In this document: piece after piece, positions 1-64,000 of the stretch
Numbering within the stretch: position 1 is the first letter of the stretch
Layout of the letters: every line of letters begins with the position of its first letter
Assembly (NCBI GenBank): GCA_025350055.1
Contig: JANXYK010000008.1
Coordinates: 62,001 to 126,000 of the forward strand
Origin: Gammaproteobacteria bacterium
GTDB taxonomy: Bacteria; Pseudomonadota; Gammaproteobacteria; Steroidobacterales; Steroidobacteraceae
DNA: 64,000 nucleotides
Reading direction: 5' to 3'
The notes under the pieces: generated by a model
Seen by the model: the letters and a program-made list of their open reading frames with translations, nothing else
What the model was told of the DNA's origin: nothing
Databases searched by the model: none
Program-made: the position numbers and the translations under genes

Positions 1-293
1 AGGTACGAGAGGCCGCGGGCCTCATCGCGACCCGTTACCTCGACCAACACATTGGTGGCGAGGTGTTTGGTCAGCAGGGTTTTGGGGCGCGTCAGCAGGG
101 CAGCGCGGATGTTCTCGCGGCCCTGGATGACCTGGTCGGGTGTCATGGGCCGCGCAAATGAGCCTTGCTCGGCGAAGAAATCGGTGGCCCCGCTCATGTC
201 GCCCAGGTCCAGTGCGCGTGCATAGGCGTAGACCATGCGTTCGCAGGCGCGCTCGATCTCGCTACGTTCAGCATTTCCCAGTGTGTCGGTCAT
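1..293 (-). CDS. SnoaL-like (NTF2-fold) protein, 3' part cut by window edge
   Basis: The reading frame starts with ATG at 291-293 and runs off the left edge of the window without a stop, giving about 97 residues. The N-terminus (ERACERMVYAYARALDLGD, then a DFFAEQGSF segment and a GRENIRAAL segment) has the pattern of SnoaL_4/NTF2-like proteins: a long first helix carrying a YxxALD motif, followed by the strand-and-helix of a small cone-shaped barrel. Members act as small isomerases, hydratases or dioxygenase beta-like subunits, or only bind ligands; the substrate cannot be read from sequence. It lies just upstream of, and on the same strand as nothing else visible; the GMC oxidoreductase that precedes it on the minus strand ends only 25 bases away, so the two are probably co-transcribed. 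The catalytic half of the fold is outside the window. Confidence 0.6.
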   Translation of the reverse strand, partial: MTDTLGNAERSEIERACERMVYAYARALDLGDMSGATDFFAEQGSFARPMTPDQVIQGRENIRAALLTRPKTLLTKHLATNVLVEVTGRDEARGLSY

Positions 294-318
294 CGTGATG
301 CCTACTATAGCGCGTGGC

Positions 319-1947
319 TCATGCCCCGCGCGCCCTGGAATCCTCTGCCGGCATGGGCGCCCGGCCCAGTATCAGGTCACTGGCCTTCTCTGCGATCATC
401 ACCACCGCGGCGTTGGTATTGCCACCGATAATCGAAGGGAAAACGGAGGCATCGGCGACACGCAGGCCCGTGAGGCCATGCACGCGCAAGTGCGGATCCA
501 CGACTGCGGCTGCATCGCTACCCATGCGACAAGTGCTGACCGGGTGATGCACAGTGTAAGCCTCGGCGCGAATGTAGCTTTCCAGATCGGCATCGCTCAG
601 CCGCTCAGGTCCCGGTGAGGATTCTGACGCGGCGTGTTTCGCAAACGCGCTGGTCGCGAACACCTGGCGCGCCAGACGGATGCCAAAGATCAGCGTCCGC
701 AGATCCTCCGGTTCGGAAAGCAAAGCGGGGTCGATCAGCGGCGCATCAGCAGGATCGCGGCTCGCCAGCGTGAGCCGGCCTCGACTGCGCGGATACAGGC
801 CCACCGGGCTGATTGCAAAACCATGGCCGAGCGGAAACGGAAACCTGTGGCCCGGTCGACGTGCCGGCTGGAACACCAGCTGCACATCGGGCCGATCGAC
901 CTGCGGCGAGGATTTCACGAAGGCGGCCGATTCGAATACGTTGTTGGCTAGCGGTCCGCGGCGCGCGCACAGATACTCGGCCACGTTCCACAGCCCGCGC
1001 GGAAGCGAGCGCAGCGACAGTCCATAGGAAGTGGGGTCGCGCGTGTGCATGTGCACCGGGCTTGCCAGGTGGTCGTGCAGGTTGCGACCGACGCCTGGCA
1101 AGTGATGCTGCACATTGATGCCGAAGTTGCGCAGCCGCTCGCCATCGCCGATGCCGGAAAGCAGCAACAGTTGCGGTGAGTGGATCGCCCCGGCAGTGAG
1201 CACGATCTCGCGGCGCGCCTGCACACGGCAGCCGCCACCCGCGCCACGCGCCTCGACTGCCACGGCGCACCGATCCTGCACGACGATGTGCGTGACCTGC
1301 AGGCCGGTCAGTACGGTCAGATTGCTCCTGGCCATTGCCGGTCGCAGCATCGCGCTGGCCGAGGTCTCGCGATACCCCGCACGGATCGACAGCTGGCGCA
1401 GCCCCATGCCCTCGCTGTCCGCGCCGTTCAGGTCGGCGCGCTTTACATGGCCCAGACTCGCCAGCGCTTCGAAGAATGCAGCGTTGAGCGGATTGGGTCG
1501 CGTGACGCTGCGGACGTACATCGGCCCGTCGCGACCGTGGTACTCATCCGGGCCAAAATTCTCGTTGTGCTCGCTGCGCCTGAAATAGGGCAGGACTTCC
1601 CCGTAACTCCAGCCCGTGGTGCCGAGCGCAGCCCACTGGTCGTAGTCACGTGGATGTCCCCGGAAATACACCATGCCGTTGATCAATGCCGAGCCGCCGA
1701 GGCCGCGGCCGCGTGGAATTGCCATGCGGCGGTCATTCAGCTGCCGCTGCGGCACAGAATGCAGGCGCCAGTTCAGCGCCGCGGAACGCTGCGCCATCAC
1801 GATGGCGCCCGGCACCCGGGCCCAGAGACTGCGGCCGCTCCCACCCGCTTCCAGCAGGCACACGCGGCAGCCAGGGTCTTCCGACAGGCGCGCTGCGAGC
1901 GCGCAACCGGCACTGCCGCCGCCTACCACGACGTAGTCGAACTCCAT
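319..1947 (-). CDS. GMC-family FAD oxidoreductase (choline dehydrogenase-like)
   Basis: This 542-residue protein has the FAD-binding GGGSAGC motif near residue 9, a second GMC signature around GRGLGGSALINGM, and the C-terminal HPVSTCRMG and GGNTNAAVVMIAEKASD segments that hold the active-site histidine and the FAD-contacting end. Family members oxidise alcohols (choline, alkyl and aryl alcohols, glucose-type substrates) and pass electrons to quinone or oxygen. The length is typical. The start ATG (1945-1947) has a TAGGG Shine-Dalgarno about eight bases upstream. It precedes a SnoaL-like gene on the same strand, and a dehydrogenase diverges from it, which suggests a small alcohol-oxidation locus rather than osmoprotection. 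A more BetA-like paralogue sits at 39164. The exact substrate is not known. Confidence 0.85.
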   Translation of the reverse strand: MEFDYVVVGGGSAGCALAARLSEDPGCRVCLLEAGGSGRSLWARVPGAIVMAQRSAALNWRLHSVPQRQLNDRRMAIPRGRGLGGSALINGMVYFRGHPRDYDQWAALGTTGWSYGEVLPYFRRSEHNENFGPDEYHGRDGPMYVRSVTRPNPLNAAFFEALASLGHVKRADLNGADSEGMGLRQLSIRAGYRETSASAMLRPAMARSNLTVLTGLQVTHIVVQDRCAVAVEARGAGGGCRVQARREIVLTAGAIHSPQLLLLSGIGDGERLRNFGINVQHHLPGVGRNLHDHLASPVHMHTRDPTSYGLSLRSLPRGLWNVAEYLCARRGPLANNVFESAAFVKSSPQVDRPDVQLVFQPARRPGHRFPFPLGHGFAISPVGLYPRSRGRLTLASRDPADAPLIDPALLSEPEDLRTLIFGIRLARQVFATSAFAKHAASESSPGPERLSDADLESYIRAEAYTVHHPVSTCRMGSDAAAVVDPHLRVHGLTGLRVADASVFPSIIGGNTNAAVVMIAEKASDLILGRAPMPAEDSRARGA

Positions 1948-2064
1948 GCCGGCACCCTAGCACGCAAATAGTCCGTGCCTCCCGCCCGGGCCGCTGTGGG
2001 CTACCGTTTGGCGGGTTCGACGGCTAGAGTGTCGCCATGATGTGCCGTGGAAGATGCGGAAACT

Positions 2065-3204
2065 ATGGCTGACAACATAAGGAGCGGCCTGCAGCTGCGC
2101 TCCGAAATCACTTCCGGTGGTGAGCTGCGCCTTTCGCTGCTAGACCTGCCGACACCCGATCCCGGGCCGGATGAAGTCGTGGTGCGCATCGAGGCGACGC
2201 CGATCAATCCTTCCGATATCGGAGTGCTGTTCGGTGCGGCAGACATGACCACGGCGCGTGCTTCAGGAACTGCGGCCGCGCCGGCGATCACGGCCGACGT
2301 GCCACCGCAACGCATGCGTAGCATGGCGGCCCGGCTCGACCAGTCGAAGCCGGTTGGCTACGAAGGCGCGGGCGTCGTCGTGGCGGCCGGTGCCTCGGCT
2401 GCAGCGCAGGCGCTGCTGGGCCAGACTGTGGCCGCGCTCGGCGATGCAATGTATTCGCAGTATCGCTGCCTAAAGGTCGATGACTGCCTGGTGTTGCCGG
2501 CTGGCACCATGCCTGCCGAGGGCGCATCCTGTTTTGTGAACCCGCTGACGGCGCTGTGCATGGTGGAGACCATGCGCCGTGAAGGGCACACGGCGCTGGT
2601 GCACACCGCAGCTGCGTCCAACCTGGGTCAGATGCTGCAGCATGTGTGCGTGAAGAATGGCACCAAGCTGGTGAATATCGTGCGCAACGCCCAGCAGCAG
2701 GAGCTGTTGCGCAGTATCGGCGCCACCTGGGTGTGCAATTCGAGTTCGCCCGATTTCATCGAGGAGCTGACGCAGGCGCTGACCGAAACTGCAGCGACCA
2801 TTGCCTTCGATGCCGTGGGTGGTGGCAAGCTGGCGGGCCAGATACTGGCCTGCATGGAAGCGGCGCTGATCCGCAACGCCGTGGAAATTGGCCCCTACGG
2901 CACCTCTGTGCACAAGCAGGTCTATGTGTACGGATCGCTGGATACTGGCGCGATGGAAATCACGCGTACCTTCGGCCTGAGCTGGGGCGTGGGTGGGTGG
3001 CTGGTGTTCCCGTTCCTGCAGCGCATCGGCAAGGTGAAGACGCAGCAGTTCAAGCAGCGCATCGCCTCGGAACTCAAGAGCACTTTTGCCAGCCATTACA
3101 CACGCGTGGTGTCATTACGCGGCGCGCTGCAGCTTGAGGCTGTGGCCGAATACGCTCGGCGCTCCACAGGCGCCAAATACCTGATCAATCCCGGTCTGGA
3201 ATGA
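2065..3204 (+). CDS. Zinc-independent medium-chain dehydrogenase/reductase (quinone oxidoreductase-like)
   Basis: The protein (about 379 residues) has the MDR fold: an N-terminal GroES-like half (PDPGPDEVVVRIEATPINPSDIGVL, residues 25-60) and a Rossmann half with TALVHTAAASNLGQMLQ and AFDAVGGGKLAGQIL. The catalytic-zinc cysteine/histidine pattern of alcohol dehydrogenases is not present, so a quinone-oxidoreductase or enoyl-reductase type NAD(P)H reaction is more likely. I chose the ATG at 2065, which begins MADNIRSG; an in-frame GTG at 2047 would add six residues and cannot be excluded. It diverges from the GMC oxidoreductase with roughly 100 bases between them, and converges on the EF-G gene. 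Its substrate is unknown. Confidence 0.75.
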   Translation: MADNIRSGLQLRSEITSGGELRLSLLDLPTPDPGPDEVVVRIEATPINPSDIGVLFGAADMTTARASGTAAAPAITADVPPQRMRSMAARLDQSKPVGYEGAGVVVAAGASAAAQALLGQTVAALGDAMYSQYRCLKVDDCLVLPAGTMPAEGASCFVNPLTALCMVETMRREGHTALVHTAAASNLGQMLQHVCVKNGTKLVNIVRNAQQQELLRSIGATWVCNSSSPDFIEELTQALTETAATIAFDAVGGGKLAGQILACMEAALIRNAVEIGPYGTSVHKQVYVYGSLDTGAMEITRTFGLSWGVGGWLVFPFLQRIGKVKTQQFKQRIASELKSTFASHYTRVVSLRGALQLEAVAEYARRSTGAKYLINPGLE

Positions 3205-3214
3205 AATGTCGGGA

Positions 3215-3249
3215 ATAAAAACCCTGCCGGGACCTGTCTCCCGGCGGGG
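3215..3249 (-). terminator. Rho-independent terminator of the EF-G gene
   Basis: Arms 3222-3232 and 3239-3249 pair over 11 positions (one G-T wobble) around the six-base loop CCTGTC. Read on the minus strand, the stem is followed directly by a T-run (complement of 3215-3221). This is the classic layout for ending the EF-G message. On the plus strand no U-run follows, so it is at best a weak stop for the convergent dehydrogenase gene. Confidence 0.8.
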
Positions 3250-3266
3250 ATCGTCTGTACGCCTGC

Positions 3267-5423
3267 TCAGGCCGAGGCGGCTGCCTTGGCCTTGGCCACT
3301 TCGGCGATGACCTCATCGGCCACCATCTTCGGTACCGGGTCGTAGTGCGAGAACTCCATCGTGTACGAGGCACGACCACTGGTCATGCTGCGCAGTTGCC
3401 CGATGTAGCCGAACATTTCTGACAGTGGCACCAGCGCGACCACGGCGGTGTTGGTGCCGCGCTCGAGCTGTTCCTGGATCGTGCCGCGACGGCGGTTCAA
3501 GTCGCCGATCACATCGCCGAGGTTGTCGCCCGGGGTCACGGTCTCGACCCGCATCACCGGCTCGAGCAGCACACTCGAGGCCTTGCGCATGGCTTCGCGG
3601 AACGCGGCCTTGGCCGCGATCTCGAAGGTCAGCGCATTCGAGTCGACATCGTGGTAGCTGCCGTCGAACAGCACGGCGCGGAAATCCACGGTGGGATAGT
3701 GCGCCAGCACGCCATCTTCTTTCTGCATGCGTAGGCCCTTCTCGACCGCCGGAATGAATTCCCTCGGCACCGAACCGCCCTTGGTCTCATCGACGAACTC
3801 GAAGCCGGCGCCGCGCTCCAGCGGTTCGAACTTGATCCACACTTCGGCGAACTGGCCCGAACCGCCGGTCTGCTTCTTGTGCGTGTAGTGTTCTTCGATC
3901 TTCCTGGTCGGCGTTTCGCGATAGGCCACCTGCGGCTCGCCCATCGTGCCCTCGACACCGAATTCGGTGCGCATGCGATCAAGCGTCACCTCGAGGTGCA
4001 GCTCGCCCATGCCGCGCAGGATCGTCTGGCCGGTCTCGCGATCGGTCTCCAGGTGCAACGAGGGATCGGCGCGCACCATCTTGCCAAGCGCTGCGCCGAA
4101 CTTCTCCTGCTCACCCTTGGTCTTGGCCTTCACCGACACGCTGATCACGGGGTCGGGGAAGCGCATGCGCTCGAGCACCACAGGATTGCCCGCATCGCAC
4201 AGCGTGTCACCGGTTTCGGTATCGGCCAGTGACACCAGCGCGACGATGTCGCCGGCGCGCGCCTCTTCAATGGGATTGGCTTCCTTGGCGAACATCTCGA
4301 CCATGCGGCCGATCTTCTCGCGCTTGCCGCGCGTGGAGTTCTGTACCGAAGCGCCCTTGGTCAGCACGCCCGAGTACACGCGTATGAAGGTGAGTGCGCC
4401 ATAGGCGTCGTTGATCACCTTGAAGGCCAGCGCCGAGAACGGCTCGTCATCGGAGCACTTGCGCTCGCCGATGGTTTCGCCATCGGCATCCACGGTCTTG
4501 ATAGATTCGACATCGGTGGGCGCCGGCAGGTAATCGACCACGGCGTCGAGCACCTGCTGCACGCCCTTGTTCTTGTACGAGGAGCCGCACAACACCGGCG
4601 TGAAGGCCGAAGTCAGCGTGCCCTTGCGGATGGCTTCGCGCAGCACCGTCGCCGAGGGCACGGTGCCGTCGGAGATGTAGGCTTCCATGGCCGCGTCGTT
4701 CTGCTCGAGGCAGGTGTCGACCAGTTCGGTGCGGTACCTGTCGATCTCGGCCAGGAGCTTGCGATCGCTCGGTACCGTGATATGCAGCTTGTCGGCGATG
4801 TCCGGGGTGATCTCGAGCACCTGCCAGATCGAATCCTTGTCGTCCGAATCCCAGACCAGGGCCTTCATCTCGATCAGGTCGATCATGCCCTTGAAGTTGT
4901 CTTCCGAGCCGATCGGCAGCTGCACCGGCAGCGGGCGGGAGCCGAGGCGCTTCTTGATCATGTCCACGCAGCGCACGAAATTGGCACCGCTGCGGTCCAT
5001 CTTGTTGATGTAGCACATGCGCGGCACGTTGTAGTTGTCCGCCAGGCGCCAGTTGGTTTCGGACTGCGGTTCCACGCCTGCCACGCCGTCGAACACCACG
5101 ACCGCGCCGTCGAGTACGCGCAGCGAACGGTTAACCTCGATGGTGAAATCGACGTGCCCGGGGGTGTCGATCAGGTTGATCTTCTTGTCGCGCCAGAAGG
5201 CCGACACCGCGGCGCTTTGGATGGTGATGCCACGCTTCTGCTCCTGCTCGAGGTAGTCAGTGGTGGTCGAAGTCTTCAGATCCTTGGTGTCATGGATGTC
5301 AATGATCGTGTGCTTGCGTCCCGTGTAATACAGGATGCGCTCGGTGGTGGTGGTCTTGCCGGCATCGACGTGGGCGATGATGCCGATGTTGCGGATATCT
5401 GAAAGCGCGGTTGTACGAGGCAT
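3267..5423 (-). CDS. fusA: Elongation factor G, stand-alone paralogue
   Basis: A 718-residue translational GTPase, slightly longer than the usual ~700. The G domain shows G1 [12 protein letters not shown] (17-28), G3 DTPGH (86-90) and G4 NKMD (140-143); domains II to V follow, with GELHLEV and the domain IV/V segments intact. EF-G drives translocation on the ribosome and, with RRF, ribosome recycling. Two things are unusual. The gene is not next to rpsL, rpsG or tuf, so it is outside a str operon. The switch I stretch (about residues 41-64) reads [21 protein letters not shown], roughly five residues longer than the EVHDGAATMDWMEQEQ form of canonical EF-G. It is flanked by its own terminator, so it is monocistronic. 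It may be a second EF-G specialised for one step or for stress; whether the genome has another copy cannot be seen here. Confidence 0.9.
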
Positions 5424-5588
5424 TGCACGATTCCATGACGGTTATGGATTGAAGCCCGCAAGCGCCCGCCGGCCCGCCCGTTTCAGGGCCGGCCGGGGAC
5501 GATGCAGGAAAGCCGCCTAGGATAGCAATAAGCCGCTGATTTCTCTAGCCCTTCATTATCTTTTGTCCCTATGTTTCCCGGGGGCGCG

Positions 5589-7013
5589 CTATTTCTGGTC
5601 GGCGTAGACCTTGACCAGCCGGTATAGGAATTCCCGGCCTTCCAACAGCGATTGCACGCCCACGTATTCATTCAGGCCGTGGATATGACCCAGGTCCGGC
5701 CCAGAGAACACCGGTTCCACGCCATAGGTCGGGATGCCCACGGCATTGGTGAATTCGCCGTCGGTGGCGCCCGCCTGCAGGATGGGCAGTACCGGTACCC
5801 CCGGCCAGAACTCGGCGGCCAGCTTTTCGATGGGCGCCATCAGCGCAGGGGTGAGTGCCGGTGGCGCGGCGGTCGGGCCTCGGGTCTCGAGCAGCTGCAC
5901 TTTCACCGCCGGGTCGGCCACCAGTTCCTCGAGCTTGTCGCGCACCGAGGCAGCGCTGACACCCGGGAAGATGCGGCAGTTGATGTTGGCGCGCGCGCGC
6001 TGCGGCAACGCGTTGGTCGCATGGCCGGCATCGAGCATGGTGGCGACGCAGGTGGTGCGCAGCGTCGCGTTCCAGCTCGGGTCCTTGGCGGCGACCAGGG
6101 CGATGGCCTGGGCATCTTCAGGATCCTTGAGAAAGGCGTTCATCGCATCGGCGACGCCGGGCTCGCCCTTGGCGGCCTTGATCTTCGCCATGCCAGAGAA
6201 GTAGCCGCGATTGGCGTCGGTGAACATCACCGGGAACTCGTAGTTACTGATGCGGCTCAGGGCTGCTGCCAGGTGATAGATCGCGTTGTCCTTGATCGGC
6301 CGCGAGCTGTGGCCGCCCGGGTTGGTCACTTCGAGCCGGTAGTTCTGCGGAAACTTCTCGCCCGCTTCGACATCGAGCGACAGGCGATTGCCGCTGGCAT
6401 CGAGTTCACCGTTGGCGCCCTCGTTGAGTGCAAAGGCTGCATCGATGAGTTCGCGACGGTTCTCGGTCAGCCACTGCGCGCCGTTGAAGGCACCCGCGGT
6501 TTCCTCGCCGCAGGTGAGCGCGAGCTTGAGCGTGCGGCGTGGCTGGTATTTCTCGGCGCGGTAGCGGACCAGCGTGTCGACCCAGATCGCGGCCTCGGCC
6601 TTGTCATCGCTGGCGCCACGCGCATAGAAGTTGCCGTTCTCTTCCACCAGCGTAAAAGGATCGCGGGTCCAGTCCTCGCGCTTGGCCTCAACCACGTCGA
6701 TATGCGCCAGCAGCAGGATGGCTTTGAGCTTGGGGTCGCGCCCGGGGAAGATGGCGACCAGGCCGCCTTCGCGCGGATGTTCTGGCACGCTGAAGGGATG
6801 CAGGTCACTGTCGGCGAATCCCGCGGCCTTCAGGCGTGCCGCCATGCGCTCGGCAGCCAGCGTGCAGCTGCCGGCCGAGAGCGAGGTGTTGGTCTCAACC
6901 AGTTCCTTGTACAGCTCGCGAAAGCGCTGTTCTCCGGCCGGTGTGTCCTTGGGGGCCGCAGCGTTGGCGGTACACATGACCAAAGCGGCCGCAAGGGCGA
7001 GGCAGTACTTCAT
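5589..7013 (-). CDS. Secreted M20-family zinc metallopeptidase
   Basis: From ATG 7011-7013 the protein is 474 residues and opens with a clear Sec signal peptide (KYCLALAAALVMCTANA). An AGGAG Shine-Dalgarno lies six bases upstream, and this excludes an upstream in-frame extension of 135 residues that is Arg/Ala-rich shadow. M20 hallmarks are visible: LLLAHIDVV (first metal ligand), FYARGASDDKA (bridging Asp), CGEETAG (catalytic Glu/metal Glu) and the C-terminal FSGPDLGHIHGLNEY (last His). The family removes N-terminal residues from peptides or hydrolyses acyl-amino acids; periplasmic members usually scavenge peptides. The dimerisation domain (about residues 210-330) is present. It is transcribed towards the EF-G gene and divergently from recQ. 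Confidence 0.85.
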   Translation of the reverse strand: MKYCLALAAALVMCTANAAAPKDTPAGEQRFRELYKELVETNTSLSAGSCTLAAERMAARLKAAGFADSDLHPFSVPEHPREGGLVAIFPGRDPKLKAILLLAHIDVVEAKREDWTRDPFTLVEENGNFYARGASDDKAEAAIWVDTLVRYRAEKYQPRRTLKLALTCGEETAGAFNGAQWLTENRRELIDAAFALNEGANGELDASGNRLSLDVEAGEKFPQNYRLEVTNPGGHSSRPIKDNAIYHLAAALSRISNYEFPVMFTDANRGYFSGMAKIKAAKGEPGVADAMNAFLKDPEDAQAIALVAAKDPSWNATLRTTCVATMLDAGHATNALPQRARANINCRIFPGVSAASVRDKLEELVADPAVKVQLLETRGPTAAPPALTPALMAPIEKLAAEFWPGVPVLPILQAGATDGEFTNAVGIPTYGVEPVFSGPDLGHIHGLNEYVGVQSLLEGREFLYRLVKVYADQK

Positions 7014-7151
7014 GGCGGGCTCCTGATGGTGAACCCGCATTAGACGACCGCCCCGCAGCTTGCGCAAGGCCGGGGTGGTATCAAAAGCAGCTACCTGCAT
7101 GAGTTTTCCGCGGCTCATCGAATGGTCGCCTTGTAGTATCGTTGCGGCCAT

Positions 7152-8948
7152 ATGGACGACAGCGTATTTCGCGCACCCGATCGGGTGCTCGCCGAAGCGA
7201 GGGAACTCGATCGCCTGCCCGCTGCAGAACTGGCGTCGCGCCTGGGCGTGCTGCGCTCTTGCTATCGCAGCACGCCGGAACTGTTCAGCAACGAGGCCGT
7301 GGCACTGTTGCAGCAGGCGGCGCAGCGCGCGCGGCAGGCTGCAGGCCAGGCTGCAGGAGTGAGCGCCAGTCCGGCCCACAATGCGGAAATAGAGGCGCGT
7401 GCACTGGCCGCACTCCACGATATCTTCGGCTATCCGGCCTTCCGCGATGGGCAGCTCGCAATCATCCAGTCGGTGATGGCCGGTCGCGATTGCGTAGCGG
7501 TAATGCCCACCGGCGCAGGCAAGTCGGTTACCTACCAGATTCCGGCGCGGCTGCTGGGCGGCCTGACACTGGTGGTCTCGCCGCTGATCTCGCTGATGAA
7601 AGACCAGGTCGATGCGATGGCCGAGGTCGGCATCCGCGCCACCTTCCTGAATTCATCGCTCAGCGGCGCCGAGCGTGCGCGCCGCGCCGCGCAAGTGCGC
7701 GCCGGCGAATTCGAACTACTCTATGCGGCGCCGGAAGGCATCGATGCCTCGGTCGGGCAACTGCTCGATCAGCTCGACCTGCGGCTGATTGCCGTTGATG
7801 AAGCCCATTGCATCAGTGAATGGGGCCACGATTTTCGTCCCGCTTACCGCAATCTTGCCGGTCTCAAGCAGCGCTTCAATGGCATTCCGATCCTGGCGCT
7901 GACCGCCACAGCCACGCCGCGCGTCAAGCAGGATATCGTCACGCAGCTCGCACTGCGCGAGCCGCTGGCGGTGCGCGGCTCCTTCTATCGCGCCAATCTG
8001 CAGCTGCATGCCGTAAAGAAGGGGCAGGGCGATGGCGTCCGCGAGATGATCCTGGCGCTGGTGCGCGCGCGCCACGCCGAGCCTGGCATCGTCTACTGCC
8101 TGTCGCGCAAGGCGGCCGAGTCGACTGCGGAATTCCTGGCGCGCAAGGGCCTGCGTGCGGCGGCCTATCACGCGGGACTGAGCGCCGAGCAGCGCGCGGC
8201 GACTCAGGAACAGTTCAGTCGCGACGACTTGCAGGTGGTCTGCGCCACGATCGCTTTCGGCATGGGCATCGACAAGTCCAACGTACGCTACGTGATCCAC
8301 CGCGACATGCCGCGCTCCATCGAGGGCTACTACCAGGAGATCGGCCGCGCAGGGCGCGATGGTGCCGGCTCCGACTGCGTGCTGTTTTATTCCTGGGCCG
8401 ATGTGGTGTCGCTCGATCGGCTGCTGGAAAAGTCGGCCGTGCAGGTTGCCGAGGTCGCCGCGCAACAGCGGCGCGCCGTGCGGCGCATGTTCGACTTGGC
8501 CGATAGCAACGGCTGCCTGTGGCAGGGGCTGGCGGGCCATTTCGCGCAGCCCATTGCTCCTTGCGGTACATCCTGCGCACGCTGCAATGGGCAGGACATC
8601 ATCGCCAGCGCCAAAGCCGTCCGTATCGCCGGTGGCGCGCGTCGCTCGGCCCTTGGCACGGCTTTGGGGGCAGCAGCATCAAGTTCAGCGTCGGCCGTTG
8701 CCGCTGCTGCTTCCGTTGTATCCGGTGAATTGTTCGAACGCTTGCGCGCGCTGCGCCGCAAGCTGGCAGACGAGCGCAGCGTGCCGGCGTATATCGTGTT
8801 CAGCGACCGCAGCCTCGAGGATATGGCTACGCATCGGCCGCAATCCGCAGCGCAGTTCCTGTTGGTGCATGGTGTGGGCCAGAGAAAGCTCGCGGAGTAT
8901 GGCGCAGCCTTCCTGGCCGAATGCGCCGAGCAGAAGGATATCGACTGA
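7152..8948 (+). CDS. recQ: RecQ-type ATP-dependent DNA helicase lacking the winged helix
   Basis: This 598-residue SF2 helicase carries Walker A PTGAGKS (119-125), DEAH (216-219) followed by CISEWGHDFRPAY, TATAT (251-255), and motif VI QEIGRAGRDG (395-404). Four cysteines (455, 471, 475, 478) make the RecQ zinc site, and an HRDC domain covers about 524-594. Between the zinc site and HRDC there are only some 45 residues of Ala/Ser/Gly-rich linker, so the RQC winged-helix domain that separates duplex DNA in E. coli RecQ is absent. An N-terminal helical extension of about 80 residues precedes the helicase core. RecQ unwinds 3'-tailed DNA in recombination and fork repair. No strong Shine-Dalgarno is seen. 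It is convergent with the mechanosensitive channel gene. Confidence 0.9.
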   Translation: MDDSVFRAPDRVLAEARELDRLPAAELASRLGVLRSCYRSTPELFSNEAVALLQQAAQRARQAAGQAAGVSASPAHNAEIEARALAALHDIFGYPAFRDGQLAIIQSVMAGRDCVAVMPTGAGKSVTYQIPARLLGGLTLVVSPLISLMKDQVDAMAEVGIRATFLNSSLSGAERARRAAQVRAGEFELLYAAPEGIDASVGQLLDQLDLRLIAVDEAHCISEWGHDFRPAYRNLAGLKQRFNGIPILALTATATPRVKQDIVTQLALREPLAVRGSFYRANLQLHAVKKGQGDGVREMILALVRARHAEPGIVYCLSRKAAESTAEFLARKGLRAAAYHAGLSAEQRAATQEQFSRDDLQVVCATIAFGMGIDKSNVRYVIHRDMPRSIEGYYQEIGRAGRDGAGSDCVLFYSWADVVSLDRLLEKSAVQVAEVAAQQRRAVRRMFDLADSNGCLWQGLAGHFAQPIAPCGTSCARCNGQDIIASAKAVRIAGGARRSALGTALGAAASSSASAVAAAASVVSGELFERLRALRRKLADERSVPAYIVFSDRSLEDMATHRPQSAAQFLLVHGVGQRKLAEYGAAFLAECAEQKDID

Positions 8949-8960
8949 TCTTCCGATCAG
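8945..8960. terminator. Small stem-loop between convergent genes (weak)
   Basis: CTGATC (8945-8950) and GATCAG (8955-8960) form a six-bp hairpin with loop TTCC, overlapping the recQ stop codon in the 22-base gap before the convergent channel gene. No T-run follows on either strand, so a role as a bidirectional terminator is only a guess. Confidence 0.3.
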
Positions 8961-8970
8961 CGAGCGTCGA

Positions 8971-10746
8971 CTAGGCGGGGCGCAATGCGGCCGCGGCCTG
9001 TTCGCCCAGCAGGTCGACCGCCACCTGGTAGAGTTTGCCGCGCAACTGGAAGCGTTCGTCCGCACGGGTGATGTAGCGCATCGACACCTCGATGCCGCCG
9101 ACCACGGGTCGCGCATCGATGCCTGGGGTGCCAGAGAAAATGCGGCCACTCTGCGAAGGCACGGCGCGCTGCCATTCCAGCTCCGCCTGGCGGGCGTTCT
9201 CCGCCGTGGCAGCCGTGACCTGTTGGCGCAAGGCCTCGATGATCGGATGCGGGTCTCGGCCATGCGGCACTACCAGCAACAATTCATCCCACAGCCACTG
9301 GCCCGACGTGGAGAAGTTGAAGTAGTGGCCGCTGATCGCAAAACTGTTGGTGAAGGTGACGCGGCGACCGGTCGGGTGCCCGGCATCGCCCCAGCTGCCA
9401 GTCTCCAGCAGCACGGTGTGGAAGATGCCCAGCTCGATGACCTCACCGCTTACGCCGTTGATCTCCACCCAGTCGCCGAGGCGCATGCCGTTCTTGCCCA
9501 TCAGCACCACCCAGCCGATGAAGGCGACGATGAAGTCCTTCAGTGCGACCGTGAGGCCGGCGCCGATGATGCCCAGCACGGTGCCGAACTGGTTGGGCGT
9601 GCCGAGTAGCACGATCAGCACGGCAACGACTGCAATCAGCTGCAGCAGGGTGCGGCTGATGTTGTGCAAGGTCTCGACGCGCCGGCGATCCTGCCGCACG
9701 CGCGCAAACACGCGTTGCAGCCAGCGATCGAGGAACAACAGGACCAGCATCAGTACGAAGATCGCGCACAGGCTCCCCGCCAGCGCATGCACTGCGGCGC
9801 GTGAGCGCACGGCGACTGTCTCGCCCCATTGCCGGTACACCAGGCCGAGTGAGCGTTGGGTGCGCACGCGCTGCGAATACAGCGTCAGCACATTCTGGTC
9901 GGCAGCGATGTCCTGCGTCAGCGCCTGCAGGTTCTGGGCGGATTCATGATCGCGCGCCGCCGAGAGTTCAGCCTTTTGCCGATCGATCTTCGCTAAGAGC
10001 TGCTGGCGATCGCCGGCGAGCGCAGTACTGAGCTGCGCTGCGTCATCGGCGGTAGACAGCAGGCGCTGACAAATTCGCGAGTGCTCCTGCCACTGTTGCA
10101 GGTCGCCGACCATACCGCCGTGCGAACTGGGTACCGGTGCCGCCGTCACTGGCGGGGCAGCGCGCTGCTTTTCCTGCAGCTCGCGCTCCTGCGATTCGGC
10201 CTCGATGCGCTGGCGCAGATTTCCGCCGGCCGCTTCGAAATCCTGCTTCGCCTCTTCGATCTCGTACTGGTCCAGTTCGATCTGCGACTGCTCCAGCCCA
10301 ACCTCGGCCTGCAGCTCGGCCTGGCGCGCTGGCGAGGCGTGCGGGATCGAGGTGGCAATCGCCACCAGGCGCTCCTGGTCCTGCGCGAATTGCTCCTGCG
10401 AGCGCTGCAGGCGCTCGGCAATGCGCTGGGCCTCGGCGTTGAGTATTTGCGGGTGTGCGTCGAGCCGGCGCAAGGCGACATTGAAGGCCAGGTCGAGGTC
10501 ATGATCTGCGAGGCGCATCGCGTTGTCGGCCAGCGCCTGCTCGGCCGAGCCATTGGCCAGGCGCTGCAGCGCCAGTGCGGTGTTGTAACTGCTGCGATCG
10601 ACTTTGTCGGCGGATTCAGTGCCGACCGTGATGCCGGCGACGCCAGCCGGGCCGGACACAGGTTCACTAGTGCGCCACCACAACGCCAGTGCGCCAGCCA
10701 TCAGCAGGCCGAGCATTGCACCCAGGGTTCTTTGCAATAGAGTCAT
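8971..10746 (-). CDS. MscS-family mechanosensitive ion channel with long periplasmic coiled-coil region
   Basis: About 591 residues from ATG 10744-10746 (AGGG about nine bases upstream; in-frame ATGs at 10779 and upstream would extend the protein before the signal/first membrane helix). After one N-terminal hydrophobic segment (LGAMLGLLMAGALALWW) comes roughly 270 residues of charged, Gln/Glu-rich helix, likely coiled coil and periplasmic, with LEQSQIELDQYEIEEAKQDF as an example. Membrane helices follow at AGSLCAIFVLMLVLLFL and ISRTLLQLIAVVAVLIVLL, then the MscS pore helix and beta domain: GTVLGIIGAGLTVALKDF, GWVVLMGKNGMRLGDWVEI. The architecture resembles the large MscK/MscM-like members, which relieve turgor in hypo-osmotic shock. 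It diverges from the esterase gene with about 75 bases between starts. Confidence 0.85.
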   Translation of the reverse strand: MTLLQRTLGAMLGLLMAGALALWWRTSEPVSGPAGVAGITVGTESADKVDRSSYNTALALQRLANGSAEQALADNAMRLADHDLDLAFNVALRRLDAHPQILNAEAQRIAERLQRSQEQFAQDQERLVAIATSIPHASPARQAELQAEVGLEQSQIELDQYEIEEAKQDFEAAGGNLRQRIEAESQERELQEKQRAAPPVTAAPVPSSHGGMVGDLQQWQEHSRICQRLLSTADDAAQLSTALAGDRQQLLAKIDRQKAELSAARDHESAQNLQALTQDIAADQNVLTLYSQRVRTQRSLGLVYRQWGETVAVRSRAAVHALAGSLCAIFVLMLVLLFLDRWLQRVFARVRQDRRRVETLHNISRTLLQLIAVVAVLIVLLGTPNQFGTVLGIIGAGLTVALKDFIVAFIGWVVLMGKNGMRLGDWVEINGVSGEVIELGIFHTVLLETGSWGDAGHPTGRRVTFTNSFAISGHYFNFSTSGQWLWDELLLVVPHGRDPHPIIEALRQQVTAATAENARQAELEWQRAVPSQSGRIFSGTPGIDARPVVGGIEVSMRYITRADERFQLRGKLYQVAVDLLGEQAAAALRPA

Positions 10747-10820
10747 GCGATCAAACCCTAACACAAATGAATGATCCATCGCCCTGCGCGGTAGAATGGG
10801 TCGCGCCATGGGAGTACTCA

Positions 10821-12485
10821 ATGCAGCGAACTCACATCTTGATGGCCTCGGTAGTGATCGCGATCATGCTGGGCATTGCCTGGTGCAATCCCTTGCGGGC
10901 CGATTCTGCGCAGGTTCCTGATCGTGTCAGCAGCGCGCAAGGAGTGCTCGAGGGGCTCGGCATGCAGGCGTCGGGCGTGCGTGAGTTCCGCGGAGTGCCA
11001 TTTGCGCAGTCGCCCGTCGGTGCATTGCGCTGGGCTGCTCCGCAGCCTGCGGCGCACTGGCAAGGCGTGCGAGCGGCTCGCCAGTTCGGACCACGCTGCA
11101 TGCAGCAGCCGGTGTTCGGCGACATGGTGTTCCGCTCCAACGGCGTCAGCGAAGACTGCCTGTATCTGAACATCTGGACGGTCGCGAAATCCGGGCGCGA
11201 GCGGCTGCCGGTGCTGGTGTATTTCTACGGCGGTGGCTTTATCGCCGGTGACAGCTCCGAGCTGCGCTATGACGGCGAGAGCCTCGCGAGCGCAGGTCTG
11301 GTAGTGATCACGGTCAACTATCGCCTGGGCGTGTTCGGATTCCTGGCGCATCCGGAATTGAGCAAGGAATCGCCGCGCCACGCTTCGGGCAACTATGGCC
11401 TGCTCGACCAGCGCGCCGCGCTCGAGTGGGTGCACGAGAACGTGGCGGCCTTTGGCGGTGATCCGCGGCGTGTGAGCATCGCTGGCGAATCGGCGGGCTC
11501 CTGGTCGGTGAGCGCGCAGATGGTCTCGCCGCTTTCAAAGGGCCTGATCAGTGGCGCAATCGGCGAGAGCGGCTCGCTGCTGGGCACGCTGTCTGCGGAC
11601 ACGCGCGAGCAGGCCGAGAGCAGGGGCGTGCGCTTCGCGCGCGCTAACGGTGCGCAATCGATCGCCGGATTGCGAGCCATACCCGCGGACAAGTTGCTGG
11701 AGCTGGCTGGCAATCCATTCAAGAGCGATGGCAAGTCCGAGCACTTGCGTTTCGGCGCAACGATCGACGGTTGGTTCTTCCCGCGTCAGCCTGCGCAACT
11801 CTATGCCGCTGGCGCGCAAGCGCATGTGCCGTTGCTGGCGGGCGTCAATTCGGGCGAAGGCCAGCCCGAAGGCGTGCTGGGCAATGCGCCGCCCACGGTG
11901 GCGGCCTACAAGGCAGCGCTCGCGAAAACCTATGGTGCCGACGCCGACGCGTTCTTCGCAGCCTACAGCGCTGCGGCCGATGGCGAGCCCGTGCTCGATG
12001 CCGCACAAGACCTGGACAGCGACCTGTTCATTGCCTACAGCACGCGCAAGTGGATCGATACGGCTACCCGCACGGGCGGCCGACCCACGTACTTCTACCT
12101 GTTCTCGAGGCCGCGTCCGTCGATGAGCGCCGATGCCGAGGCGGCCGCGATCAAGGCCAGCGTCGCCGCCGGCGGCAGTGCCACGCTCGAGCGCCCACGG
12201 CGCGCCAATCATTCCGCGGAAATCGAATACGCACTCGGCAACCTCAACACGAATGTCGTGTACGCCTGGACCGCCGAGGATCAGCTGGTCTCGAAGACCA
12301 TGCGTGCCTACTTCATCAACTTCGTGAAGCACGGTGATCCGAATGGCGACGCGCTGCCTCGATGGCCGCAGTATCGCAGCGGCCAGCGCCTGACGATCGA
12401 TGTGAACACGCGCGCGCAAGCCGACAGCAGTGCGGCGCGCCAGGCACTGCTCGATCGCTATTTCGCGGCCCACGCGCCGCCCTAG
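10821..12485 (+). CDS. Secreted type-B carboxylesterase (para-nitrobenzyl-esterase family)
   Basis: About 554 residues from ATG 10821, with GGAG at 10811-10814 six bases upstream. An N-terminal hydrophobic segment (residues 7-21) is a signal peptide. The alpha/beta-hydrolase signature of the cholinesterase/carboxylesterase family is complete: oxyanion YGGGF (136-140), nucleophile elbow GESAGS with Ser224, the EDCLYLN signature (111-117), an acid in the LLAGVNSGEGQ region and the catalytic His in PRRANHSAEIEY. Such enzymes hydrolyse short-chain esters, feruloyl or pyrethroid-like esters and others; the substrate is not predictable. It converges on an S10-type peptidase gene with only nine bases between stops. 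Confidence 0.85.
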   Translation: MQRTHILMASVVIAIMLGIAWCNPLRADSAQVPDRVSSAQGVLEGLGMQASGVREFRGVPFAQSPVGALRWAAPQPAAHWQGVRAARQFGPRCMQQPVFGDMVFRSNGVSEDCLYLNIWTVAKSGRERLPVLVYFYGGGFIAGDSSELRYDGESLASAGLVVITVNYRLGVFGFLAHPELSKESPRHASGNYGLLDQRAALEWVHENVAAFGGDPRRVSIAGESAGSWSVSAQMVSPLSKGLISGAIGESGSLLGTLSADTREQAESRGVRFARANGAQSIAGLRAIPADKLLELAGNPFKSDGKSEHLRFGATIDGWFFPRQPAQLYAAGAQAHVPLLAGVNSGEGQPEGVLGNAPPTVAAYKAALAKTYGADADAFFAAYSAAADGEPVLDAAQDLDSDLFIAYSTRKWIDTATRTGGRPTYFYLFSRPRPSMSADAEAAAIKASVAAGGSATLERPRRANHSAEIEYALGNLNTNVVYAWTAEDQLVSKTMRAYFINFVKHGDPNGDALPRWPQYRSGQRLTIDVNTRAQADSSAARQALLDRYFAAHAPP

Positions 12486-12493
12486 ACGGCGCG
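12473..12493. terminator. GC-rich stem-loop between convergent genes (weak)
   Basis: CGCGCCG (12473-12479) and CGGCGCG (12487-12493) pair perfectly around CCCTAGA, spanning the esterase stop codon. It lies exactly at the convergent junction but has no T-run, so it may only slow polymerase or act with Rho. Confidence 0.35.
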
Positions 12494-12494
12494 C

Positions 12495-14030
12495 TCAGTG
12501 CGCCGCGTAGAGTTTCTGCGCGTCGCTGCGGAAGGCCTGCTGGCTGTCGCTGCGGCTGTAGAACATGTGGCCGCCGGCATATTCGCGTACCTGCACGCGA
12601 TCAGGGTTTCCCATGATCGGCATCTGGTCCACGATCAGCACCGAGGCCATGAAGGGGCAGGAGAGGTCGTCCCAGCCGTGCACGATCAGCACATTGAGTT
12701 TCGGATCGACGGCGAGTGACTTGCGCAGCTCTTCGACCGAGCCGTGCTCCATGCTGCCGCTGTCATCGCCCTTGTCGTCGGTCCACAGTGCATTCACTTC
12801 GTAGCTGAGCGCGTTGTAGCGGGCGCTGTATTTCCAGCCCACGGTGTGCGTGACGAAATCCACCATCGCCTGCGTGGTGGGCGCAATGATGCTGTCGAGC
12901 AGCGGATCATTGGTGCGCTGGCTGGGCGAAAACGGGAACGGGTCCCACATCGTGACATTCGAATCGTAACGGCTGCCGAGCTTGCCATCGGCGCGGAACA
13001 CTTCGCGCAGGTAGGCCTGGGTCTCCAGGCGCCCTCCTGAGCGGCGCACGAACACGGGGTCGAGCCCCGAGAGTTCCGTGACGCGCTTGACGATGCGCTC
13101 GAGCGCCTGCGGATCCGAGCGTCCGCGCAGCAGGTCGGCGACGTAGTCCGTGCGCGCATAGTTCACGACTTCATTCATCGCCGCGTTCGTGAGTTTTCCC
13201 TGACGCTCGAGATTGGCTGCGCTGATGCTGGGCAGCGTCAACACCCAGGGAAGGGGTGAGAGATCGCCGCTCCCGGATGCCGTTGGATCGAGATAGGGCG
13301 AGACCAGCACTACGCCATTGAGCGCTACGCCCAGACGGGTTTGCAGGAAGTGCGTGATGCGCGGCGCGCGGAAGCCGCCATAGCTTTCGCCGACCAGGTA
13401 TTTGCGCGACTGCAGGCGTTCGTTCTTCACCAGCCAGTCGTAGATGATGCGCGAGAGATATTCGACGTCGGCTTTCGGGCCGTAGAAACGCTTCTTGGCT
13501 TCGTCTTCCTTCACCAGCGCGTGGCTGAAGCCTGTGCCCACCGGGTCGATGAACACCAGGTCGGTGAAATCCAGCCAGGTGCCCGGGTTGTCGACCAGCT
13601 GCGGCGGATCCGAAGGGCTGTTCCCCTCAGCGCCGAACTGCACCCGCTTCGGGCCCAGTGCACCGAGATTCAGGTACACGGAGGAGGCGCCCGGTCCGCC
13701 GTTGAGCGCAAAGGTCACGGGCCGACCGGCACCAGGTTGTGTGTAGGCCGTGAACATCACGTTGGCGATGACCTTGCCTTTCTCATCGGTCACCGGCAGC
13801 GAGCCCACCGTCGCATCGTATTTCAGCACGCGGCCGCCCAGCTGCATGGTTTGCGACACCGTGCGATCGGCTGGAAACGCCGGCAACTTGAAGTCGTCAT
13901 CCTTGGGTGGCGCTGCCTCGGATTTTGCAGCGTCAGCCTTGTCGGCATCGGCAGCAAACGCCTGCGGCGCGGGCAGGCACCACGTGCCCAGCAACAACAG
14001 TGAAATCAGCAGCGGGCGCGCGTGGACCAT
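12495..14030 (-). CDS. Secreted S10 (serine carboxypeptidase-like) peptidase
   Basis: 511 residues from ATG 14028-14030, preceded at seven bases by a strong AAGGAGG. A signal peptide (PLLISLLLLGTWCLPAPQAFA) is followed by a Lys/Asp/Ala linker. Family S10 features are plain: the oxyanion segment LNGGPGASS (109-117), DPVGTGFSHA, the nucleophile elbow GESYGG with Ser216, and C-terminal VIVHGWDDLSCPF (Asp) and EYAGGHMFY (His). Serine carboxypeptidases remove C-terminal residues; bacterial relatives of this kind are secreted or periplasmic and of unknown substrate. The start codon and Shine-Dalgarno lie inside a 13-bp perfect hairpin (14026-14060), described separately. An in-frame upstream ATG at 14055-14057 lies in the 5' arm and has no Shine-Dalgarno. 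The gene follows the TonB receptor on the same strand by 60 bases. Confidence 0.85.
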   Translation of the reverse strand: MVHARPLLISLLLLGTWCLPAPQAFAADADKADAAKSEAAPPKDDDFKLPAFPADRTVSQTMQLGGRVLKYDATVGSLPVTDEKGKVIANVMFTAYTQPGAGRPVTFALNGGPGASSVYLNLGALGPKRVQFGAEGNSPSDPPQLVDNPGTWLDFTDLVFIDPVGTGFSHALVKEDEAKKRFYGPKADVEYLSRIIYDWLVKNERLQSRKYLVGESYGGFRAPRITHFLQTRLGVALNGVVLVSPYLDPTASGSGDLSPLPWVLTLPSISAANLERQGKLTNAAMNEVVNYARTDYVADLLRGRSDPQALERIVKRVTELSGLDPVFVRRSGGRLETQAYLREVFRADGKLGSRYDSNVTMWDPFPFSPSQRTNDPLLDSIIAPTTQAMVDFVTHTVGWKYSARYNALSYEVNALWTDDKGDDSGSMEHGSVEELRKSLAVDPKLNVLIVHGWDDLSCPFMASVLIVDQMPIMGNPDRVQVREYAGGHMFYSRSDSQQAFRSDAQKLYAAH

Positions 14031-14060
14031 GGGTGACCCTCCTTGAAGGTCACCCATGGT
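14026..14060 (-). promoter_or_regulatory. Perfect 13-bp inverted repeat enclosing the start site of the S10 peptidase gene
   Basis: Arms 14026-14038 and 14048-14060 are exact inverted repeats of ACCATGGGTGACC, separated by nine bases. In the minus-strand message the loop is UUCAAGGAG, so most of the AAGGAGG Shine-Dalgarno is exposed in the loop while the AUG used for the peptidase is paired in the 3' arm. The 5' arm carries a mirror AUG in the same frame. Such a stem could control translation initiation, or could end or stabilise the upstream TonB-receptor message. No T-run follows, which argues against a simple intrinsic terminator. Confidence 0.6.
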
Positions 14061-14090
14061 ACGCGATTGGCCTCGCGAGCGGCTCGGCGC

Positions 14091-17087
14091 TCAGAACTGG
14101 TAGGAGGCTCCGAAGGTATAGAAGCGGCCGTAAGCGGTGTAACCGGCACCCACGCCGCTGGCGCTCTGGCCGACCTGCTGGCCCGGTGCCCAGGGCAGCA
14201 GCGGGTTGCCGTTGAGGTAAGTGCGCGCCACTTCGTTGGTGAGGTTCTTGCCTTCCACGTAGATGTTGAAGTGGTCGCCGATCTTGTAGTGCGCGCTGGC
14301 GGTTACCCACTTGTAGGGATCCTGGATCGCGGGCCAGCCCGGCACGTCGGTGCTGTCGCCGCTTTGGAATTCGTAGCCGGCCTGGTAGTCGTAATTCACG
14401 TCGGCACTCCACGGCCCTTTCTCGTAGAGCAGGCCCAGCGATACGGTGTTCGGCGACACTGAATTGATGTGGCTGCTGTTCTGTGTGTGCGTGTATTGGA
14501 CGTGGATGCCAAAGCCATTGTCGAGCAGATGTTGCCAACCAATCTCCGCGCCGTAGAAGCCACTCTTGGCGCCGTTGATCGGAGCCGAGATGCTCCACAG
14601 GAAAGGATGCGCCACCGCGCCAGGACTACCCGGCGCACCGCCCGTGTAGCGGATCGTGCCCAGATCCACGTCGGTCTGGACGCCGATATAAATGTCATCG
14701 CGGATCTGCTTGTCGAAGATCGCCAGCGTCAAGGCTGAGTGCGGCCGGTAGTACCACTCGGCGGAGATCGTGCCCTGGGTCGCCGTGACGGGGCGCAGCC
14801 CCGAAGTGCCAAAATAATTCAACGTGGGGTCGCCATTGATGGCGTTGTTCTGCGAAGCCGGAGCCAAGGCATTGAGCGTGGGGCGCGACATGGTCTTGGC
14901 CGCGGCAAAGCGCAGTTGCAGTTGGTCCGGAATGGCCCAGTAGCTGAGATTCAGCGATGGCAGCACCAGCGTGCAATGGCCGTCGCTGGATACTGGCGCG
15001 GCGGTGGAATACTGCACGTTGTACGTCACGGTTCCACTGGGTGTCGCATCTGGCGTCCAGAGCGAAACGGGGACAGCTGCGTGCGTCGAGGCCGTGGTAT
15101 TGGTGCGCACGATGCGCACGCCGAAATTGCCGGACCAGTTCGAGCCCTTGAATTGCAGCTCGCCGTAAATCGCGTGAGTCTTTTCCGTGACGTCGTAGGA
15201 ATTGAAGGGGTTCGCCTGCGGCAGCGTCGCGGAGAAATCAAAGGGTGTGCAGGTCGAGGCGTCGGCCGGATCGGTGCAGAAGAAGGGATTCGGCTTGCCA
15301 TCGAGGCTGCGCATGAAGGCCAGCAACTGCGCAACATCCAGGCGCGGCAAGGTCGAGGGATAGGAACCGCCCGCGCCCTGCATGAAATTGGGCGGGCTGA
15401 TCATCGAGATCACATTGAACCCCTGCGACCCGAAGCTGTAGGGGTCGCACTGCACCGGGCAGCCAGCAGTGTTGTACAGCAGGCCATATTGGCCGGAACC
15501 ATTGTTCCAGTCGTTGCTGATGTCCTGGCGACTCTTTTCGCGACGCGATTCGGCAATGCCGAACGTGAGCTTGTCGACGACGCCCGAGTTGATCAGGTAT
15601 GCGCCATCAAGGGTAAAACCGGTGACTTTGTCCTGCACCGAGAAACCGTTGAGTCCGTCATAGTGAGTCGACCAGTATTTGTTGTCGTTGAGCGCGCCCG
15701 AATTCATCAATGCGGTGTAGGAGCAGTAACCCGCATTTCCCGGGCTATCGGTGCCAGAGGGGCAGGCGCCAAGTCCGAGCTGCGTATAGGGCACGAGCAC
15801 ATTGATGTTAGGCAGGCTGTGGGGAACGTCCGTGAAGATCAGGATGTCCTGCGCATCGGGCGTATTTGAAACCAGGCCGGCAGTAACGAAGGTGTCCAGG
15901 CCGCCTTCGGGGCGGTCAGCTCTGGAATAGTAGGCATCACTCGTCATGGTCAGGCGATCGTTCACCTTCCAGGTGGCCTTGAGGCCCATCATCGATGTAT
16001 TCACATTGCGATTGATGGTGTTGTTGACCATTTCCGGCTGGAAAAGCGGTGTCGTGAGACTGGTCACCAATCCGTTGGTCACCGTGGCACTGGTCCAGGG
16101 GTTGCCTTGATCGTCGGCCGCGAAGTAGTAGGACTGGTTGTAGCCGATTTGGGGATCGTGCAGCTTGGTGTACAGGCCATCGGCCACCAGTGTGAAATCC
16201 GCATTCGGGCGCCACTCGAATGTGCCTGAATAGGCATCGCGTTTCTTCTTGTCGTAGATCGACCCAAAGGTGATGCAGCAGGGCGTGGCATCGAGCGGAG
16301 TGCTGCTGGCCGGATTGGTGTTCGGAAACGGATAGCTCATCGGACCGTAGATGTTCTGGTTGTAGGCGTTGAGCGAATCGGTACGCGTATTGGCGTCCGA
16401 ATGCACGATCGCGAGCAGCAAGCCCGTGGTCCGGTCGGCATTTGTGTTGGTGAAGAAGCCCGAGAATTTGCTGCCGTGCAGTTTCGACATCGAGTTGTAG
16501 TCACCTTCCGCGTGCACGCCGACATGAAAGCCGGGCTTGTCAAAGGGACTGGCGGTGCGAAGGTTGACGGTACCGCCGATGCTGCCTTCAAGCGCGGAAG
16601 CTTGCGGCGACTTGAGCACGTCGGCGCCGGAAATCACTTCGGAAGGGAGCACGTCGAAAGCCAATTCGCGGCCATCGTCGTCGGTGGCCAGGATGCGATT
16701 GTTCAGGGTAATCAGGTTGTACTCGGGGCCGAGGCCCTGCACGCTGATCCGCATGCCCTCGCCACCAGTGGTGCGCGTGATCGTTATGCCCGGCAGGTGA
16801 CTCAGCGAGTCGGCAACGTCTGCATCCGGGAAGCGGCCGAGTTCGAGGGCGTTGATCGAATCCTGTACCACCAGCGATTCCTTTTTCATCTCCAGCGATT
16901 TCTCGAGGCTGGCGCGTAGCCCGGTGACAACGACCTCTTCGATGCCATCGGCTGGCTTCGCTGCGGATGCATCCACTTTGGCAGGCACGGACTGCGACAG
17001 CGCGGGAACTGTCAGCGCCATTCCGATCAGCGTCGCCCAGATCAACTGCGCCCTGCTGGTCTGCGGCCGGGAATTGCTCGTGCTCAT
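14091..17087 (-). CDS. TonB-dependent receptor, Xanthomonas/Caulobacter (TIGR01782-like) type
   Basis: A 998-residue outer-membrane receptor. It has a signal peptide (QLIWATLIGMALTVPALSQ), then the marker VVVTGLRASLEKSLEMKK that typifies the carbohydrate-related Xanthomonas-Caulobacter subgroup, a plug domain (LGRFPDADVADSLSHLPGITITR to GSIGGTVNLRT, about 80-180), a 22-strand barrel region and a terminal aromatic Phe (GASYQF). AGAGGGAG lies upstream of the ATG. It would import an oligosaccharide or glycan fragment in a TonB-energised way. It is divergent from the permease-agaR-agaZ-agaS-kinase operon, and an inverted repeat that may bind AgaR lies between, so I infer that its ligand is the substrate of that operon. 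The S10 peptidase follows it on the same strand. Cys pairs in the loops (TPCCIT, CPVQC) suggest disulphide-stabilised extracellular loops. Confidence 0.9.
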   Translation of the reverse strand: MSTSNSRPQTSRAQLIWATLIGMALTVPALSQSVPAKVDASAAKPADGIEEVVVTGLRASLEKSLEMKKESLVVQDSINALELGRFPDADVADSLSHLPGITITRTTGGEGMRISVQGLGPEYNLITLNNRILATDDDGRELAFDVLPSEVISGADVLKSPQASALEGSIGGTVNLRTASPFDKPGFHVGVHAEGDYNSMSKLHGSKFSGFFTNTNADRTTGLLLAIVHSDANTRTDSLNAYNQNIYGPMSYPFPNTNPASSTPLDATPCCITFGSIYDKKKRDAYSGTFEWRPNADFTLVADGLYTKLHDPQIGYNQSYYFAADDQGNPWTSATVTNGLVTSLTTPLFQPEMVNNTINRNVNTSMMGLKATWKVNDRLTMTSDAYYSRADRPEGGLDTFVTAGLVSNTPDAQDILIFTDVPHSLPNINVLVPYTQLGLGACPSGTDSPGNAGYCSYTALMNSGALNDNKYWSTHYDGLNGFSVQDKVTGFTLDGAYLINSGVVDKLTFGIAESRREKSRQDISNDWNNGSGQYGLLYNTAGCPVQCDPYSFGSQGFNVISMISPPNFMQGAGGSYPSTLPRLDVAQLLAFMRSLDGKPNPFFCTDPADASTCTPFDFSATLPQANPFNSYDVTEKTHAIYGELQFKGSNWSGNFGVRIVRTNTTASTHAAVPVSLWTPDATPSGTVTYNVQYSTAAPVSSDGHCTLVLPSLNLSYWAIPDQLQLRFAAAKTMSRPTLNALAPASQNNAINGDPTLNYFGTSGLRPVTATQGTISAEWYYRPHSALTLAIFDKQIRDDIYIGVQTDVDLGTIRYTGGAPGSPGAVAHPFLWSISAPINGAKSGFYGAEIGWQHLLDNGFGIHVQYTHTQNSSHINSVSPNTVSLGLLYEKGPWSADVNYDYQAGYEFQSGDSTDVPGWPAIQDPYKWVTASAHYKIGDHFNIYVEGKNLTNEVARTYLNGNPLLPWAPGQQVGQSASGVGAGYTAYGRFYTFGASYQF

Positions 17088-17280
17088 CGGATTCTCCCTC
17101 TGCGATCTCGTGGTGCCGGTCTGCCTTGCCGCGTCTCGGCAGGCAGCCTGGGGTTGTGCTGGTTTGGAAATTAAACGAACGAGAGATTGGATTCAAGAGT
17201 GACCTTTAGCGATAATGCAGCCCGCAACAGCGCCGGTGCGGCCATGAAATGGCGTTAGACTGCTCGGGGCGATTGCTATT

Positions 17281-17298
17281 GAAACGTAGAGATGTTTC
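17281..17298. promoter_or_regulatory. Candidate AgaR/DeoR-family operator
   Basis: GAAAC (17281-17285) and GTTTC (17294-17298) form an inverted repeat with an eight-base spacer in the 247-base region between the divergent TonB receptor and permease genes. DeoR-family sugar regulators commonly bind GAAA/TTTC-type repeats. It is the most symmetric element I found in this intergenic stretch. The assignment rests on position and half-site type only. Confidence 0.3.
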
Positions 17299-17334
17299 GC
17301 CTATAACAACCACAATGCAACGAGGGCAGCATCA

Positions 17335-18261
17335 ATGATCTCGCGACCGTGGCTGATCTACGCGCTGGTAACGACCGCCTTCTGGGGTGTCTGGGGCGCA
17401 TTCACCGGCTTGCCCGCGAACTACGGTTTCCCGGAAACGCTGATCTACTGCGTCTGGGCGCTCGCGATGATCCCTCCGGCGATCTATGCGCTGACGCGCG
17501 CGCGCTGGCAGTTGCAGCACGATGCGCGCTCGATCACTTACGGCCTGCTGATCGGGCTATTGGGCGCAGGTGGGCAGATGCTGTTGTTCCACGCGGTGCG
17601 CATCGGCCCCACCTACCTGATCTTCCCGATCATCTCGCTCTCGCCGGTGGTCACGATCGTGATGTCATTGAGCCTGCTGCGCGAGCGCACCGGGAAACTG
17701 GGGGCCCTGGGCATCGTGCTCGCACTGTGTTCGCTGCCCCTGTTCGATTACTCAAGCACTCGCGGCGCCAGCGGCTTTGGTGAGCTGTGGTTCGCGCTGG
17801 CCCTCGCTGTGCTCGTCGCCTGGGGCGTGCAGGGTTTCTTCATGAAGCTGGCCAACGCGACGATGAGCGCCGAGAGCATCTTCTTCTACATGACCTTGAG
17901 CGGATTGCTGCTGGCACCTGTAGCCGTGGCGATGACGGACCTCAATGCGCCCATCAACTGGGGTTTCAAGGGGCCATGGCTCGCGGCCGGTATCCAGATC
18001 CTCAATGCCGTTGGCGCGCTGACACTGGTATACGCATTCCGCTACGGCAAGGCCATCGTGGTCTCGCCGCTGACCAATGCGGGGGCACCATTGATCACGG
18101 CTTTGCTGGCGATCGTACTGCTGGGGACCACGCCTACCGCCACCAAGATCGCCGGCATCGCACTGGCCTTGCTGGCAGCCGTACTGCTGGCCATCGAGCC
18201 CGAGTCCGAAGTGCCTGGCAGCGCGACGGTCGGCAGCGGCACAGTCTTAGGTGGGTCGTGA
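17335..18261 (+). CDS. DMT-superfamily (EamA-like) inner-membrane transporter
   Basis: A 308-residue, very hydrophobic protein with about ten transmembrane helices arranged as two EamA-like halves (for example LIYALVTTAFWGVWGAFTGL and a second half starting near SAESIFFYMTLSGLL). GAGGG lies about nine bases before the ATG. EamA-type proteins carry metabolites such as amino acids and sugars across the inner membrane. Here it stands first in the aga operon, where enterobacteria would have a PTS and Shewanella-like bacteria a permease, so I infer it takes up galactosamine or N-acetylgalactosamine. Its stop overlaps the GTG start of agaR by four bases (GTGA), showing translational coupling. The tail after residue 290 is Ser/Gly-rich and probably cytoplasmic. 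Confidence 0.75.
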   Translation: MISRPWLIYALVTTAFWGVWGAFTGLPANYGFPETLIYCVWALAMIPPAIYALTRARWQLQHDARSITYGLLIGLLGAGGQMLLFHAVRIGPTYLIFPIISLSPVVTIVMSLSLLRERTGKLGALGIVLALCSLPLFDYSSTRGASGFGELWFALALAVLVAWGVQGFFMKLANATMSAESIFFYMTLSGLLLAPVAVAMTDLNAPINWGFKGPWLAAGIQILNAVGALTLVYAFRYGKAIVVSPLTNAGAPLITALLAIVLLGTTPTATKIAGIALALLAAVLLAIEPESEVPGSATVGSGTVLGGS

Positions 18262-19058
18262 TCCGCAGCAGTCGCGCCATCGTCCGCCGCGATACCAGTG
18301 CACGCCGCGAGCGCATCGTCGCCATGCTGCGCGAGCAGGGTAGCGTGCAGATTCCCTCGATGGCGGATCAGTTCGGGGTTTCCACGCAGACGCTGCGCAA
18401 GGATCTCAACTTTCTCGATGCGCGCGGCATCTGCACGCGCTCCTCGGGCGGAGCACTGCTGCGCATTGGCTCGCAGCTGCCGAACGAGAACGCGGTCGAC
18501 ATCAAGAGCAAGCTGTATGCGGCCGAGAAGGCGTGCATTGGCCGTGCGGCTGCGGCACTGATTGCGCCGGGTGAATCGGTGTTGCTCGATTCCGGCACCA
18601 CCACGCTCCAGATTGCGCGCCACCTGCATGCGGCCGAACCCATGGTGGTGGTGACCAACGATGTCGGGATCCTGAGCGAGCTTTCGACCCACGAATCAGT
18701 GCAGCTGGTATTCCTCGGCGGCACGCTGCGCCGCAAGAACATGTCGTTCTACGGCATGCAGACCGAGCGTGCGCTGCACGATCTGCATGTCGACAAGTTG
18801 TTCCTGGCAGCGGATGGCTTTCACATCGAAAAAGGCATTACCACCCACTTTGAGCCCGAAGCATTGCTCAATCGACTGATGTGCCAGGCGGCCAGCGAGA
18901 TCATCGTGGTAACCGACTCCTCGAAATTCAATCGCCTGTGCCTGCACAAGATTGTCGAGCCGCAGCGCATTGCGCGCGTGATCACCGATGCCGGCATTCC
19001 GGATGAGGTGCGCGAAGGTCTGAGCGCGGCCGGCGTGCAAGTGCAGGTCGCCACATGA
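18258..19058 (+). CDS. agaR: DeoR-family sugar-phosphate-sensing repressor, AgaR-like
   Basis: 266 residues from GTG 18258, chosen because it overlaps the preceding stop (GTGA) and places the helix-turn-helix at residues 15-55 (RRERIVAMLREQGSVQIPSMADQFGVSTQTLRKDL), where DeoR proteins have it. The C-terminal DeoRC effector domain shows LLDSGTTTLQIARHL, VTNDVGILSEL and VFLGGTLRRKNMSFYG, the phosphosugar-binding segments of this NagB-like fold. It would repress the aga operon and the divergent TonB receptor until an amino-sugar phosphate accumulates. Longer upstream reading frame in the same phase is the shadow of the permease gene. The gene overlaps agaZ by four bases (ATGA). Confidence 0.85.
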   Translation: MIRSSRAIVRRDTSARRERIVAMLREQGSVQIPSMADQFGVSTQTLRKDLNFLDARGICTRSSGGALLRIGSQLPNENAVDIKSKLYAAEKACIGRAAAALIAPGESVLLDSGTTTLQIARHLHAAEPMVVVTNDVGILSELSTHESVQLVFLGGTLRRKNMSFYGMQTERALHDLHVDKLFLAADGFHIEKGITTHFEPEALLNRLMCQAASEIIVVTDSSKFNRLCLHKIVEPQRIARVITDAGIPDEVREGLSAAGVQVQVAT

Positions 19059-20362
19059 AAAGCCTGCTCGAGATCATCGCCCGGCACAAGGCGGGCAAGG
19101 CCGTGGGTATCTACTCGGTGTGCTGCGCGCATCCCCTGATCATCGAGGCGGCACTGCGCTTCGCGAAACAGCAAGGCAGCCCCGCGTTGATCGAGGCGAC
19201 CTCCAACCAGGTCAACCAGGAGGGTGGCTATACCGGCATGCGGCCGGCTGACTTTGCGCGGCTGGTGCACGAGATCGCTGCGCGCGTCGGTTTGTCGCCG
19301 GGGCAAGTGATGCTCGGCGGCGATCACCTCGGACCGAACTGCTGGCAGCAGCTGCCAGCAGAAACGGCGATGCGCAATGCCGAACGACTGATCGCCGACT
19401 ACCTCGCCGCGGGTTTCCGCAAGATCCATCTGGATTGTTCGATGTCCTGCGTGGGCGATCCCGTGCCACTCAGCGATTCCACAGTGGCGGCGCGCGCCGC
19501 GCGCCTGTGTGCGATTGCCGAGCGGGCCTGGCGCAAGGCGGGCGGCGAAGCGCCGGTGTACATCGTCGGCACCGAAGTGCCGGTGCCTGGCGGTGCGCAC
19601 GAGGCGCTGCACGAACTGACCCCGACTGCTCCGGCCGCTGCGGCTGCGACCATCGCCGCGCATCGTCGCGCTTTCGATGAAGTCGGGCTGCACGATGCCT
19701 GGTCGCGCGTGATAGGCCTCGTGGTGCAGCCTGGCGTCGAGTTCGATCATTACCAGGTGGTGGATTTCCAGCCTGGGGGCGTGGGCGAGCTGAGCGCCGT
19801 GGTCGCGACACAGAAACAGATGCTGTACGAGGCGCACTCCACCGACTATCAGAGGGCGGACAACCTGCGGGCGCTGGTGCGCGGCCATTTCGCGATCCTG
19901 AAAGTGGGGCCGGCATTGAGCTTTGCACTGCGCGAAGCACTGTTTGCGCTCGATCAGATCGAGACTGAACTGCTGGGGAGCGAGCGCGCCTCGGGACTGC
20001 GCAGAACCATACTCAAGGCCATGGAAACCGATCCGCGCTACTGGCAGCGCTACTACAGCAGCAGCGGCGCACAGCTGCGACTCGACTGGCAATACAGCCT
20101 CAGCGATCGCATCCGTTACTACTGGCCGCAGCCGGCGGTGGCCGCCGCGCTCGAGCGCCTGTTTGCAAACTTCGGCGAGCGGGCGCCACCATTGGCCTTG
20201 CTGAGCCAGTACCTGCCCGCCGGATACCAGGCGGTACGCGAAGGACACATCAAGCCCGATGCCAGGGAACTGGCGATGCATCATGTCTCCCTGGTGCTCG
20301 GGCAATACGCGGCGGCCTGCGGCCAGAGCGTCTTAAGGAGTGATGATGCATCTGCAGCTTGA
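19055..20362 (+). CDS. agaZ: AgaZ/KbaZ/GatZ-family protein of tagatose-phosphate metabolism
   Basis: A 435-residue protein of the GatZ/KbaZ/AgaZ family, with the usual length. It begins LLEIIARHKAGKAVGIYSVCCAHPLIIEAAL and holds the conserved LIEATSNQVNQEGGYTGM, LGGDHLGPNCWQ, KIHLDCSMSC and YIVGTEVPVPGG segments. In enterobacteria these proteins were described as the non-catalytic partner of the class II tagatose-1,6-bisphosphate aldolase; reconstruction of the N-acetylgalactosamine pathway in other proteobacteria proposes a tagatose-6-phosphate kinase role. No aldolase partner (AgaY/KbaY) is in this window, so the aldolase must be elsewhere. The gene overlaps agaR by four bases and agaS by 17, so it is translated from one polycistronic message. 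Confidence 0.85.
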   Translation: MKSLLEIIARHKAGKAVGIYSVCCAHPLIIEAALRFAKQQGSPALIEATSNQVNQEGGYTGMRPADFARLVHEIAARVGLSPGQVMLGGDHLGPNCWQQLPAETAMRNAERLIADYLAAGFRKIHLDCSMSCVGDPVPLSDSTVAARAARLCAIAERAWRKAGGEAPVYIVGTEVPVPGGAHEALHELTPTAPAAAAATIAAHRRAFDEVGLHDAWSRVIGLVVQPGVEFDHYQVVDFQPGGVGELSAVVATQKQMLYEAHSTDYQRADNLRALVRGHFAILKVGPALSFALREALFALDQIETELLGSERASGLRRTILKAMETDPRYWQRYYSSSGAQLRLDWQYSLSDRIRYYWPQPAVAAALERLFANFGERAPPLALLSQYLPAGYQAVREGHIKPDARELAMHHVSLVLGQYAAACGQSVLRSDDASAA

Positions 20363-21503
20363 AGAAACCGCGCTGCGCAAGAGCGGAGCGCTGCATACGG
20401 CGCGCGAGATCGAGCAGCAGCCGGCGTCCTGGACGCGCACCGCGGCCGTGGTGCGCGAGCGGCGCGCACAGCTCGACGCCTTCCTGAGGCCATTGCTGGC
20501 ACGGCAGGAGCTGCGCATTATCCTTACGGGGGCCGGCAGTTCCGCCTTCATCGGCGAATGCCTGGCGCCGACCCTGTCACGCAGTCTTGGGCGCCAGGTG
20601 CTGGCGATTCCGACCACCGATCTGCTCTCTGGACCGTGTGAATTTCTGCTGCCGGATGTGCCTACGCTGCTGGTCTCCTTCGGGCGTTCGGGTGGCAGCC
20701 CCGAGAGTGTGGCCGTCGTGGAACTGGCTGAGCGGCTGCTGGTTGAATGCCACCAGCTCATCATTACCTGCAATGACCAGGGCACGCTGTACCGGCGCTG
20801 CCAGGGCCGCGAGCGCAACCTCGCGCTGCTGATGCCGCCAGAGACCCACGATCAGGGTTTCGCCATGACTTCGAGCTACACCTCGATGATGCTGGCCGCA
20901 TTGCTTGCGTTTGGCGTCGGGGGCGAGGCATTCGAGCAGCGCGGGATGGCGCGACTGTGCGCTGCCGCGAACGGGCTGCTGGCAAGCCAGGGTGGCGCGC
21001 TGCGTGCGCTCGCCGGCCATGACTACTCGCGCGTCGTGTACCTCGGCAGCAATGCACTCAAGGGCATCGCACGCGAGGCCGCGCTCAAACTGCTGGAGCT
21101 GACTGACGGTCGCGCGGTAGCCACTTACGATTCGCCGCTGGGGTTCAGGCATGGACCCAAGAGCATCGTGACGGCCGACTCCCTGCTGGTGTTGCTATTG
21201 TCAAATGATCCCTACACTCGACGCTATGACCTGGATCTGCTGCGCGAACTGCGTGAGGATCAGCGGGCTGGTGCGGTACTGGCCATCAGCGCGCAGGCGG
21301 CGGATCGGGAGATGCTCGGCAACAGCCTGCAGTTGAGCGGGCTCGCCGAGGCCACGGACTGGGAGCTCGCATTTCCATATGTGCTGTGCGCGCAGCTCTA
21401 TGCCTTTCATCGCGCGCTGCAGATTGGCAATAAGCCGGATGAGCCCAGCGCCTCTGGCACCGTGAACCGCGTGGTGCGCGGCGTGACGATCCATTCCCTG
21501 TAG
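20346..21503 (+). CDS. agaS: AgaS-type galactosamine-6-phosphate deaminase/isomerase (SIS domains)
   Basis: 385 residues, essentially the length of E. coli AgaS. The start is ATG 20346, five bases after AAGGAG (20335-20340); ATG 20343 and GTG 20340 are too close to, or inside, that ribosome site. Two SIS (sugar isomerase) domains are visible: the first with ILTGAGSSAFIGECLAP and LLVSFGRSGGSPESV, the second with VVYLGSNALKGIAREAALKLLELTDG and the FRHGPKSIV signature with its conserved His. AgaS converts galactosamine-6-phosphate to tagatose-6-phosphate and ammonia. Its presence is the best evidence that the locus handles galactosamine sugars and not plain galactose. It overlaps agaZ and precedes the kinase gene by 15 bases. 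Confidence 0.88.
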   Translation: MHLQLEETALRKSGALHTAREIEQQPASWTRTAAVVRERRAQLDAFLRPLLARQELRIILTGAGSSAFIGECLAPTLSRSLGRQVLAIPTTDLLSGPCEFLLPDVPTLLVSFGRSGGSPESVAVVELAERLLVECHQLIITCNDQGTLYRRCQGRERNLALLMPPETHDQGFAMTSSYTSMMLAALLAFGVGGEAFEQRGMARLCAAANGLLASQGGALRALAGHDYSRVVYLGSNALKGIAREAALKLLELTDGRAVATYDSPLGFRHGPKSIVTADSLLVLLLSNDPYTRRYDLDLLRELREDQRAGAVLAISAQAADREMLGNSLQLSGLAEATDWELAFPYVLCAQLYAFHRALQIGNKPDEPSASGTVNRVVRGVTIHSL

Positions 21504-21518
21504 GTACGGAGGCCGATC

Positions 21519-22493
21519 ATGTTCCTGGGAGTGGATGGCGGTGGTACCAAGACGGCGCTGGCATTGATCGATCGCGATGGCCGCGTGCTGGCGCAACATC
21601 TGACCAGCGCTGCGCACTTCGTTGCCACCGGTATGGACAGCGTACGCAGCCTCCTGCATGCGGCCGTGCAGACCTTGCTGGCCAAGGCGGCCGTGCCGGC
21701 AAGCGCTGTGGAGTTCGCGTTCTTCGGCCTGCCTTCCTACGGCGAGGATTCCTCCGTGGCCGGCGCACTCGATGCGCTGCCTTCGGGGTGTCTGCCGGAA
21801 GGCCGCTATCGCTGCGGCAACGATATGGTGTGTGGCTGGTCGGGTTCCCTGGGCGGTATCGATGGCATCAGCGTCGTGGCTGGCACCGGCTCGATCAGCT
21901 ACGGCGAGCGCGGCGGCATGTCGGCACGCTGCGGCGGCTGGGGCGAACTGTTCAGCGATGAGGGTTCGGCCTACTGGATCGCCACTCATGGACTCAACAT
22001 CTATTCGCGCATGAGCGACGGCCGCCTGCCGCGCGGCCCGCTGCACCAGTTGTTCAACGCGCGTCTCGCACTCGACTACGATCTCGACCTGTGCGCACGT
22101 ATCTACAGCGAGGCCGGCGCCGAACGTTCGGCGCTGGCGCAGTTCTCGAAGCTGGTGCATGAAGCCGCGGTCATGGGCGATCAGCAGGCCGTCGCGATCT
22201 TCACTCAGGCCGCCGAGGAACTGGCGGGCCTGGTCGATGCGACCCGCCAGCGCCTGGGCTACAAGGCTGGGGAGGCTGTGCTGGTGTCGTACTCGGGCGG
22301 CGTGTTTGTGAATGCCAGTGGCATATTGCAGCCACGATTCGCAGCAGCACTCGCGACGCGCTGGGCCAGCTACCAGCTACGCGAGCCTCTGTTGCCACCG
22401 GACATCGGCGCGGCCCTGTACGCGGCGCGCATCCATCGCCAGCCACTGGCCGCAAGTGCGGTTGAGCGGCTGCGCCAGAAGGATCAGGCATGA
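21519..22493 (+). CDS. agaK: BadF/NAGK-family sugar kinase, probable (N-acetyl)galactosamine kinase
   Basis: A 324-residue ASKHA kinase. The N-terminal phosphate-1 loop FLGVDGGGTKTALAL (2-16) and the later VVAGTGSISYG and GGWGELFSDEGSAYWI segments match the BadF/BadG/N-acetylglucosamine kinase family (DUF/PF01869 group). GGAGG lies six bases before the ATG. In bacteria that lack an amino-sugar PTS, such a kinase phosphorylates GalNAc or GalN at C6 after uptake, giving the substrate of AgaS directly or after deacetylation. This fits the EamA-type permease at the head of the operon. The stop overlaps the amidohydrolase start by four bases (ATGA). The name agaK is by context; GlcNAc specificity cannot be excluded from sequence alone. 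Confidence 0.75.
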   Translation: MFLGVDGGGTKTALALIDRDGRVLAQHLTSAAHFVATGMDSVRSLLHAAVQTLLAKAAVPASAVEFAFFGLPSYGEDSSVAGALDALPSGCLPEGRYRCGNDMVCGWSGSLGGIDGISVVAGTGSISYGERGGMSARCGGWGELFSDEGSAYWIATHGLNIYSRMSDGRLPRGPLHQLFNARLALDYDLDLCARIYSEAGAERSALAQFSKLVHEAAVMGDQQAVAIFTQAAEELAGLVDATRQRLGYKAGEAVLVSYSGGVFVNASGILQPRFAAALATRWASYQLREPLLPPDIGAALYAARIHRQPLAASAVERLRQKDQA

Positions 22494-23596
22494 AGAACGC
22501 ACGTTACGCACCGCTCCCGATGTTGATGCTGCTGTCGGTGGGCTGTGCACAGCTGCCGAGCCGCTGCAGCGAGGCCGACTTCGCGGCCGAGCCCAAGATC
22601 GACGTGCACGTGCACATCAATTCAGGTTCCGATGCACTCATCGAACAGGCGCGTGCCGATGGTTTCCGCCTGCTGACCATCAACGTCGACTATCCGGATT
22701 TCCCGCCACTGCCCGAGCAGCTCGCGCTGGCGCGCGCCGATGCGCAGCAGCACCCGGACATCGTGGCCTTCGCGGCCACCTTCTCCATGCAGGGCTGGGA
22801 TGACGCGGGTTGGCAGGGCCGGGTACAAGGCGAGCTTGATGCGGCCTTTGCCGCTGGTGCCGTGGGCATCAAGGTCTGGAAGAACATCGGCATGGAGTTC
22901 CGCGATCGCGCCGGCAAGCTGGTGATGATCGACGATGCGCGCTTGGATGCGATCTTCGAGCAGGTGCGACAGCGCGGCAAGGTGCTGATCGGTCACCAGG
23001 GCGAGCCGCACAACTGCTGGCTGCCGCTCGAGCAGATGACGGTCAACAATGACCGGGAGTACTTCCAGGAGCATCCGCAGTACCACATGTTCCTGCACCC
23101 CGAGTTGCCCTCGTACGAGGCGCAGATGGGGGCGCGTGATCGCATGCTGGCGCGCCATCCGCAGCTGCACTTCATGGGCGCGCACCTTGCCAGCCTCGAG
23201 TGGAGTTTCGCAAAGCTGGCAAAATTCCTGGACAGCTACCCGCTGGCGCAGGTCGATCTCGCGGCGCGCATGGGTCAGGTGCAGTACCAGTCGAACCGCG
23301 ATCGCGCTGCAGTGCGTGCCTTCTTCATCAAGTACCAGGATCGCCTGTTGTATGGCACCGACCTGACACAGGAAGCCGCTGCCGACAGCGGGACGATGCG
23401 CAAGGAAGCCCACCAGCGCTGGATATCGGATTGGCGCTACTTCAATACCGGAGCGATACAGAAGGTGACTGAACTCGCCGAGCCCGTACCGGGGCTTGAG
23501 TTGCCACGCGCCGTGATCGACAAACTGTACTACCGCAATGCCGAGCGCCTGTTTGGCCAGGCCTGGAAGGCAAAGCAGTCGCGGGGCGCCCCATGA
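22490..23596 (+). CDS. Lipoprotein amidohydrolase (amidohydrolase_2 type)
   Basis: 368 residues with a lipoprotein signal: hydrophobic MLMLL then lipobox SVGC with Cys19. The TIM-barrel amidohydrolase pattern is clear: KIDVHVHIN (His40, His42), VGIKVWKNIGM, VLIGHQGEPHN (His), FMGAHLASLEW (His) and LLYGTDLTQ (Asp). It would therefore act in the periplasm, anchored to a membrane. Its four-base overlaps with both the kinase gene and the GH36 gene show it is part of the aga operon. It is not of the NagA/AgaA (N-acetyl-hexosamine-6-phosphate deacetylase) type and, being exported, cannot act on a phosphorylated sugar. Possible roles are hydrolysis of a lactone, an ester or an amide on the imported glycan. 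Function unknown. Confidence 0.7.
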   Translation: MKNARYAPLPMLMLLSVGCAQLPSRCSEADFAAEPKIDVHVHINSGSDALIEQARADGFRLLTINVDYPDFPPLPEQLALARADAQQHPDIVAFAATFSMQGWDDAGWQGRVQGELDAAFAAGAVGIKVWKNIGMEFRDRAGKLVMIDDARLDAIFEQVRQRGKVLIGHQGEPHNCWLPLEQMTVNNDREYFQEHPQYHMFLHPELPSYEAQMGARDRMLARHPQLHFMGAHLASLEWSFAKLAKFLDSYPLAQVDLAARMGQVQYQSNRDRAAVRAFFIKYQDRLLYGTDLTQEAAADSGTMRKEAHQRWISDWRYFNTGAIQKVTELAEPVPGLELPRAVIDKLYYRNAERLFGQAWKAKQSRGAP

Positions 23597-25716
23597 ATAT
23601 TGCGAAGCTCTCTACGAGGCCACTGACTGCGCTGCTATTCCTGGCCGTGCCCGTGTTGAGCATGGGCGCGACAGCAACGCCCGCGATAGCGGCGTCCACG
23701 GCCCCGGCAGTGGTTACGCTGGAATCCAGGGAATTGCGCCTGGAATTCGACGCCAGGCTGCACAGCCGGGTGAGCGCACTGATCGATGGTATTGCGCATC
23801 GCATTGGCGGTTATGCCGCCTCGGAAACGCTGTCCACTGATCGCGGCGAGCTGCGTGATTTCAAGTTCGACCATCACAGCGAGGAAGCTGTGAGTGATCA
23901 GCTGGGCACAGGTCATCGGCACGAACTGACCGGCCACCTGGGCGCGCTTGAGAAGACAGTGGCGGTAACGCTCTACGATGAGTTCCCGCGCTGGGCCGTG
24001 GTGCAGGTGCGCTACACCAATCGAGGCAAGACTCCGTTGGCGCTTCGTGGCTGGAGCAACGCTGCCTACACGATCGCCGCGTCGCCCGGCGCGTCGGTAG
24101 CCTCGGGCGATGACGATCATGCCGAGTTGTGGTCATACCAGAGCGGCTCCTACGCGAACCGCCCCGACTGGGTGCTGCCGCTGACGGCTGGCTTCAAACG
24201 CGAGAATTTTCAGGGAATGAATGCGGCCGACTATGGCGGCGGCACGCCGGTGGTCGATGTATGGCGGCGGGATGCCGGCATTGCGGTCGGCCAGCTGGAA
24301 CTCAGCCCGCGCCTGGTCTCGCTGCCCATCGCACGCAAAGACGCGAGTGGCGCCACGCTGGGCGTGCACTACAGCATGCACATGAGGCTGGCCCCTGGAG
24401 CAAGCATCGACACGCTGCGTACTTTTGTCGGCGCCCATCATGGCGATCATTTCAGCACGCTGAGCGATTACCGGCGCTACATGGTGAAGCAGGGCGTGCA
24501 ACTGCCCACCTCGCCCCCGAGCGCCTTCGAGCCGCTGTGGTGCGCCTGGGGTTATGGTCGCGATGCCACGCTCGAGCAGGTGATCGCCACGCTCCCCATC
24601 GTCAAGCAACTGGGGTTTGGCTGGGTGACACTCGACGATGGTTGGCAGGTGGCCGAGGGCGACTGGACACCGAACCCGGCCAAGTATCCGCACGGCGATG
24701 CCGACATGAAGGCGCTGGTGGACAAGATCCATGCGATGGGGCTCAAGGCGCAATTATGGTGGACACCGCTGGCTGCGGATCCTGGTAGCCCAGTCGAGCG
24801 TCAGCATCCGGAGCAGCTGCTGCTGAAGCAGGATGGCAAACGGCGCATGATCAGCTGGTGGAACTCCTATTACCTGTGCCCCGCCTACGAGCCGGTGCGC
24901 GAGGACGCGGCAGCCTTTGCCAGCAAGGCATTGGGCACCTGGGGTTTCGACGGGCTCAAGGTCGACGGCCAGCATTTGAATGGCGCGCCGCGCTGCTTCA
25001 ACCCCGCGCATCACCACACCGCGCCCACCGATGCCGTGGAAGGCCTGCCGGGATTTTTCAAATCGATCTGGGATGCCTCGCATCAGCAGAAGGCCGATGC
25101 GCTGGTCGAGATCTGTCCCTGTGGTACCAGCTATTCGTTCTTCAACCTGCCCTACATGAACATGACCGTGGCCTCGGATCCCGAGAGTTCCTGGCAGGTG
25201 CGCCTCAAGGGCAAGACGCTCAAGGCGCTGGCGGGTGATGGCCTTGCCTATTTTGGCGACCACGTGGAGATGAGCGAAGGCGGTGATGATTTTGCCTCGA
25301 CGCTCGGTGTGGGTGGCGTCGTTGGCAGCAACTTCGTGTGGCCAGGAGCGCCCGGCAAGAAGGATCCGAAACTGCTGTTGAGCCCGGCGCGCGAAAAGGA
25401 GTGGGCCTTCTGGATTCGGGAGTACCAGGACAAACGCCTGTCGGAGGGCGAGTACCTGGGCGGTCTGTACGACATCGGATTCGATCGGCCCGAGACCCAC
25501 GTGATCCGCAAGGGTGAGCGGCTTTACTACGCGTTCTTCGCCAAGACCTTCGACGGGCAGGTGGAACTGCGAGGCCTGGGCCCGGGCCGCTATCGCGTGC
25601 ACGACTACGAAGCGGATCGTGACCTTGGGGTGGTGCAGGGGCCGCTCGTGCGTTTGCCGGCGAAGTTCCAGCGACACCTGTTGATTGAAGCGCTGCCGGA
25701 GAGCCCACAGCCTTGA
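23593..25716 (+). CDS. Secreted GH36-type alpha-galactosidase / alpha-N-acetylgalactosaminidase
   Basis: 707 residues starting at an ATG that overlaps the previous stop (ATGA). A signal peptide (LTALLFLAVPVLSMGATA) leads to an N-terminal beta-sandwich (about 40-300), a TIM barrel (about 310-610) and a small C-terminal beta domain. Clan GH-D active-site landmarks are present: WCAWGYG, WVTLDDGW, LWWTPLAADPGS, the nucleophile in FDGLKVDGQ (Asp458), EICPCGT and the acid/base in VASDPESSWQVR (Asp529, with the paired Arg). These enzymes release terminal alpha-galactose, and some members release alpha-GalNAc. The AgaS-AgaZ-kinase context favours an alpha-linked amino sugar. The enzyme would work in the periplasm on oligosaccharides brought in by the TonB receptor. 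The operon's last glycan gene; tadA overlaps its stop. Confidence 0.85.
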   Translation: MNIAKLSTRPLTALLFLAVPVLSMGATATPAIAASTAPAVVTLESRELRLEFDARLHSRVSALIDGIAHRIGGYAASETLSTDRGELRDFKFDHHSEEAVSDQLGTGHRHELTGHLGALEKTVAVTLYDEFPRWAVVQVRYTNRGKTPLALRGWSNAAYTIAASPGASVASGDDDHAELWSYQSGSYANRPDWVLPLTAGFKRENFQGMNAADYGGGTPVVDVWRRDAGIAVGQLELSPRLVSLPIARKDASGATLGVHYSMHMRLAPGASIDTLRTFVGAHHGDHFSTLSDYRRYMVKQGVQLPTSPPSAFEPLWCAWGYGRDATLEQVIATLPIVKQLGFGWVTLDDGWQVAEGDWTPNPAKYPHGDADMKALVDKIHAMGLKAQLWWTPLAADPGSPVERQHPEQLLLKQDGKRRMISWWNSYYLCPAYEPVREDAAAFASKALGTWGFDGLKVDGQHLNGAPRCFNPAHHHTAPTDAVEGLPGFFKSIWDASHQQKADALVEICPCGTSYSFFNLPYMNMTVASDPESSWQVRLKGKTLKALAGDGLAYFGDHVEMSEGGDDFASTLGVGGVVGSNFVWPGAPGKKDPKLLLSPAREKEWAFWIREYQDKRLSEGEYLGGLYDIGFDRPETHVIRKGERLYYAFFAKTFDGQVELRGLGPGRYRVHDYEADRDLGVVQGPLVRLPAKFQRHLLIEALPESPQP

Positions 25717-26186
25717 GCCTCGACACCGACTACATGCGCGCGGCCTTGCAGCAGGCCGAGGGTGCGCGGGCACAGGGTGAAGTGCCAGTGGGTGCGGTGC
25801 TCGTGAGTGGCGGCCGCATCGTGGCGCGTGCCGCGAACCGGCCCATCGCCGGCTGCGACCCGACTGCGCACGCTGAAGTCGAAGTGCTGCGCGCTGGCGG
25901 CAAGGCGCTGGGCAGCTACCGCCTCGGCGACAGCGTGCTGTATGTGACGCTCGAGCCCTGCCTGATGTGCGCCGCTGCCATCGTGCATGCGCGCGTGCAA
26001 CGCGTGGTGTTCGGCGCCTGGGATCCACGTGCCGGCGCCGCAGGCAGCATGCTCGACGCCTTCGCGCTGCCGGGCATGAATCATCGCGTCGATGTATTTG
26101 GCGGCGTGCTCGCTGAGGAATGCGGCGCGCTGCTGAAGGGTTTTTTCGCTGCGCGTCGCGAGCCGGCGGGTGGCAACAAGACCTAG
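25713..26186 (+). CDS. tadA: tRNA-specific adenosine deaminase
   Basis: 157 residues with the cytidine-deaminase-fold zinc site: HAEVE (His53, Glu55) and PCLMC (Cys83, Cys86). The EVPVGAVLV segment, the VFGAWDPRAGAAGS segment and total length match TadA, which converts A34 of tRNA-Arg(ACG) to inosine so that it can read CGC and CGA codons; it is essential in most bacteria. I use TTG 25713, whose fourth base overlaps the GH36 stop (TTGA), because the conserved DYMRAALQQA start of TadA lies just after it; the alternative ATG 25734 would cut into that helix. Its 3' end overlaps the convergent mltF gene by four bases. Translational coupling to a sugar operon is odd for a housekeeping gene; an internal promoter is likely. 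Confidence 0.92.
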   Translation: MSLDTDYMRAALQQAEGARAQGEVPVGAVLVSGGRIVARAANRPIAGCDPTAHAEVEVLRAGGKALGSYRLGDSVLYVTLEPCLMCAAAIVHARVQRVVFGAWDPRAGAAGSMLDAFALPGMNHRVDVFGGVLAEECGALLKGFFAARREPAGGNKT

Positions 26187-27580
26187 AACGGGCTGCGCAC
26201 GAGGCCGGGCGCCGGCGTGTGATCGTCGCCGTACCATTCCAGCACCGCGAGAAAGCCGCGCACCTGTTCCACGAAACGCACGGGCTCCCAGCCGCGCGCG
26301 TAGCCGCGCCGCGCCTGCGCATACCAGCGCTCCTGCGCCAGCATCGGCAGGTACTGGCTGACATCAGCCCAGGAATCGGCATCCTTGCCGTGGCTTTGCG
26401 CCAGCACGCGCGCGTCCTCCAGGTGCCCGAAACCCACGTTGTAGGCGGCCAGCGCGAGCCAGGTGCGATTCGGCTCGGCAATGCGCGCCGGAATCATCTG
26501 CAGCACCTGCGCAAAGTAGGCGGCGCCACCGTTGATGTTCTGGCGGTTGTCGTTGCGATCGCTCACGCCCACCGAGCGCGCCGTATCGGCGGTGAGCATC
26601 ATGATGCCCGCGGCGCCGTCGCCCGAGCTCGCGTGACTATCCCAGTGCGATTCCTGGTAACCCACCGCGGCCAGCAGGCGCCAGTCGACGCCGCTGCTCG
26701 CGGCGGCCTGTTCGAACAAGGGACGCAGCGCCGGCAAGGTACTCACGATGTCGTCCTGGAAGCGTCGCGCCTCCAGGTATTCGAAGCCGCTGGATTCCGC
26801 CTCGGCCGCGCGAGTGAGCTGCTGCAGCAGGCCGCTGTCGCGCGCCACGCCGAAGAACGCGTTGGCCGTATCGCGCAGGTCCAGCGCCGTGCGCCGCACC
26901 AGCCATTGCACAGCGCGTGGATCCGGCAGCGTGAAGGCCACGATCACATCCGGATACAGATGGCGCGCGAAATGGAACTCGTTGGCGTCGACGATCGCAT
27001 AGTCGGCATCGCCCGTGCTGACCCAGTCGAGCGGATCGGCCTGTTCGCGCGGCAGCTCGGTCCATGCCAGGTAACTGGCGCCGCTGGCACGCAGGCCGCG
27101 CAGCAGTTCGAGCTGCGGACTGCCCGCACGCACCACCACCCGCGCCCCAGTCAGCCCGGCAATATTCTGCGTGGGCCGGTGACCGCGCCGCTGCACTACC
27201 AGCTGGCCGATTTCCTGGTAGGTGGCGGTTGCCAGGCCGGCCCGTTTCCATACGCCATCGACGGTCAATTGCGCGGCGACGATATCGGCGCTGCCGTCGC
27301 TGATCAGTTCGCGCAGCTGGCTGCGATCGCGTGCCGGCACGATGATGAGCTGCACGCCGAGGCTGTCGGCAAAGGCCCGCGCCAGGCGGTATTCAAAGCC
27401 CTGCGGGCCATGCGCGCCCAGATAATAGGAGGTCGGCTCGTTGAGTGTGGCCATCCGCAGGTCGCCCCGCGCCTTGATCTGGGCCAGCCCCGAGGGCTGG
27501 CTGCCGCAGCCTGTCAGGCCCGGCAGAAGCAGGGCGGTCAGCGCGGCCGCAACGGGTGGCCACCAGCGATTTGCAGTCAT
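26183..27580 (-). CDS. mltF: Membrane-bound lytic murein transglycosylase F
   Basis: A 465-residue lipoprotein (lipobox LTGC, Cys25). It has the two-domain MltF architecture: a periplasmic amino-acid-binding-like domain (about 32-265, starting IKARGDLRMATLNEPTSYYLG) and a C-terminal SLT lysozyme-like domain (about 285-440) with catalytic Glu310 in GYQESHWD, then GIMMLTADTARSVGV and NINGGAAYFAQVL and LALAAYNVGFGHLEDAR. MltF cleaves the MurNAc-GlcNAc bond of peptidoglycan with formation of 1,6-anhydro-MurNAc; the N-terminal domain senses muropeptides. Length is typical (about 450-510). It converges on tadA with a four-base overlap, and a tRNA gene lies upstream on the other strand. Confidence 0.92.
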   Translation of the reverse strand: MTANRWWPPVAAALTALLLPGLTGCGSQPSGLAQIKARGDLRMATLNEPTSYYLGAHGPQGFEYRLARAFADSLGVQLIIVPARDRSQLRELISDGSADIVAAQLTVDGVWKRAGLATATYQEIGQLVVQRRGHRPTQNIAGLTGARVVVRAGSPQLELLRGLRASGASYLAWTELPREQADPLDWVSTGDADYAIVDANEFHFARHLYPDVIVAFTLPDPRAVQWLVRRTALDLRDTANAFFGVARDSGLLQQLTRAAEAESSGFEYLEARRFQDDIVSTLPALRPLFEQAAASSGVDWRLLAAVGYQESHWDSHASSGDGAAGIMMLTADTARSVGVSDRNDNRQNINGGAAYFAQVLQMIPARIAEPNRTWLALAAYNVGFGHLEDARVLAQSHGKDADSWADVSQYLPMLAQERWYAQARRGYARGWEPVRFVEQVRGFLAVLEWYGDDHTPAPGLVRSPF

Positions 27581-27638
27581 TGGCAGTCAGCGCTCTCCAA
27601 GATTCGGCTAGAATAGCAGCTCGCCACCCGAGCATCCT

Positions 27639-27731
27639 GGAGAGGTACCGAAGTGGTCATAACGGCGCCGACTCGAAATCGGATGGTCGGGTAAATCCGG
27701 CACGTGAGTTCGAATCTCACCCTCTCCGCCA
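27639..27731 (+). tRNA. tRNA-Ser (anticodon CGA)
   Basis: A full serine-type cloverleaf with a long variable arm. The acceptor stem pairs GGAGAGG (27639-27645) with CCTCTCC (27721-27727), followed by discriminator G and an encoded CCA (27729-27731). The anticodon loop is CTCGAAA between CCGA and TCGG, giving anticodon CGA, which reads UCG. The T-loop GTTCGAATC is standard, and a variable arm with GGTCGGGTAAATCCGGC is present. Encoded CCA is usual in gammaproteobacteria. It stands alone between mltF and the HemN-like gene. Confidence 0.95.
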
Positions 27732-27786
27732 ATTCCTTGCAATAACTGATTCGCCTACAGGCGGGTGCCAGCGATCCGTCGCGCGC

Positions 27787-27800
27787 TTGATCTTCGTCAA
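27787..27800 (+). promoter_or_regulatory. Anr/Fnr box upstream of the HemN-like gene
   Basis: TTGATCTTCGTCAA differs by one base from the Fnr/Anr consensus TTGAT-N4-ATCAA. Its centre is about 55 bases before the HemN-like ATG; a class II activated start (centre at -41.5) would put transcription start near 27835. The four-cysteine Anr/Fnr regulator encoded two genes downstream keeps the DNA-reading residues for this motif, so oxygen-limited activation of this gene, and perhaps of the regulator itself, is likely. Confidence 0.6.
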
Positions 27801-27848
27801 GGCGCAAATGAATGCCGCGGCCTAGCCTCGGCGCATGAAGTCAGTTCC

Positions 27849-28319
27849 ATGTGCGCTCTGAACACCGAATCGGGCGAGGCGGCGCTGCGTCGGGCGATCC
27901 AGGACAGCAACCAGGATCCCATCCCGCGCGATATCGTGCTGCAGGTTTCGTTGGCCGGGCAGGGCGGCGAGGCCTTTCTGCAACGGCTGTACCGCGAGAT
28001 GGAGTGCTACGCGCCCTTGCTGGCGCGCGATCGGCAGATCATCGAACTCTGTTTCGTCGGTGCCGGCCTCGGGCAACTGCAGCGGGCGCAGCGCGAGGAT
28101 CTGCTGCAATCGCTGGCGCAGCACTTTGCGCCGGCGCGTACCGTGAGCAGCCATTGTGAGCCCATGCAGCATTGCGATGTGCTGGGTCTGGGTCCGGGTG
28201 CGCTCAGCCGCTTCGGAAGCTGCCAGACCAGGAATGCTGCTGACCTGCAGCAGTACTGTGCGGCGATCGATGGCGGTCGGTTGCCGGTCGTGGAGAGCCA
28301 GCAACTCGATGCGCCGTAA
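27849..28319 (+). CDS. Shrunken HemN-like protein without the radical-SAM cysteine motif
   Basis: 156 residues from ATG 27849. Two blocks resemble oxygen-independent coproporphyrinogen III oxidase (HemN). Residues 43-93 (FLQRLYREMECYAPLLARDRQ, then LCFVGAGLGQLQRAQ) correspond to the segment after the Fe-S loop, with the GGGTP motif degraded to VGAGL. Residues 108-147 (CDVLGLGPGALSRFG, then NAADLQQYCAAIDGGRLPV) match the later DLLGMGVSAIS region. The CxxxCxxC cluster motif and the roughly 200 residues between the blocks are missing, so it cannot be a radical-SAM coproporphyrinogen oxidase. It lies under an Anr box and upstream of anr and norZ. Either it is a decayed hemN or a small haem- or regulator-related protein kept for another role. 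Reading frame is intact. Confidence 0.55.
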   Translation: MCALNTESGEAALRRAIQDSNQDPIPRDIVLQVSLAGQGGEAFLQRLYREMECYAPLLARDRQIIELCFVGAGLGQLQRAQREDLLQSLAQHFAPARTVSSHCEPMQHCDVLGLGPGALSRFGSCQTRNAADLQQYCAAIDGGRLPVVESQQLDAP

Positions 28320-28361
28320 CTCATCGGGCGCCGTCCGCGGCGGATTGCGTATCATGGCGGC

Positions 28362-29105
28362 GTGCACCGCGCCGCGCCTCACAGTGGGCCGTTTCCGGAT
28401 GACGGCAATGAGCTCAGGTTCTGTTCCACCTGTGCTTTCGGTGCCGTGTGCATGCCCTCGGGCGTCGACAAACCCGCCTTGCAGGTGCTGCATTGCCTGG
28501 TGGAGCACGTCGGCCCGTTCCGCGAGGGCGAGCATCTGTTTCGTGCGCATGAGGCCTTCGGCGCGATCTTCGCGGTTCGCGGTGGCACGGTAAAAACCCG
28601 CTTGATCGACAGCCTGGGTCGCGAACAGGTGCTGGGGTTCTATCTGCCGGGCGAAATGGTGGGGCTCAATGGCATCCATCCGGATCACTATCCCTGCGAT
28701 GCCGTGGCGCTCGACAGCGTCTATCTGTGCCGTTTTTCCTTCCGCGCGCTCGAGACGCTGGCGGCGCGCATCCCGGGCATCCAGCAGCAGCTGTTCCGCC
28801 TGCTCAGCAAGGACATCGGTGTCGCTTCGCTCCTCGCGGGCGATTTCAGCGCCGATGAGCGCGTGGCCGCGTTCCTCGTCAGCATTGCCGACCGCTTTGC
28901 GGCCCGTGGCTTTTCCACCAGCGCGCTACACCTGTCGATGCCGCGATCCGATATTGCCAACTACTTGCGACTTGCCGCGGAAACCGTCAGCCGCGTGCTG
29001 CGGCGATTCCAGGACCAGGGCCTGATCAGCGTGGCCGGGCGCGAGGTGAAATTTACTGCCCCGCAGGCATTGCGTGCGCTGGCGCGCAATGTGTTGACTA
29101 CCTAG
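28362..29105 (+). CDS. anr: Anr/Fnr-type oxygen-sensing transcription factor
   Basis: 247 residues from GTG 28362, the only start that keeps the N-terminal cysteines. Cys21, Cys24 and Cys30 (CSTCAFGAVC) and Cys112 (DHYPCDAV) match the four ligands of the [4Fe-4S] cluster of E. coli Fnr. The cyclic-nucleotide-binding-like beta-roll spans about 45-140, and the Crp-type helix-turn-helix has AETVSR (206-211), whose Glu, Ser and Arg read the TTGAT half-site. The protein therefore should dimerise and bind DNA under low oxygen, and may also respond to nitric oxide through cluster damage. It sits between the HemN-like gene and norZ, both preceded by matching boxes. Position beside a nitric oxide reductase would also fit a DNR-like role, but DNR proteins lack these cysteines. 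Confidence 0.9.
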   Translation: MHRAAPHSGPFPDDGNELRFCSTCAFGAVCMPSGVDKPALQVLHCLVEHVGPFREGEHLFRAHEAFGAIFAVRGGTVKTRLIDSLGREQVLGFYLPGEMVGLNGIHPDHYPCDAVALDSVYLCRFSFRALETLAARIPGIQQQLFRLLSKDIGVASLLAGDFSADERVAAFLVSIADRFAARGFSTSALHLSMPRSDIANYLRLAAETVSRVLRRFQDQGLISVAGREVKFTAPQALRALARNVLTT

Positions 29106-29141
29106 GCGCCCACGCTGCCCAAGGCGCTAACGCCGCTCCGC

Positions 29142-29155
29142 TTGACCTGGATCAG
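29142..29155 (+). promoter_or_regulatory. Anr/Fnr/Dnr box upstream of norZ
   Basis: TTGACCTGGATCAG fits the Fnr/Anr/Dnr pattern TTGAY-N4-RTCAA with one mismatch in the second half. Its centre is 68 bases before the norZ ATG, so a class II promoter would start near 29190 and leave a leader of about 27 bases that contains AGGGAG (29204-29209) seven bases before the ATG. The spacing supports a functional activator site. Confidence 0.6.
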
Positions 29156-29216
29156 GGCGCTGCCATGGCGGCGTTACTAGCATTTGCCGTAGGTAGCAAG
29201 CTCAGGGAGCACGGCA

Positions 29217-31469
29217 ATGTCGGAAACCAAGCGTCTATGGATCGGTCTCGGCGTGTTGCTGAGCGTAACCTTCGCGGTGCTGCTGTGGATGGGCGGGGAG
29301 GTGTACCGCTCCGCGCCACCGATGCCCGAGCGCGTAGTCAGCGCCAGCGGCCAGGTGCTGTATACGCGCGATGACATCGAGACTGGCCGGCAAGTCTGGC
29401 AGAGCATTGGCGGTCAACAGCTGGGCACGATCTGGGGCCACGGCGCGCTAATCGCGCCCGACTGGAGCGCCGACTGGCTGCATCGCGAGACCACGGCGCT
29501 GCTCGATATCTGGGCGCAGCGCGAACACCAGGTGGACTTCGCCGCGCTACCCAATGCCGACCAGGAAGTACTGAAACTGCGGGTGCGCGATGCCTTGCGC
29601 CCGAATACCTACGATGCCGCCACGAAGAGCATCACCGTATCGGCGGATCGCGCCCAGGCAATCCGCGTGGTGATGGCGCACTACCAGAGCCTGTTCAGTG
29701 ACGATCCTGCCACCGCGCAACTGCGCGAGACCTACGCGATGCGCGATGGCACCGTGGACACCAGCGAGCATCGCCAGAAACTCACGGGATTCTTCTTCTG
29801 GACTTCGTGGGCGGCGATCAGCGAGCGCCCGCAGTCAAAGGCCAGCTACACCAGCAACTGGCCCTATGATCCGGTGGTCGGCAACGTGCCCACGCCCGGC
29901 ACCTTCCTGTGGACAGTGTTCAGTGTGATGTTCATGATCGCCGGCATCGGCCTGCTGGCCTGGCACTACGCGGCCTACCACGGCAAAGAACAGCCGCTGG
30001 TGCCGCCGGCCAGCGATCCACTACAGGGTCTCCTCATCACGCCCTCGATGCGTGCCACCGCCAAGTATTTCTGGCTCGTAATGGCGCTGATGCTGGTTCA
30101 GATCATGCTCGGAGCCATCACGGCGCACTTCCAGGTCGAAAAGCAGTTCTACGGTTTCGAGATCGCAAAGTACCTGCCGTATTCGATCACACGCACCTGG
30201 CATACGGAACTCGCGGTACTGTGGATCGCCACGGCCTGGCTTGCGACTGGGCTCTATATCGCACCGGCCATCTCCGGTCACGAACCACGCTTCCAGCGAC
30301 TGGGCGTCAATGCCTTATTCGTCTGTCTGCTGGTCATCGTCGTCGGTGCCTTCACGGGACAATGGCTGGCGGTCATGCAGAAGCTCGGGCTGACCTACAA
30401 TTTCTGGTTCGGTCATCAGGGTTGGGAATACACCGATCTGGGTCGCTTCTGGCAGCTGTTCCTGTTCGTGGGACTGCTGATCTGGCTGACGCTGGTCGGG
30501 CGCGCGCTGTGGCCGGCGCTGCGGCGCAAGGACGACATGGCCTCGATCACGGGCCTGCTGTTCCTGTCCACCATTGCGATCGGCTTGTTCTACGGCGCAG
30601 GGCTGATGTGGCATGAGAAATCACACCTCTCGATCGTGGAGTACTGGCGTTGGTGGGTCGTGCACCTGTGGGTCGAGGGCTTCTTCGAAGTGTTTGCGGT
30701 CGCGGTGATCAGCTTCCTGTTTGTGCGCCTGGGGCTGGTGCGCGCGCGCACGGCAACGGTCAACGTGCTGTTCGCCACCATCGTGTTCATGGCCGGCGGC
30801 GTGCTCGGCACCTTCCACCACCTGTACTGGGCGGGCACGCCGATCGGCATCCTGGCCCTCGGTGCATCCTTCTCCGCGCTCGAAGTGGTGCCGCTGGCGC
30901 TGATCGGCCTCGAAGCCTTCGAGACCTGGACGCATAGCCAGGCGACACCGTGGATGACGCGCTACCGCTGGCCCATCCTGTTCTTCCTGGCGGTTTCCTT
31001 CTGGAACCTGGTCGGCGCCGGTCTGTTCGGCTTTCTGATCAATACTCCGCTGGCGCTGTATTACATGCAGGGCCTGAATCTCACGCCGCTCCACGCCCAC
31101 ACAGCGCTGTTCGGTGTCTATGGCATGCTGGGCATCGGCCTGATGCTGTTCTGCCTGCGGGGGCTCCGCCCCAATGTGGTCTGGCGTGATGGCAATCTGC
31201 GTGCGTCTTTCCTGTTGCTCAACATCGGCCTCGCACTGATGGCGCTGCTGGCCTTGCTGCCGATGGGTGTGCTGCAACTGCAGGCTGCGCTCGAACATGG
31301 CTACTGGTACGCGCGCTCGGCCGAGTTCATGGGCCGGCCGCTGATGCACCTGCTGGTGTGGATGCGCATGCCGGGCGACACGCTGTTCGCGATCGGCGCG
31401 CTGCTGCTGGCGTGGTTCGTACTGCGCCTGTGGATTGCACCCCGTCAAGACAACGGAAAGGTATCCTAG
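29217..31469 (+). CDS. norZ: Quinol-dependent nitric oxide reductase (single-subunit)
   Basis: A 750-residue qNOR. The N-terminal part (1-220) is the fused NorC-like extension without a haem-c motif, with the typical DIETGRQVWQSIGGQQLGTIWGHGA block. About a dozen further membrane helices form the haem-copper-oxidase-like core, with metal-binding histidines in WHTELAVLWIATAWL, HLWVEGFFEVFAV (also the conserved Glu), TFHHLYWAG and HAHTALFGVYGM. It reduces two NO to N2O with electrons from quinol at the inner membrane and serves NO detoxification or denitrification. It follows anr and an Anr-type box; sirB starts six bases after its stop. No nirK, nirS or nosZ is in this window, so defence against NO is the more economical role. 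Confidence 0.93.
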   Translation: MSETKRLWIGLGVLLSVTFAVLLWMGGEVYRSAPPMPERVVSASGQVLYTRDDIETGRQVWQSIGGQQLGTIWGHGALIAPDWSADWLHRETTALLDIWAQREHQVDFAALPNADQEVLKLRVRDALRPNTYDAATKSITVSADRAQAIRVVMAHYQSLFSDDPATAQLRETYAMRDGTVDTSEHRQKLTGFFFWTSWAAISERPQSKASYTSNWPYDPVVGNVPTPGTFLWTVFSVMFMIAGIGLLAWHYAAYHGKEQPLVPPASDPLQGLLITPSMRATAKYFWLVMALMLVQIMLGAITAHFQVEKQFYGFEIAKYLPYSITRTWHTELAVLWIATAWLATGLYIAPAISGHEPRFQRLGVNALFVCLLVIVVGAFTGQWLAVMQKLGLTYNFWFGHQGWEYTDLGRFWQLFLFVGLLIWLTLVGRALWPALRRKDDMASITGLLFLSTIAIGLFYGAGLMWHEKSHLSIVEYWRWWVVHLWVEGFFEVFAVAVISFLFVRLGLVRARTATVNVLFATIVFMAGGVLGTFHHLYWAGTPIGILALGASFSALEVVPLALIGLEAFETWTHSQATPWMTRYRWPILFFLAVSFWNLVGAGLFGFLINTPLALYYMQGLNLTPLHAHTALFGVYGMLGIGLMLFCLRGLRPNVVWRDGNLRASFLLLNIGLALMALLALLPMGVLQLQAALEHGYWYARSAEFMGRPLMHLLVWMRMPGDTLFAIGALLLAWFVLRLWIAPRQDNGKVS

Positions 31470-31475
31470 CGGTAG

Positions 31476-31877
31476 ATGCTCGAGTTCTATCCTGCGATCA
31501 GGCTGTTCCACATCAGTTGCGTACTGCTGTCGGGCAGCCTGTTCTTTTTGCGCGGTTGCCTGATGCTGGCCGGCTTAGGTCACGCGAATCACGCGCTGCT
31601 GCGTTGGCTCTCCTATGCGATCGACAGCGCCTTGTTGACCGCAGCGTTGATGCTGGTGACGCTGCTGCACCAGTATCCCTTCCAGCAGGCCTGGCTGACC
31701 GCAAAAGTGCTGCTGCTGGTGATCTACATCCTGCTGGGCGTCATGGCACTGCGCCGCGCCCGCAGCTACCGTGCGCGGGCCGCATGCTTCGCGGCTGCGT
31801 TGTTGGTCTATCTTTTTATATTCAGCATCGCGCGCACGCACGATCCGCTGGGCGCACTGCGTATCCTGCTGCACTGA
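31476..31877 (+). CDS. sirB: SirB2-family small membrane protein
   Basis: 133 residues with four predicted transmembrane helices (for example IRLFHISCVLLSGSLFFLRG and LLTAALMLVTLLHQYPF). The opening YPAIRLFHISCVLLSGSLFFLRG and the YxxDSALLTAALML pattern are characteristic of the SirB family, first noted as an invasion-gene regulator but found widely in gammaproteobacteria and of unknown biochemical role. It begins six bases after norZ, so it is very probably co-expressed with it under Anr control. The conserved His near residue 13 and His66 could bind haem, but this is speculation. Confidence 0.8.
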   Translation: MLEFYPAIRLFHISCVLLSGSLFFLRGCLMLAGLGHANHALLRWLSYAIDSALLTAALMLVTLLHQYPFQQAWLTAKVLLLVIYILLGVMALRRARSYRARAACFAAALLVYLFIFSIARTHDPLGALRILLH

Positions 31878-31902
31878 GAGGTGCAGGCAGCGCCGCTCAG
31901 GC

Positions 31903-33063
31903 TCAGCCGCCTTCCGGCCCGTGCACGATCTCTTCGTTGAACTGGCGCGCCAGGGCTTCGGAGAACAGGTGCGGGAGCTGTCCCCTGGCCGCCTCCGTGA
32001 TGCTGCGGAATCGCTCTGCGGATGCCGGCCCCGGCGGCAGCACCGCGGGATCCAGGCGCTTGGTGAATTCATCCAGTGCCGGGCGCAGTGCGCGCATCAG
32101 CGCTGCATCGTGGCGGGCGGCGAGGCTGAACAGCTCGCGCATCCATTGCACGGCATCGAGCTGCTGGTTCTCGTGCCCGACCAGCAGGCGCGCCAGCAGA
32201 TCCTCGACGGGCAGGTTCTGCAGCGCTACGCGCTCCGGATCATCTGCGGTTGCGCACAGCCCCGAGCTCTGGCGGATCTCGCGCTGCGTGCGCGCCAGGT
32301 TCTTGATGCCCACCAGCGCCTCGCGCAACAGCAGGCCCGCCAGTCTCAGCAGGCGATCGGTGCTTTCGGCTGGCAGCTGTTTGGCGTTCATACCCGCACC
32401 GCGGCTGAAGGCGTCGAGCCCCTTGCCGGTGCCGCCGCCGCTGGCATTGCCGGCGCTGTGGCCGTTGCTGGCCGGCGGCGTGGCCCGCGGCGCCGGCGCC
32501 ATCGCCGGACGCGGGTTGCGGGTCGCGGATTGCTGGGCACTGTCGAATTGCAGCAGGGCCGAGTCGCCTACCGGTTGTCCCCAGGGATCGAAGGCGCGCC
32601 GCTGGCTGCTCAGGTCCGCATCGGTTACCAGCAGTTCGCTGATGTTCAGGTCGATGCCAATGTCTTCCTGTCGTGCGCCATTGCCATCGGTTGCCGGCTG
32701 GGAATAGGCAAACACGGAGCTCGCATCGACACCGACGGCCGCGTCGTCGCTGACCCGGATCTGGTAGGCGCCGAGGCGCAGCAGGTCGCCGTGGCGCAGT
32801 GGCTGGGGCCCCAGACGCCCCACCGGGTCGGCGTGATCGTTCAGGTACAAGCCATTCGTGCTGGTATCTTCGACGACGAATCTGCCATTGCGGTACTTGA
32901 TCTGGGCGTGGTGTGATGAGAGGTAGCGCTTGGGGTCTGGCAGTACCCACTCATTGTCATGGGCACGGCCGATCCGACCCCCCTCCGGGCCGAACAGCAC
33001 GCTGGCGCGCTCGCCGAGCTCGCCGACCTGGTCACTGATTATCGTCAGGCGTAGCGCCACCAA
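31903..33063 (-). CDS. tagH: T6SS-associated FHA-domain protein, TagH-like
   Basis: 386 residues. The N-terminal FHA domain (about 1-105) has the phosphothreonine-pocket residues GRIGR, SSHHAQI and TSTNGLYLN. A Pro/Ala/Gly-rich linker (about 180-225) leads to the C-terminal TagH domain (about 230-380), with RLLRLAGLLLREALVGIKNLARTQREIRQ and DDPERVALQNLPVEDLLARLLVG. TagH is a scaffold in post-translational regulation of type VI secretion through threonine phosphorylation (PpkA/PppA). No other type VI gene, kinase or phosphatase lies in this window: its neighbours are sirB, DUF1820 and purL. It is either an orphan that works with a T6SS coded elsewhere or a reader of other phosphoproteins. ATG follows a weak Shine-Dalgarno. 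Confidence 0.85.
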   Translation of the reverse strand: MVALRLTIISDQVGELGERASVLFGPEGGRIGRAHDNEWVLPDPKRYLSSHHAQIKYRNGRFVVEDTSTNGLYLNDHADPVGRLGPQPLRHGDLLRLGAYQIRVSDDAAVGVDASSVFAYSQPATDGNGARQEDIGIDLNISELLVTDADLSSQRRAFDPWGQPVGDSALLQFDSAQQSATRNPRPAMAPAPRATPPASNGHSAGNASGGGTGKGLDAFSRGAGMNAKQLPAESTDRLLRLAGLLLREALVGIKNLARTQREIRQSSGLCATADDPERVALQNLPVEDLLARLLVGHENQQLDAVQWMRELFSLAARHDAALMRALRPALDEFTKRLDPAVLPPGPASAERFRSITEAARGQLPHLFSEALARQFNEEIVHGPEGG

Positions 33064-33138
33064 TCACTTCCTCGCCGGGGGTCTCAACCCAATATAATAG
33101 GCGCGCCGGCCCCGGCGGGCCGCCGCAATCCTATACAG

Positions 33139-33486
33139 ATGGCATCCAATCACATCTTCAAGATTATGTTCGTGAACCAGGGCAAGGTTTACGAGGTGTA
33201 TGCCCGCAAAATCAGCCACGGGAGCCTGCTGGGCTTCGTGGAAATCGAGGAACTGGTGTTTGGCGAGCGCTCAGGCTTGGTGCTCGATCCGGGCGAGGAG
33301 CGCATCAAGGCCGAATTTGCCGGCGTGAAGCGCAGTTTCCTGCCCGTACAGTCCGTGGTGCGTATCGACGAAGTGCGCAAGCAGGGCGTCAGCAAGATCG
33401 TGGCGCTGGAGGGCGGCGGCAATGTCACGCCGTTCCCGACCGCGCACTATTCTGCTCCGGCCGGCGAACCCGGCCCGAAGAAGTAA
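33139..33486 (+). CDS. DUF1820 family protein
   Basis: 115 residues opening HIFKIMFVNQGKVYEVYARKI, the hallmark of DUF1820, a gammaproteobacterial family of unknown function. The fold is predicted as a small beta-rich domain with GFVEIEELVFGER and SFLPVQSVVRIDEV; the last ~25 residues are Pro/Gly/Ala-rich and likely disordered. No signal peptide or membrane helix is seen, so it is cytoplasmic. It is divergent from tagH and stands three bases upstream of the GTG start of purL, so it is probably co-transcribed with it. Nothing in the sequence shows a catalytic site. Confidence 0.8.
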   Translation: MASNHIFKIMFVNQGKVYEVYARKISHGSLLGFVEIEELVFGERSGLVLDPGEERIKAEFAGVKRSFLPVQSVVRIDEVRKQGVSKIVALEGGGNVTPFPTAHYSAPAGEPGPKK

Positions 33487-33489
33487 CCC

Positions 33490-36400
33490 GTGCTGGTGCT
33501 GCCTGGTGCGCCGGCCGCCTCGGCGTTCCGCCTGGCGCGTTTGTGCGAACGACTGCGACGCCTGGATCCGCAGGTGCTGGCGGTGCGTGCGCGCTACCTG
33601 CATTTCATCCAGTGCAGTTCGCCGCCTGGCGCTACGCAACGCGCCGAGCTGGAGCGACTCCTGGAAGTGCCCGCCGGGGTGGTGTTGCGCGACTCGGCGC
33701 AGAGCCTGGTAGTGGCACCGCGACCGGGCACCATCTCGCCCTGGTCGAGCAAGGCCACCGATATTGCGCGGGTCTGTGGCCTGGATTTCATCGCCCGCAT
33801 CGAGCGCGGCATCCAGTACGAGCTGGATGGCGCGCTGACGGTACCACTGACTACGCTGGCCACGGTGCTGCACGATCGCATGACTGAGGCTGCCTTCGTC
33901 GACAGTGCCGCTGCGGCTGCGCTGTTCAGCGTCGAGACGCCGCGCCCGTTGCAGCGGGTGTCGCTGGCAACGGGGCGCGCCGCGCTGGTGGAAGCCAACC
34001 AGCGCCTGGGGATGGCGCTCGCCGAGGGCGAGATCGATTACCTCTACGCCGTGTACCAGCGCCTCGGGCGCGATCCTACCGACGTCGAACTGATGATGTT
34101 CGCGCAGGCCAATTCCGAGCACTGCCGGCACAAGATCTTCAACGCCGATTTCGTGATCGATGGCGTGGCGCAGAAGAAATCGCTGTTCGCGATGATCCGC
34201 AATACCCACGAGCGCGCGCCGCAGGGCGTGCTCTCGGCCTACCGCGACAACGCGGCGGTGATTGCGGGCAACGAAGGCGCACGTTATTTCCCGGACCCAC
34301 TGAGCGGCGTGTACCGTGCAAGCCAGGAGCCGATCGACATCCTGATCAAGGTCGAGACGCACAATCATCCGACGGCGATCGCACCGTTCCCGGGCGCGGC
34401 CACGGGTTCGGGCGGCGAGATCCGTGACGAAGGTGCCACGGGTGTCGGCGCCAAGCCCAAGGCGGGGCTGGTGGGTTTCTCGGTCTCGCACCTGCGCATT
34501 CCGGGTTACGAGCAGCCCTGGGAGCAATCGCAGGGCTATCCGACTCGTATCGCCACGGCGCTGGAGATCATGCTGGAAGGGCCCATTGGCGCGGCGGCCT
34601 TCAACAATGAATTCGGTCGCCCAGGCATCTGTGGTTACTTCCGCACTTTTGAACAGCAGCAAGCCGGCGATCCGCCGGGGCGCGTGCGTGGTTATCACAA
34701 GCCGATCATGCTCGCGGGCGGCATGGGCAATGTGCGCCGCGCGCAGGTCGAGAAGGGCGTGGTCTCGGTGGGCGCGCACCTGGTGGTGCTCGGCGGGCCA
34801 GCCATGCTCATCGGTCTCGGTGGTGGTGCGGCCTCCTCTGTGGGCAGTGGCGCCAGCAGTGCGGAGCTCGATTTTGCTTCGGTGCAGCGCGGCAATCCGG
34901 AGTTGCAGCGGCGCGCGCAGGAAGTCATCGATCGCTGCTGGGCCTTGGGCGCCGACAACCCGATCGAGTTAATCCACGATGTGGGCGCGGGTGGACTATC
35001 GAATGCGGTGCCCGAAGCCGTCGCACACAGCCAGCGCGGCGCGCAGCTGCAACTGCGCGACATTCCTAGCGCCGAGCCCGGCATGTCACCGCTCGAGATC
35101 TGGTGCAACGAGGCGCAGGAACGCTATGTGCTGGCCATCAAGTCTGCGGGCCTGGCGCAATTCGCCGCGCTGGCGCAGCGCGAACGTTGTCCCTACGCCG
35201 ATATAGGTGTGATCACCGACGATGGCGAGCTGCGGGTCAGCGATGCCTTGCTCGGCGATGACCCAGTGCGCCTGGCGATCAGCGACCTGCTGGGCAAACC
35301 ACCCCGCATGCGCCGCGATGTCAGTACGCGTGCGTTGCCATCGGCCGCGCCAGGCAGCGGACCCGAGTCCGAGCTCAGGAACGTGAATCTGCGCGAGGCG
35401 CTGTATCGTGTGTTGCGCTTGCCCGCGGTGGCTGACAAGACCTTCCTGATAACGATTGGCGATCGCAGCGTTGGGGGCCAGATCAGCCGTGACCAGATGG
35501 TCGGGCCCTGGCAAGTGCCGGTGGCCGATGTCGGCGTCACGCTGGCTGACTACAGCAATTTTGCGGGTGAGGCCATGGCGATCGGCGAGCGCACGCCGGT
35601 GGCGCTGCTCGATCCCGCGGCGGCGGCGCGGCTCGCGGTAGCCGAAGCCGTGACGAACATGCTCGCGGCCGACATTGGCGATCTCAGTCAGATCAGGCTC
35701 TCGGCCAACTGGATGGCCGCCTGCGGCGAGCCTGGCGAAGATGCCGCGCTGTACAGCGCCGTGCGCACGGTGGGCGAGGAGTTCTGCCCCGCACTGGGCC
35801 TGGCGATTCCGGTCGGCAAGGATTCACTGTCGATGAAGACCAGCTGGCATGACCAGCACGGCGCGCACGAGGTGCTCGCGCCCCTGTCGCTGATCATCTC
35901 GGCGTTCGCACCCGTCAGAGACGTGCGCCGCACGCTCACGCCCTTGCTGCGGCTCGATCAGGGCCCGACCACATTGCTGCTGATCGACCTGGGTGAAGGA
36001 CGCAACGGCCTCGGTGGTTCAGCCCTGGCGCAGGTGTACAGCGTGCAGGGTGGGCCTTGCGCTGACATGAACAGCCCGCAGTTGCTGCGGCGCTGTGCGG
36101 CGGCGATCAACGCGCTGCGCGCGCGCGATCTGCTGCTGGCCTACCACGATCGCTCCGACGGTGGCCTGGCCGTCACCCTGGCCGAGATGGCCTTCGCCAG
36201 CCACTGTGGCCTGGAGATTTCACTCGATGCGGCGCGCGGGCCCGCGCCGGCACAATTGTTCAGCGAGGAGTGCGGTGTGGTGCTGCAGGTGGCCACCGCG
36301 CGCCTGCACGAAGTCTGGCAGGAACTCATCGCCCAGCAGCTGCAGGATTGCAGCCGCGTGATCGGCAGGCCCATCGCCGATGCGCGCCTGCGTTTCAGCG

Positions 36401-37389
36401 TCGGGGCCGCCACGGTCGATGAGCCCTGGGCGGAACTGCGCCGCGCCTGGTCAGAGATGTCCTGGCAGATGCGCCGCCTGCGTGATGACCCGGAGTGCGC
36501 CGACGAAGAGCAGGCGGTGACGCTCGACAGCAGCGCACCCGGCTTGCGCTGGCAGCTGGAGTACGACCCGCAGGAAGATATCGCCGCGCCTTACATCGCC
36601 AGCGGTGTACGCCCGGCGGTGGCCGTGCTGCGCGAGCAGGGCGTCAACAGTCAGGTGGAAATGGCTGCGGCGCTCGAACGCGCGGGCTTCGAGCCGCACG
36701 ATGTGCACATGAGCGATCTGCTCAATGGCACGCGCACGCTCGAGCCGTTCCACGGCCTGGTGGCCTGCGGCGGCTTTTCCTACGGCGATGTGCTGGGTGC
36801 CGGTGGCGGCTGGGCGCAATCCATCCTGTTCCACGAAGCCACGCGCCAAGCATTCGCCACCTACTTTGCGCGCGCTGATCGCTTTTCGCTTGGCATCTGC
36901 AACGGTTGCCAGATGATGGCGCTGCTGCGCGAACTGATTCCGGGCGCCGAACACTGGCCGCGCTTCGTGCGCAATCGCAGCGAGCAGTTCGAAGCGCGAC
37001 TGAGCCTGGTGGAAATCCTCGACTCGCCATCGGTGCTGCTCACGGGTATGAAAGGTTCACTGTTGCCCGTGGCGGTGGCACATGGCGAGGGGCGGGCGGA
37101 ATTCCGCAACGATGCCGACCAGGAATACTGCCTGCAGCAGCGCCTGGTGGGACTCCGGCACAGCGACGGGCGTGGCAATGCCGCGCGAGTCTACCCTACG
37201 AACCCCAATGGCACGCCGGCCGGCATCGCGGCGCTCACCACACCAGACGGGCGCTGCACGGTGATGATGCCGCATCCGGAGCGGGTGTATCGCACGGCGC
37301 AGAATTCCTGGCATCCGCCTGAGGCCGGCGTCGACAGCGGCTGGATGCGCATCTTCCGCAATGCACGAGTGTGGGTGGCGGGCGCCTGA
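33490..37389 (+). CDS. purL: Phosphoribosylformylglycinamidine synthase (large single-chain form)
   Basis: A 1299-residue protein that combines the FGAM synthase and glutaminase parts, as in gammaproteobacteria. The N-terminal domain starts [12 protein letters not shown] from GTG 33490. The synthase domains contain [36 protein letters not shown] and IGDRSVGGQ with the ATP-binding and structural-ADP sites. The class I glutamine amidotransferase domain at the C-terminus has nucleophile Cys1137 ([10 protein letters not shown]) and His1262/Glu1264 (PHPE). It converts FGAR, glutamine and ATP to FGAM, the fourth step of purine synthesis. The gene begins three bases after the DUF1820 stop. No other pur genes are near. 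Confidence 0.97.
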
Positions 37390-37416
37390 GTGCGGGCGCC
37401 GCGCGCCGGCGGGCGC

Positions 37417-38985
37417 TCAGATGTTGGAGTCGGGGAAAGCGTTCTTGCGACGGTTGATGTAGTCGAGCAGGGCTTCATCTACTGCAACATCGAGCGGCGG
37501 CGCCTCGTATTCGCGCAGCTGCTTCTTCCACAGGCTGTTCGCGCGCTGGGCCATGTCCTGCGAACCCTCGGACTGCCATTGCTCATAGCTGTTGTTGTCG
37601 GCCAGCGGTGAGCGATAGAAGGCATTCTCGAAATTCGCCTGCGTGTGACTGCAACCGAGAAAATGCTTGCCCGGGCCCACTTCGCGGATCGCATCGAGCG
37701 CCTGGCCGTTGTCGGACAGATCAATGCCGGCCAGCAGCGTGTGCATCATGCCGGCCTGGTCGCAATCCAACATGAACTTCTCGTAGCCCATCGCCAGCCC
37801 GCCCTCGAGCCAGCCGGCGGTGTGCAGCACAAAGTTCACGCCTGCGAGGCAGGTGGGCAGCAGTGTCTGCGCCGACTCGTAAGCCGCCTGCGCATCGGGG
37901 ATCTTCGAAGCACACAGGCCGCCACCGGACCGGAACGGTACACCGAGTCGCCGCGCCAGCGCGGCCATGGTGTAGAGCACCAGCGCCGGCTCGGGTGTGC
38001 CGAAGGTCGGCGCGCCCGACTGCATCGAGATCGATGAGGCGAAGCTGCCGAAGATCACCGGTGCGCCGGGATTCAGCAACTGCGTGAAGGCCATGCCGGC
38101 CAGCGCCTCGGCCAGCGTCTGCGCCGCGGTGCCGGCTACCGTCACCGGCGACATGGCGCCGGCAAGAATGAAGGGCGTCACGATCACGGCCTGGTTGGCG
38201 CGTGAGTAGACCTTCAGAGCGCCCAGCATCGTGGCGTCGTAGGTCATCGGAGAGTTGACGTTGATCAGGCTGGTGAGCAGCGTCTTGGGACGACCGGTCT
38301 CGGGATCGATTAGGTCGGGGCCCGCGGCAATGCGCGCCATTTCCACGCTGTCGGCCGCGCGTTCCGGCGCCGTCACCGAACCCATGAAGGGCTTGTCGCT
38401 GTACTTGATATGCGCGTACACCATGTCGAGGTGCCGCTTGTTGACCGGCAGGTCGACCGGCTCGCAGATCGTGCCGCCCGAATGATGGAGCGAATTTGCC
38501 ATGTAGGCCAGGCGCACGAAATTCTGGAAATCCTTGATGGTCGCGTAGCGGCGGCCTTCATCCAGGTTGTGGATGAAGGGCGAGCCATAGGCGGGCGCGA
38601 ACACCGTGTTGAGGCCGCCAATGCGTATGCTGCGGGCCGGGTTGCGTGCATGCTGCGTGTATTCGCGCGGCGCGCTCTTCTGCACCAGTGCGCGGCACAT
38701 GCCGCGCACGAAGCGCACCCGCTCGCCCTGCACGTCAGCGCCGGCCTTGCGCCAGATCTCGATCGCCTCCGGATCATCGCGGAATTCGATGCCGATTTCC
38801 TCGAGAATCGTATCGGCGTTGCGCTCGATGAGCGCCAGGCCTTCCTCATTGAGCACTTCGTAGCGTGGAATGGAGCGGGTGATGTAGGGCACCGAAACGG
38901 CCGCGCGGGCTGCGCGCGCTGCGCGCTTGGCTTCGCGGCCGCTGGGGCGCGCGCGTCGTTCTGCTACTGCCGGATTCTCGCTCAT
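37417..38985 (-). CDS. mttB: MttB-family (trimethylamine/glycine-betaine) methyltransferase without pyrrolysine
   Basis: 522 residues from ATG 38983-38985 (GAGG about nine bases upstream). The MttB/COG5598 barrel is plain: NEEGLALIERNADTILEEIG, the STRIGG-like RSIRIGGLNTVFAPAYGSPF, SGGTICEPVDLP and GAGGCPVMS-like LAGAMSPVTVAGT. The frame has no internal UAG, so this is the non-pyrrolysine branch, which includes glycine betaine methyltransferase (MtgB). Such enzymes move a methyl group from a quaternary or tertiary amine to a corrinoid protein. It is divergent from a BetA-like dehydrogenase and in a locus full of choline and betaine genes, so betaine is the likely substrate. No corrinoid-binding partner (MttC/MtgC) is seen in the window. 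The Ala/Arg-rich N-terminal 35 residues are probably flexible. Confidence 0.85.
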   Translation of the reverse strand: MSENPAVAERRARPSGREAKRAARAARAAVSVPYITRSIPRYEVLNEEGLALIERNADTILEEIGIEFRDDPEAIEIWRKAGADVQGERVRFVRGMCRALVQKSAPREYTQHARNPARSIRIGGLNTVFAPAYGSPFIHNLDEGRRYATIKDFQNFVRLAYMANSLHHSGGTICEPVDLPVNKRHLDMVYAHIKYSDKPFMGSVTAPERAADSVEMARIAAGPDLIDPETGRPKTLLTSLINVNSPMTYDATMLGALKVYSRANQAVIVTPFILAGAMSPVTVAGTAAQTLAEALAGMAFTQLLNPGAPVIFGSFASSISMQSGAPTFGTPEPALVLYTMAALARRLGVPFRSGGGLCASKIPDAQAAYESAQTLLPTCLAGVNFVLHTAGWLEGGLAMGYEKFMLDCDQAGMMHTLLAGIDLSDNGQALDAIREVGPGKHFLGCSHTQANFENAFYRSPLADNNSYEQWQSEGSQDMAQRANSLWKKQLREYEAPPLDVAVDEALLDYINRRKNAFPDSNI

Positions 38986-39040
38986 GGGCACTCGCCTCTG
39001 GTCGTGGAAAGTCAAGCAGACCCCGATCCTACACAAGTAT

Positions 39041-39067
39041 GGTCAGCACCCCTACTGGCGTCTGACC
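39041..39067. promoter_or_regulatory. Inverted repeat GGTCAG-N15-CTGACC between mttB and the BetA-like gene
   Basis: GGTCAG (39041-39046) and CTGACC (39062-39067) are exact inverted copies in the 178-base divergent intergenic region. The half-site resembles that of the palindrome GTGGTC-TT-GACCAC before the choline transporter. A shared regulator such as the GlxA/AraC protein at 54844 is possible. This is based only on symmetry and position. Confidence 0.25.
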
Positions 39068-39163
39068 TGATTGCGGCATCGGCTTACCCCGGTGCGCCAT
39101 GCGATACTGTAAGCAACCGGCGGGCGGCGCCAAGGCTGTACAAGGGCTGTAAGCTAAGAACTA

Positions 39164-40837
39164 GTGACTGTGCAGCAACAAGCCGGGGAATTCGACTACG
39201 TGATCGTGGGTGCCGGTTCCGCCGGCTGCGTACTGGCCGACCGCCTCACCGAGGACGAGCAGAGCACGGTGCTGTTGCTGGAGTACGGCGGCTCGGATCG
39301 CTCGATCTTCATCCAGATGCCCTCGGCGCTGGCGATTCCGATGAACACGAAGCGCTACAACTGGGGCTACCACAGCGAATCCGAACCCGGACTCGGTGGC
39401 CGCAGCCTCCACACCCCGCGCGGCAAGGTGCTGGGCGGGTCCTCGTCGATCAATGGCCTGGTGTACATCCGTGGCAATGCCTTCGATTTCGAAAGCTGGG
39501 TAGAGCAGGGCGCGGCGGGCTGGGGCTATCGCGATGTACTGCCGTACTTCAAGCGCGCCGAGCATCGCGCTGAAGGCGGGGATGAGTATCGCGGTAGCGC
39601 AGGGCCGCTGGGCACGCGCTACGGCACGCTGGCGAATCCCCTGCACCAGGCCTGGCTGGATGCGGCGGTGCAGGCTGGCTATGCACGAACCTCCGACATC
39701 AATGGTTTTCGCCAGGAAGGCTTCGGCCGCATGGACATGACGGTCGATGGCGGTGTGCGAGCCAGCGCCGCGAATGCCTACCTGCGTCGTGCGCGGGAGC
39801 GACGCAATCTCGAGGTACGCACCAAGGCCCTGGTCACGTGCATCGATTTCGAGGGGCAGCGCGCCTGTGGCGTGCAGTACCTGCGCGCTGGCAGCACGCA
39901 GCAGGTGCGTGCGCGTCGCGCGGTGATCGTGTCGACGGGTCCCATCAACACACCGCAACTGCTGAAACTCTCGGGCGTCGGGCCGGCCGCGGAACTGAAG
40001 GCACTCGGCATTCCACTGGTCTGCGATCTGCCCGGTGTTGGCGAGAACCTGCAGGATCATCTGGAGTTCTATTTCCAGCAGGCCTGCCTCGAACCGGTTT
40101 CGCTTTACTCCTCCATGTCGCCGCTGGCCAAACTGCGCATCGGCATGCGCTGGATGCTGTTCAAGGATGGCCTCGGCGGTACCAACCATTTCGAAACTTG
40201 CGGTTTCATCCGCAGCAATGCCGGCATCCAGTATCCGGATATCGAGTATCACTTCCTGCCGGTGGCCGTGACCTACGATGGCTCATCGCTGGCCAGCGAG
40301 CACGGCTTCCAGGCGCATGTCGGGCCGATGCACTCCAAGAGTCGCGGCTGGGTGCGGCTGCGCTCGAGCGATCCGCGCGAGTACCCCGAAATCCGCTTCA
40401 ACTATCTCAGCCATCCGGACGACATGGTGGAGATGCGCCAGTGCGTGCGCCTGACGCGCGAGCTGTTCGCGCAACCGGCTTTCGACCGCTATCGGGGTCG
40501 TGAAATGCAGCCCGGGCCCGGGGTGCACAGCGATGCCGAGATCGATGCCTTCGTGCGCGCCAAAGTAGAGAGCGCCTACCATCCCTCCTGCAGCTGCAAG
40601 ATGGGTAGCGCGGCGGATCCACTGGCTGTGGTCGACAACGAGGCGCGGGTGTTCGGACTCGAGAACTTGCGGGTGGTGGATTCCTCGATCATGCCGTCGA
40701 TCACCAACGGCAACCTCAATGCGCCAACCATCATGATCGCGGAGAAGATGTCGGATCACATTCGTGGGAAGGCGCCGCTGCCGCCATCCACTGCGCCGTT
40801 CTACGAGGCGTCGAACTGGCGCACGCAGCAGCGTTAG
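39164..40837 (+). CDS. betA: Choline dehydrogenase-like GMC oxidoreductase
   Basis: 557 residues from GTG 39164, close to the length of BetA. It has FAD-binding VIVGAGSAGC (13-22), TPRGKVLGGSSSINGLVYIRG (GMC signature 1), STGPINTPQLLKLSGVGP (signature 2) and the C-terminal HPSCSCKMG with the active-site His and NGNLNAPTIMIAEK. Choline dehydrogenase oxidises choline to betaine aldehyde, and then in part to betaine, feeding electrons to the respiratory chain. The CSCKMG motif and the overall block order are those of the BetA branch. The gene is divergent from mttB and convergent with the choline-type ABC transporter; betB is about 3.2 kb downstream. betI is not seen here. Confidence 0.85.
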   Translation: MTVQQQAGEFDYVIVGAGSAGCVLADRLTEDEQSTVLLLEYGGSDRSIFIQMPSALAIPMNTKRYNWGYHSESEPGLGGRSLHTPRGKVLGGSSSINGLVYIRGNAFDFESWVEQGAAGWGYRDVLPYFKRAEHRAEGGDEYRGSAGPLGTRYGTLANPLHQAWLDAAVQAGYARTSDINGFRQEGFGRMDMTVDGGVRASAANAYLRRARERRNLEVRTKALVTCIDFEGQRACGVQYLRAGSTQQVRARRAVIVSTGPINTPQLLKLSGVGPAAELKALGIPLVCDLPGVGENLQDHLEFYFQQACLEPVSLYSSMSPLAKLRIGMRWMLFKDGLGGTNHFETCGFIRSNAGIQYPDIEYHFLPVAVTYDGSSLASEHGFQAHVGPMHSKSRGWVRLRSSDPREYPEIRFNYLSHPDDMVEMRQCVRLTRELFAQPAFDRYRGREMQPGPGVHSDAEIDAFVRAKVESAYHPSCSCKMGSAADPLAVVDNEARVFGLENLRVVDSSIMPSITNGNLNAPTIMIAEKMSDHIRGKAPLPPSTAPFYEASNWRTQQR

Positions 40838-40859
40838 TCGGCAGCGCCAGTCGGCAGAG

Positions 40860-42083
40860 TTAACTGGCAGTAGCGGCGGGCACGGGCTGTGTCTGGCGAT
40901 GGCGCGTCAGGGCGCCAATAATCTGTTCCGGGCCGCAGACGCCAATCAAGCCAGTGGAGTCGGTAACCAGTACCGGCTGGCCGCTGGCATCGTGCAGTTC
41001 GACCAGCTGCTCCAGCGTGCAGTGCCCTGTCACCTGCACCAGGCAGCGATTCGCGGCGGCGCGGGCCGCGGCGGCATCGGTCACCAGCGAGAGCGTCTGG
41101 CCCGCGCACCAGCCACTGACCGGTCGGCCCTCCGCGTCCAGTTCCACCTTGCAGTAGCGGCGCGCGTCCAGCCACACCGAGGATTGTTCGCGATGCAACT
41201 GCGCCAGCGGCCGCATCGCCATCGTGGCCGTGAGCACGGTGAGCGGGTTCATGTGCTGCACAAAGGCCGCGACGTAGTCGTTGGCGGGCCGGGTCACAAT
41301 ATCGGTGGCGGTGCCAGACTGCACGATGCGGCCACCATCGAGTATCGAGATCTGGTTGCCGAGGCGCATGGCCTCGTTCATGTCGTGGGTGACGAACACA
41401 ATCGTCTTCTTGACCCGCGACTGCAGCGAGAGCAGTTCATCCTGTAGTCGCGTACGGATTAGCGGGTCGAGCGCAGAGAAGGGCTCGTCCATCAGCAGGA
41501 TGTCGGCGTCGGTGGCGAAGGCGCGCGCCAGGCCGACGCGCTGCTGCATGCCGCCAGAGAGTTCGCCCACCGAGCGCTCGGCCCACTGCGACAGGCCGAC
41601 CAGCTCGAGTTTTTCATCGACGATCTGCTTGAGCCGCGACGGGCTCTCGCCGCGCAATTCCAGGCCGAAGCCGACATTGGCGCGCACGCTGCGCCAGGGC
41701 AGCAGGCCGAACTGCTGGAACACCATCGCGATCCGGCTGCGGCGCAGGCGTCGCAGTGTGCCGGCATCGCAGTTCGCCACGTCCACGGTAGTGGCGCCAT
41801 CCTGCAGCAACACCTTGCCGCTGCTGACGCGGTTGAGGCCGTTGGCCGCGCGCATGAGGGTCGATTTGCCCGAGCCGGACAAACCCACCAGCACGCAGAT
41901 CTGGCCCGTCGGCACGCTCAAGGAAGCGCCGACGACGCCTGCGATCACGCCATAGCGAGTGGCGATATCGGCGCGCGTGGCGCCGGCGTGCAGCGCTGCG
42001 GCGGCCGCCGCCAGGTTCTTCTGCCCGGCCTTGCTCTGTGCGAACAGGATGTCGACCTCGCGGAATTCCAACGCGGCGCTCAC
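40860..42083 (-). CDS. choV: Choline/glycine-betaine ABC transporter ATPase (ChoV/ProV type)
   Basis: 407 residues from GTG 42081-42083, which overlaps the stop of the permease gene by four bases (GTGA). The ATP-binding cassette has Walker A GLSGSGKST, Q-loop VFQQFGLLPWRSV, ABC signature LSGGMQQRVGLARA and Walker B DILLMDEPF. The region before the cassette (FREVDILFAQ, then GATRADIATRYGVIAGVVGASL) is typical of ProV/OpuAA/ChoV proteins that act on quaternary amines. The C-terminal part (about 280-395) is the CBS-like regulatory region; ion-strength-sensing CBS tandem motifs are only partly recognisable. It energises uptake by the fused permease encoded next to it. A longer in-frame extension upstream is shadow of the permease gene. 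Confidence 0.88.
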   Translation of the reverse strand: MSAALEFREVDILFAQSKAGQKNLAAAAAALHAGATRADIATRYGVIAGVVGASLSVPTGQICVLVGLSGSGKSTLMRAANGLNRVSSGKVLLQDGATTVDVANCDAGTLRRLRRSRIAMVFQQFGLLPWRSVRANVGFGLELRGESPSRLKQIVDEKLELVGLSQWAERSVGELSGGMQQRVGLARAFATDADILLMDEPFSALDPLIRTRLQDELLSLQSRVKKTIVFVTHDMNEAMRLGNQISILDGGRIVQSGTATDIVTRPANDYVAAFVQHMNPLTVLTATMAMRPLAQLHREQSSVWLDARRYCKVELDAEGRPVSGWCAGQTLSLVTDAAAARAAANRCLVQVTGHCTLEQLVELHDASGQPVLVTDSTGLIGVCGPEQIIGALTRHRQTQPVPAATAS

Positions 42084-43960
42084 GACTGACGCTCCGTCGG
42101 CCGCGTCATGCGATCGATCACGATCGCCAGCAGCACGATGGCGAAGCCCGCCTCGAAGCCCATGCCCACCTGCACCGAGTTCAGCGCACGCACCACCGGC
42201 GCACCCAAACCGCCTGCGCCCACGAGTGCCGCGATCACCACCATCGAGAGGCTCAGCATGATGCATTGGGTCACGCCCGCCATGATGCTCTTGCGCGCGC
42301 TGGGCAATTCCACCTTCCACAGCAACTGCCAGGGCGTCGCGCCAAAGGCTTCGCCGGCTTCGCGCAGCGCCACGGGCACATTGGAGATGCCGAGGTGCGT
42401 GAGGCGGATCGGCGCCGGCAGCGCGAAGATCACGGTGGAGATCAGCCCGGGCACCACGCCCAGGCCGAACAGCACCAATGTGGGAATCAGATAAACGAAG
42501 GTCGGTAGCGTCTGCATCAGGTCGAGCACCGGATGCAGCGCCGCGTGGAAGCGCGGCCGGTGCGCCGCCAATATGCCCAGCGGCAGGCCGATGGCGGCCG
42601 AGGTCAGCGTCGACAATGTCACCAGCGACAGCGTCTCGAGCGTCGCGACCCAATAGCCCTGGTTGAGGATGAACAGCAGCGCCAGTGCCACGAACGCCGC
42701 CAGCGGCCAGGAGCGACGCAACACCCAGGCCAGCACGGTGAGCAGGCCGATCAGCAGCAGCGAGGGAATGTACAGCAGCACGCGAGTCAGTCCGTCGATC
42801 GCACCGGCCACCACGGTCGAGACGACCTTGAAGAAACCCACGCCATGCACCTTCACCCATTCCATCGCGGAGGCGATGAGATCGCCGAGCGGAATCTTGT
42901 GGCTGACGATCCAGTCTTCCAGCGAGCGCCCGCCCACCGCGTGCGCCACGGGATTCAGCGCGTCAATGGCAGGCCGACCGTCGATCGTGTGTACGCCCAC
43001 CAGCCAGGCCGACACTTCGCGTGGGTGCTGTTTGATCCACGCGGCGGCCGCCACCTCCGGAGTCTCTTTCGCGTCGAGAATGCGAGTCATGATCTCGCTT
43101 TCCTGCGCGGTGGTGAATTTCAGGTTGCCCACCAGCCGGCCTACATTGGGGCACTGCCTGAGGTAGCCGGTGCGCACCACGGTGTAGATCGTGGCGCCGC
43201 CGTAGTTCGGGCCGAAGGTGGCGTCGCCGCCGGTGAGATAGCGCAGCGTGAAGCGCAGGTTCATCGGATGCGGATCCCAGGCCAGGAACACGATGGGCCG
43301 GTGATCGCGCACGGCGCGCTCGACTTCCGCCAGCATGCCCTGTTCGCTCGACTCGACCAGCTTGAAGTTGCCGAGCCCGAACTGGTTGTGCTTGATGATG
43401 GTCAGCACCAGGTGGTTGCCATCATTGCCGGGCTCGATGCCATAGATCGAGCCATTCAACTGGGTCGCGAAGCGCTGGATATCGGCAAAGTCGTGCAGCC
43501 CCTGCGCATAGGTGTAGTCGGGCACCGCCAGCGTGTAGCGCGCGCCGGTCAGGTTCGCGCCGAGCACTTCGACGGACTTGTCCTCGGCGAAGGGCTTGAT
43601 GTTCGCGAGCTGCGCCGGCATCCAGTTGCCGAGGAACACATCAATATCGCGATTCTTCATCGACGCGAAGGTTACCGGCACGGAGAGCACGGTGGTCTTG
43701 GGTTGGTAGCCGAGGCGCGTCAGGATCTGCGAGAACACGGCGGTAGTGGAGGTGACATCGGTCCAGCCGATATCAGCGAGACGCACCGTGGCGCAGCTCG
43801 CGCTCTCCGCGACTACGCCCGATGATTCGGCAGCATGTGCAGCTGGCGATGCGGCGATCAGCAGCACCGACATCAGCGCCAGCGCCAACACCGGCAGCGC
43901 ACGCAGCGCAGCCCATGCCGCAACAGGTAATTCCCTGTCGACGCCCCCGATTATTCTCAT
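42080..43960 (-). CDS. choXW: Fused choline/betaine substrate-binding protein and ABC permease
   Basis: About 626 residues from ATG 43958-43960. An in-frame GTG at 43987 lies inside a palindrome and has no Shine-Dalgarno. After a signal/anchor segment (LPVLALALMSVLLIAASPAAHA) comes an OpuAC/ChoX-type binding domain (about 55-330): ADIGWTDVTSTTAVFSQIL, VFLGNWMPAQ, YGIEPGNDGNHLVLTII and VFLAWDPHPMNLRF, with aromatic residues that could form the cation-pi cage for trimethylammonium groups. A linker leads to a ProW/ChoW-type permease (about 380-620) with EAGEAFGATPWQLLWKVELPSARKSIMAGV, the EAA loop. Binding protein and permease are one chain, with the binding protein at the N-terminus. Known OpuA fusions have the opposite order. 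Overlaps choV by four bases. Confidence 0.85.
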   Translation of the reverse strand: MRIIGGVDRELPVAAWAALRALPVLALALMSVLLIAASPAAHAAESSGVVAESASCATVRLADIGWTDVTSTTAVFSQILTRLGYQPKTTVLSVPVTFASMKNRDIDVFLGNWMPAQLANIKPFAEDKSVEVLGANLTGARYTLAVPDYTYAQGLHDFADIQRFATQLNGSIYGIEPGNDGNHLVLTIIKHNQFGLGNFKLVESSEQGMLAEVERAVRDHRPIVFLAWDPHPMNLRFTLRYLTGGDATFGPNYGGATIYTVVRTGYLRQCPNVGRLVGNLKFTTAQESEIMTRILDAKETPEVAAAAWIKQHPREVSAWLVGVHTIDGRPAIDALNPVAHAVGGRSLEDWIVSHKIPLGDLIASAMEWVKVHGVGFFKVVSTVVAGAIDGLTRVLLYIPSLLLIGLLTVLAWVLRRSWPLAAFVALALLFILNQGYWVATLETLSLVTLSTLTSAAIGLPLGILAAHRPRFHAALHPVLDLMQTLPTFVYLIPTLVLFGLGVVPGLISTVIFALPAPIRLTHLGISNVPVALREAGEAFGATPWQLLWKVELPSARKSIMAGVTQCIMLSLSMVVIAALVGAGGLGAPVVRALNSVQVGMGFEAGFAIVLLAIVIDRMTRPTERQS

Positions 43961-43973
43961 CCGGTCATGATAG

Positions 43974-43987
43974 GTGGTCTTGACCAC
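43974..43987. promoter_or_regulatory. Perfect palindrome GTGGTC-TT-GACCAC between choXW and betB
   Basis: A 14-bp dyad lies 14 bases before the choXW ATG in the roughly 120-base divergent region shared with betB. A second dyad, TAGTT-CAAT-AACTA (44067-44080), abuts the betB start. Either could be the operator for a choline- or betaine-responsive regulator. Confidence 0.4.
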
Positions 43988-44081
43988 TTACTCATCCCGC
44001 CCGCATGATGATTTTTCCATTCGCGCTGCGCGGCCTCATTTTGTTGACCGACAAAGCGCATGAGATTAGTTCAATAACTAT

Positions 44082-45488
44082 ATGAAATATATAACTACTT
44101 TTAACCCGGCTACAGGTGCGGAACTGGCGCGCCTGGAGTGTGCCGACGCCGCCGCGATCAACGCGGCCGTGCAACGCGCGCAAGCCGCGCAGCGCGAATG
44201 GGCGGCGCTCACCGGCGCCCAGCGCGGCCGGATCCTGCGTCGCGCCGCCGATCTGCTGCGAGAGCGCAACGATCAGCTGGCTTTGCTCGAGACGCGCGAC
44301 ACCGGCAAGCCGATCCAGGAAACCAGCGTCGTCGATGTGATCTCCGGTGCCGAATGCCTCGAGTATTTTGCCGGCATCGCACCAGCCATCGCGGGCGAAC
44401 ATGTGGATCTGGGGCCGGCCGCATTCGGCTATACGCGCCGTGAGCCCCTCGGTGTGGTGGCGGGCATAGGCGCGTGGAACTATCCGCTGCAGATTGCCTG
44501 CTGGAAATCGGCGCCGGCACTGGCTTGTGGCAATGCCATGATCTTCAAGCCGGCACAGCTTACGCCACTGACTGCCATGGAACTCGAACGCGTCTACCTC
44601 GACGCCGGGGTGCCGCCGGGCGTGTTTCAGGTGGTGCAGGGTGAGATCGAGACGGGTCGACTGCTCACCCAGCATGCCGGCATCCGCAAGGTTTCGCTGA
44701 CCGGATCAGTCCCGACCGGTCGCGCGGTGATGCGCGATGCTGCGGACTCGTTGAAGCAGGTTACGCTCGAGCTGGGTGGCAAGTCCCCGATCGTGGTGTT
44801 TGCCGACGCGTCGCTCGACAATGCCGTGGCGGGCGCCATGCTCGGCAATTTCTATTCCGCCGGTGAAGTCTGTTCGAATGGCACGCGCGTGTACGTGCAG
44901 CGTCGCGTGCTGCCGCAGTTCATGGAGCGCCTGGTGGCACGCACGCGCGCGCTGCAGGTCGGTGATCCGGAAGATCCGCAGACACAGGTCGGTGCGCTGA
45001 TTTCACCCGAGCACATGCGCAAGGTGCTGGGCTACATCGCCGCCGGTCGCAAGGAAGGCGCGCGCGTCGCGGTCGGTGGCGCGCAGCGCACCGAAGGCGC
45101 GCTGGCCAAAGGCAGTTTCGTCGAGCCCACGATTTTCGAGCAATGCGCCGATGCGATGAGCATCGTGCGCGAGGAGATCTTCGGGCCGGTGATGTGCGTG
45201 CTGCCCTTCGACAGCGAAGAGGAAGTCATCCGCCGCGCCAATGACACCGAATTCGGCTTGTCGGCGGGCGTCTTCACCAGCGATCTCACGCGTGGCCATC
45301 GCGTGGTGGCGCAGCTGCAGGCCGGCACCTGCTGGATCAATCACTACAACGTGACGCCGATCGAGTTGCCCTTCGGTGGCTACAAGTCCTCGGGCCTGGG
45401 CCGCGAGAACAGCCGCGCCGCCATCGAGCACTACACCCAGCTCAAGAGCGTGTACGTCGCGATGCAGGACGTGCAATCACCCTACTGA
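44082..45488 (+). CDS. betB: Betaine aldehyde dehydrogenase
   Basis: A 468-residue aldehyde dehydrogenase with catalytic Glu230 (LELGGKSP) and Cys264 (EVCSNGTR). The sequence AGEVCSNGTRVYVQR and the C-terminal NVTPIELPFGGYKSSGLGRENS are those of BetB, not of general ALDHs. It oxidises betaine aldehyde to glycine betaine with NAD(P)+. It is divergent from choXW-choV, and the AT-rich leader (ACTATATGAAATATATAAC) lacks a good Shine-Dalgarno. It completes the choline-to-betaine step together with the BetA-like enzyme at 39164. The 3' end overlaps the convergent TPR-sulfotransferase gene by 12 bases. Confidence 0.9.
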   Translation: MKYITTFNPATGAELARLECADAAAINAAVQRAQAAQREWAALTGAQRGRILRRAADLLRERNDQLALLETRDTGKPIQETSVVDVISGAECLEYFAGIAPAIAGEHVDLGPAAFGYTRREPLGVVAGIGAWNYPLQIACWKSAPALACGNAMIFKPAQLTPLTAMELERVYLDAGVPPGVFQVVQGEIETGRLLTQHAGIRKVSLTGSVPTGRAVMRDAADSLKQVTLELGGKSPIVVFADASLDNAVAGAMLGNFYSAGEVCSNGTRVYVQRRVLPQFMERLVARTRALQVGDPEDPQTQVGALISPEHMRKVLGYIAAGRKEGARVAVGGAQRTEGALAKGSFVEPTIFEQCADAMSIVREEIFGPVMCVLPFDSEEEVIRRANDTEFGLSAGVFTSDLTRGHRVVAQLQAGTCWINHYNVTPIELPFGGYKSSGLGRENSRAAIEHYTQLKSVYVAMQDVQSPY

Positions 45489-47483
45489 CGGCTCGCGGTA
45501 GCGAACCAGGGCGTCGCCAAGTGCTTCGCGCAACGGCGCAAGCCACGTTTCATAGTGGCGCCATTGCTCCAGGCCTTCCCGGTAGATCGGCTGCCTGACC
45601 TGCTGCGCGCTGGCAGTGCGTACGCTGCGTTCGGTCTTGTAGAATTCGACGCAGGCGGGCTCAAATTCCAGCTGGCAGTACTCCAGCAGGCGGCGCACAT
45701 TGCCTTCCAGATCTTCCACTACGTCCTCGTAGTGCACGCGCAGCACGCGACCTGGCAGCACCTGGTCCCAGTGACGCATCAATTCCAGATAGGTTCGATA
45801 GTAGCGGGCAATATCATCGCTGCTGTAGGTAAACTCCTGGCCGGTGGCGAACAGCTGCTTGAGGTTGCCGAAGCAGCACGCCATGGGCTCGCGGCGCGCG
45901 TCGATGATCCTGGCGTTGGGCAGCATCAGGTGCATGAGGCCGACATGGCGGAAGTTGTTCGGCATCTTGTCGATGAAATACAGCTTGCCACTTCGATAGA
46001 CACTGGCCTCAGCCAGGTATTTCTCGCCCAACCGCAGGAAATCGGCAGCGCTCATCGTGGCCAGCGCCGCCGGGTAGCGCGGCCGGCCATCTTCGATTTC
46101 GCGGCCACGGATTTCAGCGACCAGGCGCGGAACCTCTGCCAGCTCGTGCGTGCCCTCGACCTGAGAATGGGAGGCCAGGATCTGCTCGAGCAGTGTCGAG
46201 CCGGAGCGCGGCAGGCCGATGACAAAGATCGGCGCGGCGCTAGCGGCGCCGCTGTGCTGGTGGCGCGCGAACAGCGGCGCGCTGCACACCTCGACCTGCA
46301 GCCGGGTATTCTGCTCGATCATTTCGGGTTGGTAGGCACTGTCGGCGCGCTTGAGCGCGTTGCCGCGCAGGTAGTACTGGTAAGACTGCGCATACTGTCT
46401 GCGATCCTCGAGCGCCTTGCCGAGTGCGAAGCACAGGTGGATGCGATCGACGGTGGCCACGGCGGGCGCGGCCTCCGCAGTCTGCATCTGCTGCAGCTCC
46501 TGATCCTCGAAGCGATAGGTCTTGAGATTGGCGAGACTCCAGTACGCATCACCGTAGTCGGCACGGGCCGTAGCCGCGGCGCGGTATTCCTGGATGGCCT
46601 CCGCATCCCGACCCAGGGTCTTCAGCGAATGGGCGATCGACAGATGCAGCTCCGCGGGTTGCGCTGCGCCATCCAGCAACTCGCGGTACAGCGTCATGGC
46701 CCGTTCGTGCTGCCCGAGGCCAACGCAACTCATCGCGTAGAGCGTGCGGTAGTTGCGATTGGCCGGCTCGGCCGCCAGCAAGCGCTGCGTCTGGACGTGA
46801 GCCTGCTGGAAGCTGTGGCGTTCACACAGCGCTCGCGCATATTCAAAGCGGGCGGCGTGATAGTCCGGCGCCAGATCCAGCACGGCCTCGAGCAGCAGCT
46901 CGGCGTCATCGTAGACGCCGCGGGCGATGCCGATACGCGCGAGCAGCCGCATGGCTTCGATGTGATGGCCGTGGCCGACCAGAAAGGCACGCACGCGCTC
47001 TTCGGCAGCCGCCAGGTCGCCGTCCAGAAACAGGGCTGTCGCGCTGACCACTTCGGAGGGCAACGCCTTCGACATTGAAACCTGCGTCGCGGCGGCGGCC
47101 GCACCCGCCGCATCCCCGGTCATGCGATAGAGTCCTTCCAGCATGCTCCAGCTGACGGGCAATGCCGGATTCATGCGCACGGCCTGCGCAAAGGCCTCGA
47201 TGGCCAGCGGCGCCTGCTTGCGAATTACGTGGCACTGGCCGCGTTCCTGATAGAGGCGGCTGAATCGGGGGTGCAGTGACTGGATGGTAGCGAGCGTTTT
47301 CAGCGCCGCCGGAATATCGCCAAGCAGACGTTGCGCCTGGGCGCACTGGTACAAGACATCGCGATTCTCGGGCACCTCGGCGAGCAGCTTGTCTGCCGCC
47401 TGCACGGCTTCAGCGTAGCGCCGCTTAGCGACTAGCTCGCGCAGCTGCAAGACACCGAGTTCCACCGCCGAAGGCTGGTTCAT
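45477..47483 (-). CDS. TPR-repeat sulfotransferase family protein
   Basis: 668 residues. The N-terminal ~380 residues are a solenoid of tetratricopeptide-like helices (for example LETIQSLHPRFSRLYQERGQCHV and the repeated A..Y..AL..G patterns). The C-terminal domain (about 400-660) is a sulfotransferase: FVIGLPRSGSTLLEQILASH is the 5'-phosphosulfate (PAPS) loop and DARREPMACCFGN the 3'-phosphate site. The family may transfer sulfate, or act on tyrosine as in eukaryotic TPST-like proteins. No signal peptide or membrane helix is seen. It lies 81 bases after the TonB receptor on the same strand; this pairing is common in such genomes. Its target is unknown. Confidence 0.85.
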   Translation of the reverse strand: MNQPSAVELGVLQLRELVAKRRYAEAVQAADKLLAEVPENRDVLYQCAQAQRLLGDIPAALKTLATIQSLHPRFSRLYQERGQCHVIRKQAPLAIEAFAQAVRMNPALPVSWSMLEGLYRMTGDAAGAAAAATQVSMSKALPSEVVSATALFLDGDLAAAEERVRAFLVGHGHHIEAMRLLARIGIARGVYDDAELLLEAVLDLAPDYHAARFEYARALCERHSFQQAHVQTQRLLAAEPANRNYRTLYAMSCVGLGQHERAMTLYRELLDGAAQPAELHLSIAHSLKTLGRDAEAIQEYRAAATARADYGDAYWSLANLKTYRFEDQELQQMQTAEAAPAVATVDRIHLCFALGKALEDRRQYAQSYQYYLRGNALKRADSAYQPEMIEQNTRLQVEVCSAPLFARHQHSGAASAAPIFVIGLPRSGSTLLEQILASHSQVEGTHELAEVPRLVAEIRGREIEDGRPRYPAALATMSAADFLRLGEKYLAEASVYRSGKLYFIDKMPNNFRHVGLMHLMLPNARIIDARREPMACCFGNLKQLFATGQEFTYSSDDIARYYRTYLELMRHWDQVLPGRVLRVHYEDVVEDLEGNVRRLLEYCQLEFEPACVEFYKTERSVRTASAQQVRQPIYREGLEQWRHYETWLAPLREALGDALVRYREPSVG

Positions 47484-47564
47484 ATATTCGCGAGCGCGGG
47501 TCCGGCCGCTGGCGACGGCTGGGCCGATGATCAGCGTTCGGCAATCAGCTTGGCCGCTCCACGC

Positions 47565-50261
47565 TCAGAGTTTGCACCCGAATGTCAGGCCGATGATGCG
47601 CGGCCGCAGCGGGGTCTGCGCGATGATGAATTGCTGGCTGCTGACGAAAGTACTGGCGTTTGAATTGCCCAGGTTTTCGCTATAGAGGTTTGCGTACCAC
47701 TGGCCTTTCGAAACGCCGAGGGAGGCGTCATAGGTTGAATAGGAGGGATTCTCGAAGCGGAGTCTGCCGGTGCTGATGCCGTTGGCCTGCGCAATGGTCG
47801 GATTCGAGCCTGCCTGCGTGTAGGAGTGACCGATGAAGTTGCCCGACACCTGCACGAACGGCGTATAGCCGTTGACCGACCATTCGTAGCGCACGCGCAG
47901 GTTGTACTGGAGCGGCGGTGAATTGGCGGTGGGCGAGCCGATCGGGCCGAAGGGATTGGTTACCGGGCCCGGCAGTACTCCCGTCGCGCAGGCATAAGTG
48001 CCGCAGGTCTCGGTGATCGGCTTGCCGAAATTCGGATTGGCTGGATTGTTGTCGAGCAGAATTGGTGAGTTGGTCTGGCGACTCTGGTTCCACGACGCCG
48101 CGCCCTGCAGCGTCAGTCCGCGTGCCAGCCGCGCCACGAACGAAGTCTCGATACCCTTGATCAGGAAGCTCTGGCCGTTGGTGTCGTAGAACACATTGCC
48201 CACCACGCCGGGATCGAAAAATGCCACCTGGACGTTGTCCCAGTTCTCTTGATAGATCGCGCCGTTCCATTGCAGGCGGTGGTTGAGAAACTCGGTCTTC
48301 CAGCCGATCTCGTTGTTGGTCAGCTTGTCGGACAGGTAGGCCTTCGGAATGACGTACTGGCGCACGCCGTTGCCATCGTAGGCGTGCAGCGTATTTCCAT
48401 TCTGGTTGAAGCCACCGGGGCGGAAACCCTGCGAGTAGGTGTAATAAACCATCACATCGGGTGTGATGTGCCAGGTCAGGTTGCCGCGGCTCTTGAACCC
48501 GGACTCGGAGCCCTGCAGGTGCTCGGCGTCGAGATTGTAGCTGTAGCCGAAATAGGGCAGGTCGTGCACAGATTCATGACAGCCGGTGGGTTGGACGCCG
48601 GCAGCGAAGCAGCCAAAACTGGTGCTGACCCCGCCCTTGAAGGAGTTGTTGAAATTGAAATGGCGTGTGCCCAGTGTGAGCGTGAGTACTTTCGGTATCA
48701 GATCGTAGTCGAAGGACACGAAGAACGCGGTCTGTTTGGTATCACGCACGTCGTCCTGGTAGAAGGAGCTGTTGGGATCGCGGATGCCGGGATTCACCAC
48801 AGTCGTTCCGGGAATGGTTCCGGTCTGTGAAAAGCAGCCGGTGGTCAGGGCTGCCGTGCACGCCGGTACAGTCTTGTAGCGCCAGTCGCTCTGGTCATAG
48901 AGCTTGTTGTCCTGGTAGTAGGCACCAACGATGCCGCGCAGCCGCCAATCGTCCGGCGTGCTCAGGCGAAATTCGTTCTGCAGATGCTCGTTGCGCTCCG
49001 CCGAGCGCCAGATCGTACTGGGCGAAAAACAGGTGGGCTGCAGGGTGTTGTCATAACCGCTGCCCGGGCCATAGCACTGGTAGTAATCCGCGTACACGCC
49101 ACGCGCGTAGTTGGTGTAATCATTGACCTGGTCGACCTTGCGCACCAGGTAACCACCGGTATACACCGCCGACAGGTTGCCGAACTTGCCATTGACTGTC
49201 CACGCCGTGCTCTCGAACTTGTCGCGGTTGTGCGAGGGGTTGAACAGCGTGACTTCCAGCGGCTTTAGCGCGGCGCCGTCTGAAGCAAAGGGCTGCTGGT
49301 AGAACACGCCGTCGGCGTCCATGTTCTGGAAGCTCTGCGTGATCAGCACGTTCCAGTCTTCGTTGACCTTGTAGAGCAGCTCGCCGCGTACGCCCTGGTA
49401 GGTCACCGGGTTGATGGCCGTGCCGGTCATGTTGTAGTTGGTCAGCGAAGGGCTGCCAGGCGGTACGCAGTTGCCCGAGCCGCCATCTGAACTGCCATCC
49501 GGACACAGGCCATTGGTCGACGGATAGTGCGCGTAGTGCAGACCAATATCCGTGTTCTTGCGCGTGAAGGTGCCCGGCACGTTGTTGATATAGCCGCCGC
49601 GGTGATCGTTGTAGAACACGCCGCGCACCGCCATCTTGCCATCGACCAGCGGCAGGTTGAGCACCGCAGTCAGATCGCTGTTGGGGTCGCCGTGCGCTGT
49701 CACGCTATAGCCGGCCTTGACGCTGGCCTCCGTGACATCGAGCTTCGGTTCGTTGGTGATGTAGCGGATCACGCCCGCTTCGGCACCCGAGCCGAAGAGC
49801 GTGCCCTGTGGGCCTTCCAGCACCTCGATACGGTTCAGGTCGGCGGCATAGATGTCGAGATTGCGGCCCGGCAGCTGACCGGACTGGTTGTCCAGATAGA
49901 TGGCCACGTTCGGGTAGGCCGCAGTGGACCCGCTACCCTGGCTCGGTTGGGCGCCGGCGCTCAGGCCGCGCATGAAGAGTTCGTTCTGGCCCGGACCATT
50001 GTTGGCCGTAGTGACGTTGGGCAGGAACTTGACGTAATCGTCAAAGGTCGTGACGTTGAGTTGGCTCAGCGATTCGGCGGTAAACGCTTGCATCGCGATC
50101 GGCACGTTCTGCATGCTCTCCGAGCGGCGTGTCGCCGTAACAACAATCTCTTCCAGCGAGTCCTTGGTGCCCGCCGATTCAGTGGCCGGTTCGGCAGCGT
50201 GGGTAGCGAAGGAGGAGCCGCCGAGGATGGCAGCAACAGCGAGCGTGATCTTCGAGTTCAT
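47565..50261 (-). CDS. TonB-dependent receptor
   Basis: An 898-residue outer-membrane receptor with a signal peptide (ITLAVAAILGGSSFATHA), a TonB-box-like EEIVVTATRR (38-47), a plug (QNVPIAMQAFTAESL to GSGAEAGVIRYITNEP) and a beta-barrel ending in a terminal hydrophobic segment (RIIGLTFGCKL, rather than the usual aromatic last residue). AGGGGAA is seven bases from the ATG. The VTATRR-type start places it in the broad group that imports siderophores, vitamins, lignin-derived or other organic ligands; the ligand cannot be told. It is followed by the TPR-sulfotransferase and diverges from fhs. It sits inside the betaine locus, yet nothing directly links it to betaine, which needs no TonB transport. 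Confidence 0.88.
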   Translation of the reverse strand: MNSKITLAVAAILGGSSFATHAAEPATESAGTKDSLEEIVVTATRRSESMQNVPIAMQAFTAESLSQLNVTTFDDYVKFLPNVTTANNGPGQNELFMRGLSAGAQPSQGSGSTAAYPNVAIYLDNQSGQLPGRNLDIYAADLNRIEVLEGPQGTLFGSGAEAGVIRYITNEPKLDVTEASVKAGYSVTAHGDPNSDLTAVLNLPLVDGKMAVRGVFYNDHRGGYINNVPGTFTRKNTDIGLHYAHYPSTNGLCPDGSSDGGSGNCVPPGSPSLTNYNMTGTAINPVTYQGVRGELLYKVNEDWNVLITQSFQNMDADGVFYQQPFASDGAALKPLEVTLFNPSHNRDKFESTAWTVNGKFGNLSAVYTGGYLVRKVDQVNDYTNYARGVYADYYQCYGPGSGYDNTLQPTCFSPSTIWRSAERNEHLQNEFRLSTPDDWRLRGIVGAYYQDNKLYDQSDWRYKTVPACTAALTTGCFSQTGTIPGTTVVNPGIRDPNSSFYQDDVRDTKQTAFFVSFDYDLIPKVLTLTLGTRHFNFNNSFKGGVSTSFGCFAAGVQPTGCHESVHDLPYFGYSYNLDAEHLQGSESGFKSRGNLTWHITPDVMVYYTYSQGFRPGGFNQNGNTLHAYDGNGVRQYVIPKAYLSDKLTNNEIGWKTEFLNHRLQWNGAIYQENWDNVQVAFFDPGVVGNVFYDTNGQSFLIKGIETSFVARLARGLTLQGAASWNQSRQTNSPILLDNNPANPNFGKPITETCGTYACATGVLPGPVTNPFGPIGSPTANSPPLQYNLRVRYEWSVNGYTPFVQVSGNFIGHSYTQAGSNPTIAQANGISTGRLRFENPSYSTYDASLGVSKGQWYANLYSENLGNSNASTFVSSQQFIIAQTPLRPRIIGLTFGCKL

Positions 50262-50565
50262 GTTCTGATTCCCCTGGAAACCGGAAAACGCCGTGGGCGC
50301 GCCGCGACTGCGGGGCGGCGAGCCACCGACGGCACGCCGCGAAAACCGTTGTTATCACGGACTATATTCCACCAAGCCGGCGGGAACCGCAAGGCACGCG
50401 CGGCGTGCGATTGGCCGATCTGGAATTGTCATGCGCTGCAAACCTGGTTTAGGGCAACACTCCTTTGATTGCCCCATGCCGGCCAGTAAACTTGTAAGCT
50501 GCACAGCGTACTCGAGTACGCCATCGGGCGCCGATACCAGAACCAGATTCATCTAGGGGAGCAGG
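50262..50565. other. Intergenic region between the TonB receptor and fhs
   Basis: 304 bases with no gene that I can support. On the right side a weak sigma-70-like pair, TTGATT (50465-50470) and TAAACT (50487-50492) spaced by 16, would serve fhs with a leader of about 65 bases. On the left, an AT-richer stretch (TATATTCC near 50362) could hold the divergent receptor promoter. No clear riboswitch or terminator structure is visible. Confidence 0.4.
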
Positions 50566-52239
50566 TTGAAAAGCAACATCGAAATCGCCCAACAGGCGAA
50601 CATGAAACCCATCCTGCAGTTGGCCACTGACCGTCTGGGCATCCCTGCCGACTACCTCGAGCCCTATGGCCGCTACAAGGCAAAGATCTCGCTCGACTAC
50701 CTGAGCAAGTTGCCGGAGCGTCCGAACAGCAAACTGATCCTGGTCACGGCGATTTCGCCCACGCCTGCGGGCGAGGGCAAGACCACAACCACGGTGGGTC
50801 TGGGCGATGCGCTCAATCGCATCGGCAAGCAGGCCATGGTGTGCCTGCGCGAACCGGCACTCGGCCCGGTGTTTGGCATGAAAGGCGGTGCCGCCGGTGG
50901 CGGCTTCGCACAGGTGGTGCCCATGGAGGACATCAACCTGCACTTCACCGGCGATTTTGCCGCGATCGCACTGGCCAACAATCTGCTGGCGGCGCTGATC
51001 GACAACCATATCTATCATGGCAATGCGCTCGGCTTCGACGTACGGCGCATCACCTGGCGGCGCGTTGTCGATGTCAATGATCGCGCACTGCGTTCGATCA
51101 CCGTGGGCCTGGGCGGCCCCGGCAATGGTTTCCCGCGCGAAGATGGCTTCGATATCGTCGTGGCCTCGGAAATCATGGCGATTTTCTGCCTGGCCTCGAG
51201 CCTCGCCGATCTCAAGGAACGCCTCGGCAAGATCGTGGTCGGCTACACGCGCGATCAGAAGCCGATCCTCGCGCAGCAGCTGAAAGCCAACGGTGCGCTC
51301 ACCGTGCTGTTGAAGGATGCGCTGGCGCCGAACCTGGTGCAGACGCTCGAGAACAATCCGGCCATCATCCATGGCGGCCCGTTTGCAAACATTGCGCACG
51401 GTTGCAATTCCGTGATCGCCACGCGCAGCGCCATGAAGCTCGCGGACTACGTGGTCACCGAAGCGGGCTTCGGCGCCGACCTCGGTGCCGAGAAGTTCAT
51501 CGACATCAAGTGCCGCAAGTCGGGCCTGCGCCCGGCCTGCACGGTGATCGTGGCCACGGTGCGCGCGCTCAAATACCACGGCGGCATCGAAGTGCCCGAG
51601 CTGCCCAAGGAAAATGTCGCGGCGCTGGCCAAGGGCATCGTCAATCTCGAGCGCCACATCGACAACATGCGCGATCGCTTCGGCCTGCCCTGCGTGGTGT
51701 CGATTAACCAGCGCGCTGAAGATACGCCGGCCGAGGTCAAGGAGCTGCAGTCCCGCCTCGCGCACAAGGGCGTGAAGGTGATCAATGCGCGTCACTACGC
51801 CGAAGGCGGCAAGGGTGCGACCGAGGTGGCCGAGGAAGTGGTGCGGCTGTGCGAGCAGCCCAGCAAGTTCCATTTCCTCTACGAAGACAGTCTGCCGCTA
51901 TGGGACAAGATGAAGGCGATCGCCACCAACATCTACGGGGCGTCCGACATCACTGCGGATGCGAAGATCCGCGCCAGCATCCGGGCGCTGCAGGACGCGG
52001 GCTATGCGCACTATCCGGTGTGCGTGGCCAAGACCCAGTATTCCTTCTCCACTGATCCCAAGCTGCGCGGTGCGCCGAGCGGCCACGTGGTGAACGTCCG
52101 CGAAGTGCGGCTCGCGGCCGGCGCGGAGTTCATCGTGATGATCTGCGGCGACATCATGACGATGCCTGGCTTGCCGGTGAACCCGGCCTCCAACTCGATC
52201 GACCTGGACGAGAAGGGCAATATCGTCGGGATGTTCTGA
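50566..52239 (+). CDS. fhs: Formate-tetrahydrofolate ligase
   Basis: 557 residues from TTG 50566, chosen because GGGGAG lies about six bases upstream and the N-terminus [20 protein letters not shown] is that of Fhs. The P-loop [11 protein letters not shown] (64-74) and the later [14 protein letters not shown] and [14 protein letters not shown] signatures are intact; length is typical. The enzyme makes 10-formyl-THF from formate, THF and ATP, or runs in reverse to release formate. Near the dimethylglycine/sarcosine dehydrogenase-like and betaine genes it probably balances one-carbon units released by demethylation. A 15-bp stem-loop follows the stop and also overlaps the end of the convergent flavoprotein gene. 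Confidence 0.95.
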
Positions 52240-52245
52240 GGCGTT

Positions 52246-52280
52246 CGCGCCTGAGGCGCAGTGCCTGCGCCTCAGGCGCG
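52246..52280. terminator. 15-bp perfect inverted repeat between convergent fhs and flavoprotein genes
   Basis: Arms 52246-52260 and 52266-52280 pair without mismatch around the loop GTGCC, and the repeat covers the stop codon of the minus-strand flavoprotein gene (52272-52274). Neither side has a T-run. Its position suits a bidirectional stop or a 3'-end stabiliser for both messages. Confidence 0.55.
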
Positions 52281-54728
52281 CAGCTCTGCGTTCTGCGGGT
52301 CGTAGGGTGAATCCACCAGGATCGTGGCGCGTTTGCGCTCGCCCAGGATTTCGATTGACAACTCGGTGCCGACCGCGGCATGCGCGCTCTTTACGTAGCC
52401 GATCGCCAGGCTCTTCTGCAGCACGTGGCCGTAGTAGCCCGAGGTGGTGCGTCCCACCATGATATCGCCCGCGAAGATTGGCTCATTGCCGAGCGGATCG
52501 GCATCGGTGACGCCGTGCACGTCCAGCGTGATGAAGCGGTGTGGTACGCCGTCGGCCAGCTGTTTCTCCAGCGCCGCGCGGCCGATGAAGTCGCCCTTGT
52601 TCATGCGCACCAGGCGATCAAGGCCCGCTTCGAAGGGCGTGTAGTCGCGCGTCAGGTCGCTGCCCCACATACGATACGATTTTTCCATGCGCAGCGATTC
52701 CATGGCACGCATGCCGACCATGCCGATGCCGAATTCGGCGCCCGCGGCAAAGAGGGCATCAAACAAGTGATGCGCGTACTCGATCGGGAAGTGCAGCTCC
52801 CAACCCAGCGCACCCACGAAATTCACGCGCAGCGTATAGACGTCACTGGCCAGACCCACATCGAGCACCTGGCTGCTGAGCCAGGGGAAGTGGGCATTGT
52901 CGAGCGGCACGTCGACCAGCTTCGCCAGCACCTCGCGCGAGCGCGGGCCGGCCAGCACGAAGCAGCCGCGGGCCGTGGTGATGTTGCGCAGCTGCACGGA
53001 GCCGTCAGTCGGCAAGTGGCGTTGCAGCAGGTCGCAGTCGTAGCGCTCGGCGGCACCGGCGCTGACCACGTAGAAGTGACCATCCGCGATCTTACTGATC
53101 GTGAACTCGGAGCGGATGCCGCCGCGCTGGGTGAGCGCATGGCACAGCGACACGCGCCCGCTCTTCACCGGTACCTTGTTCGCGACCAGTGAATCGAGCC
53201 AGGCTTCGGCGCCTCGGCCCGTCACCTCATGCTTGGTGAAGGGCGTGAGATCGATGACGCCGACACCGCTGCGCAACATGCGGCACTCGTTGCCGACATG
53301 CTGGAAGTAATTGCTGCGCCGGAAGCTCCACACATCGCGCGGCTCGACGCCCTTGGGTGCGAACCAGTTGGCGCGCTCCCAGCCGTATCGCTGGCCGAAC
53401 ACCGCGCCCATGCGCGCCAGCTTGTCGTACACCGGACTGGTCTTGGCCGGTCGTGCCGCGGCGCGCTCTTCGTCCGGAAAATGGATCGTGAAGACTTCGG
53501 CGTAGGTCTCTTCGTTCTTGGCCACCACGTAGCGCCGGCTGGTGTAGGGGCCGAAGCGCCGCGGATCGACTGCGAGCATGTCGATGCCTGGTTCACCTTC
53601 GCTGAGCCATTCGGCCAGCTGCCAGCCTGAGCCGCCGGCGGCCGTGATGCCGAAGCTGTGGCCTTCATTCAGCCACAGGTTGCGCACGCCCCAGGCCGGA
53701 CCGATCAGCGGGCTGCCATCGGGCGTGTAGGAGATCGGTCCGTTGACGATCTGCTTGATGCCGCAATTTTCCAGTGCCGGCACGCGCCGTTGCGCGGCCT
53801 CGATGTGCGGCACCAGGCGCTCCAGGTCGCCTTCGAACAGGCTCTTGCCGAACCATTCGGGTACGCCATCGGCAAAGCGCGCGGGCGCACCTTTCTCATA
53901 GGGCCCGAGGATCCAGCCCAGGCGCTCTTCGCGCAGGTAGTAGGATTGATCGGATTCGCGCAGCACCGCGAGTTCGCGCCCGCCGCCCTTGCGATAGGCC
54001 GCGAGCTGCGGCGATTCATCGAACACGATGTACTGGTGCTCGACCGGGATCGCCGGCACGTTGAGGCCGAACATGCGGCCGACCTGGCGCGCGTAGTTGC
54101 CGGTCGCGCACACCACGTGCTCGGCAATGATGTCGCCCTTGTTGGTGGTCAGTTGCCAGTCGCCCGAAGGGCGGCGGCTCACGCCGGTGACTTCAGTGTG
54201 TTCGTAGATCTCGGCGCCAGCGGCGCGTGCGCCGCGGCGCAGCGCCAGGGTCAGGTCGGCGGGGGCAATGTGGCCGTCATCAGGGTGATAGAGCGCACCG
54301 ACGATTTTCGACGTGTCTTTGCCATCGCCCAGGTTCACCAGCGGCCAGAGGCTCTTGACCTCATCGGGCGTGATGATGCGGAAGGGCACGCCGATGGTGT
54401 TGGCGGTGCTGCAATACTTGAGATACTCATCCATGCGCTGCTTGCTGGTCGCGAGGCGCAGGTTGCCGGTCACGTGAAAGCTGACGTCCTGTCCGGTCTC
54501 GGCCGGCAGGCGCTTGTACAGGTCGACGGAATACTTGTGCAGCTGTCCGACCGTGTAGCTCATGTTGAACAGGGGCAGGAGTCCGGCGGCGTGCCAGGTG
54601 GACCCGGCGGTGAGCTCGGCGCGCTCGATCAGCACGACGTCTTTCCAGCCCTTCTTCGCCAGGTGATACAGCGTGCTGACACCGACCGCACCGCCACCGA
54701 TCACCACCACGCGCGCCTGAGTTTTCAT
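52272..54728 (-). CDS. Dimethylglycine/sarcosine dehydrogenase-like flavoprotein with GcvT (THF) domain
   Basis: 818 residues from ATG 54726-54728 (GAGGG nine bases upstream; the nearer ATG at 54734 is only two bases from it). The FAD domain opens VVVIGGGAVGVSTLYHLA, then AGSTWHAAGLLP, where the His is the site of covalent FAD attachment in dimethylglycine and sarcosine dehydrogenases. A DAO domain runs to about 400. The second half (about 430-815) is the aminomethyltransferase GcvT fold, which binds THF and takes up the oxidised methyl as 5,10-methylene-THF. It therefore demethylates dimethylglycine or sarcosine oxidatively. It is divergent from a GlxA-type regulator and convergent with fhs. 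Confidence 0.88.
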   Translation of the reverse strand: MKTQARVVVIGGGAVGVSTLYHLAKKGWKDVVLIERAELTAGSTWHAAGLLPLFNMSYTVGQLHKYSVDLYKRLPAETGQDVSFHVTGNLRLATSKQRMDEYLKYCSTANTIGVPFRIITPDEVKSLWPLVNLGDGKDTSKIVGALYHPDDGHIAPADLTLALRRGARAAGAEIYEHTEVTGVSRRPSGDWQLTTNKGDIIAEHVVCATGNYARQVGRMFGLNVPAIPVEHQYIVFDESPQLAAYRKGGGRELAVLRESDQSYYLREERLGWILGPYEKGAPARFADGVPEWFGKSLFEGDLERLVPHIEAAQRRVPALENCGIKQIVNGPISYTPDGSPLIGPAWGVRNLWLNEGHSFGITAAGGSGWQLAEWLSEGEPGIDMLAVDPRRFGPYTSRRYVVAKNEETYAEVFTIHFPDEERAAARPAKTSPVYDKLARMGAVFGQRYGWERANWFAPKGVEPRDVWSFRRSNYFQHVGNECRMLRSGVGVIDLTPFTKHEVTGRGAEAWLDSLVANKVPVKSGRVSLCHALTQRGGIRSEFTISKIADGHFYVVSAGAAERYDCDLLQRHLPTDGSVQLRNITTARGCFVLAGPRSREVLAKLVDVPLDNAHFPWLSSQVLDVGLASDVYTLRVNFVGALGWELHFPIEYAHHLFDALFAAGAEFGIGMVGMRAMESLRMEKSYRMWGSDLTRDYTPFEAGLDRLVRMNKGDFIGRAALEKQLADGVPHRFITLDVHGVTDADPLGNEPIFAGDIMVGRTTSGYYGHVLQKSLAIGYVKSAHAAVGTELSIEILGERKRATILVDSPYDPQNAELRA

Positions 54729-54843
54729 CCGCATTTCCCTCGTTGAGCCCGCCGTAGGCCCCGGCAGTGTAGAGCGCGCACTGGCGGTCACGGCTCAGAT
54801 TGCGACAACGACTTATGCATTCGCGTCAGCGAGCCTTATACTC

Positions 54844-55869
54844 GTGTATCGACACGACTCAAGGTCGCAGCCGCAAATTACAGTGAAATCCGCCGACCCG
54901 ACCCAGCCCGCCCGCTTTGCGTTTCTGACGCTGGCCAACTACTCGATGATAGCAGTATCGAATGCGGTCGAGCCGCTGCGCATGGCGAACCGCGTGTCGG
55001 GCACCAATGCCTACGAGTGGCAGATTGTCACACTGGACGGCAACCCGGTGGCCGCCAGCAACGGCCTGACCCTGGCGCCTACCGTGGCCTTGAGCCAGGT
55101 AAAGCTGGTCGACGCGGTGTTCGTCTGTGGCGGTACCGAGGTGCGCGAGGCGATCACACCGCGATTGCTGAGCGCGCTCAAGCGACTGGCCGAACGGCGC
55201 ATGACGCTGGGCGCACTGTGCACCGGCGGTTATGCGCTGGCGCAGGCCGGATTGCTCGAGCGCTATCGCGCCACGATCCACTGGGAAAATCTTTCCGCGC
55301 TGCGCGAGCAGTTCCCCGGCGTGCTGATCTCCGACCAGCTCTACACGATCGATCGCAACCGCTACACCTGCTCGGGCGGCGTGGCACCGCTGGAGATGAT
55401 GCTGCACCTGATCGAATCCAGGCTCGGCACCGAAGTGGCCCAGCTGGTCTCCGAGCAGTTCATCGTCGACCGGATCCGCAATGCCAATGACCGGCAATAC
55501 ATCCCGCTGCGTGCGCAGCTCGGCGCGGCGCATCCGAACCTGCTCGCCATTGCCGGCTTGATGGAAGCGAACATCGAGAATCCGCTCTCGCTGGGCGCCA
55601 TCGCCAGGCAAGCGGGCATCTCCAAGCGGCAGATCGAGCGGCTGTTCAAGCAGTACGTGAATTGCGTGCCCAAGCGCTACTACCTGGAGATGCGCTTGCG
55701 GCGTGCTCGCGAACTGCTGCTGCAGACAGCGATGCCGATCATGGCGGTGAGCACGGCCTGCGGATTCCAGTCGCCGCCGCATTTTTCCAAATGCTACCGG
55801 AGCCTGTTTGGATATCCGCCCATCGCCGAGCGCCAGCAGCGCCGTCTCGCACCGGTGGCGGCGTCCTAG
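54844..55869 (+). CDS. GlxA-type AraC-family regulator (GbdR/CdhR-like)
   Basis: 341 residues from GTG 54844. The N-terminal DJ-1/PfpI-like amidase domain (about 22-200: FAFLTLANYSMIAVSNAVEPLRMAN and LGALCTGGYALAQAGLL) is a ligand-binding unit and keeps a Cys in the elbow position. The C-terminal AraC domain (about 235-330) has two helix-turn-helix motifs, SLGAIARQAGISKRQIERLFKQ and VSTACGFQSPPHFSKCYRSLFG. This architecture is shared by GbdR, the activator of betaine and dimethylglycine catabolism in Pseudomonas, and by CdhR and ArgR-type regulators. Its position divergent from a dimethylglycine dehydrogenase-like gene fits. The CGTGT-ATCG-ACACG dyad at 54843-54856 overlaps its own start and could allow autoregulation. 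Confidence 0.85.
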   Translation: MYRHDSRSQPQITVKSADPTQPARFAFLTLANYSMIAVSNAVEPLRMANRVSGTNAYEWQIVTLDGNPVAASNGLTLAPTVALSQVKLVDAVFVCGGTEVREAITPRLLSALKRLAERRMTLGALCTGGYALAQAGLLERYRATIHWENLSALREQFPGVLISDQLYTIDRNRYTCSGGVAPLEMMLHLIESRLGTEVAQLVSEQFIVDRIRNANDRQYIPLRAQLGAAHPNLLAIAGLMEANIENPLSLGAIARQAGISKRQIERLFKQYVNCVPKRYYLEMRLRRARELLLQTAMPIMAVSTACGFQSPPHFSKCYRSLFGYPPIAERQQRRLAPVAAS

Positions 55870-55945
55870 CTCACGGGTCGCGTGCAGCGTGCTATCGTCC
55901 CTCACCATGACTGGCCTCGACTTGCACGCAGGATCGCCGCCGACG

Positions 55946-57778
55946 ATGTTGACGTTGCGGCGTCGGTGGGCTCGCGGCCTGGCTACGCTGGCCGTTGTTG
56001 CCAGCGGCTGTGTCTGCGCAGCACAGCCGCCGCGACCAGCGCCCACCCGCAGTGCTGCGACCGCGACGCCGATCGAGCACCTGATCGTCATCGTCGGTGA
56101 GAACCAGACCTTTGACGGACTGTTCGCCACCTACGTACCCAAGTCCGGTGCGAAAGTGCGCAATCTGCTTTCCCAGGGCATCGTCAATGCCAATGGCAGC
56201 CCGGGCCCGTACTATGCGCTGGCCGTGCAGCAACGCGCGCAGCCGGCGCCGTACTACTCGCTGCAGCTCGCGCGCAAAGGGGCCTACGAACACTTGCCGC
56301 AACCGCGACTGGCAGGCGTGATCGATCCGCAGCTGCGCGACCTGAAACCTATGGGCGATACGCGCTTCCCCGAAGACCTGCCGCCCGGTCCGTTCCAGAT
56401 CACGCGCTACGTGCCCTACGCGAAGGCGACAGTACCGCCCACGCTGGCGAGCACGATGACGGCGCTCAGTACTTCGACCGGCGATCCGCCGCATCGCTTC
56501 TTCCAGATGTGGCAACAGACCGGTGGCGACAATGCGCAGCCCGATCTGTACGTCTGGGTGGCGGAAAAGGCGGGCATCGGCGGCGACAATGACGGCATGA
56601 GCCCGCAGGATCCGCAGCAGGGCGGCGAGCCGATGGGTTTCATGAACATGCAGGCTGGTGATGCGGCCTACCTGCGCGCACTCGCCGATCGCTATGCGAT
56701 CAGCGACAACTACCACCAGTCGATCATGGGCGGTACCGGCGCCAATTTCTATGCGCTGAGCACCGCCGATGCGGCGGTTTACAACAGCGATGGCGTGCCC
56801 GCGGTGCCGCCGGAATCGCAGATCGAGAATCCGGATCCGATGCCCGGCACGGAGAATTTCTACCAGCGCGACGGTTTCCAGGGCGGCTCCTACGTCAACT
56901 GCTCGGATGCGGCGCAGCCTGGTGTCGCACCGATCCTGCAGGTGCTGGCGGCGAAGGGTGTGCCCAGCCGCTGCGATGCCGACACTTATTATCTGGTCAA
57001 CAACTGCGCGGCCGGCTACGACCTGGATGGTCACTTGCAACCGCTGGGTCCAGACAATTTTGTCTATCCGCCGCAGTACCAACCCACCATTGGCGCAGCC
57101 CTGAGTGCGCGCGGCGTGAGCTGGAAGTGGTACACGGGCGGTCGCGACGCGGAAGACCTGGCGGTGGACATGAAGACCCTGCGCCTGTCGTTCGCTGCCG
57201 CACAGGGCAAACAATACAATTTCACCGGCGATCCGCTGGTGGCCTCGAAAGCGGTGATGACGCGGCCGGAACTGCGCTCGCGACTGCAGGGGCTCGCCGC
57301 GCTGCGCCGCGCTATCGCCAGCGGGCATTTGCCGGCCGTGACTTTCGTGGTGCCCAAGGGCCTGGACAGCGGCCATCCAGGCTACTCCATCGTGGCCAGC
57401 TATGAAGGCTTCCTGCGCGATGTAGTCGGCGCGGTACAGGCGAACAAGTCACTGTGGGCACACACGGCGATCATCGCCACCACCGATGAAGGTGGTGGCT
57501 TCTTCGACAGCGGTTACATCCAGGTGGTCGATTTCTTCGGAGATGGGCCGCGCGTGCCGCTGTGGGTGATCTCCCCCTATGCGAAGCGCGGTCACGTCGA
57601 TCACGTGTACCACGATCACGCTTCGATATTGAAATTCATCGAGTACAACTGGCAGCTGACGCCGCTGTCGCCGCGCAGTCGCGACAACCTGCCCAATCCA
57701 GAAATGAATCCTGCCGATCCTTACCGGCCGCTGAACTCACCAGCGGTGGGCGACCTGCGAACGCTGTTCAATTTCTGA
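55946..57778 (+). CDS. Secreted phosphoesterase/phospholipase C-like (acid phosphatase AcpA type)
   Basis: About 610 residues from ATG 55946 (MLTLRRRWARGLATLAVVASGC, a signal peptide that may be a lipoprotein signal). ATG 55907 would add 13 residues and no ribosome site supports either clearly. The IEHLIVIVGENQTFDGLFATY block (nucleophile-region Glu/Asn/Thr), DNYHQSIMGGTGANF, TTDEGGGFFDS and HDHASILKFIE match the phosphoesterase (PF04185) family, which includes phosphatidylcholine-hydrolysing phospholipase C and AcpA. The product would be an extracytoplasmic phosphomonoester or phospholipid hydrolase. Substrate class cannot be fixed. A di-heme peroxidase gene starts eight bases after its stop. 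If it is a phosphocholine-releasing phospholipase it would feed the choline genes upstream; this is inference. Confidence 0.8.
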   Translation: MLTLRRRWARGLATLAVVASGCVCAAQPPRPAPTRSAATATPIEHLIVIVGENQTFDGLFATYVPKSGAKVRNLLSQGIVNANGSPGPYYALAVQQRAQPAPYYSLQLARKGAYEHLPQPRLAGVIDPQLRDLKPMGDTRFPEDLPPGPFQITRYVPYAKATVPPTLASTMTALSTSTGDPPHRFFQMWQQTGGDNAQPDLYVWVAEKAGIGGDNDGMSPQDPQQGGEPMGFMNMQAGDAAYLRALADRYAISDNYHQSIMGGTGANFYALSTADAAVYNSDGVPAVPPESQIENPDPMPGTENFYQRDGFQGGSYVNCSDAAQPGVAPILQVLAAKGVPSRCDADTYYLVNNCAAGYDLDGHLQPLGPDNFVYPPQYQPTIGAALSARGVSWKWYTGGRDAEDLAVDMKTLRLSFAAAQGKQYNFTGDPLVASKAVMTRPELRSRLQGLAALRRAIASGHLPAVTFVVPKGLDSGHPGYSIVASYEGFLRDVVGAVQANKSLWAHTAIIATTDEGGGFFDSGYIQVVDFFGDGPRVPLWVISPYAKRGHVDHVYHDHASILKFIEYNWQLTPLSPRSRDNLPNPEMNPADPYRPLNSPAVGDLRTLFNF

Positions 57779-57786
57779 GCGGCGGC

Positions 57787-58959
57787 ATGAGCGCGCGCCG
57801 CTGGTTGGGGCTGCTGGGCGTGATGATGGCGCACACGGCGAATCCGGCTGAGCCGCTGTCGGGCGCGGCCCGACTCGGCAGTCTCCTGTTCAGCGATCCC
57901 TCGCTCTCGGCGTCGGGCCGGCAGTCCTGCGCCAGCTGTCACGATCCGTCCAACGCTTTTGCGGCGCCGCGCACCGCGGGTGTCGTAATGTACGGCGGTC
58001 CGGCGCTCGACCGACCGGGGCTGCGCACCGTGCCTTCGCTCCGCTACCTCGACCACACGCCGCGCTTCACGCGTCATTACTATGTGTCGAGCGCGCGCGA
58101 GTCGGCAGATCGCGGGCCCACGGGTGGTTTCATGCGCGATGGACGCGCGGAAAGCCTGCGCGCGCAGGCGCTGCTGCCGCTGCTCGACCCGGTGGAGATG
58201 GCCAACGCAAACGTCACCGAAGTCGCGCGACGGCTCCGTGCCACGGCCTATTTCGATGAGCTCCGGCAGCTTTACGGTGCTGAAAAGCTCTCGGCGGATG
58301 ATGTACTTGTGGAGCATGCCGCCGAGACACTGGAACGCTACCAGCTCGAAGACCCGGCCTTTCATCCCTACAGCAGTCGCTACGATCAGTTCCTGGCGGG
58401 CAAGCTCGAGCTCAGTGCCCAGGAGCTGCGCGGCCTGCGACTGTTCGTCGATCCGGCGAAAGGCAATTGCGCGGAATGTCATCCGCATGCCAGCGCCGCG
58501 GGTGGGCGCGCTCCGGCATTCACCGACTTCAGTTTCCATGCGCTGGGTGTGCCACGCAACCCGGGCATCCCTGCCAATGCAGAACGGCAGTTCTTCGATC
58601 TCGGTTTATGCGGGCCGCGTCGCGCAGATCTGCAAGGCGAGCGCAACTACTGCGGATTTTTCAAGACTCCGAGTTTGCGCAACGTGGCGCGCCGTCGTTT
58701 TCTGTTTCACAACGGCCGCGCCACTACTTTGGCAGAAGCGGTGCGATTCTATGTGGAGCGCGATCGGCTACCGCAATTGTGGTATCCGCGTGCCGCCGGC
58801 GCGTCATTGCCCTACGACGACCTGCCGGTGGAGTTGCGAGGCAACGTGAACAGCTCTGATGCGCCGTTCAATTGGCGAGCGGGCGAGCCGCCGGTGCTCG
58901 ACGCCGCCGAGGTCGATGATGTCGTTGCCTTCCTGCAGACGCTCAGCGATACGAACTGA
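57787..58959 (+). CDS. Di-heme cytochrome-c peroxidase / MauG-family protein
   Basis: 390 residues from ATG 57787, eight bases after the phosphoesterase stop. Two c-type haem motifs are present: CASCH (48-52) and CAECH (228-232), in the two-domain di-haem layout of the CcpA/MauG family. The N-terminal segment (WLGLLGVMMAHTANPAEP) is a short signal sequence. The first-half RTVPSLRYLDHTPRF and the ISRHVMRDGR-like GFMRDGRAE segments and the terminal VVAFLQTLSD are typical. Family members reduce peroxide or make protein-derived cofactors by long-range oxidation. Its tight coupling with a phosphoesterase suggests a joint role, unknown. No electron-donor cytochrome lies next to it. Confidence 0.82.
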   Translation: MSARRWLGLLGVMMAHTANPAEPLSGAARLGSLLFSDPSLSASGRQSCASCHDPSNAFAAPRTAGVVMYGGPALDRPGLRTVPSLRYLDHTPRFTRHYYVSSARESADRGPTGGFMRDGRAESLRAQALLPLLDPVEMANANVTEVARRLRATAYFDELRQLYGAEKLSADDVLVEHAAETLERYQLEDPAFHPYSSRYDQFLAGKLELSAQELRGLRLFVDPAKGNCAECHPHASAAGGRAPAFTDFSFHALGVPRNPGIPANAERQFFDLGLCGPRRADLQGERNYCGFFKTPSLRNVARRRFLFHNGRATTLAEAVRFYVERDRLPQLWYPRAAGASLPYDDLPVELRGNVNSSDAPFNWRAGEPPVLDAAEVDDVVAFLQTLSDTN

Positions 58960-58987
58960 AGGCAGCGGCGAGGCCGCTATCGGGCGA

Positions 58988-60610
58988 TCACTTCGGGCGA
59001 CGACGCAGCGCTTCCGCCACGGACCGCTCGGCAATCGGCTTCATCACGGAGTACCCCGCGGCATTGGGATGCACGCCGTCTTCCGAGAACGAGGAGGGCA
59101 ATGCACCATCGCCGGTGGCCAGCGCGGCATAGTAGTCCGCGTATACAAAGCCTTCGCGTCGCGCATAGGCCTTGAGCCAGGCATTCAGCGCCTGGATGTG
59201 GGCCGCCGGCCGCATCGCAGGCTGCCAGGGGAAGCTGGCGGCTGGCGGAATGGAAGCCAGCACCACGCGTATGCCGTGCGCGCGCGCCAGCTCGGCCATG
59301 CTGGCGATGTTGTCTTCGATGTGGGCCAGCGAGGTGGCGCCAGTGTTACCCGCGACATCGTTGGTACCCGCCATGATGTGCAGCACCTGCGGATGCAGTT
59401 CGAGCACGTCGCTGCGCAGGCGCAGCAGCATCTGCGAGGTGGTCTGACCGCTGACGCCGCGATCGAGCACATCAGTGTTGAAGAAAGCGGGGTCTGCCGT
59501 TTTCCAGCCCTCGGTGATGGAATCGCCCAGGTAAACGACGCGCCTGCTGTTGGCGGCTGGTAGCGCAGCGTTTTCGGCCTGGTAGCGGCACTGCTGCGCC
59601 CAGTCCAGCGCCAGCCAGTCGTGCATCCAGTTGCCGTACCAGTCGGCCGAGGCCTTGTGCGCATCCGTGGGACTGATGGGCACTCTGGCACAGGGTTGGT
59701 CGAGTACGCCGATCGCCGGTGCAACTGACGGCGCATCGACCGGCCCATCGCCGCTCAGTACCTGGTGAGCAATGCGTTGCAGGGCCGTAGCTTCGCCAGC
59801 TGCCAGGCCCAGCTGCGCGGCCGCCTGTTCATGCGCACCCAAGCTGCGCGGGTCGCGACCAGTAACGCTGCCAAAAACCACCAGTGCTTCGAGGTAGTAA
59901 CCCGCCACGCTGGCGTGGTAATTGTCCGAAGCCCAGAGGTTGATCTGGCCGGGCGGCGCCTGCAGGTAGGGATTGCTCAGTGCTACGCCCGTTTGCATGG
60001 CCTGGTTCCAGGCCTGGCCCACAGGAATCACGGCGTGGATGCCTGGCGCATTGCGCCGCGCCGCATCGCAGGCCGCTCGCAGCTCCGTGGCCATGGCATC
60101 GATGGGTTTGCCATACCAGTGCCCACTCGGTTCATAGACCTGGTCTGCCCGTGACCAGGTGGCGACCAGGCGAATGTCCACCGCAGGATTGGCCGACTGC
60201 AACAGCGTCGTGAGTCTGGCCGCATAGTCGATCATCCGCGTCGGGTCGCCAGGATGTTCCTGGTCCAGCGTGCTGTAGGGCTGCAGCACCACATGATCCC
60301 AGTGCTGCGCAATCAGTTCGGCCTTCTGCTGGTAGTGAAAATCGAGATTGATGCCGCCCGCGAGCTCGTGGCTGACCTGGTAGTCCAGCCCGGCTTCGGT
60401 GCTGAAGCTCTTGAATAGTGCTGGTACGCCCCCAATTTCGCTCTGGTTCAGGTCATTCACGCTCTCAGGCCTGAATGCCTGCACGGGCGACAGGGCGCCT
60501 GCGGTAAAGCTGTTGCCCACGAACAGGATGCTTTCCGAGTCGGCAGCGCTTGCGGCCCAGAGACCACACACCAGAAGAAGGCCGACCGCTGATACATGAC
60601 GAACTTTCAT
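58988..60610 (-). CDS. Secreted protein with two tandem SGNH/GDSL hydrolase domains
   Basis: About 540 residues from ATG 60608-60610, with GAGG eight bases upstream; the ATG at 60616 is only two bases from that site. A signal peptide (VSAVGLLLVCGLWAASA) is followed by domain 1 (about 28-255), with block I FVGNSFTAG and a late DNYHAS, and domain 2 (about 340-535), a standard GDSL esterase: YLGDSITEGW (nucleophile Ser), RGVSGQTTSQML, IMAGTNDVAGN and the catalytic EDGVHPN. Domain 1 keeps Ser and a His-like site but has weaker blocks, so it may be a divergent esterase or a binding domain. Carbohydrate acetyl-esterases are common in this superfamily. It converges on the di-heme peroxidase. Confidence 0.8.
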   Translation of the reverse strand: MKVRHVSAVGLLLVCGLWAASAADSESILFVGNSFTAGALSPVQAFRPESVNDLNQSEIGGVPALFKSFSTEAGLDYQVSHELAGGINLDFHYQQKAELIAQHWDHVVLQPYSTLDQEHPGDPTRMIDYAARLTTLLQSANPAVDIRLVATWSRADQVYEPSGHWYGKPIDAMATELRAACDAARRNAPGIHAVIPVGQAWNQAMQTGVALSNPYLQAPPGQINLWASDNYHASVAGYYLEALVVFGSVTGRDPRSLGAHEQAAAQLGLAAGEATALQRIAHQVLSGDGPVDAPSVAPAIGVLDQPCARVPISPTDAHKASADWYGNWMHDWLALDWAQQCRYQAENAALPAANSRRVVYLGDSITEGWKTADPAFFNTDVLDRGVSGQTTSQMLLRLRSDVLELHPQVLHIMAGTNDVAGNTGATSLAHIEDNIASMAELARAHGIRVVLASIPPAASFPWQPAMRPAAHIQALNAWLKAYARREGFVYADYYAALATGDGALPSSFSEDGVHPNAAGYSVMKPIAERSVAEALRRRPK

Positions 60611-60671
60611 CCGCATTGCCTCTCAGTCCATGTGCTTGCCGCTGCGCTGCACGCCAGTCTACGCTGGACCG

Positions 60672-61571
60672 ATGACTGAGGAGCCCCTCGTTCTAGCTGG
60701 CGTGTACGAGTCGCTGACACGAGCGGCCTGCGACGAGCGCGCATTCGTGTTGAATGCTGTCGGCATCGCCAGCGTGATCGAGTATGACGGTTTCAACTAT
60801 CGATTGGCGGTATGGGCAGGCGATTTGCCGGCCGCAACGGGGCACCTGCGTGCCTACAACGCCGAGCGTCGCGCGGCCCGCGCACCGCGCATCGCCGTGC
60901 CCGCAGAACATGTGCACTCCATCCCCTGGCTGGGCACTGTGTTCTACGTGCTGATACTGCTGGGCGTGGCGCGTGCGATCTCGAGCGGCCTCTGGCCGGC
61001 GCAGGCTTTCGACAATGGTGTGCTCGATGCGCTCGCCGTGCGCTCCGGGCAATGGTGGCGCGCATGGACAGCGTTGACACTGCACTGGGACGGCGCGCAC
61101 CTGATGGCGAATCTTGGTGGTGGCCTGTGGTTCGGCACACTGGCGGCGCGACAGCTGGGCAACGGTTGGGCCTGGTTGATGATCGTCACTGCTGCGGCTG
61201 CCGCCAACCTGTTCGATGCGCACTTCGGTCCGGCCTGGTATCACTCCGCGGGCGCATCGACCGCCGTGTTCGCAGCGCTCGGCCTGATGGCCGCACATGC
61301 CTGGCGCACGCGCTACTACCTGCCGCAGCGTCGCGTGCTGCGCTGGGCGCCGCTGGTGGGGGGCGTGATCCTGCTCGGCTGGTTAGGCAGTGCCGGCGAA
61401 GGCACAGACCTGATTGCGCATGTCATGGGATTCACGCTGGGCGGAGTGCTGGGCGCGGTGGCCGCAGTGCCGGCGATTAACGCATTGCTGAATCGCGTGC
61501 CGCAGTGGATCAGCGGAGCCCTCGCGCTCGCCTCGCTGGCGGCGGCCTGGACGCTGGCGCTGACGCACTGA
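60672..61571 (+). CDS. Rhomboid-family intramembrane serine protease
   Basis: About 299 residues from ATG 60672. Six or so membrane helices carry the rhomboid site: Asn147 in HLMANLGGG, nucleophile Ser196 in HSAGASTAVFA, and His250 in LIAHVMGFTLGG. The first ~70 residues form a cytoplasmic domain of the DUF2007-like type (LVLAGVYESLTRAACDERAFVLNAVGIASVIEYDGFNYRLAVW), which is often seen before rhomboid or RDD modules. Ala-Ser-Thr replaces the usual Gly-Ala-Ser-Gly by one residue but keeps the catalytic Ser. Rhomboids cleave membrane-protein segments; the substrate is unknown. It diverges from the SGNH gene. Confidence 0.82.
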   Translation: MTEEPLVLAGVYESLTRAACDERAFVLNAVGIASVIEYDGFNYRLAVWAGDLPAATGHLRAYNAERRAARAPRIAVPAEHVHSIPWLGTVFYVLILLGVARAISSGLWPAQAFDNGVLDALAVRSGQWWRAWTALTLHWDGAHLMANLGGGLWFGTLAARQLGNGWAWLMIVTAAAAANLFDAHFGPAWYHSAGASTAVFAALGLMAAHAWRTRYYLPQRRVLRWAPLVGGVILLGWLGSAGEGTDLIAHVMGFTLGGVLGAVAAVPAINALLNRVPQWISGALALASLAAAWTLALTH

Positions 61572-61615
61572 CAATTCCGTCTGCGCACGCTGGAATCCCC
61601 GTACAATCGCGGGCC

Positions 61616-61942
61616 ATGGAATTCCCGGACGATGCCGATGGTGACGCACTGCGTCGCGTCGAGGCCGATGGCGCGGACATGAGCAACGCGATGGTCATCG
61701 ACTTCACGGTGTTGGCGCCAGACGAGGGCAGTGCGCGGGCTATCGCCGAGCTGGCCGAAGCGCAGGGCTTCGATCCCTCGATTTCGGATGAAGGCGGCAG
61801 CGGCAAGTGGAGCGTGTACTGTTCGAAATCGATGCTGGCGACTCATGTCGGTGTGATCGCTGAACAGGCCGCCTTGAAAGCGCTGGCGGCGCCCAGGGGC
61901 GGGCGCTGCGATGGCTGGGCCACCTTCGGGAATGGCGGCTGA
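61616..61942 (+). CDS. RraB-like (ribonuclease E inhibitor B) domain protein
   Basis: 108 residues from ATG 61616. The sequence EFPDDADGDALRRVEADGADMSNAMVIDFTVLAPDEGSARAIAELAEAQGF follows the RraB family pattern: acidic start, D.LR.L...G.DLS...V.FFV..P and a ferredoxin-like fold with KWSVYCSKSM. RraB proteins bind and moderate RNase E in E. coli; shorter relatives are widespread and not tested. The gene is between the rhomboid gene and the homocysteine methyltransferase, whose start lies inside the end of this frame. An acidic, small cytoplasmic protein. Confidence 0.7.
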   Translation: MEFPDDADGDALRRVEADGADMSNAMVIDFTVLAPDEGSARAIAELAEAQGFDPSISDEGGSGKWSVYCSKSMLATHVGVIAEQAALKALAAPRGGRCDGWATFGNGG

Positions 61943-62882
61943 GCAAAACGGGGCGGCGTTGAACAGCCTCACCTTGCTGGACGGTGGAACCGGCCGCGAA
62001 CTGATGCGCATAGGCGCTCCGTTCCGGCAACCCGAATGGTCGGCCCTGGCGTTGATCGAGGCTCCGGCCTTCGTCTCGCGCGTACACCAGAATTTCATCG
62101 CGGCTGGTGCTGATGTCATCACCACCAACAGCTATGCGCTGGTGCCTTTCCACATCGGTGCCGTACGCTTTGCGCAGCAGGGGCCGGCCCTGATAGCACT
62201 GGCCGGGCGCCTGGCGCGCGAGGCCGCGGATAGCGCGGGCCGCCGCGTTGCGGTTGCAGGCTCGCTGCCGCCGGTCTGCGGCTCCTATCGCGCCGACTGG
62301 TTCGATGCCGCCGTGGCGCGGCCCATACTTTCCACGCTGATCGCGCAGTTGCGTCCCTGCGTCGATCACTGGCAGGCCGAGACCGTGAGCTGCATCGCCG
62401 AAGCCAGACTGGTGCGCGGACTCACCGCAGGCGATGGCAAACCGCTGTGGTTGTCCTTCACGCTGCGCGATGATGCGCCGGCGCGCAGGCTAGAGCCGCA
62501 GCTGCGCTCCGGCGAGCCGGTGCGCGAAGCCGTTGCGGCGGCGATGAGCCTTGGCGCCGAAGCGGTGTTGTTCAACTGCAGCCAGCCCGAGGTCATGGGC
62601 GCTGCCGTCAACGTTGCGGCAGACCGTCGCGCGCGACAGGCGAACGCAACCGGATTGCGCATCGGCGTGTACGCCAATGCCTTCGCGGCTGCCAGCGCAG
62701 GTGCGCAAGGCGAGAACGCCCAGGCCAATGTGGAACTGGATGAGATTCGCGCCGACTTGTCTCCGGACGGCTATCTCGAATGGGTGCGCGACTGGATCGG
62801 TCGCGGTGCACAGATCGTCGGTGGTTGCTGCGGCATCGGGCCGGAGCATATCCGCGCCATTCGTGCTTCAATCGCGACATGA
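61932..62882 (+). CDS. Homocysteine S-methyltransferase family protein
   Basis: About 316 residues from ATG 61932; an in-frame ATG at 61911 would add seven and overlaps the RraB gene more. The family barrel has LLDGGTGRELMR, ADVITTNSYAL, and the zinc cysteines in LFNCSQPEV and GGCCGIGPEHI, which activate homocysteine. MmuM uses S-methylmethionine, and BHMT uses betaine as methyl donor. The Zn site is complete. Betaine as a donor is possible given the choline locus, but the sequence alone does not prove it. It overlaps the following esterase gene by ATGA. Confidence 0.83.
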   Translation: MAAEQNGAALNSLTLLDGGTGRELMRIGAPFRQPEWSALALIEAPAFVSRVHQNFIAAGADVITTNSYALVPFHIGAVRFAQQGPALIALAGRLAREAADSAGRRVAVAGSLPPVCGSYRADWFDAAVARPILSTLIAQLRPCVDHWQAETVSCIAEARLVRGLTAGDGKPLWLSFTLRDDAPARRLEPQLRSGEPVREAVAAAMSLGAEAVLFNCSQPEVMGAAVNVAADRRARQANATGLRIGVYANAFAAASAGAQGENAQANVELDEIRADLSPDGYLEWVRDWIGRGAQIVGGCCGIGPEHIRAIRASIAT

Positions 62883-63580
62883 ATGTAGTCGAGACAAGCA
62901 GCGCCGTCAGCGTTGAACCCGAAGGGCGCGCGAGCGCGGCGGTGGTGTGGCTGCACGGACTGGGCGCCGACGGCTACGATTTCCTGCCCATCGTGTCGCA
63001 GCTGGAGCTGCCAGCCGAATTGGCCGTGCGTTTTGTGTTTCCGCATGCACCGGTACGCCCGGTCACGCTCAATGGCGGTGCAGCGATGCGCGCCTGGTAC
63101 GACCTGCTCGGCCTGGATCGCGCCGCGCAGCAGGATGTGGCGGGTCTGCGTGCTTCCACACAGCTGATGAACGGCCTGATCGACACCCAGGTCGCCGCAG
63201 GAGTTGCGCGCGAGCGCATCGTGGTCGCCGGCTTTTCGCAAGGCGGTGCGCTGGCACTGCACGTGGGGTTGCGCCAGCGCAATGCTCTGGGCGGCATCAT
63301 GGCCCTGTCTGCCTATCTGCCGCTGGCGGCGCAGCTCGAGCAGGAACTGACACCGGCGGGTCACTCGACGCAGGTGCTCATGTGTCACGGCAGTCACGAT
63401 CCGGTGCTGGCGCTGGGGATGGGTAGCCAGGCCTGCACGCAGCTGCGTGCGCTCGGCGTCTCGGTCAGCTGGCATGAATATCCGATGGCCCACGAAGTCT
63501 GTGCCGCCGAGATCCAGGAGATTTCCGGCTGGCTGCGCGCTCGTTGCGCTGCATCCGCGCCTGGCGGCAGTGCGCCATAA
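62879..63580 (+). CDS. Acyl-protein-thioesterase/carboxylesterase-like alpha/beta hydrolase
   Basis: 233 residues from ATG 62879, sharing ATGA with the previous stop. The pattern is that of carboxylesterase 2/phospholipase-carboxylesterase: VVWLHGLGADGYDFLPIV, RFVFPHAP, nucleophile elbow GFSQGGAL, SHDPVL (Asp) and EYPMAHEVC (His). Members cleave short-chain esters or thioesters of acyl groups. The N-terminus is cytoplasmic, with no signal. It is translationally coupled to the methyltransferase gene; no shared pathway is evident. Confidence 0.87.
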   Translation: MNVVETSSAVSVEPEGRASAAVVWLHGLGADGYDFLPIVSQLELPAELAVRFVFPHAPVRPVTLNGGAAMRAWYDLLGLDRAAQQDVAGLRASTQLMNGLIDTQVAAGVARERIVVAGFSQGGALALHVGLRQRNALGGIMALSAYLPLAAQLEQELTPAGHSTQVLMCHGSHDPVLALGMGSQACTQLRALGVSVSWHEYPMAHEVCAAEIQEISGWLRARCAASAPGGSAP

Positions 63581-63781
63581 GTCATGCCGGCTGTTTGCCA
63601 GCGTCGAGGCGCAGGTGGTCATGGTCGAGGGCAGCGTCAAAGGCGACGTGTGTGCCGACAAGTCGGTGGCGGTGCGCGAACATGCGCAGCTGACCGGCAA
63701 CATCCGCGCGCCGCGACCATCGTGGTCGACGGCACGGTGGAGGGCGACCCGCTCGCTGCCGATCGCCACGGAGCGGGGTAA
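63570..63781 (+). pseudogene. Frameshifted bactofilin fragment
   Basis: The segment coding VEAQVVMVEGSVKGDV, then VREHAQLTGNIRAP, has the short beta-helix repeats of bactofilin (polymer-forming cytoskeletal proteins). After about 63714 the pattern continues in another frame as TIVVDGTVEGDPL and ends at TAA 63779-63781. A single-base deletion near 63713-63716 (CCGCG-ACC in place of CCGCGCACC) would restore one frame. The fragment is also too short for a full bactofilin (usually over 100 residues), and its start overlaps the end of the esterase gene. I treat it as a decaying gene. Confidence 0.6.
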
Positions 63782-63784
63782 GAG

Positions 63785-64000
63785 CTAGGGCCGCGCGCCC
63801 TGCGCTGCCGGCGCGGCCTGCGCCTTGATGTTGCGCAGCGACTCGTCGGCAAAAAAGCGCCGCATCATCATCGCCTGCTGCAAACGGCCCTTGCGCACGT
63901 ACATCTGGTGCAGCAGATCCTTGATCACCTCGAGCAGCACGCCAGCGAGCTGATCCTCGATCAGTGGAATGCTCGGGTGCGGGTCGTTGTCGGTGCCAAA
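63785..64000 (-). CDS. Unidentified protein, C-terminal 71 residues only
   Basis: An open frame enters from the right edge and ends at TAG (63785-63787). The visible part is helical: PHPSIPLIEDQLAGVLLEVIKD, then HQMYVRKGRLQQAMMMRRFFADESLRN, then an Ala/Gln/Pro tail. Basic and methionine-rich stretches are notable, but I do not recognise the family. It converges on the bactofilin remnant. Nothing can be said about function. Confidence 0.5.
   Translation of the reverse strand, partial: FGTDNDPHPSIPLIEDQLAGVLLEVIKDLLHQMYVRKGRLQQAMMMRRFFADESLRNIKAQAAPAAQGARP

What the first reader, a model, noticed from the sequence alone, without database searches (positions are those of the whole stretch)
27849..28319. 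HemN-like miniprotein without the radical-SAM site, under an Anr box
Seen: two HemN-like blocks joined with about 200 residues deleted and the cluster cysteines absent, in an intact 156-codon frame, with a TTGAT-N4-GTCAA site upstream and anr/norZ downstream. Known: hemN is a classic Anr target. The intact frame suggests selection, perhaps as a haem or regulatory accessory in NO/low-oxygen response, rather than simple decay.
Basis: partly seen in the sequence, partly recalled or inferred. Interest (0 to 1): 0.6.

Follow-up and report, generated by a model that had tools for sequence, protein, structure and literature searches.

The report
Shrunken, cluster-less HemN beside anr
A haem-making enzyme gene next to the bacterium's oxygen-sensing switch has lost its chemistry and shrunk to a third of its size, yet evolution has kept the small protein intact, so it probably does a different, non-enzymatic job.

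Summary
Window 27849-28319 is an intact 156-codon frame joining two HemN blocks (TIGR00538, 33 bits; VIA-align Z 13.9 to E. coli HemN). It lacks the CxxxCxxC loop, GGGT, the middle barrel and the C-terminal domain. A perfect TTGAT-N4-GTCAA site lies upstream; anr and norZ follow.

Relatives do carry full hemN here: hemN-anr is the ancestral order. But the remnant is not neutral. A second species has the same short form before anr (46% identical, same end points, so truncated in their common ancestor). Codon ML gives omega 0.16 (omega = 1 rejected, p = 2e-7). Seven genomes of a sister genus carry a ~380-420-residue cluster-less form, also directly before anr, omega 0.14-0.22. The nine form one clade (97/95) with two shared derived residues (G117, R121). 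The part the short form deleted is the fastest-evolving part of the longer form.

Best reading: an old HemN pseudoenzyme family, made with Anr from an Anr-type promoter, trimmed to a miniprotein in one lineage. Its constant partner is anr, not norZ. The biochemical role (haem/porphyrin binder, Anr partner, or coupling spacer) is inferred, not shown. I found no description of this family in the searched literature.

The parts
27787..27800 (+). Anr/FNR-type box TTGATCTTCGTCAA; its centre lies 41.5 bases upstream of about 27836, consistent with a class II promoter
   Evidence: homologous sites 47-62 bases before the start in G002, G145, G142, G017, G207
27823..27828 (+). possible -10 element TAGCCT (weak, inferred)
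   Evidence: read from sequence by spacing from the box; not tested
27849..28319 (+). 156-codon cluster-less HemN remnant (pseudo-HemN miniprotein)
28362..29105 (+). anr (FNR-family regulator with N-terminal cysteines); constant neighbour of the remnant
29142..29155 (+). second Anr/Dnr-like box TTGACCTGGATCAG (one mismatch) before norZ
   Evidence: listed on the - strand as CTGATCCAGGTCAA
29217..31469 (+). norZ-type quinol nitric oxide reductase

Best explanation
The frame encodes a non-catalytic, HemN-derived protein (a pseudoenzyme), made as the first gene of an Anr-activated hemN-anr operon. Shown: the common (most likely ancestral) arrangement in the family is Anr box - hemN - anr; in the ancestor of this clade hemN lost its [4Fe-4S] loop and SAM motif; the protein stayed under purifying selection; in the window's lineage the middle barrel and the C-terminal domain were then removed, leaving one strand-helix-strand-helix unit plus the HemN 318-366 strand block, predicted to pack as in HemN. 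Inferred: Anr activates the promoter, and the small protein works by binding, not chemistry. Since anr is its only constant partner, the likeliest roles are a small partner or modulator in the low-oxygen Anr response, or a porphyrin/haem binder made when haem-dependent respiration is switched on. I cannot choose between these two binding roles.
For: Same short form before anr in G002, with the same deletion and the same C-terminal end; all seven g14 genomes have a cluster-less form directly before anr. Pairwise ML omega 0.16 for the short pair (LRT against omega = 1: 27.4, p 1.6e-7) and 0.14-0.22 in g14 pairs (p < 1e-22). Third-position identity of 0.50 under omega = 1 predicts about 16% amino-acid identity; 46% was seen. 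GC by codon position is 0.73/0.46/0.79 (p 6e-10). Chance of no stop in both lineages is about 7e-6 to 2e-9 at one substitution per site per lineage. The indels between the two short forms are all in frame. Nine cluster-less forms make one clade, 97/95, with G117 and R121 shared and absent from canonical HemN at the anr site. The block lost in the short form is 38% identical within g14, against 60-66% for the retained blocks. AlphaFold model pLDDT 86.9; Z 13.9, 148 residues at 2.5 A on HemN.
Against: Only two short-form sequences are known, both from draft genomes; synonymous sites are near saturation, so omega values are rough. Omega is higher than for anr and full HemN, so constraint is relaxed. 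With only the two short rows the structure model is poor (pLDDT 51.7), so its confidence comes from HemN rows. No expression data. The long, fast branches could be joined artificially. No ligand-site residue is conserved that would point to haem or SAM.
Confidence: 0.62

Rival explanations
1. The open frame matters only in cis: ribosomes crossing it protect the anr transcript from polarity or couple its translation to anr. The amino-acid sequence is mostly irrelevant, and hemN decays around that need.
For: It lies between the Anr-type promoter and anr; in g14 and G024 the anr frame overlaps the 3' end of pseudo-hemN by tens of bases; in the window the gap is 42 bases.
Against: Amino-acid-level constraint along the whole short frame (omega 0.16; N part p 1e-5, C part p 0.004), block-wise conservation and shared derived residues are not expected if only openness matters.
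Confidence: 0.15
2. Slow decay: a pseudogene caught before its first stop codon.
For: Canonical hemN sits here in relatives; constraint is weaker than on canonical HemN; G024 shows a separate full-length copy with a broken cysteine motif and a spare hemN elsewhere.
Against: The truncation predates the split of two species whose synonymous sites are near saturation, and both frames are still intact; seven g14 genomes also keep the frame.
Confidence: 0.13
3. The protein is an inhibitor or partner of another HemN/HemW (dominant-negative half-barrel).
For: It keeps a HemN-like half-barrel surface; HemW-like proteins are present in all carriers searched.
Against: G000 and g14 have no canonical HemN to act on.
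Confidence: 0.06

Closest known systems
HemN, oxygen-independent coproporphyrinogen III dehydrogenase (TIGR00538; PDB 1OLT)
   Same: Homologous over two blocks; same gene neighbourhood and Anr box as hemN-anr in relatives and, per PMC6588701, hemN flanks anr in Pseudomonas and carries Anr boxes
   Different: No CxxxCxxC, no GGGT, no middle barrel, no C-terminal domain; 156 versus about 466 residues
HemW / Campylobacter CgdH2 (HemN-family haem-binding proteins without coproporphyrinogen activity; PMC10320005)
   Same: A HemN relative used for something other than coproporphyrinogen oxidation; a model for a haem-binder role
   Different: CgdH2 keeps the cluster motif and HemW its HNxxYW motif; neither is in the short form, which is also far smaller
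Pseudoenzymes in general (PMC5106787, PMC10211241)
   Same: Retained fold, lost catalytic motif, purifying selection
   Different: No radical-SAM/HemN pseudoenzyme of this kind, nor one reduced to a third, turned up in the searches made here

Membership tests
HemN (oxygen-independent coproporphyrinogen III dehydrogenase) | Radical-SAM CxxxCxxC [4Fe-4S] motif | tested here: not met
   loop deleted in the window, G002 and all g14 forms
HemN (oxygen-independent coproporphyrinogen III dehydrogenase) | SAM-binding GGGT motif | tested here: not met
   VGAGLG in the window
HemN (oxygen-independent coproporphyrinogen III dehydrogenase) | Score over TIGR00538 cut-off, full barrel plus C-terminal domain | tested here: not met
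   33 bits against 325; domain absent
HemN (oxygen-independent coproporphyrinogen III dehydrogenase) | Common descent with HemN at the anr locus | tested here: met
HemW haem chaperone | HNxxYW haem-binding motif | tested here: not met
   absent from the translated sequence
HemW haem chaperone | Binds haem | not testable with these tools
   needs protein
Pseudoenzyme (retained, non-catalytic) | Catalytic motifs lost while protein-level purifying selection persists | tested here: met
Pseudoenzyme (retained, non-catalytic) | Produced and has a function | not testable with these tools
   needs expression and deletion
Pseudogene | Broken frame and neutral substitution pattern | tested here: not met
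   intact frame; omega = 1 rejected

The most novel reading that the evidence does not exclude
A so far undescribed family of [4Fe-4S]-free HemN derivatives is a dedicated partner of the oxygen sensor Anr (for example binding porphyrin or Anr itself to tune the switch), and in one lineage it has been reduced to a 156-residue half-barrel that folds on its own.
Probability: 0.22. Interest if true: 0.75.

Novelty: new variant of a known kind. Interest (0 to 1): 0.5.

Why it matters
If true, it shows a radical-SAM enzyme turned step by step into a small non-catalytic protein at one fixed place beside a master oxygen regulator, with the stages preserved in living relatives: full enzyme, cysteine-broken copy, cluster-less long form, miniprotein. 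It would also add a possible layer to the Anr low-oxygen response, and it warns against reading an anr-linked 'hemN' as anaerobic haem synthesis.

Tried and rejected
Pfam gave no hit for the short frame. A scan of 84,980 species genomes with short-form peptide patterns gave no further short form: it returned the G002 record and one ordinary full HemN (checked). 396 genomes of the order also gave only G000 and G002. Other g1 members mostly lack anr altogether; the distant FNR-type hits in G011 and G009 have no HemN-like frame beside them in the fetched DNA. Initial guess that short and g14 forms arose independently: dropped after the larger tree (the smaller tree was unresolved). The second structure model from the two short rows alone was poor and was not used. 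NG86 dN/dS (0.52) overestimates omega here because it ignores skewed third-position composition; the ML fit was used instead, though ML dS values are saturated. The upstream in-frame GTG start at 27765 was rejected: the Anr box would lie inside the coding region. Hits L020 and L021 are unrelated proteins. Literature searches found no cluster-less HemN family.

Full report
Observation. The frame at 27849-28319 is open for 156 codons. It matches HemN weakly but clearly (TIGR00538 33 bits; 1OLT the only PDB sequence hit) and has no Pfam hit. A perfect Anr/FNR-type box, TTGATCTTCGTCAA, is at 27787-27800; by spacing it fits a class II promoter starting near 27836 (inference). anr and a norZ-type quinol NO reductase follow.

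What relatives have. In the family, the order Anr box - hemN - anr is common: full, cysteine-intact HemN directly before anr in G017, G183, G197, G207 and G140, several with the NO reductase next (a box within one mismatch was found in G017, G183 and G207, none in G197 and G140). Pseudomonas also keeps hemN beside anr with an Anr box (PMC6588701). So hemN is most likely the ancestral gene at this place. Two departures exist. G024 has a full-length copy with the second cluster cysteine replaced (CFRPRLCC), GGGS for GGGT, and a second hemN elsewhere. All seven genomes of one sister genus (g14) have a roughly 380-420-residue copy with the cluster loop deleted. In the window's own genus only two of 15 genomes have this anr (G000 and G002; the best other hits, in G011 and G009, are 39% and 35% identical), and both have the short form before it.

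Not neutral. The two short forms share the big deletion and the C-terminal end point, so the truncation most likely happened before they split; what differs between them accumulated afterwards. They are 46-47% identical in protein, with third-position identity of 0.50, the same as in anr. Under omega = 1 such divergence predicts about 16% identity. ML gives omega 0.16, rejecting 1 at p = 1.6e-7, with both halves significant. Codon-position GC asymmetry is intact. The chance of no stop in both lineages without selection is at most about 7e-6 at one substitution per site per lineage. g14 pairs give omega 0.14-0.22, against 0.03-0.04 for anr and about 0.08 for full HemN: constrained, but less so than an enzyme. 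Caveats: two short sequences only, saturated synonymous sites, draft genomes.

One clade. On 155 shared columns with 23 rows, the nine cluster-less forms are one side of a branch with 97/95 support; G024 falls with canonical HemN. They share G117 and R121; position 117 is S or T in the canonical motifs listed (a few have G one place on, and K or R occurs at the position of R121). Long branches make this less than certain. The part the short form deleted, the middle barrel, is the fastest-evolving part of the g14 forms (38% identity, against 60-66% in the retained blocks, 55% in the C-terminal domain, and 73% for the same region in canonical HemN). This suggests that constraint on the barrel was lost first and its DNA later, in the window's lineage.

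Structure. With 15 rows the model is confident (pLDDT 86.9, pTM 0.83) and superposes on E. coli HemN residues 30-366, 148 residues at 2.5 A, Z 13.9, next best 4.0. The joined pieces are thus predicted to pack as they do in HemN. With only the two short rows the model is poor (51.7), so independent folding is plausible, not shown.

Function. Radical-SAM catalysis is made very unlikely by the missing motifs. anr is the constant neighbour; norZ is not: in G002 a nirK-cytochrome c frame follows anr, and among seven g14 genomes norZ was seen next to anr in two. A non-catalytic binding role in the Anr low-oxygen response is the best-supported reading; haem or porphyrin binding and direct Anr contact are both open. 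Cis effects on anr translation are the main rival, since in g14 and G024 the anr frame overlaps the 3' end of the hemN-like frame, but they do not explain amino-acid conservation along the whole frame.

Context of haem synthesis. G000 has HemF but no canonical HemN; G002 has a cysteine-intact HemN elsewhere but no HemF; g14 has neither, nor ChdC, yet has ferrochelatase. So carriers are not expected to use this locus for coproporphyrinogen oxidation, and g14 has an unexplained gap in haem synthesis.

Novelty. Pseudoenzymes are a known kind; a cluster-less, anr-linked HemN family with a miniprotein end stage was not found in the literature searched. I rate it a new variant of a known kind.

Noticed in passing
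G027, G142-G147 (sister genus g14); All seven genomes have ferrochelatase but no HemF, no canonical HemN and no ChdC: no known coproporphyrinogen oxidase, only the cluster-less HemN and a HemW-like protein.
   Followed up: partly
window 29142-29155: A second Anr/Dnr-like box (TTGACCTGGATCAG, one mismatch) lies between anr and norZ, so norZ may have its own low-oxygen or NO promoter.
   Followed up: no
L091 (G024), 2058-3476: A separate, apparently independent loss of the HemN cluster motif (CFRPRLCC, GGGS) in a full-length copy before anr, with another hemN elsewhere in that genome.
   Followed up: partly
L089 2223, L093 5336, L063 4819: In several relatives the Anr box sits about 47-49 bases before the hemN start codon, which with usual class II spacing would make the mRNA nearly leaderless.
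   Followed up: no
window 27835-27861: An ATG lies at the box spacing seen in relatives but out of frame with the 156-codon ORF (8 codons, then TGA); the ORF start at 27849 has only a weak ribosome site, whereas G002 has GGAGG.
   Followed up: no
L069 4252-6174 (-): Downstream of anr in G002 is a nirK-like copper nitrite reductase fused to a cytochrome c domain in place of norZ (read from the translation, not scanned).
   Followed up: no
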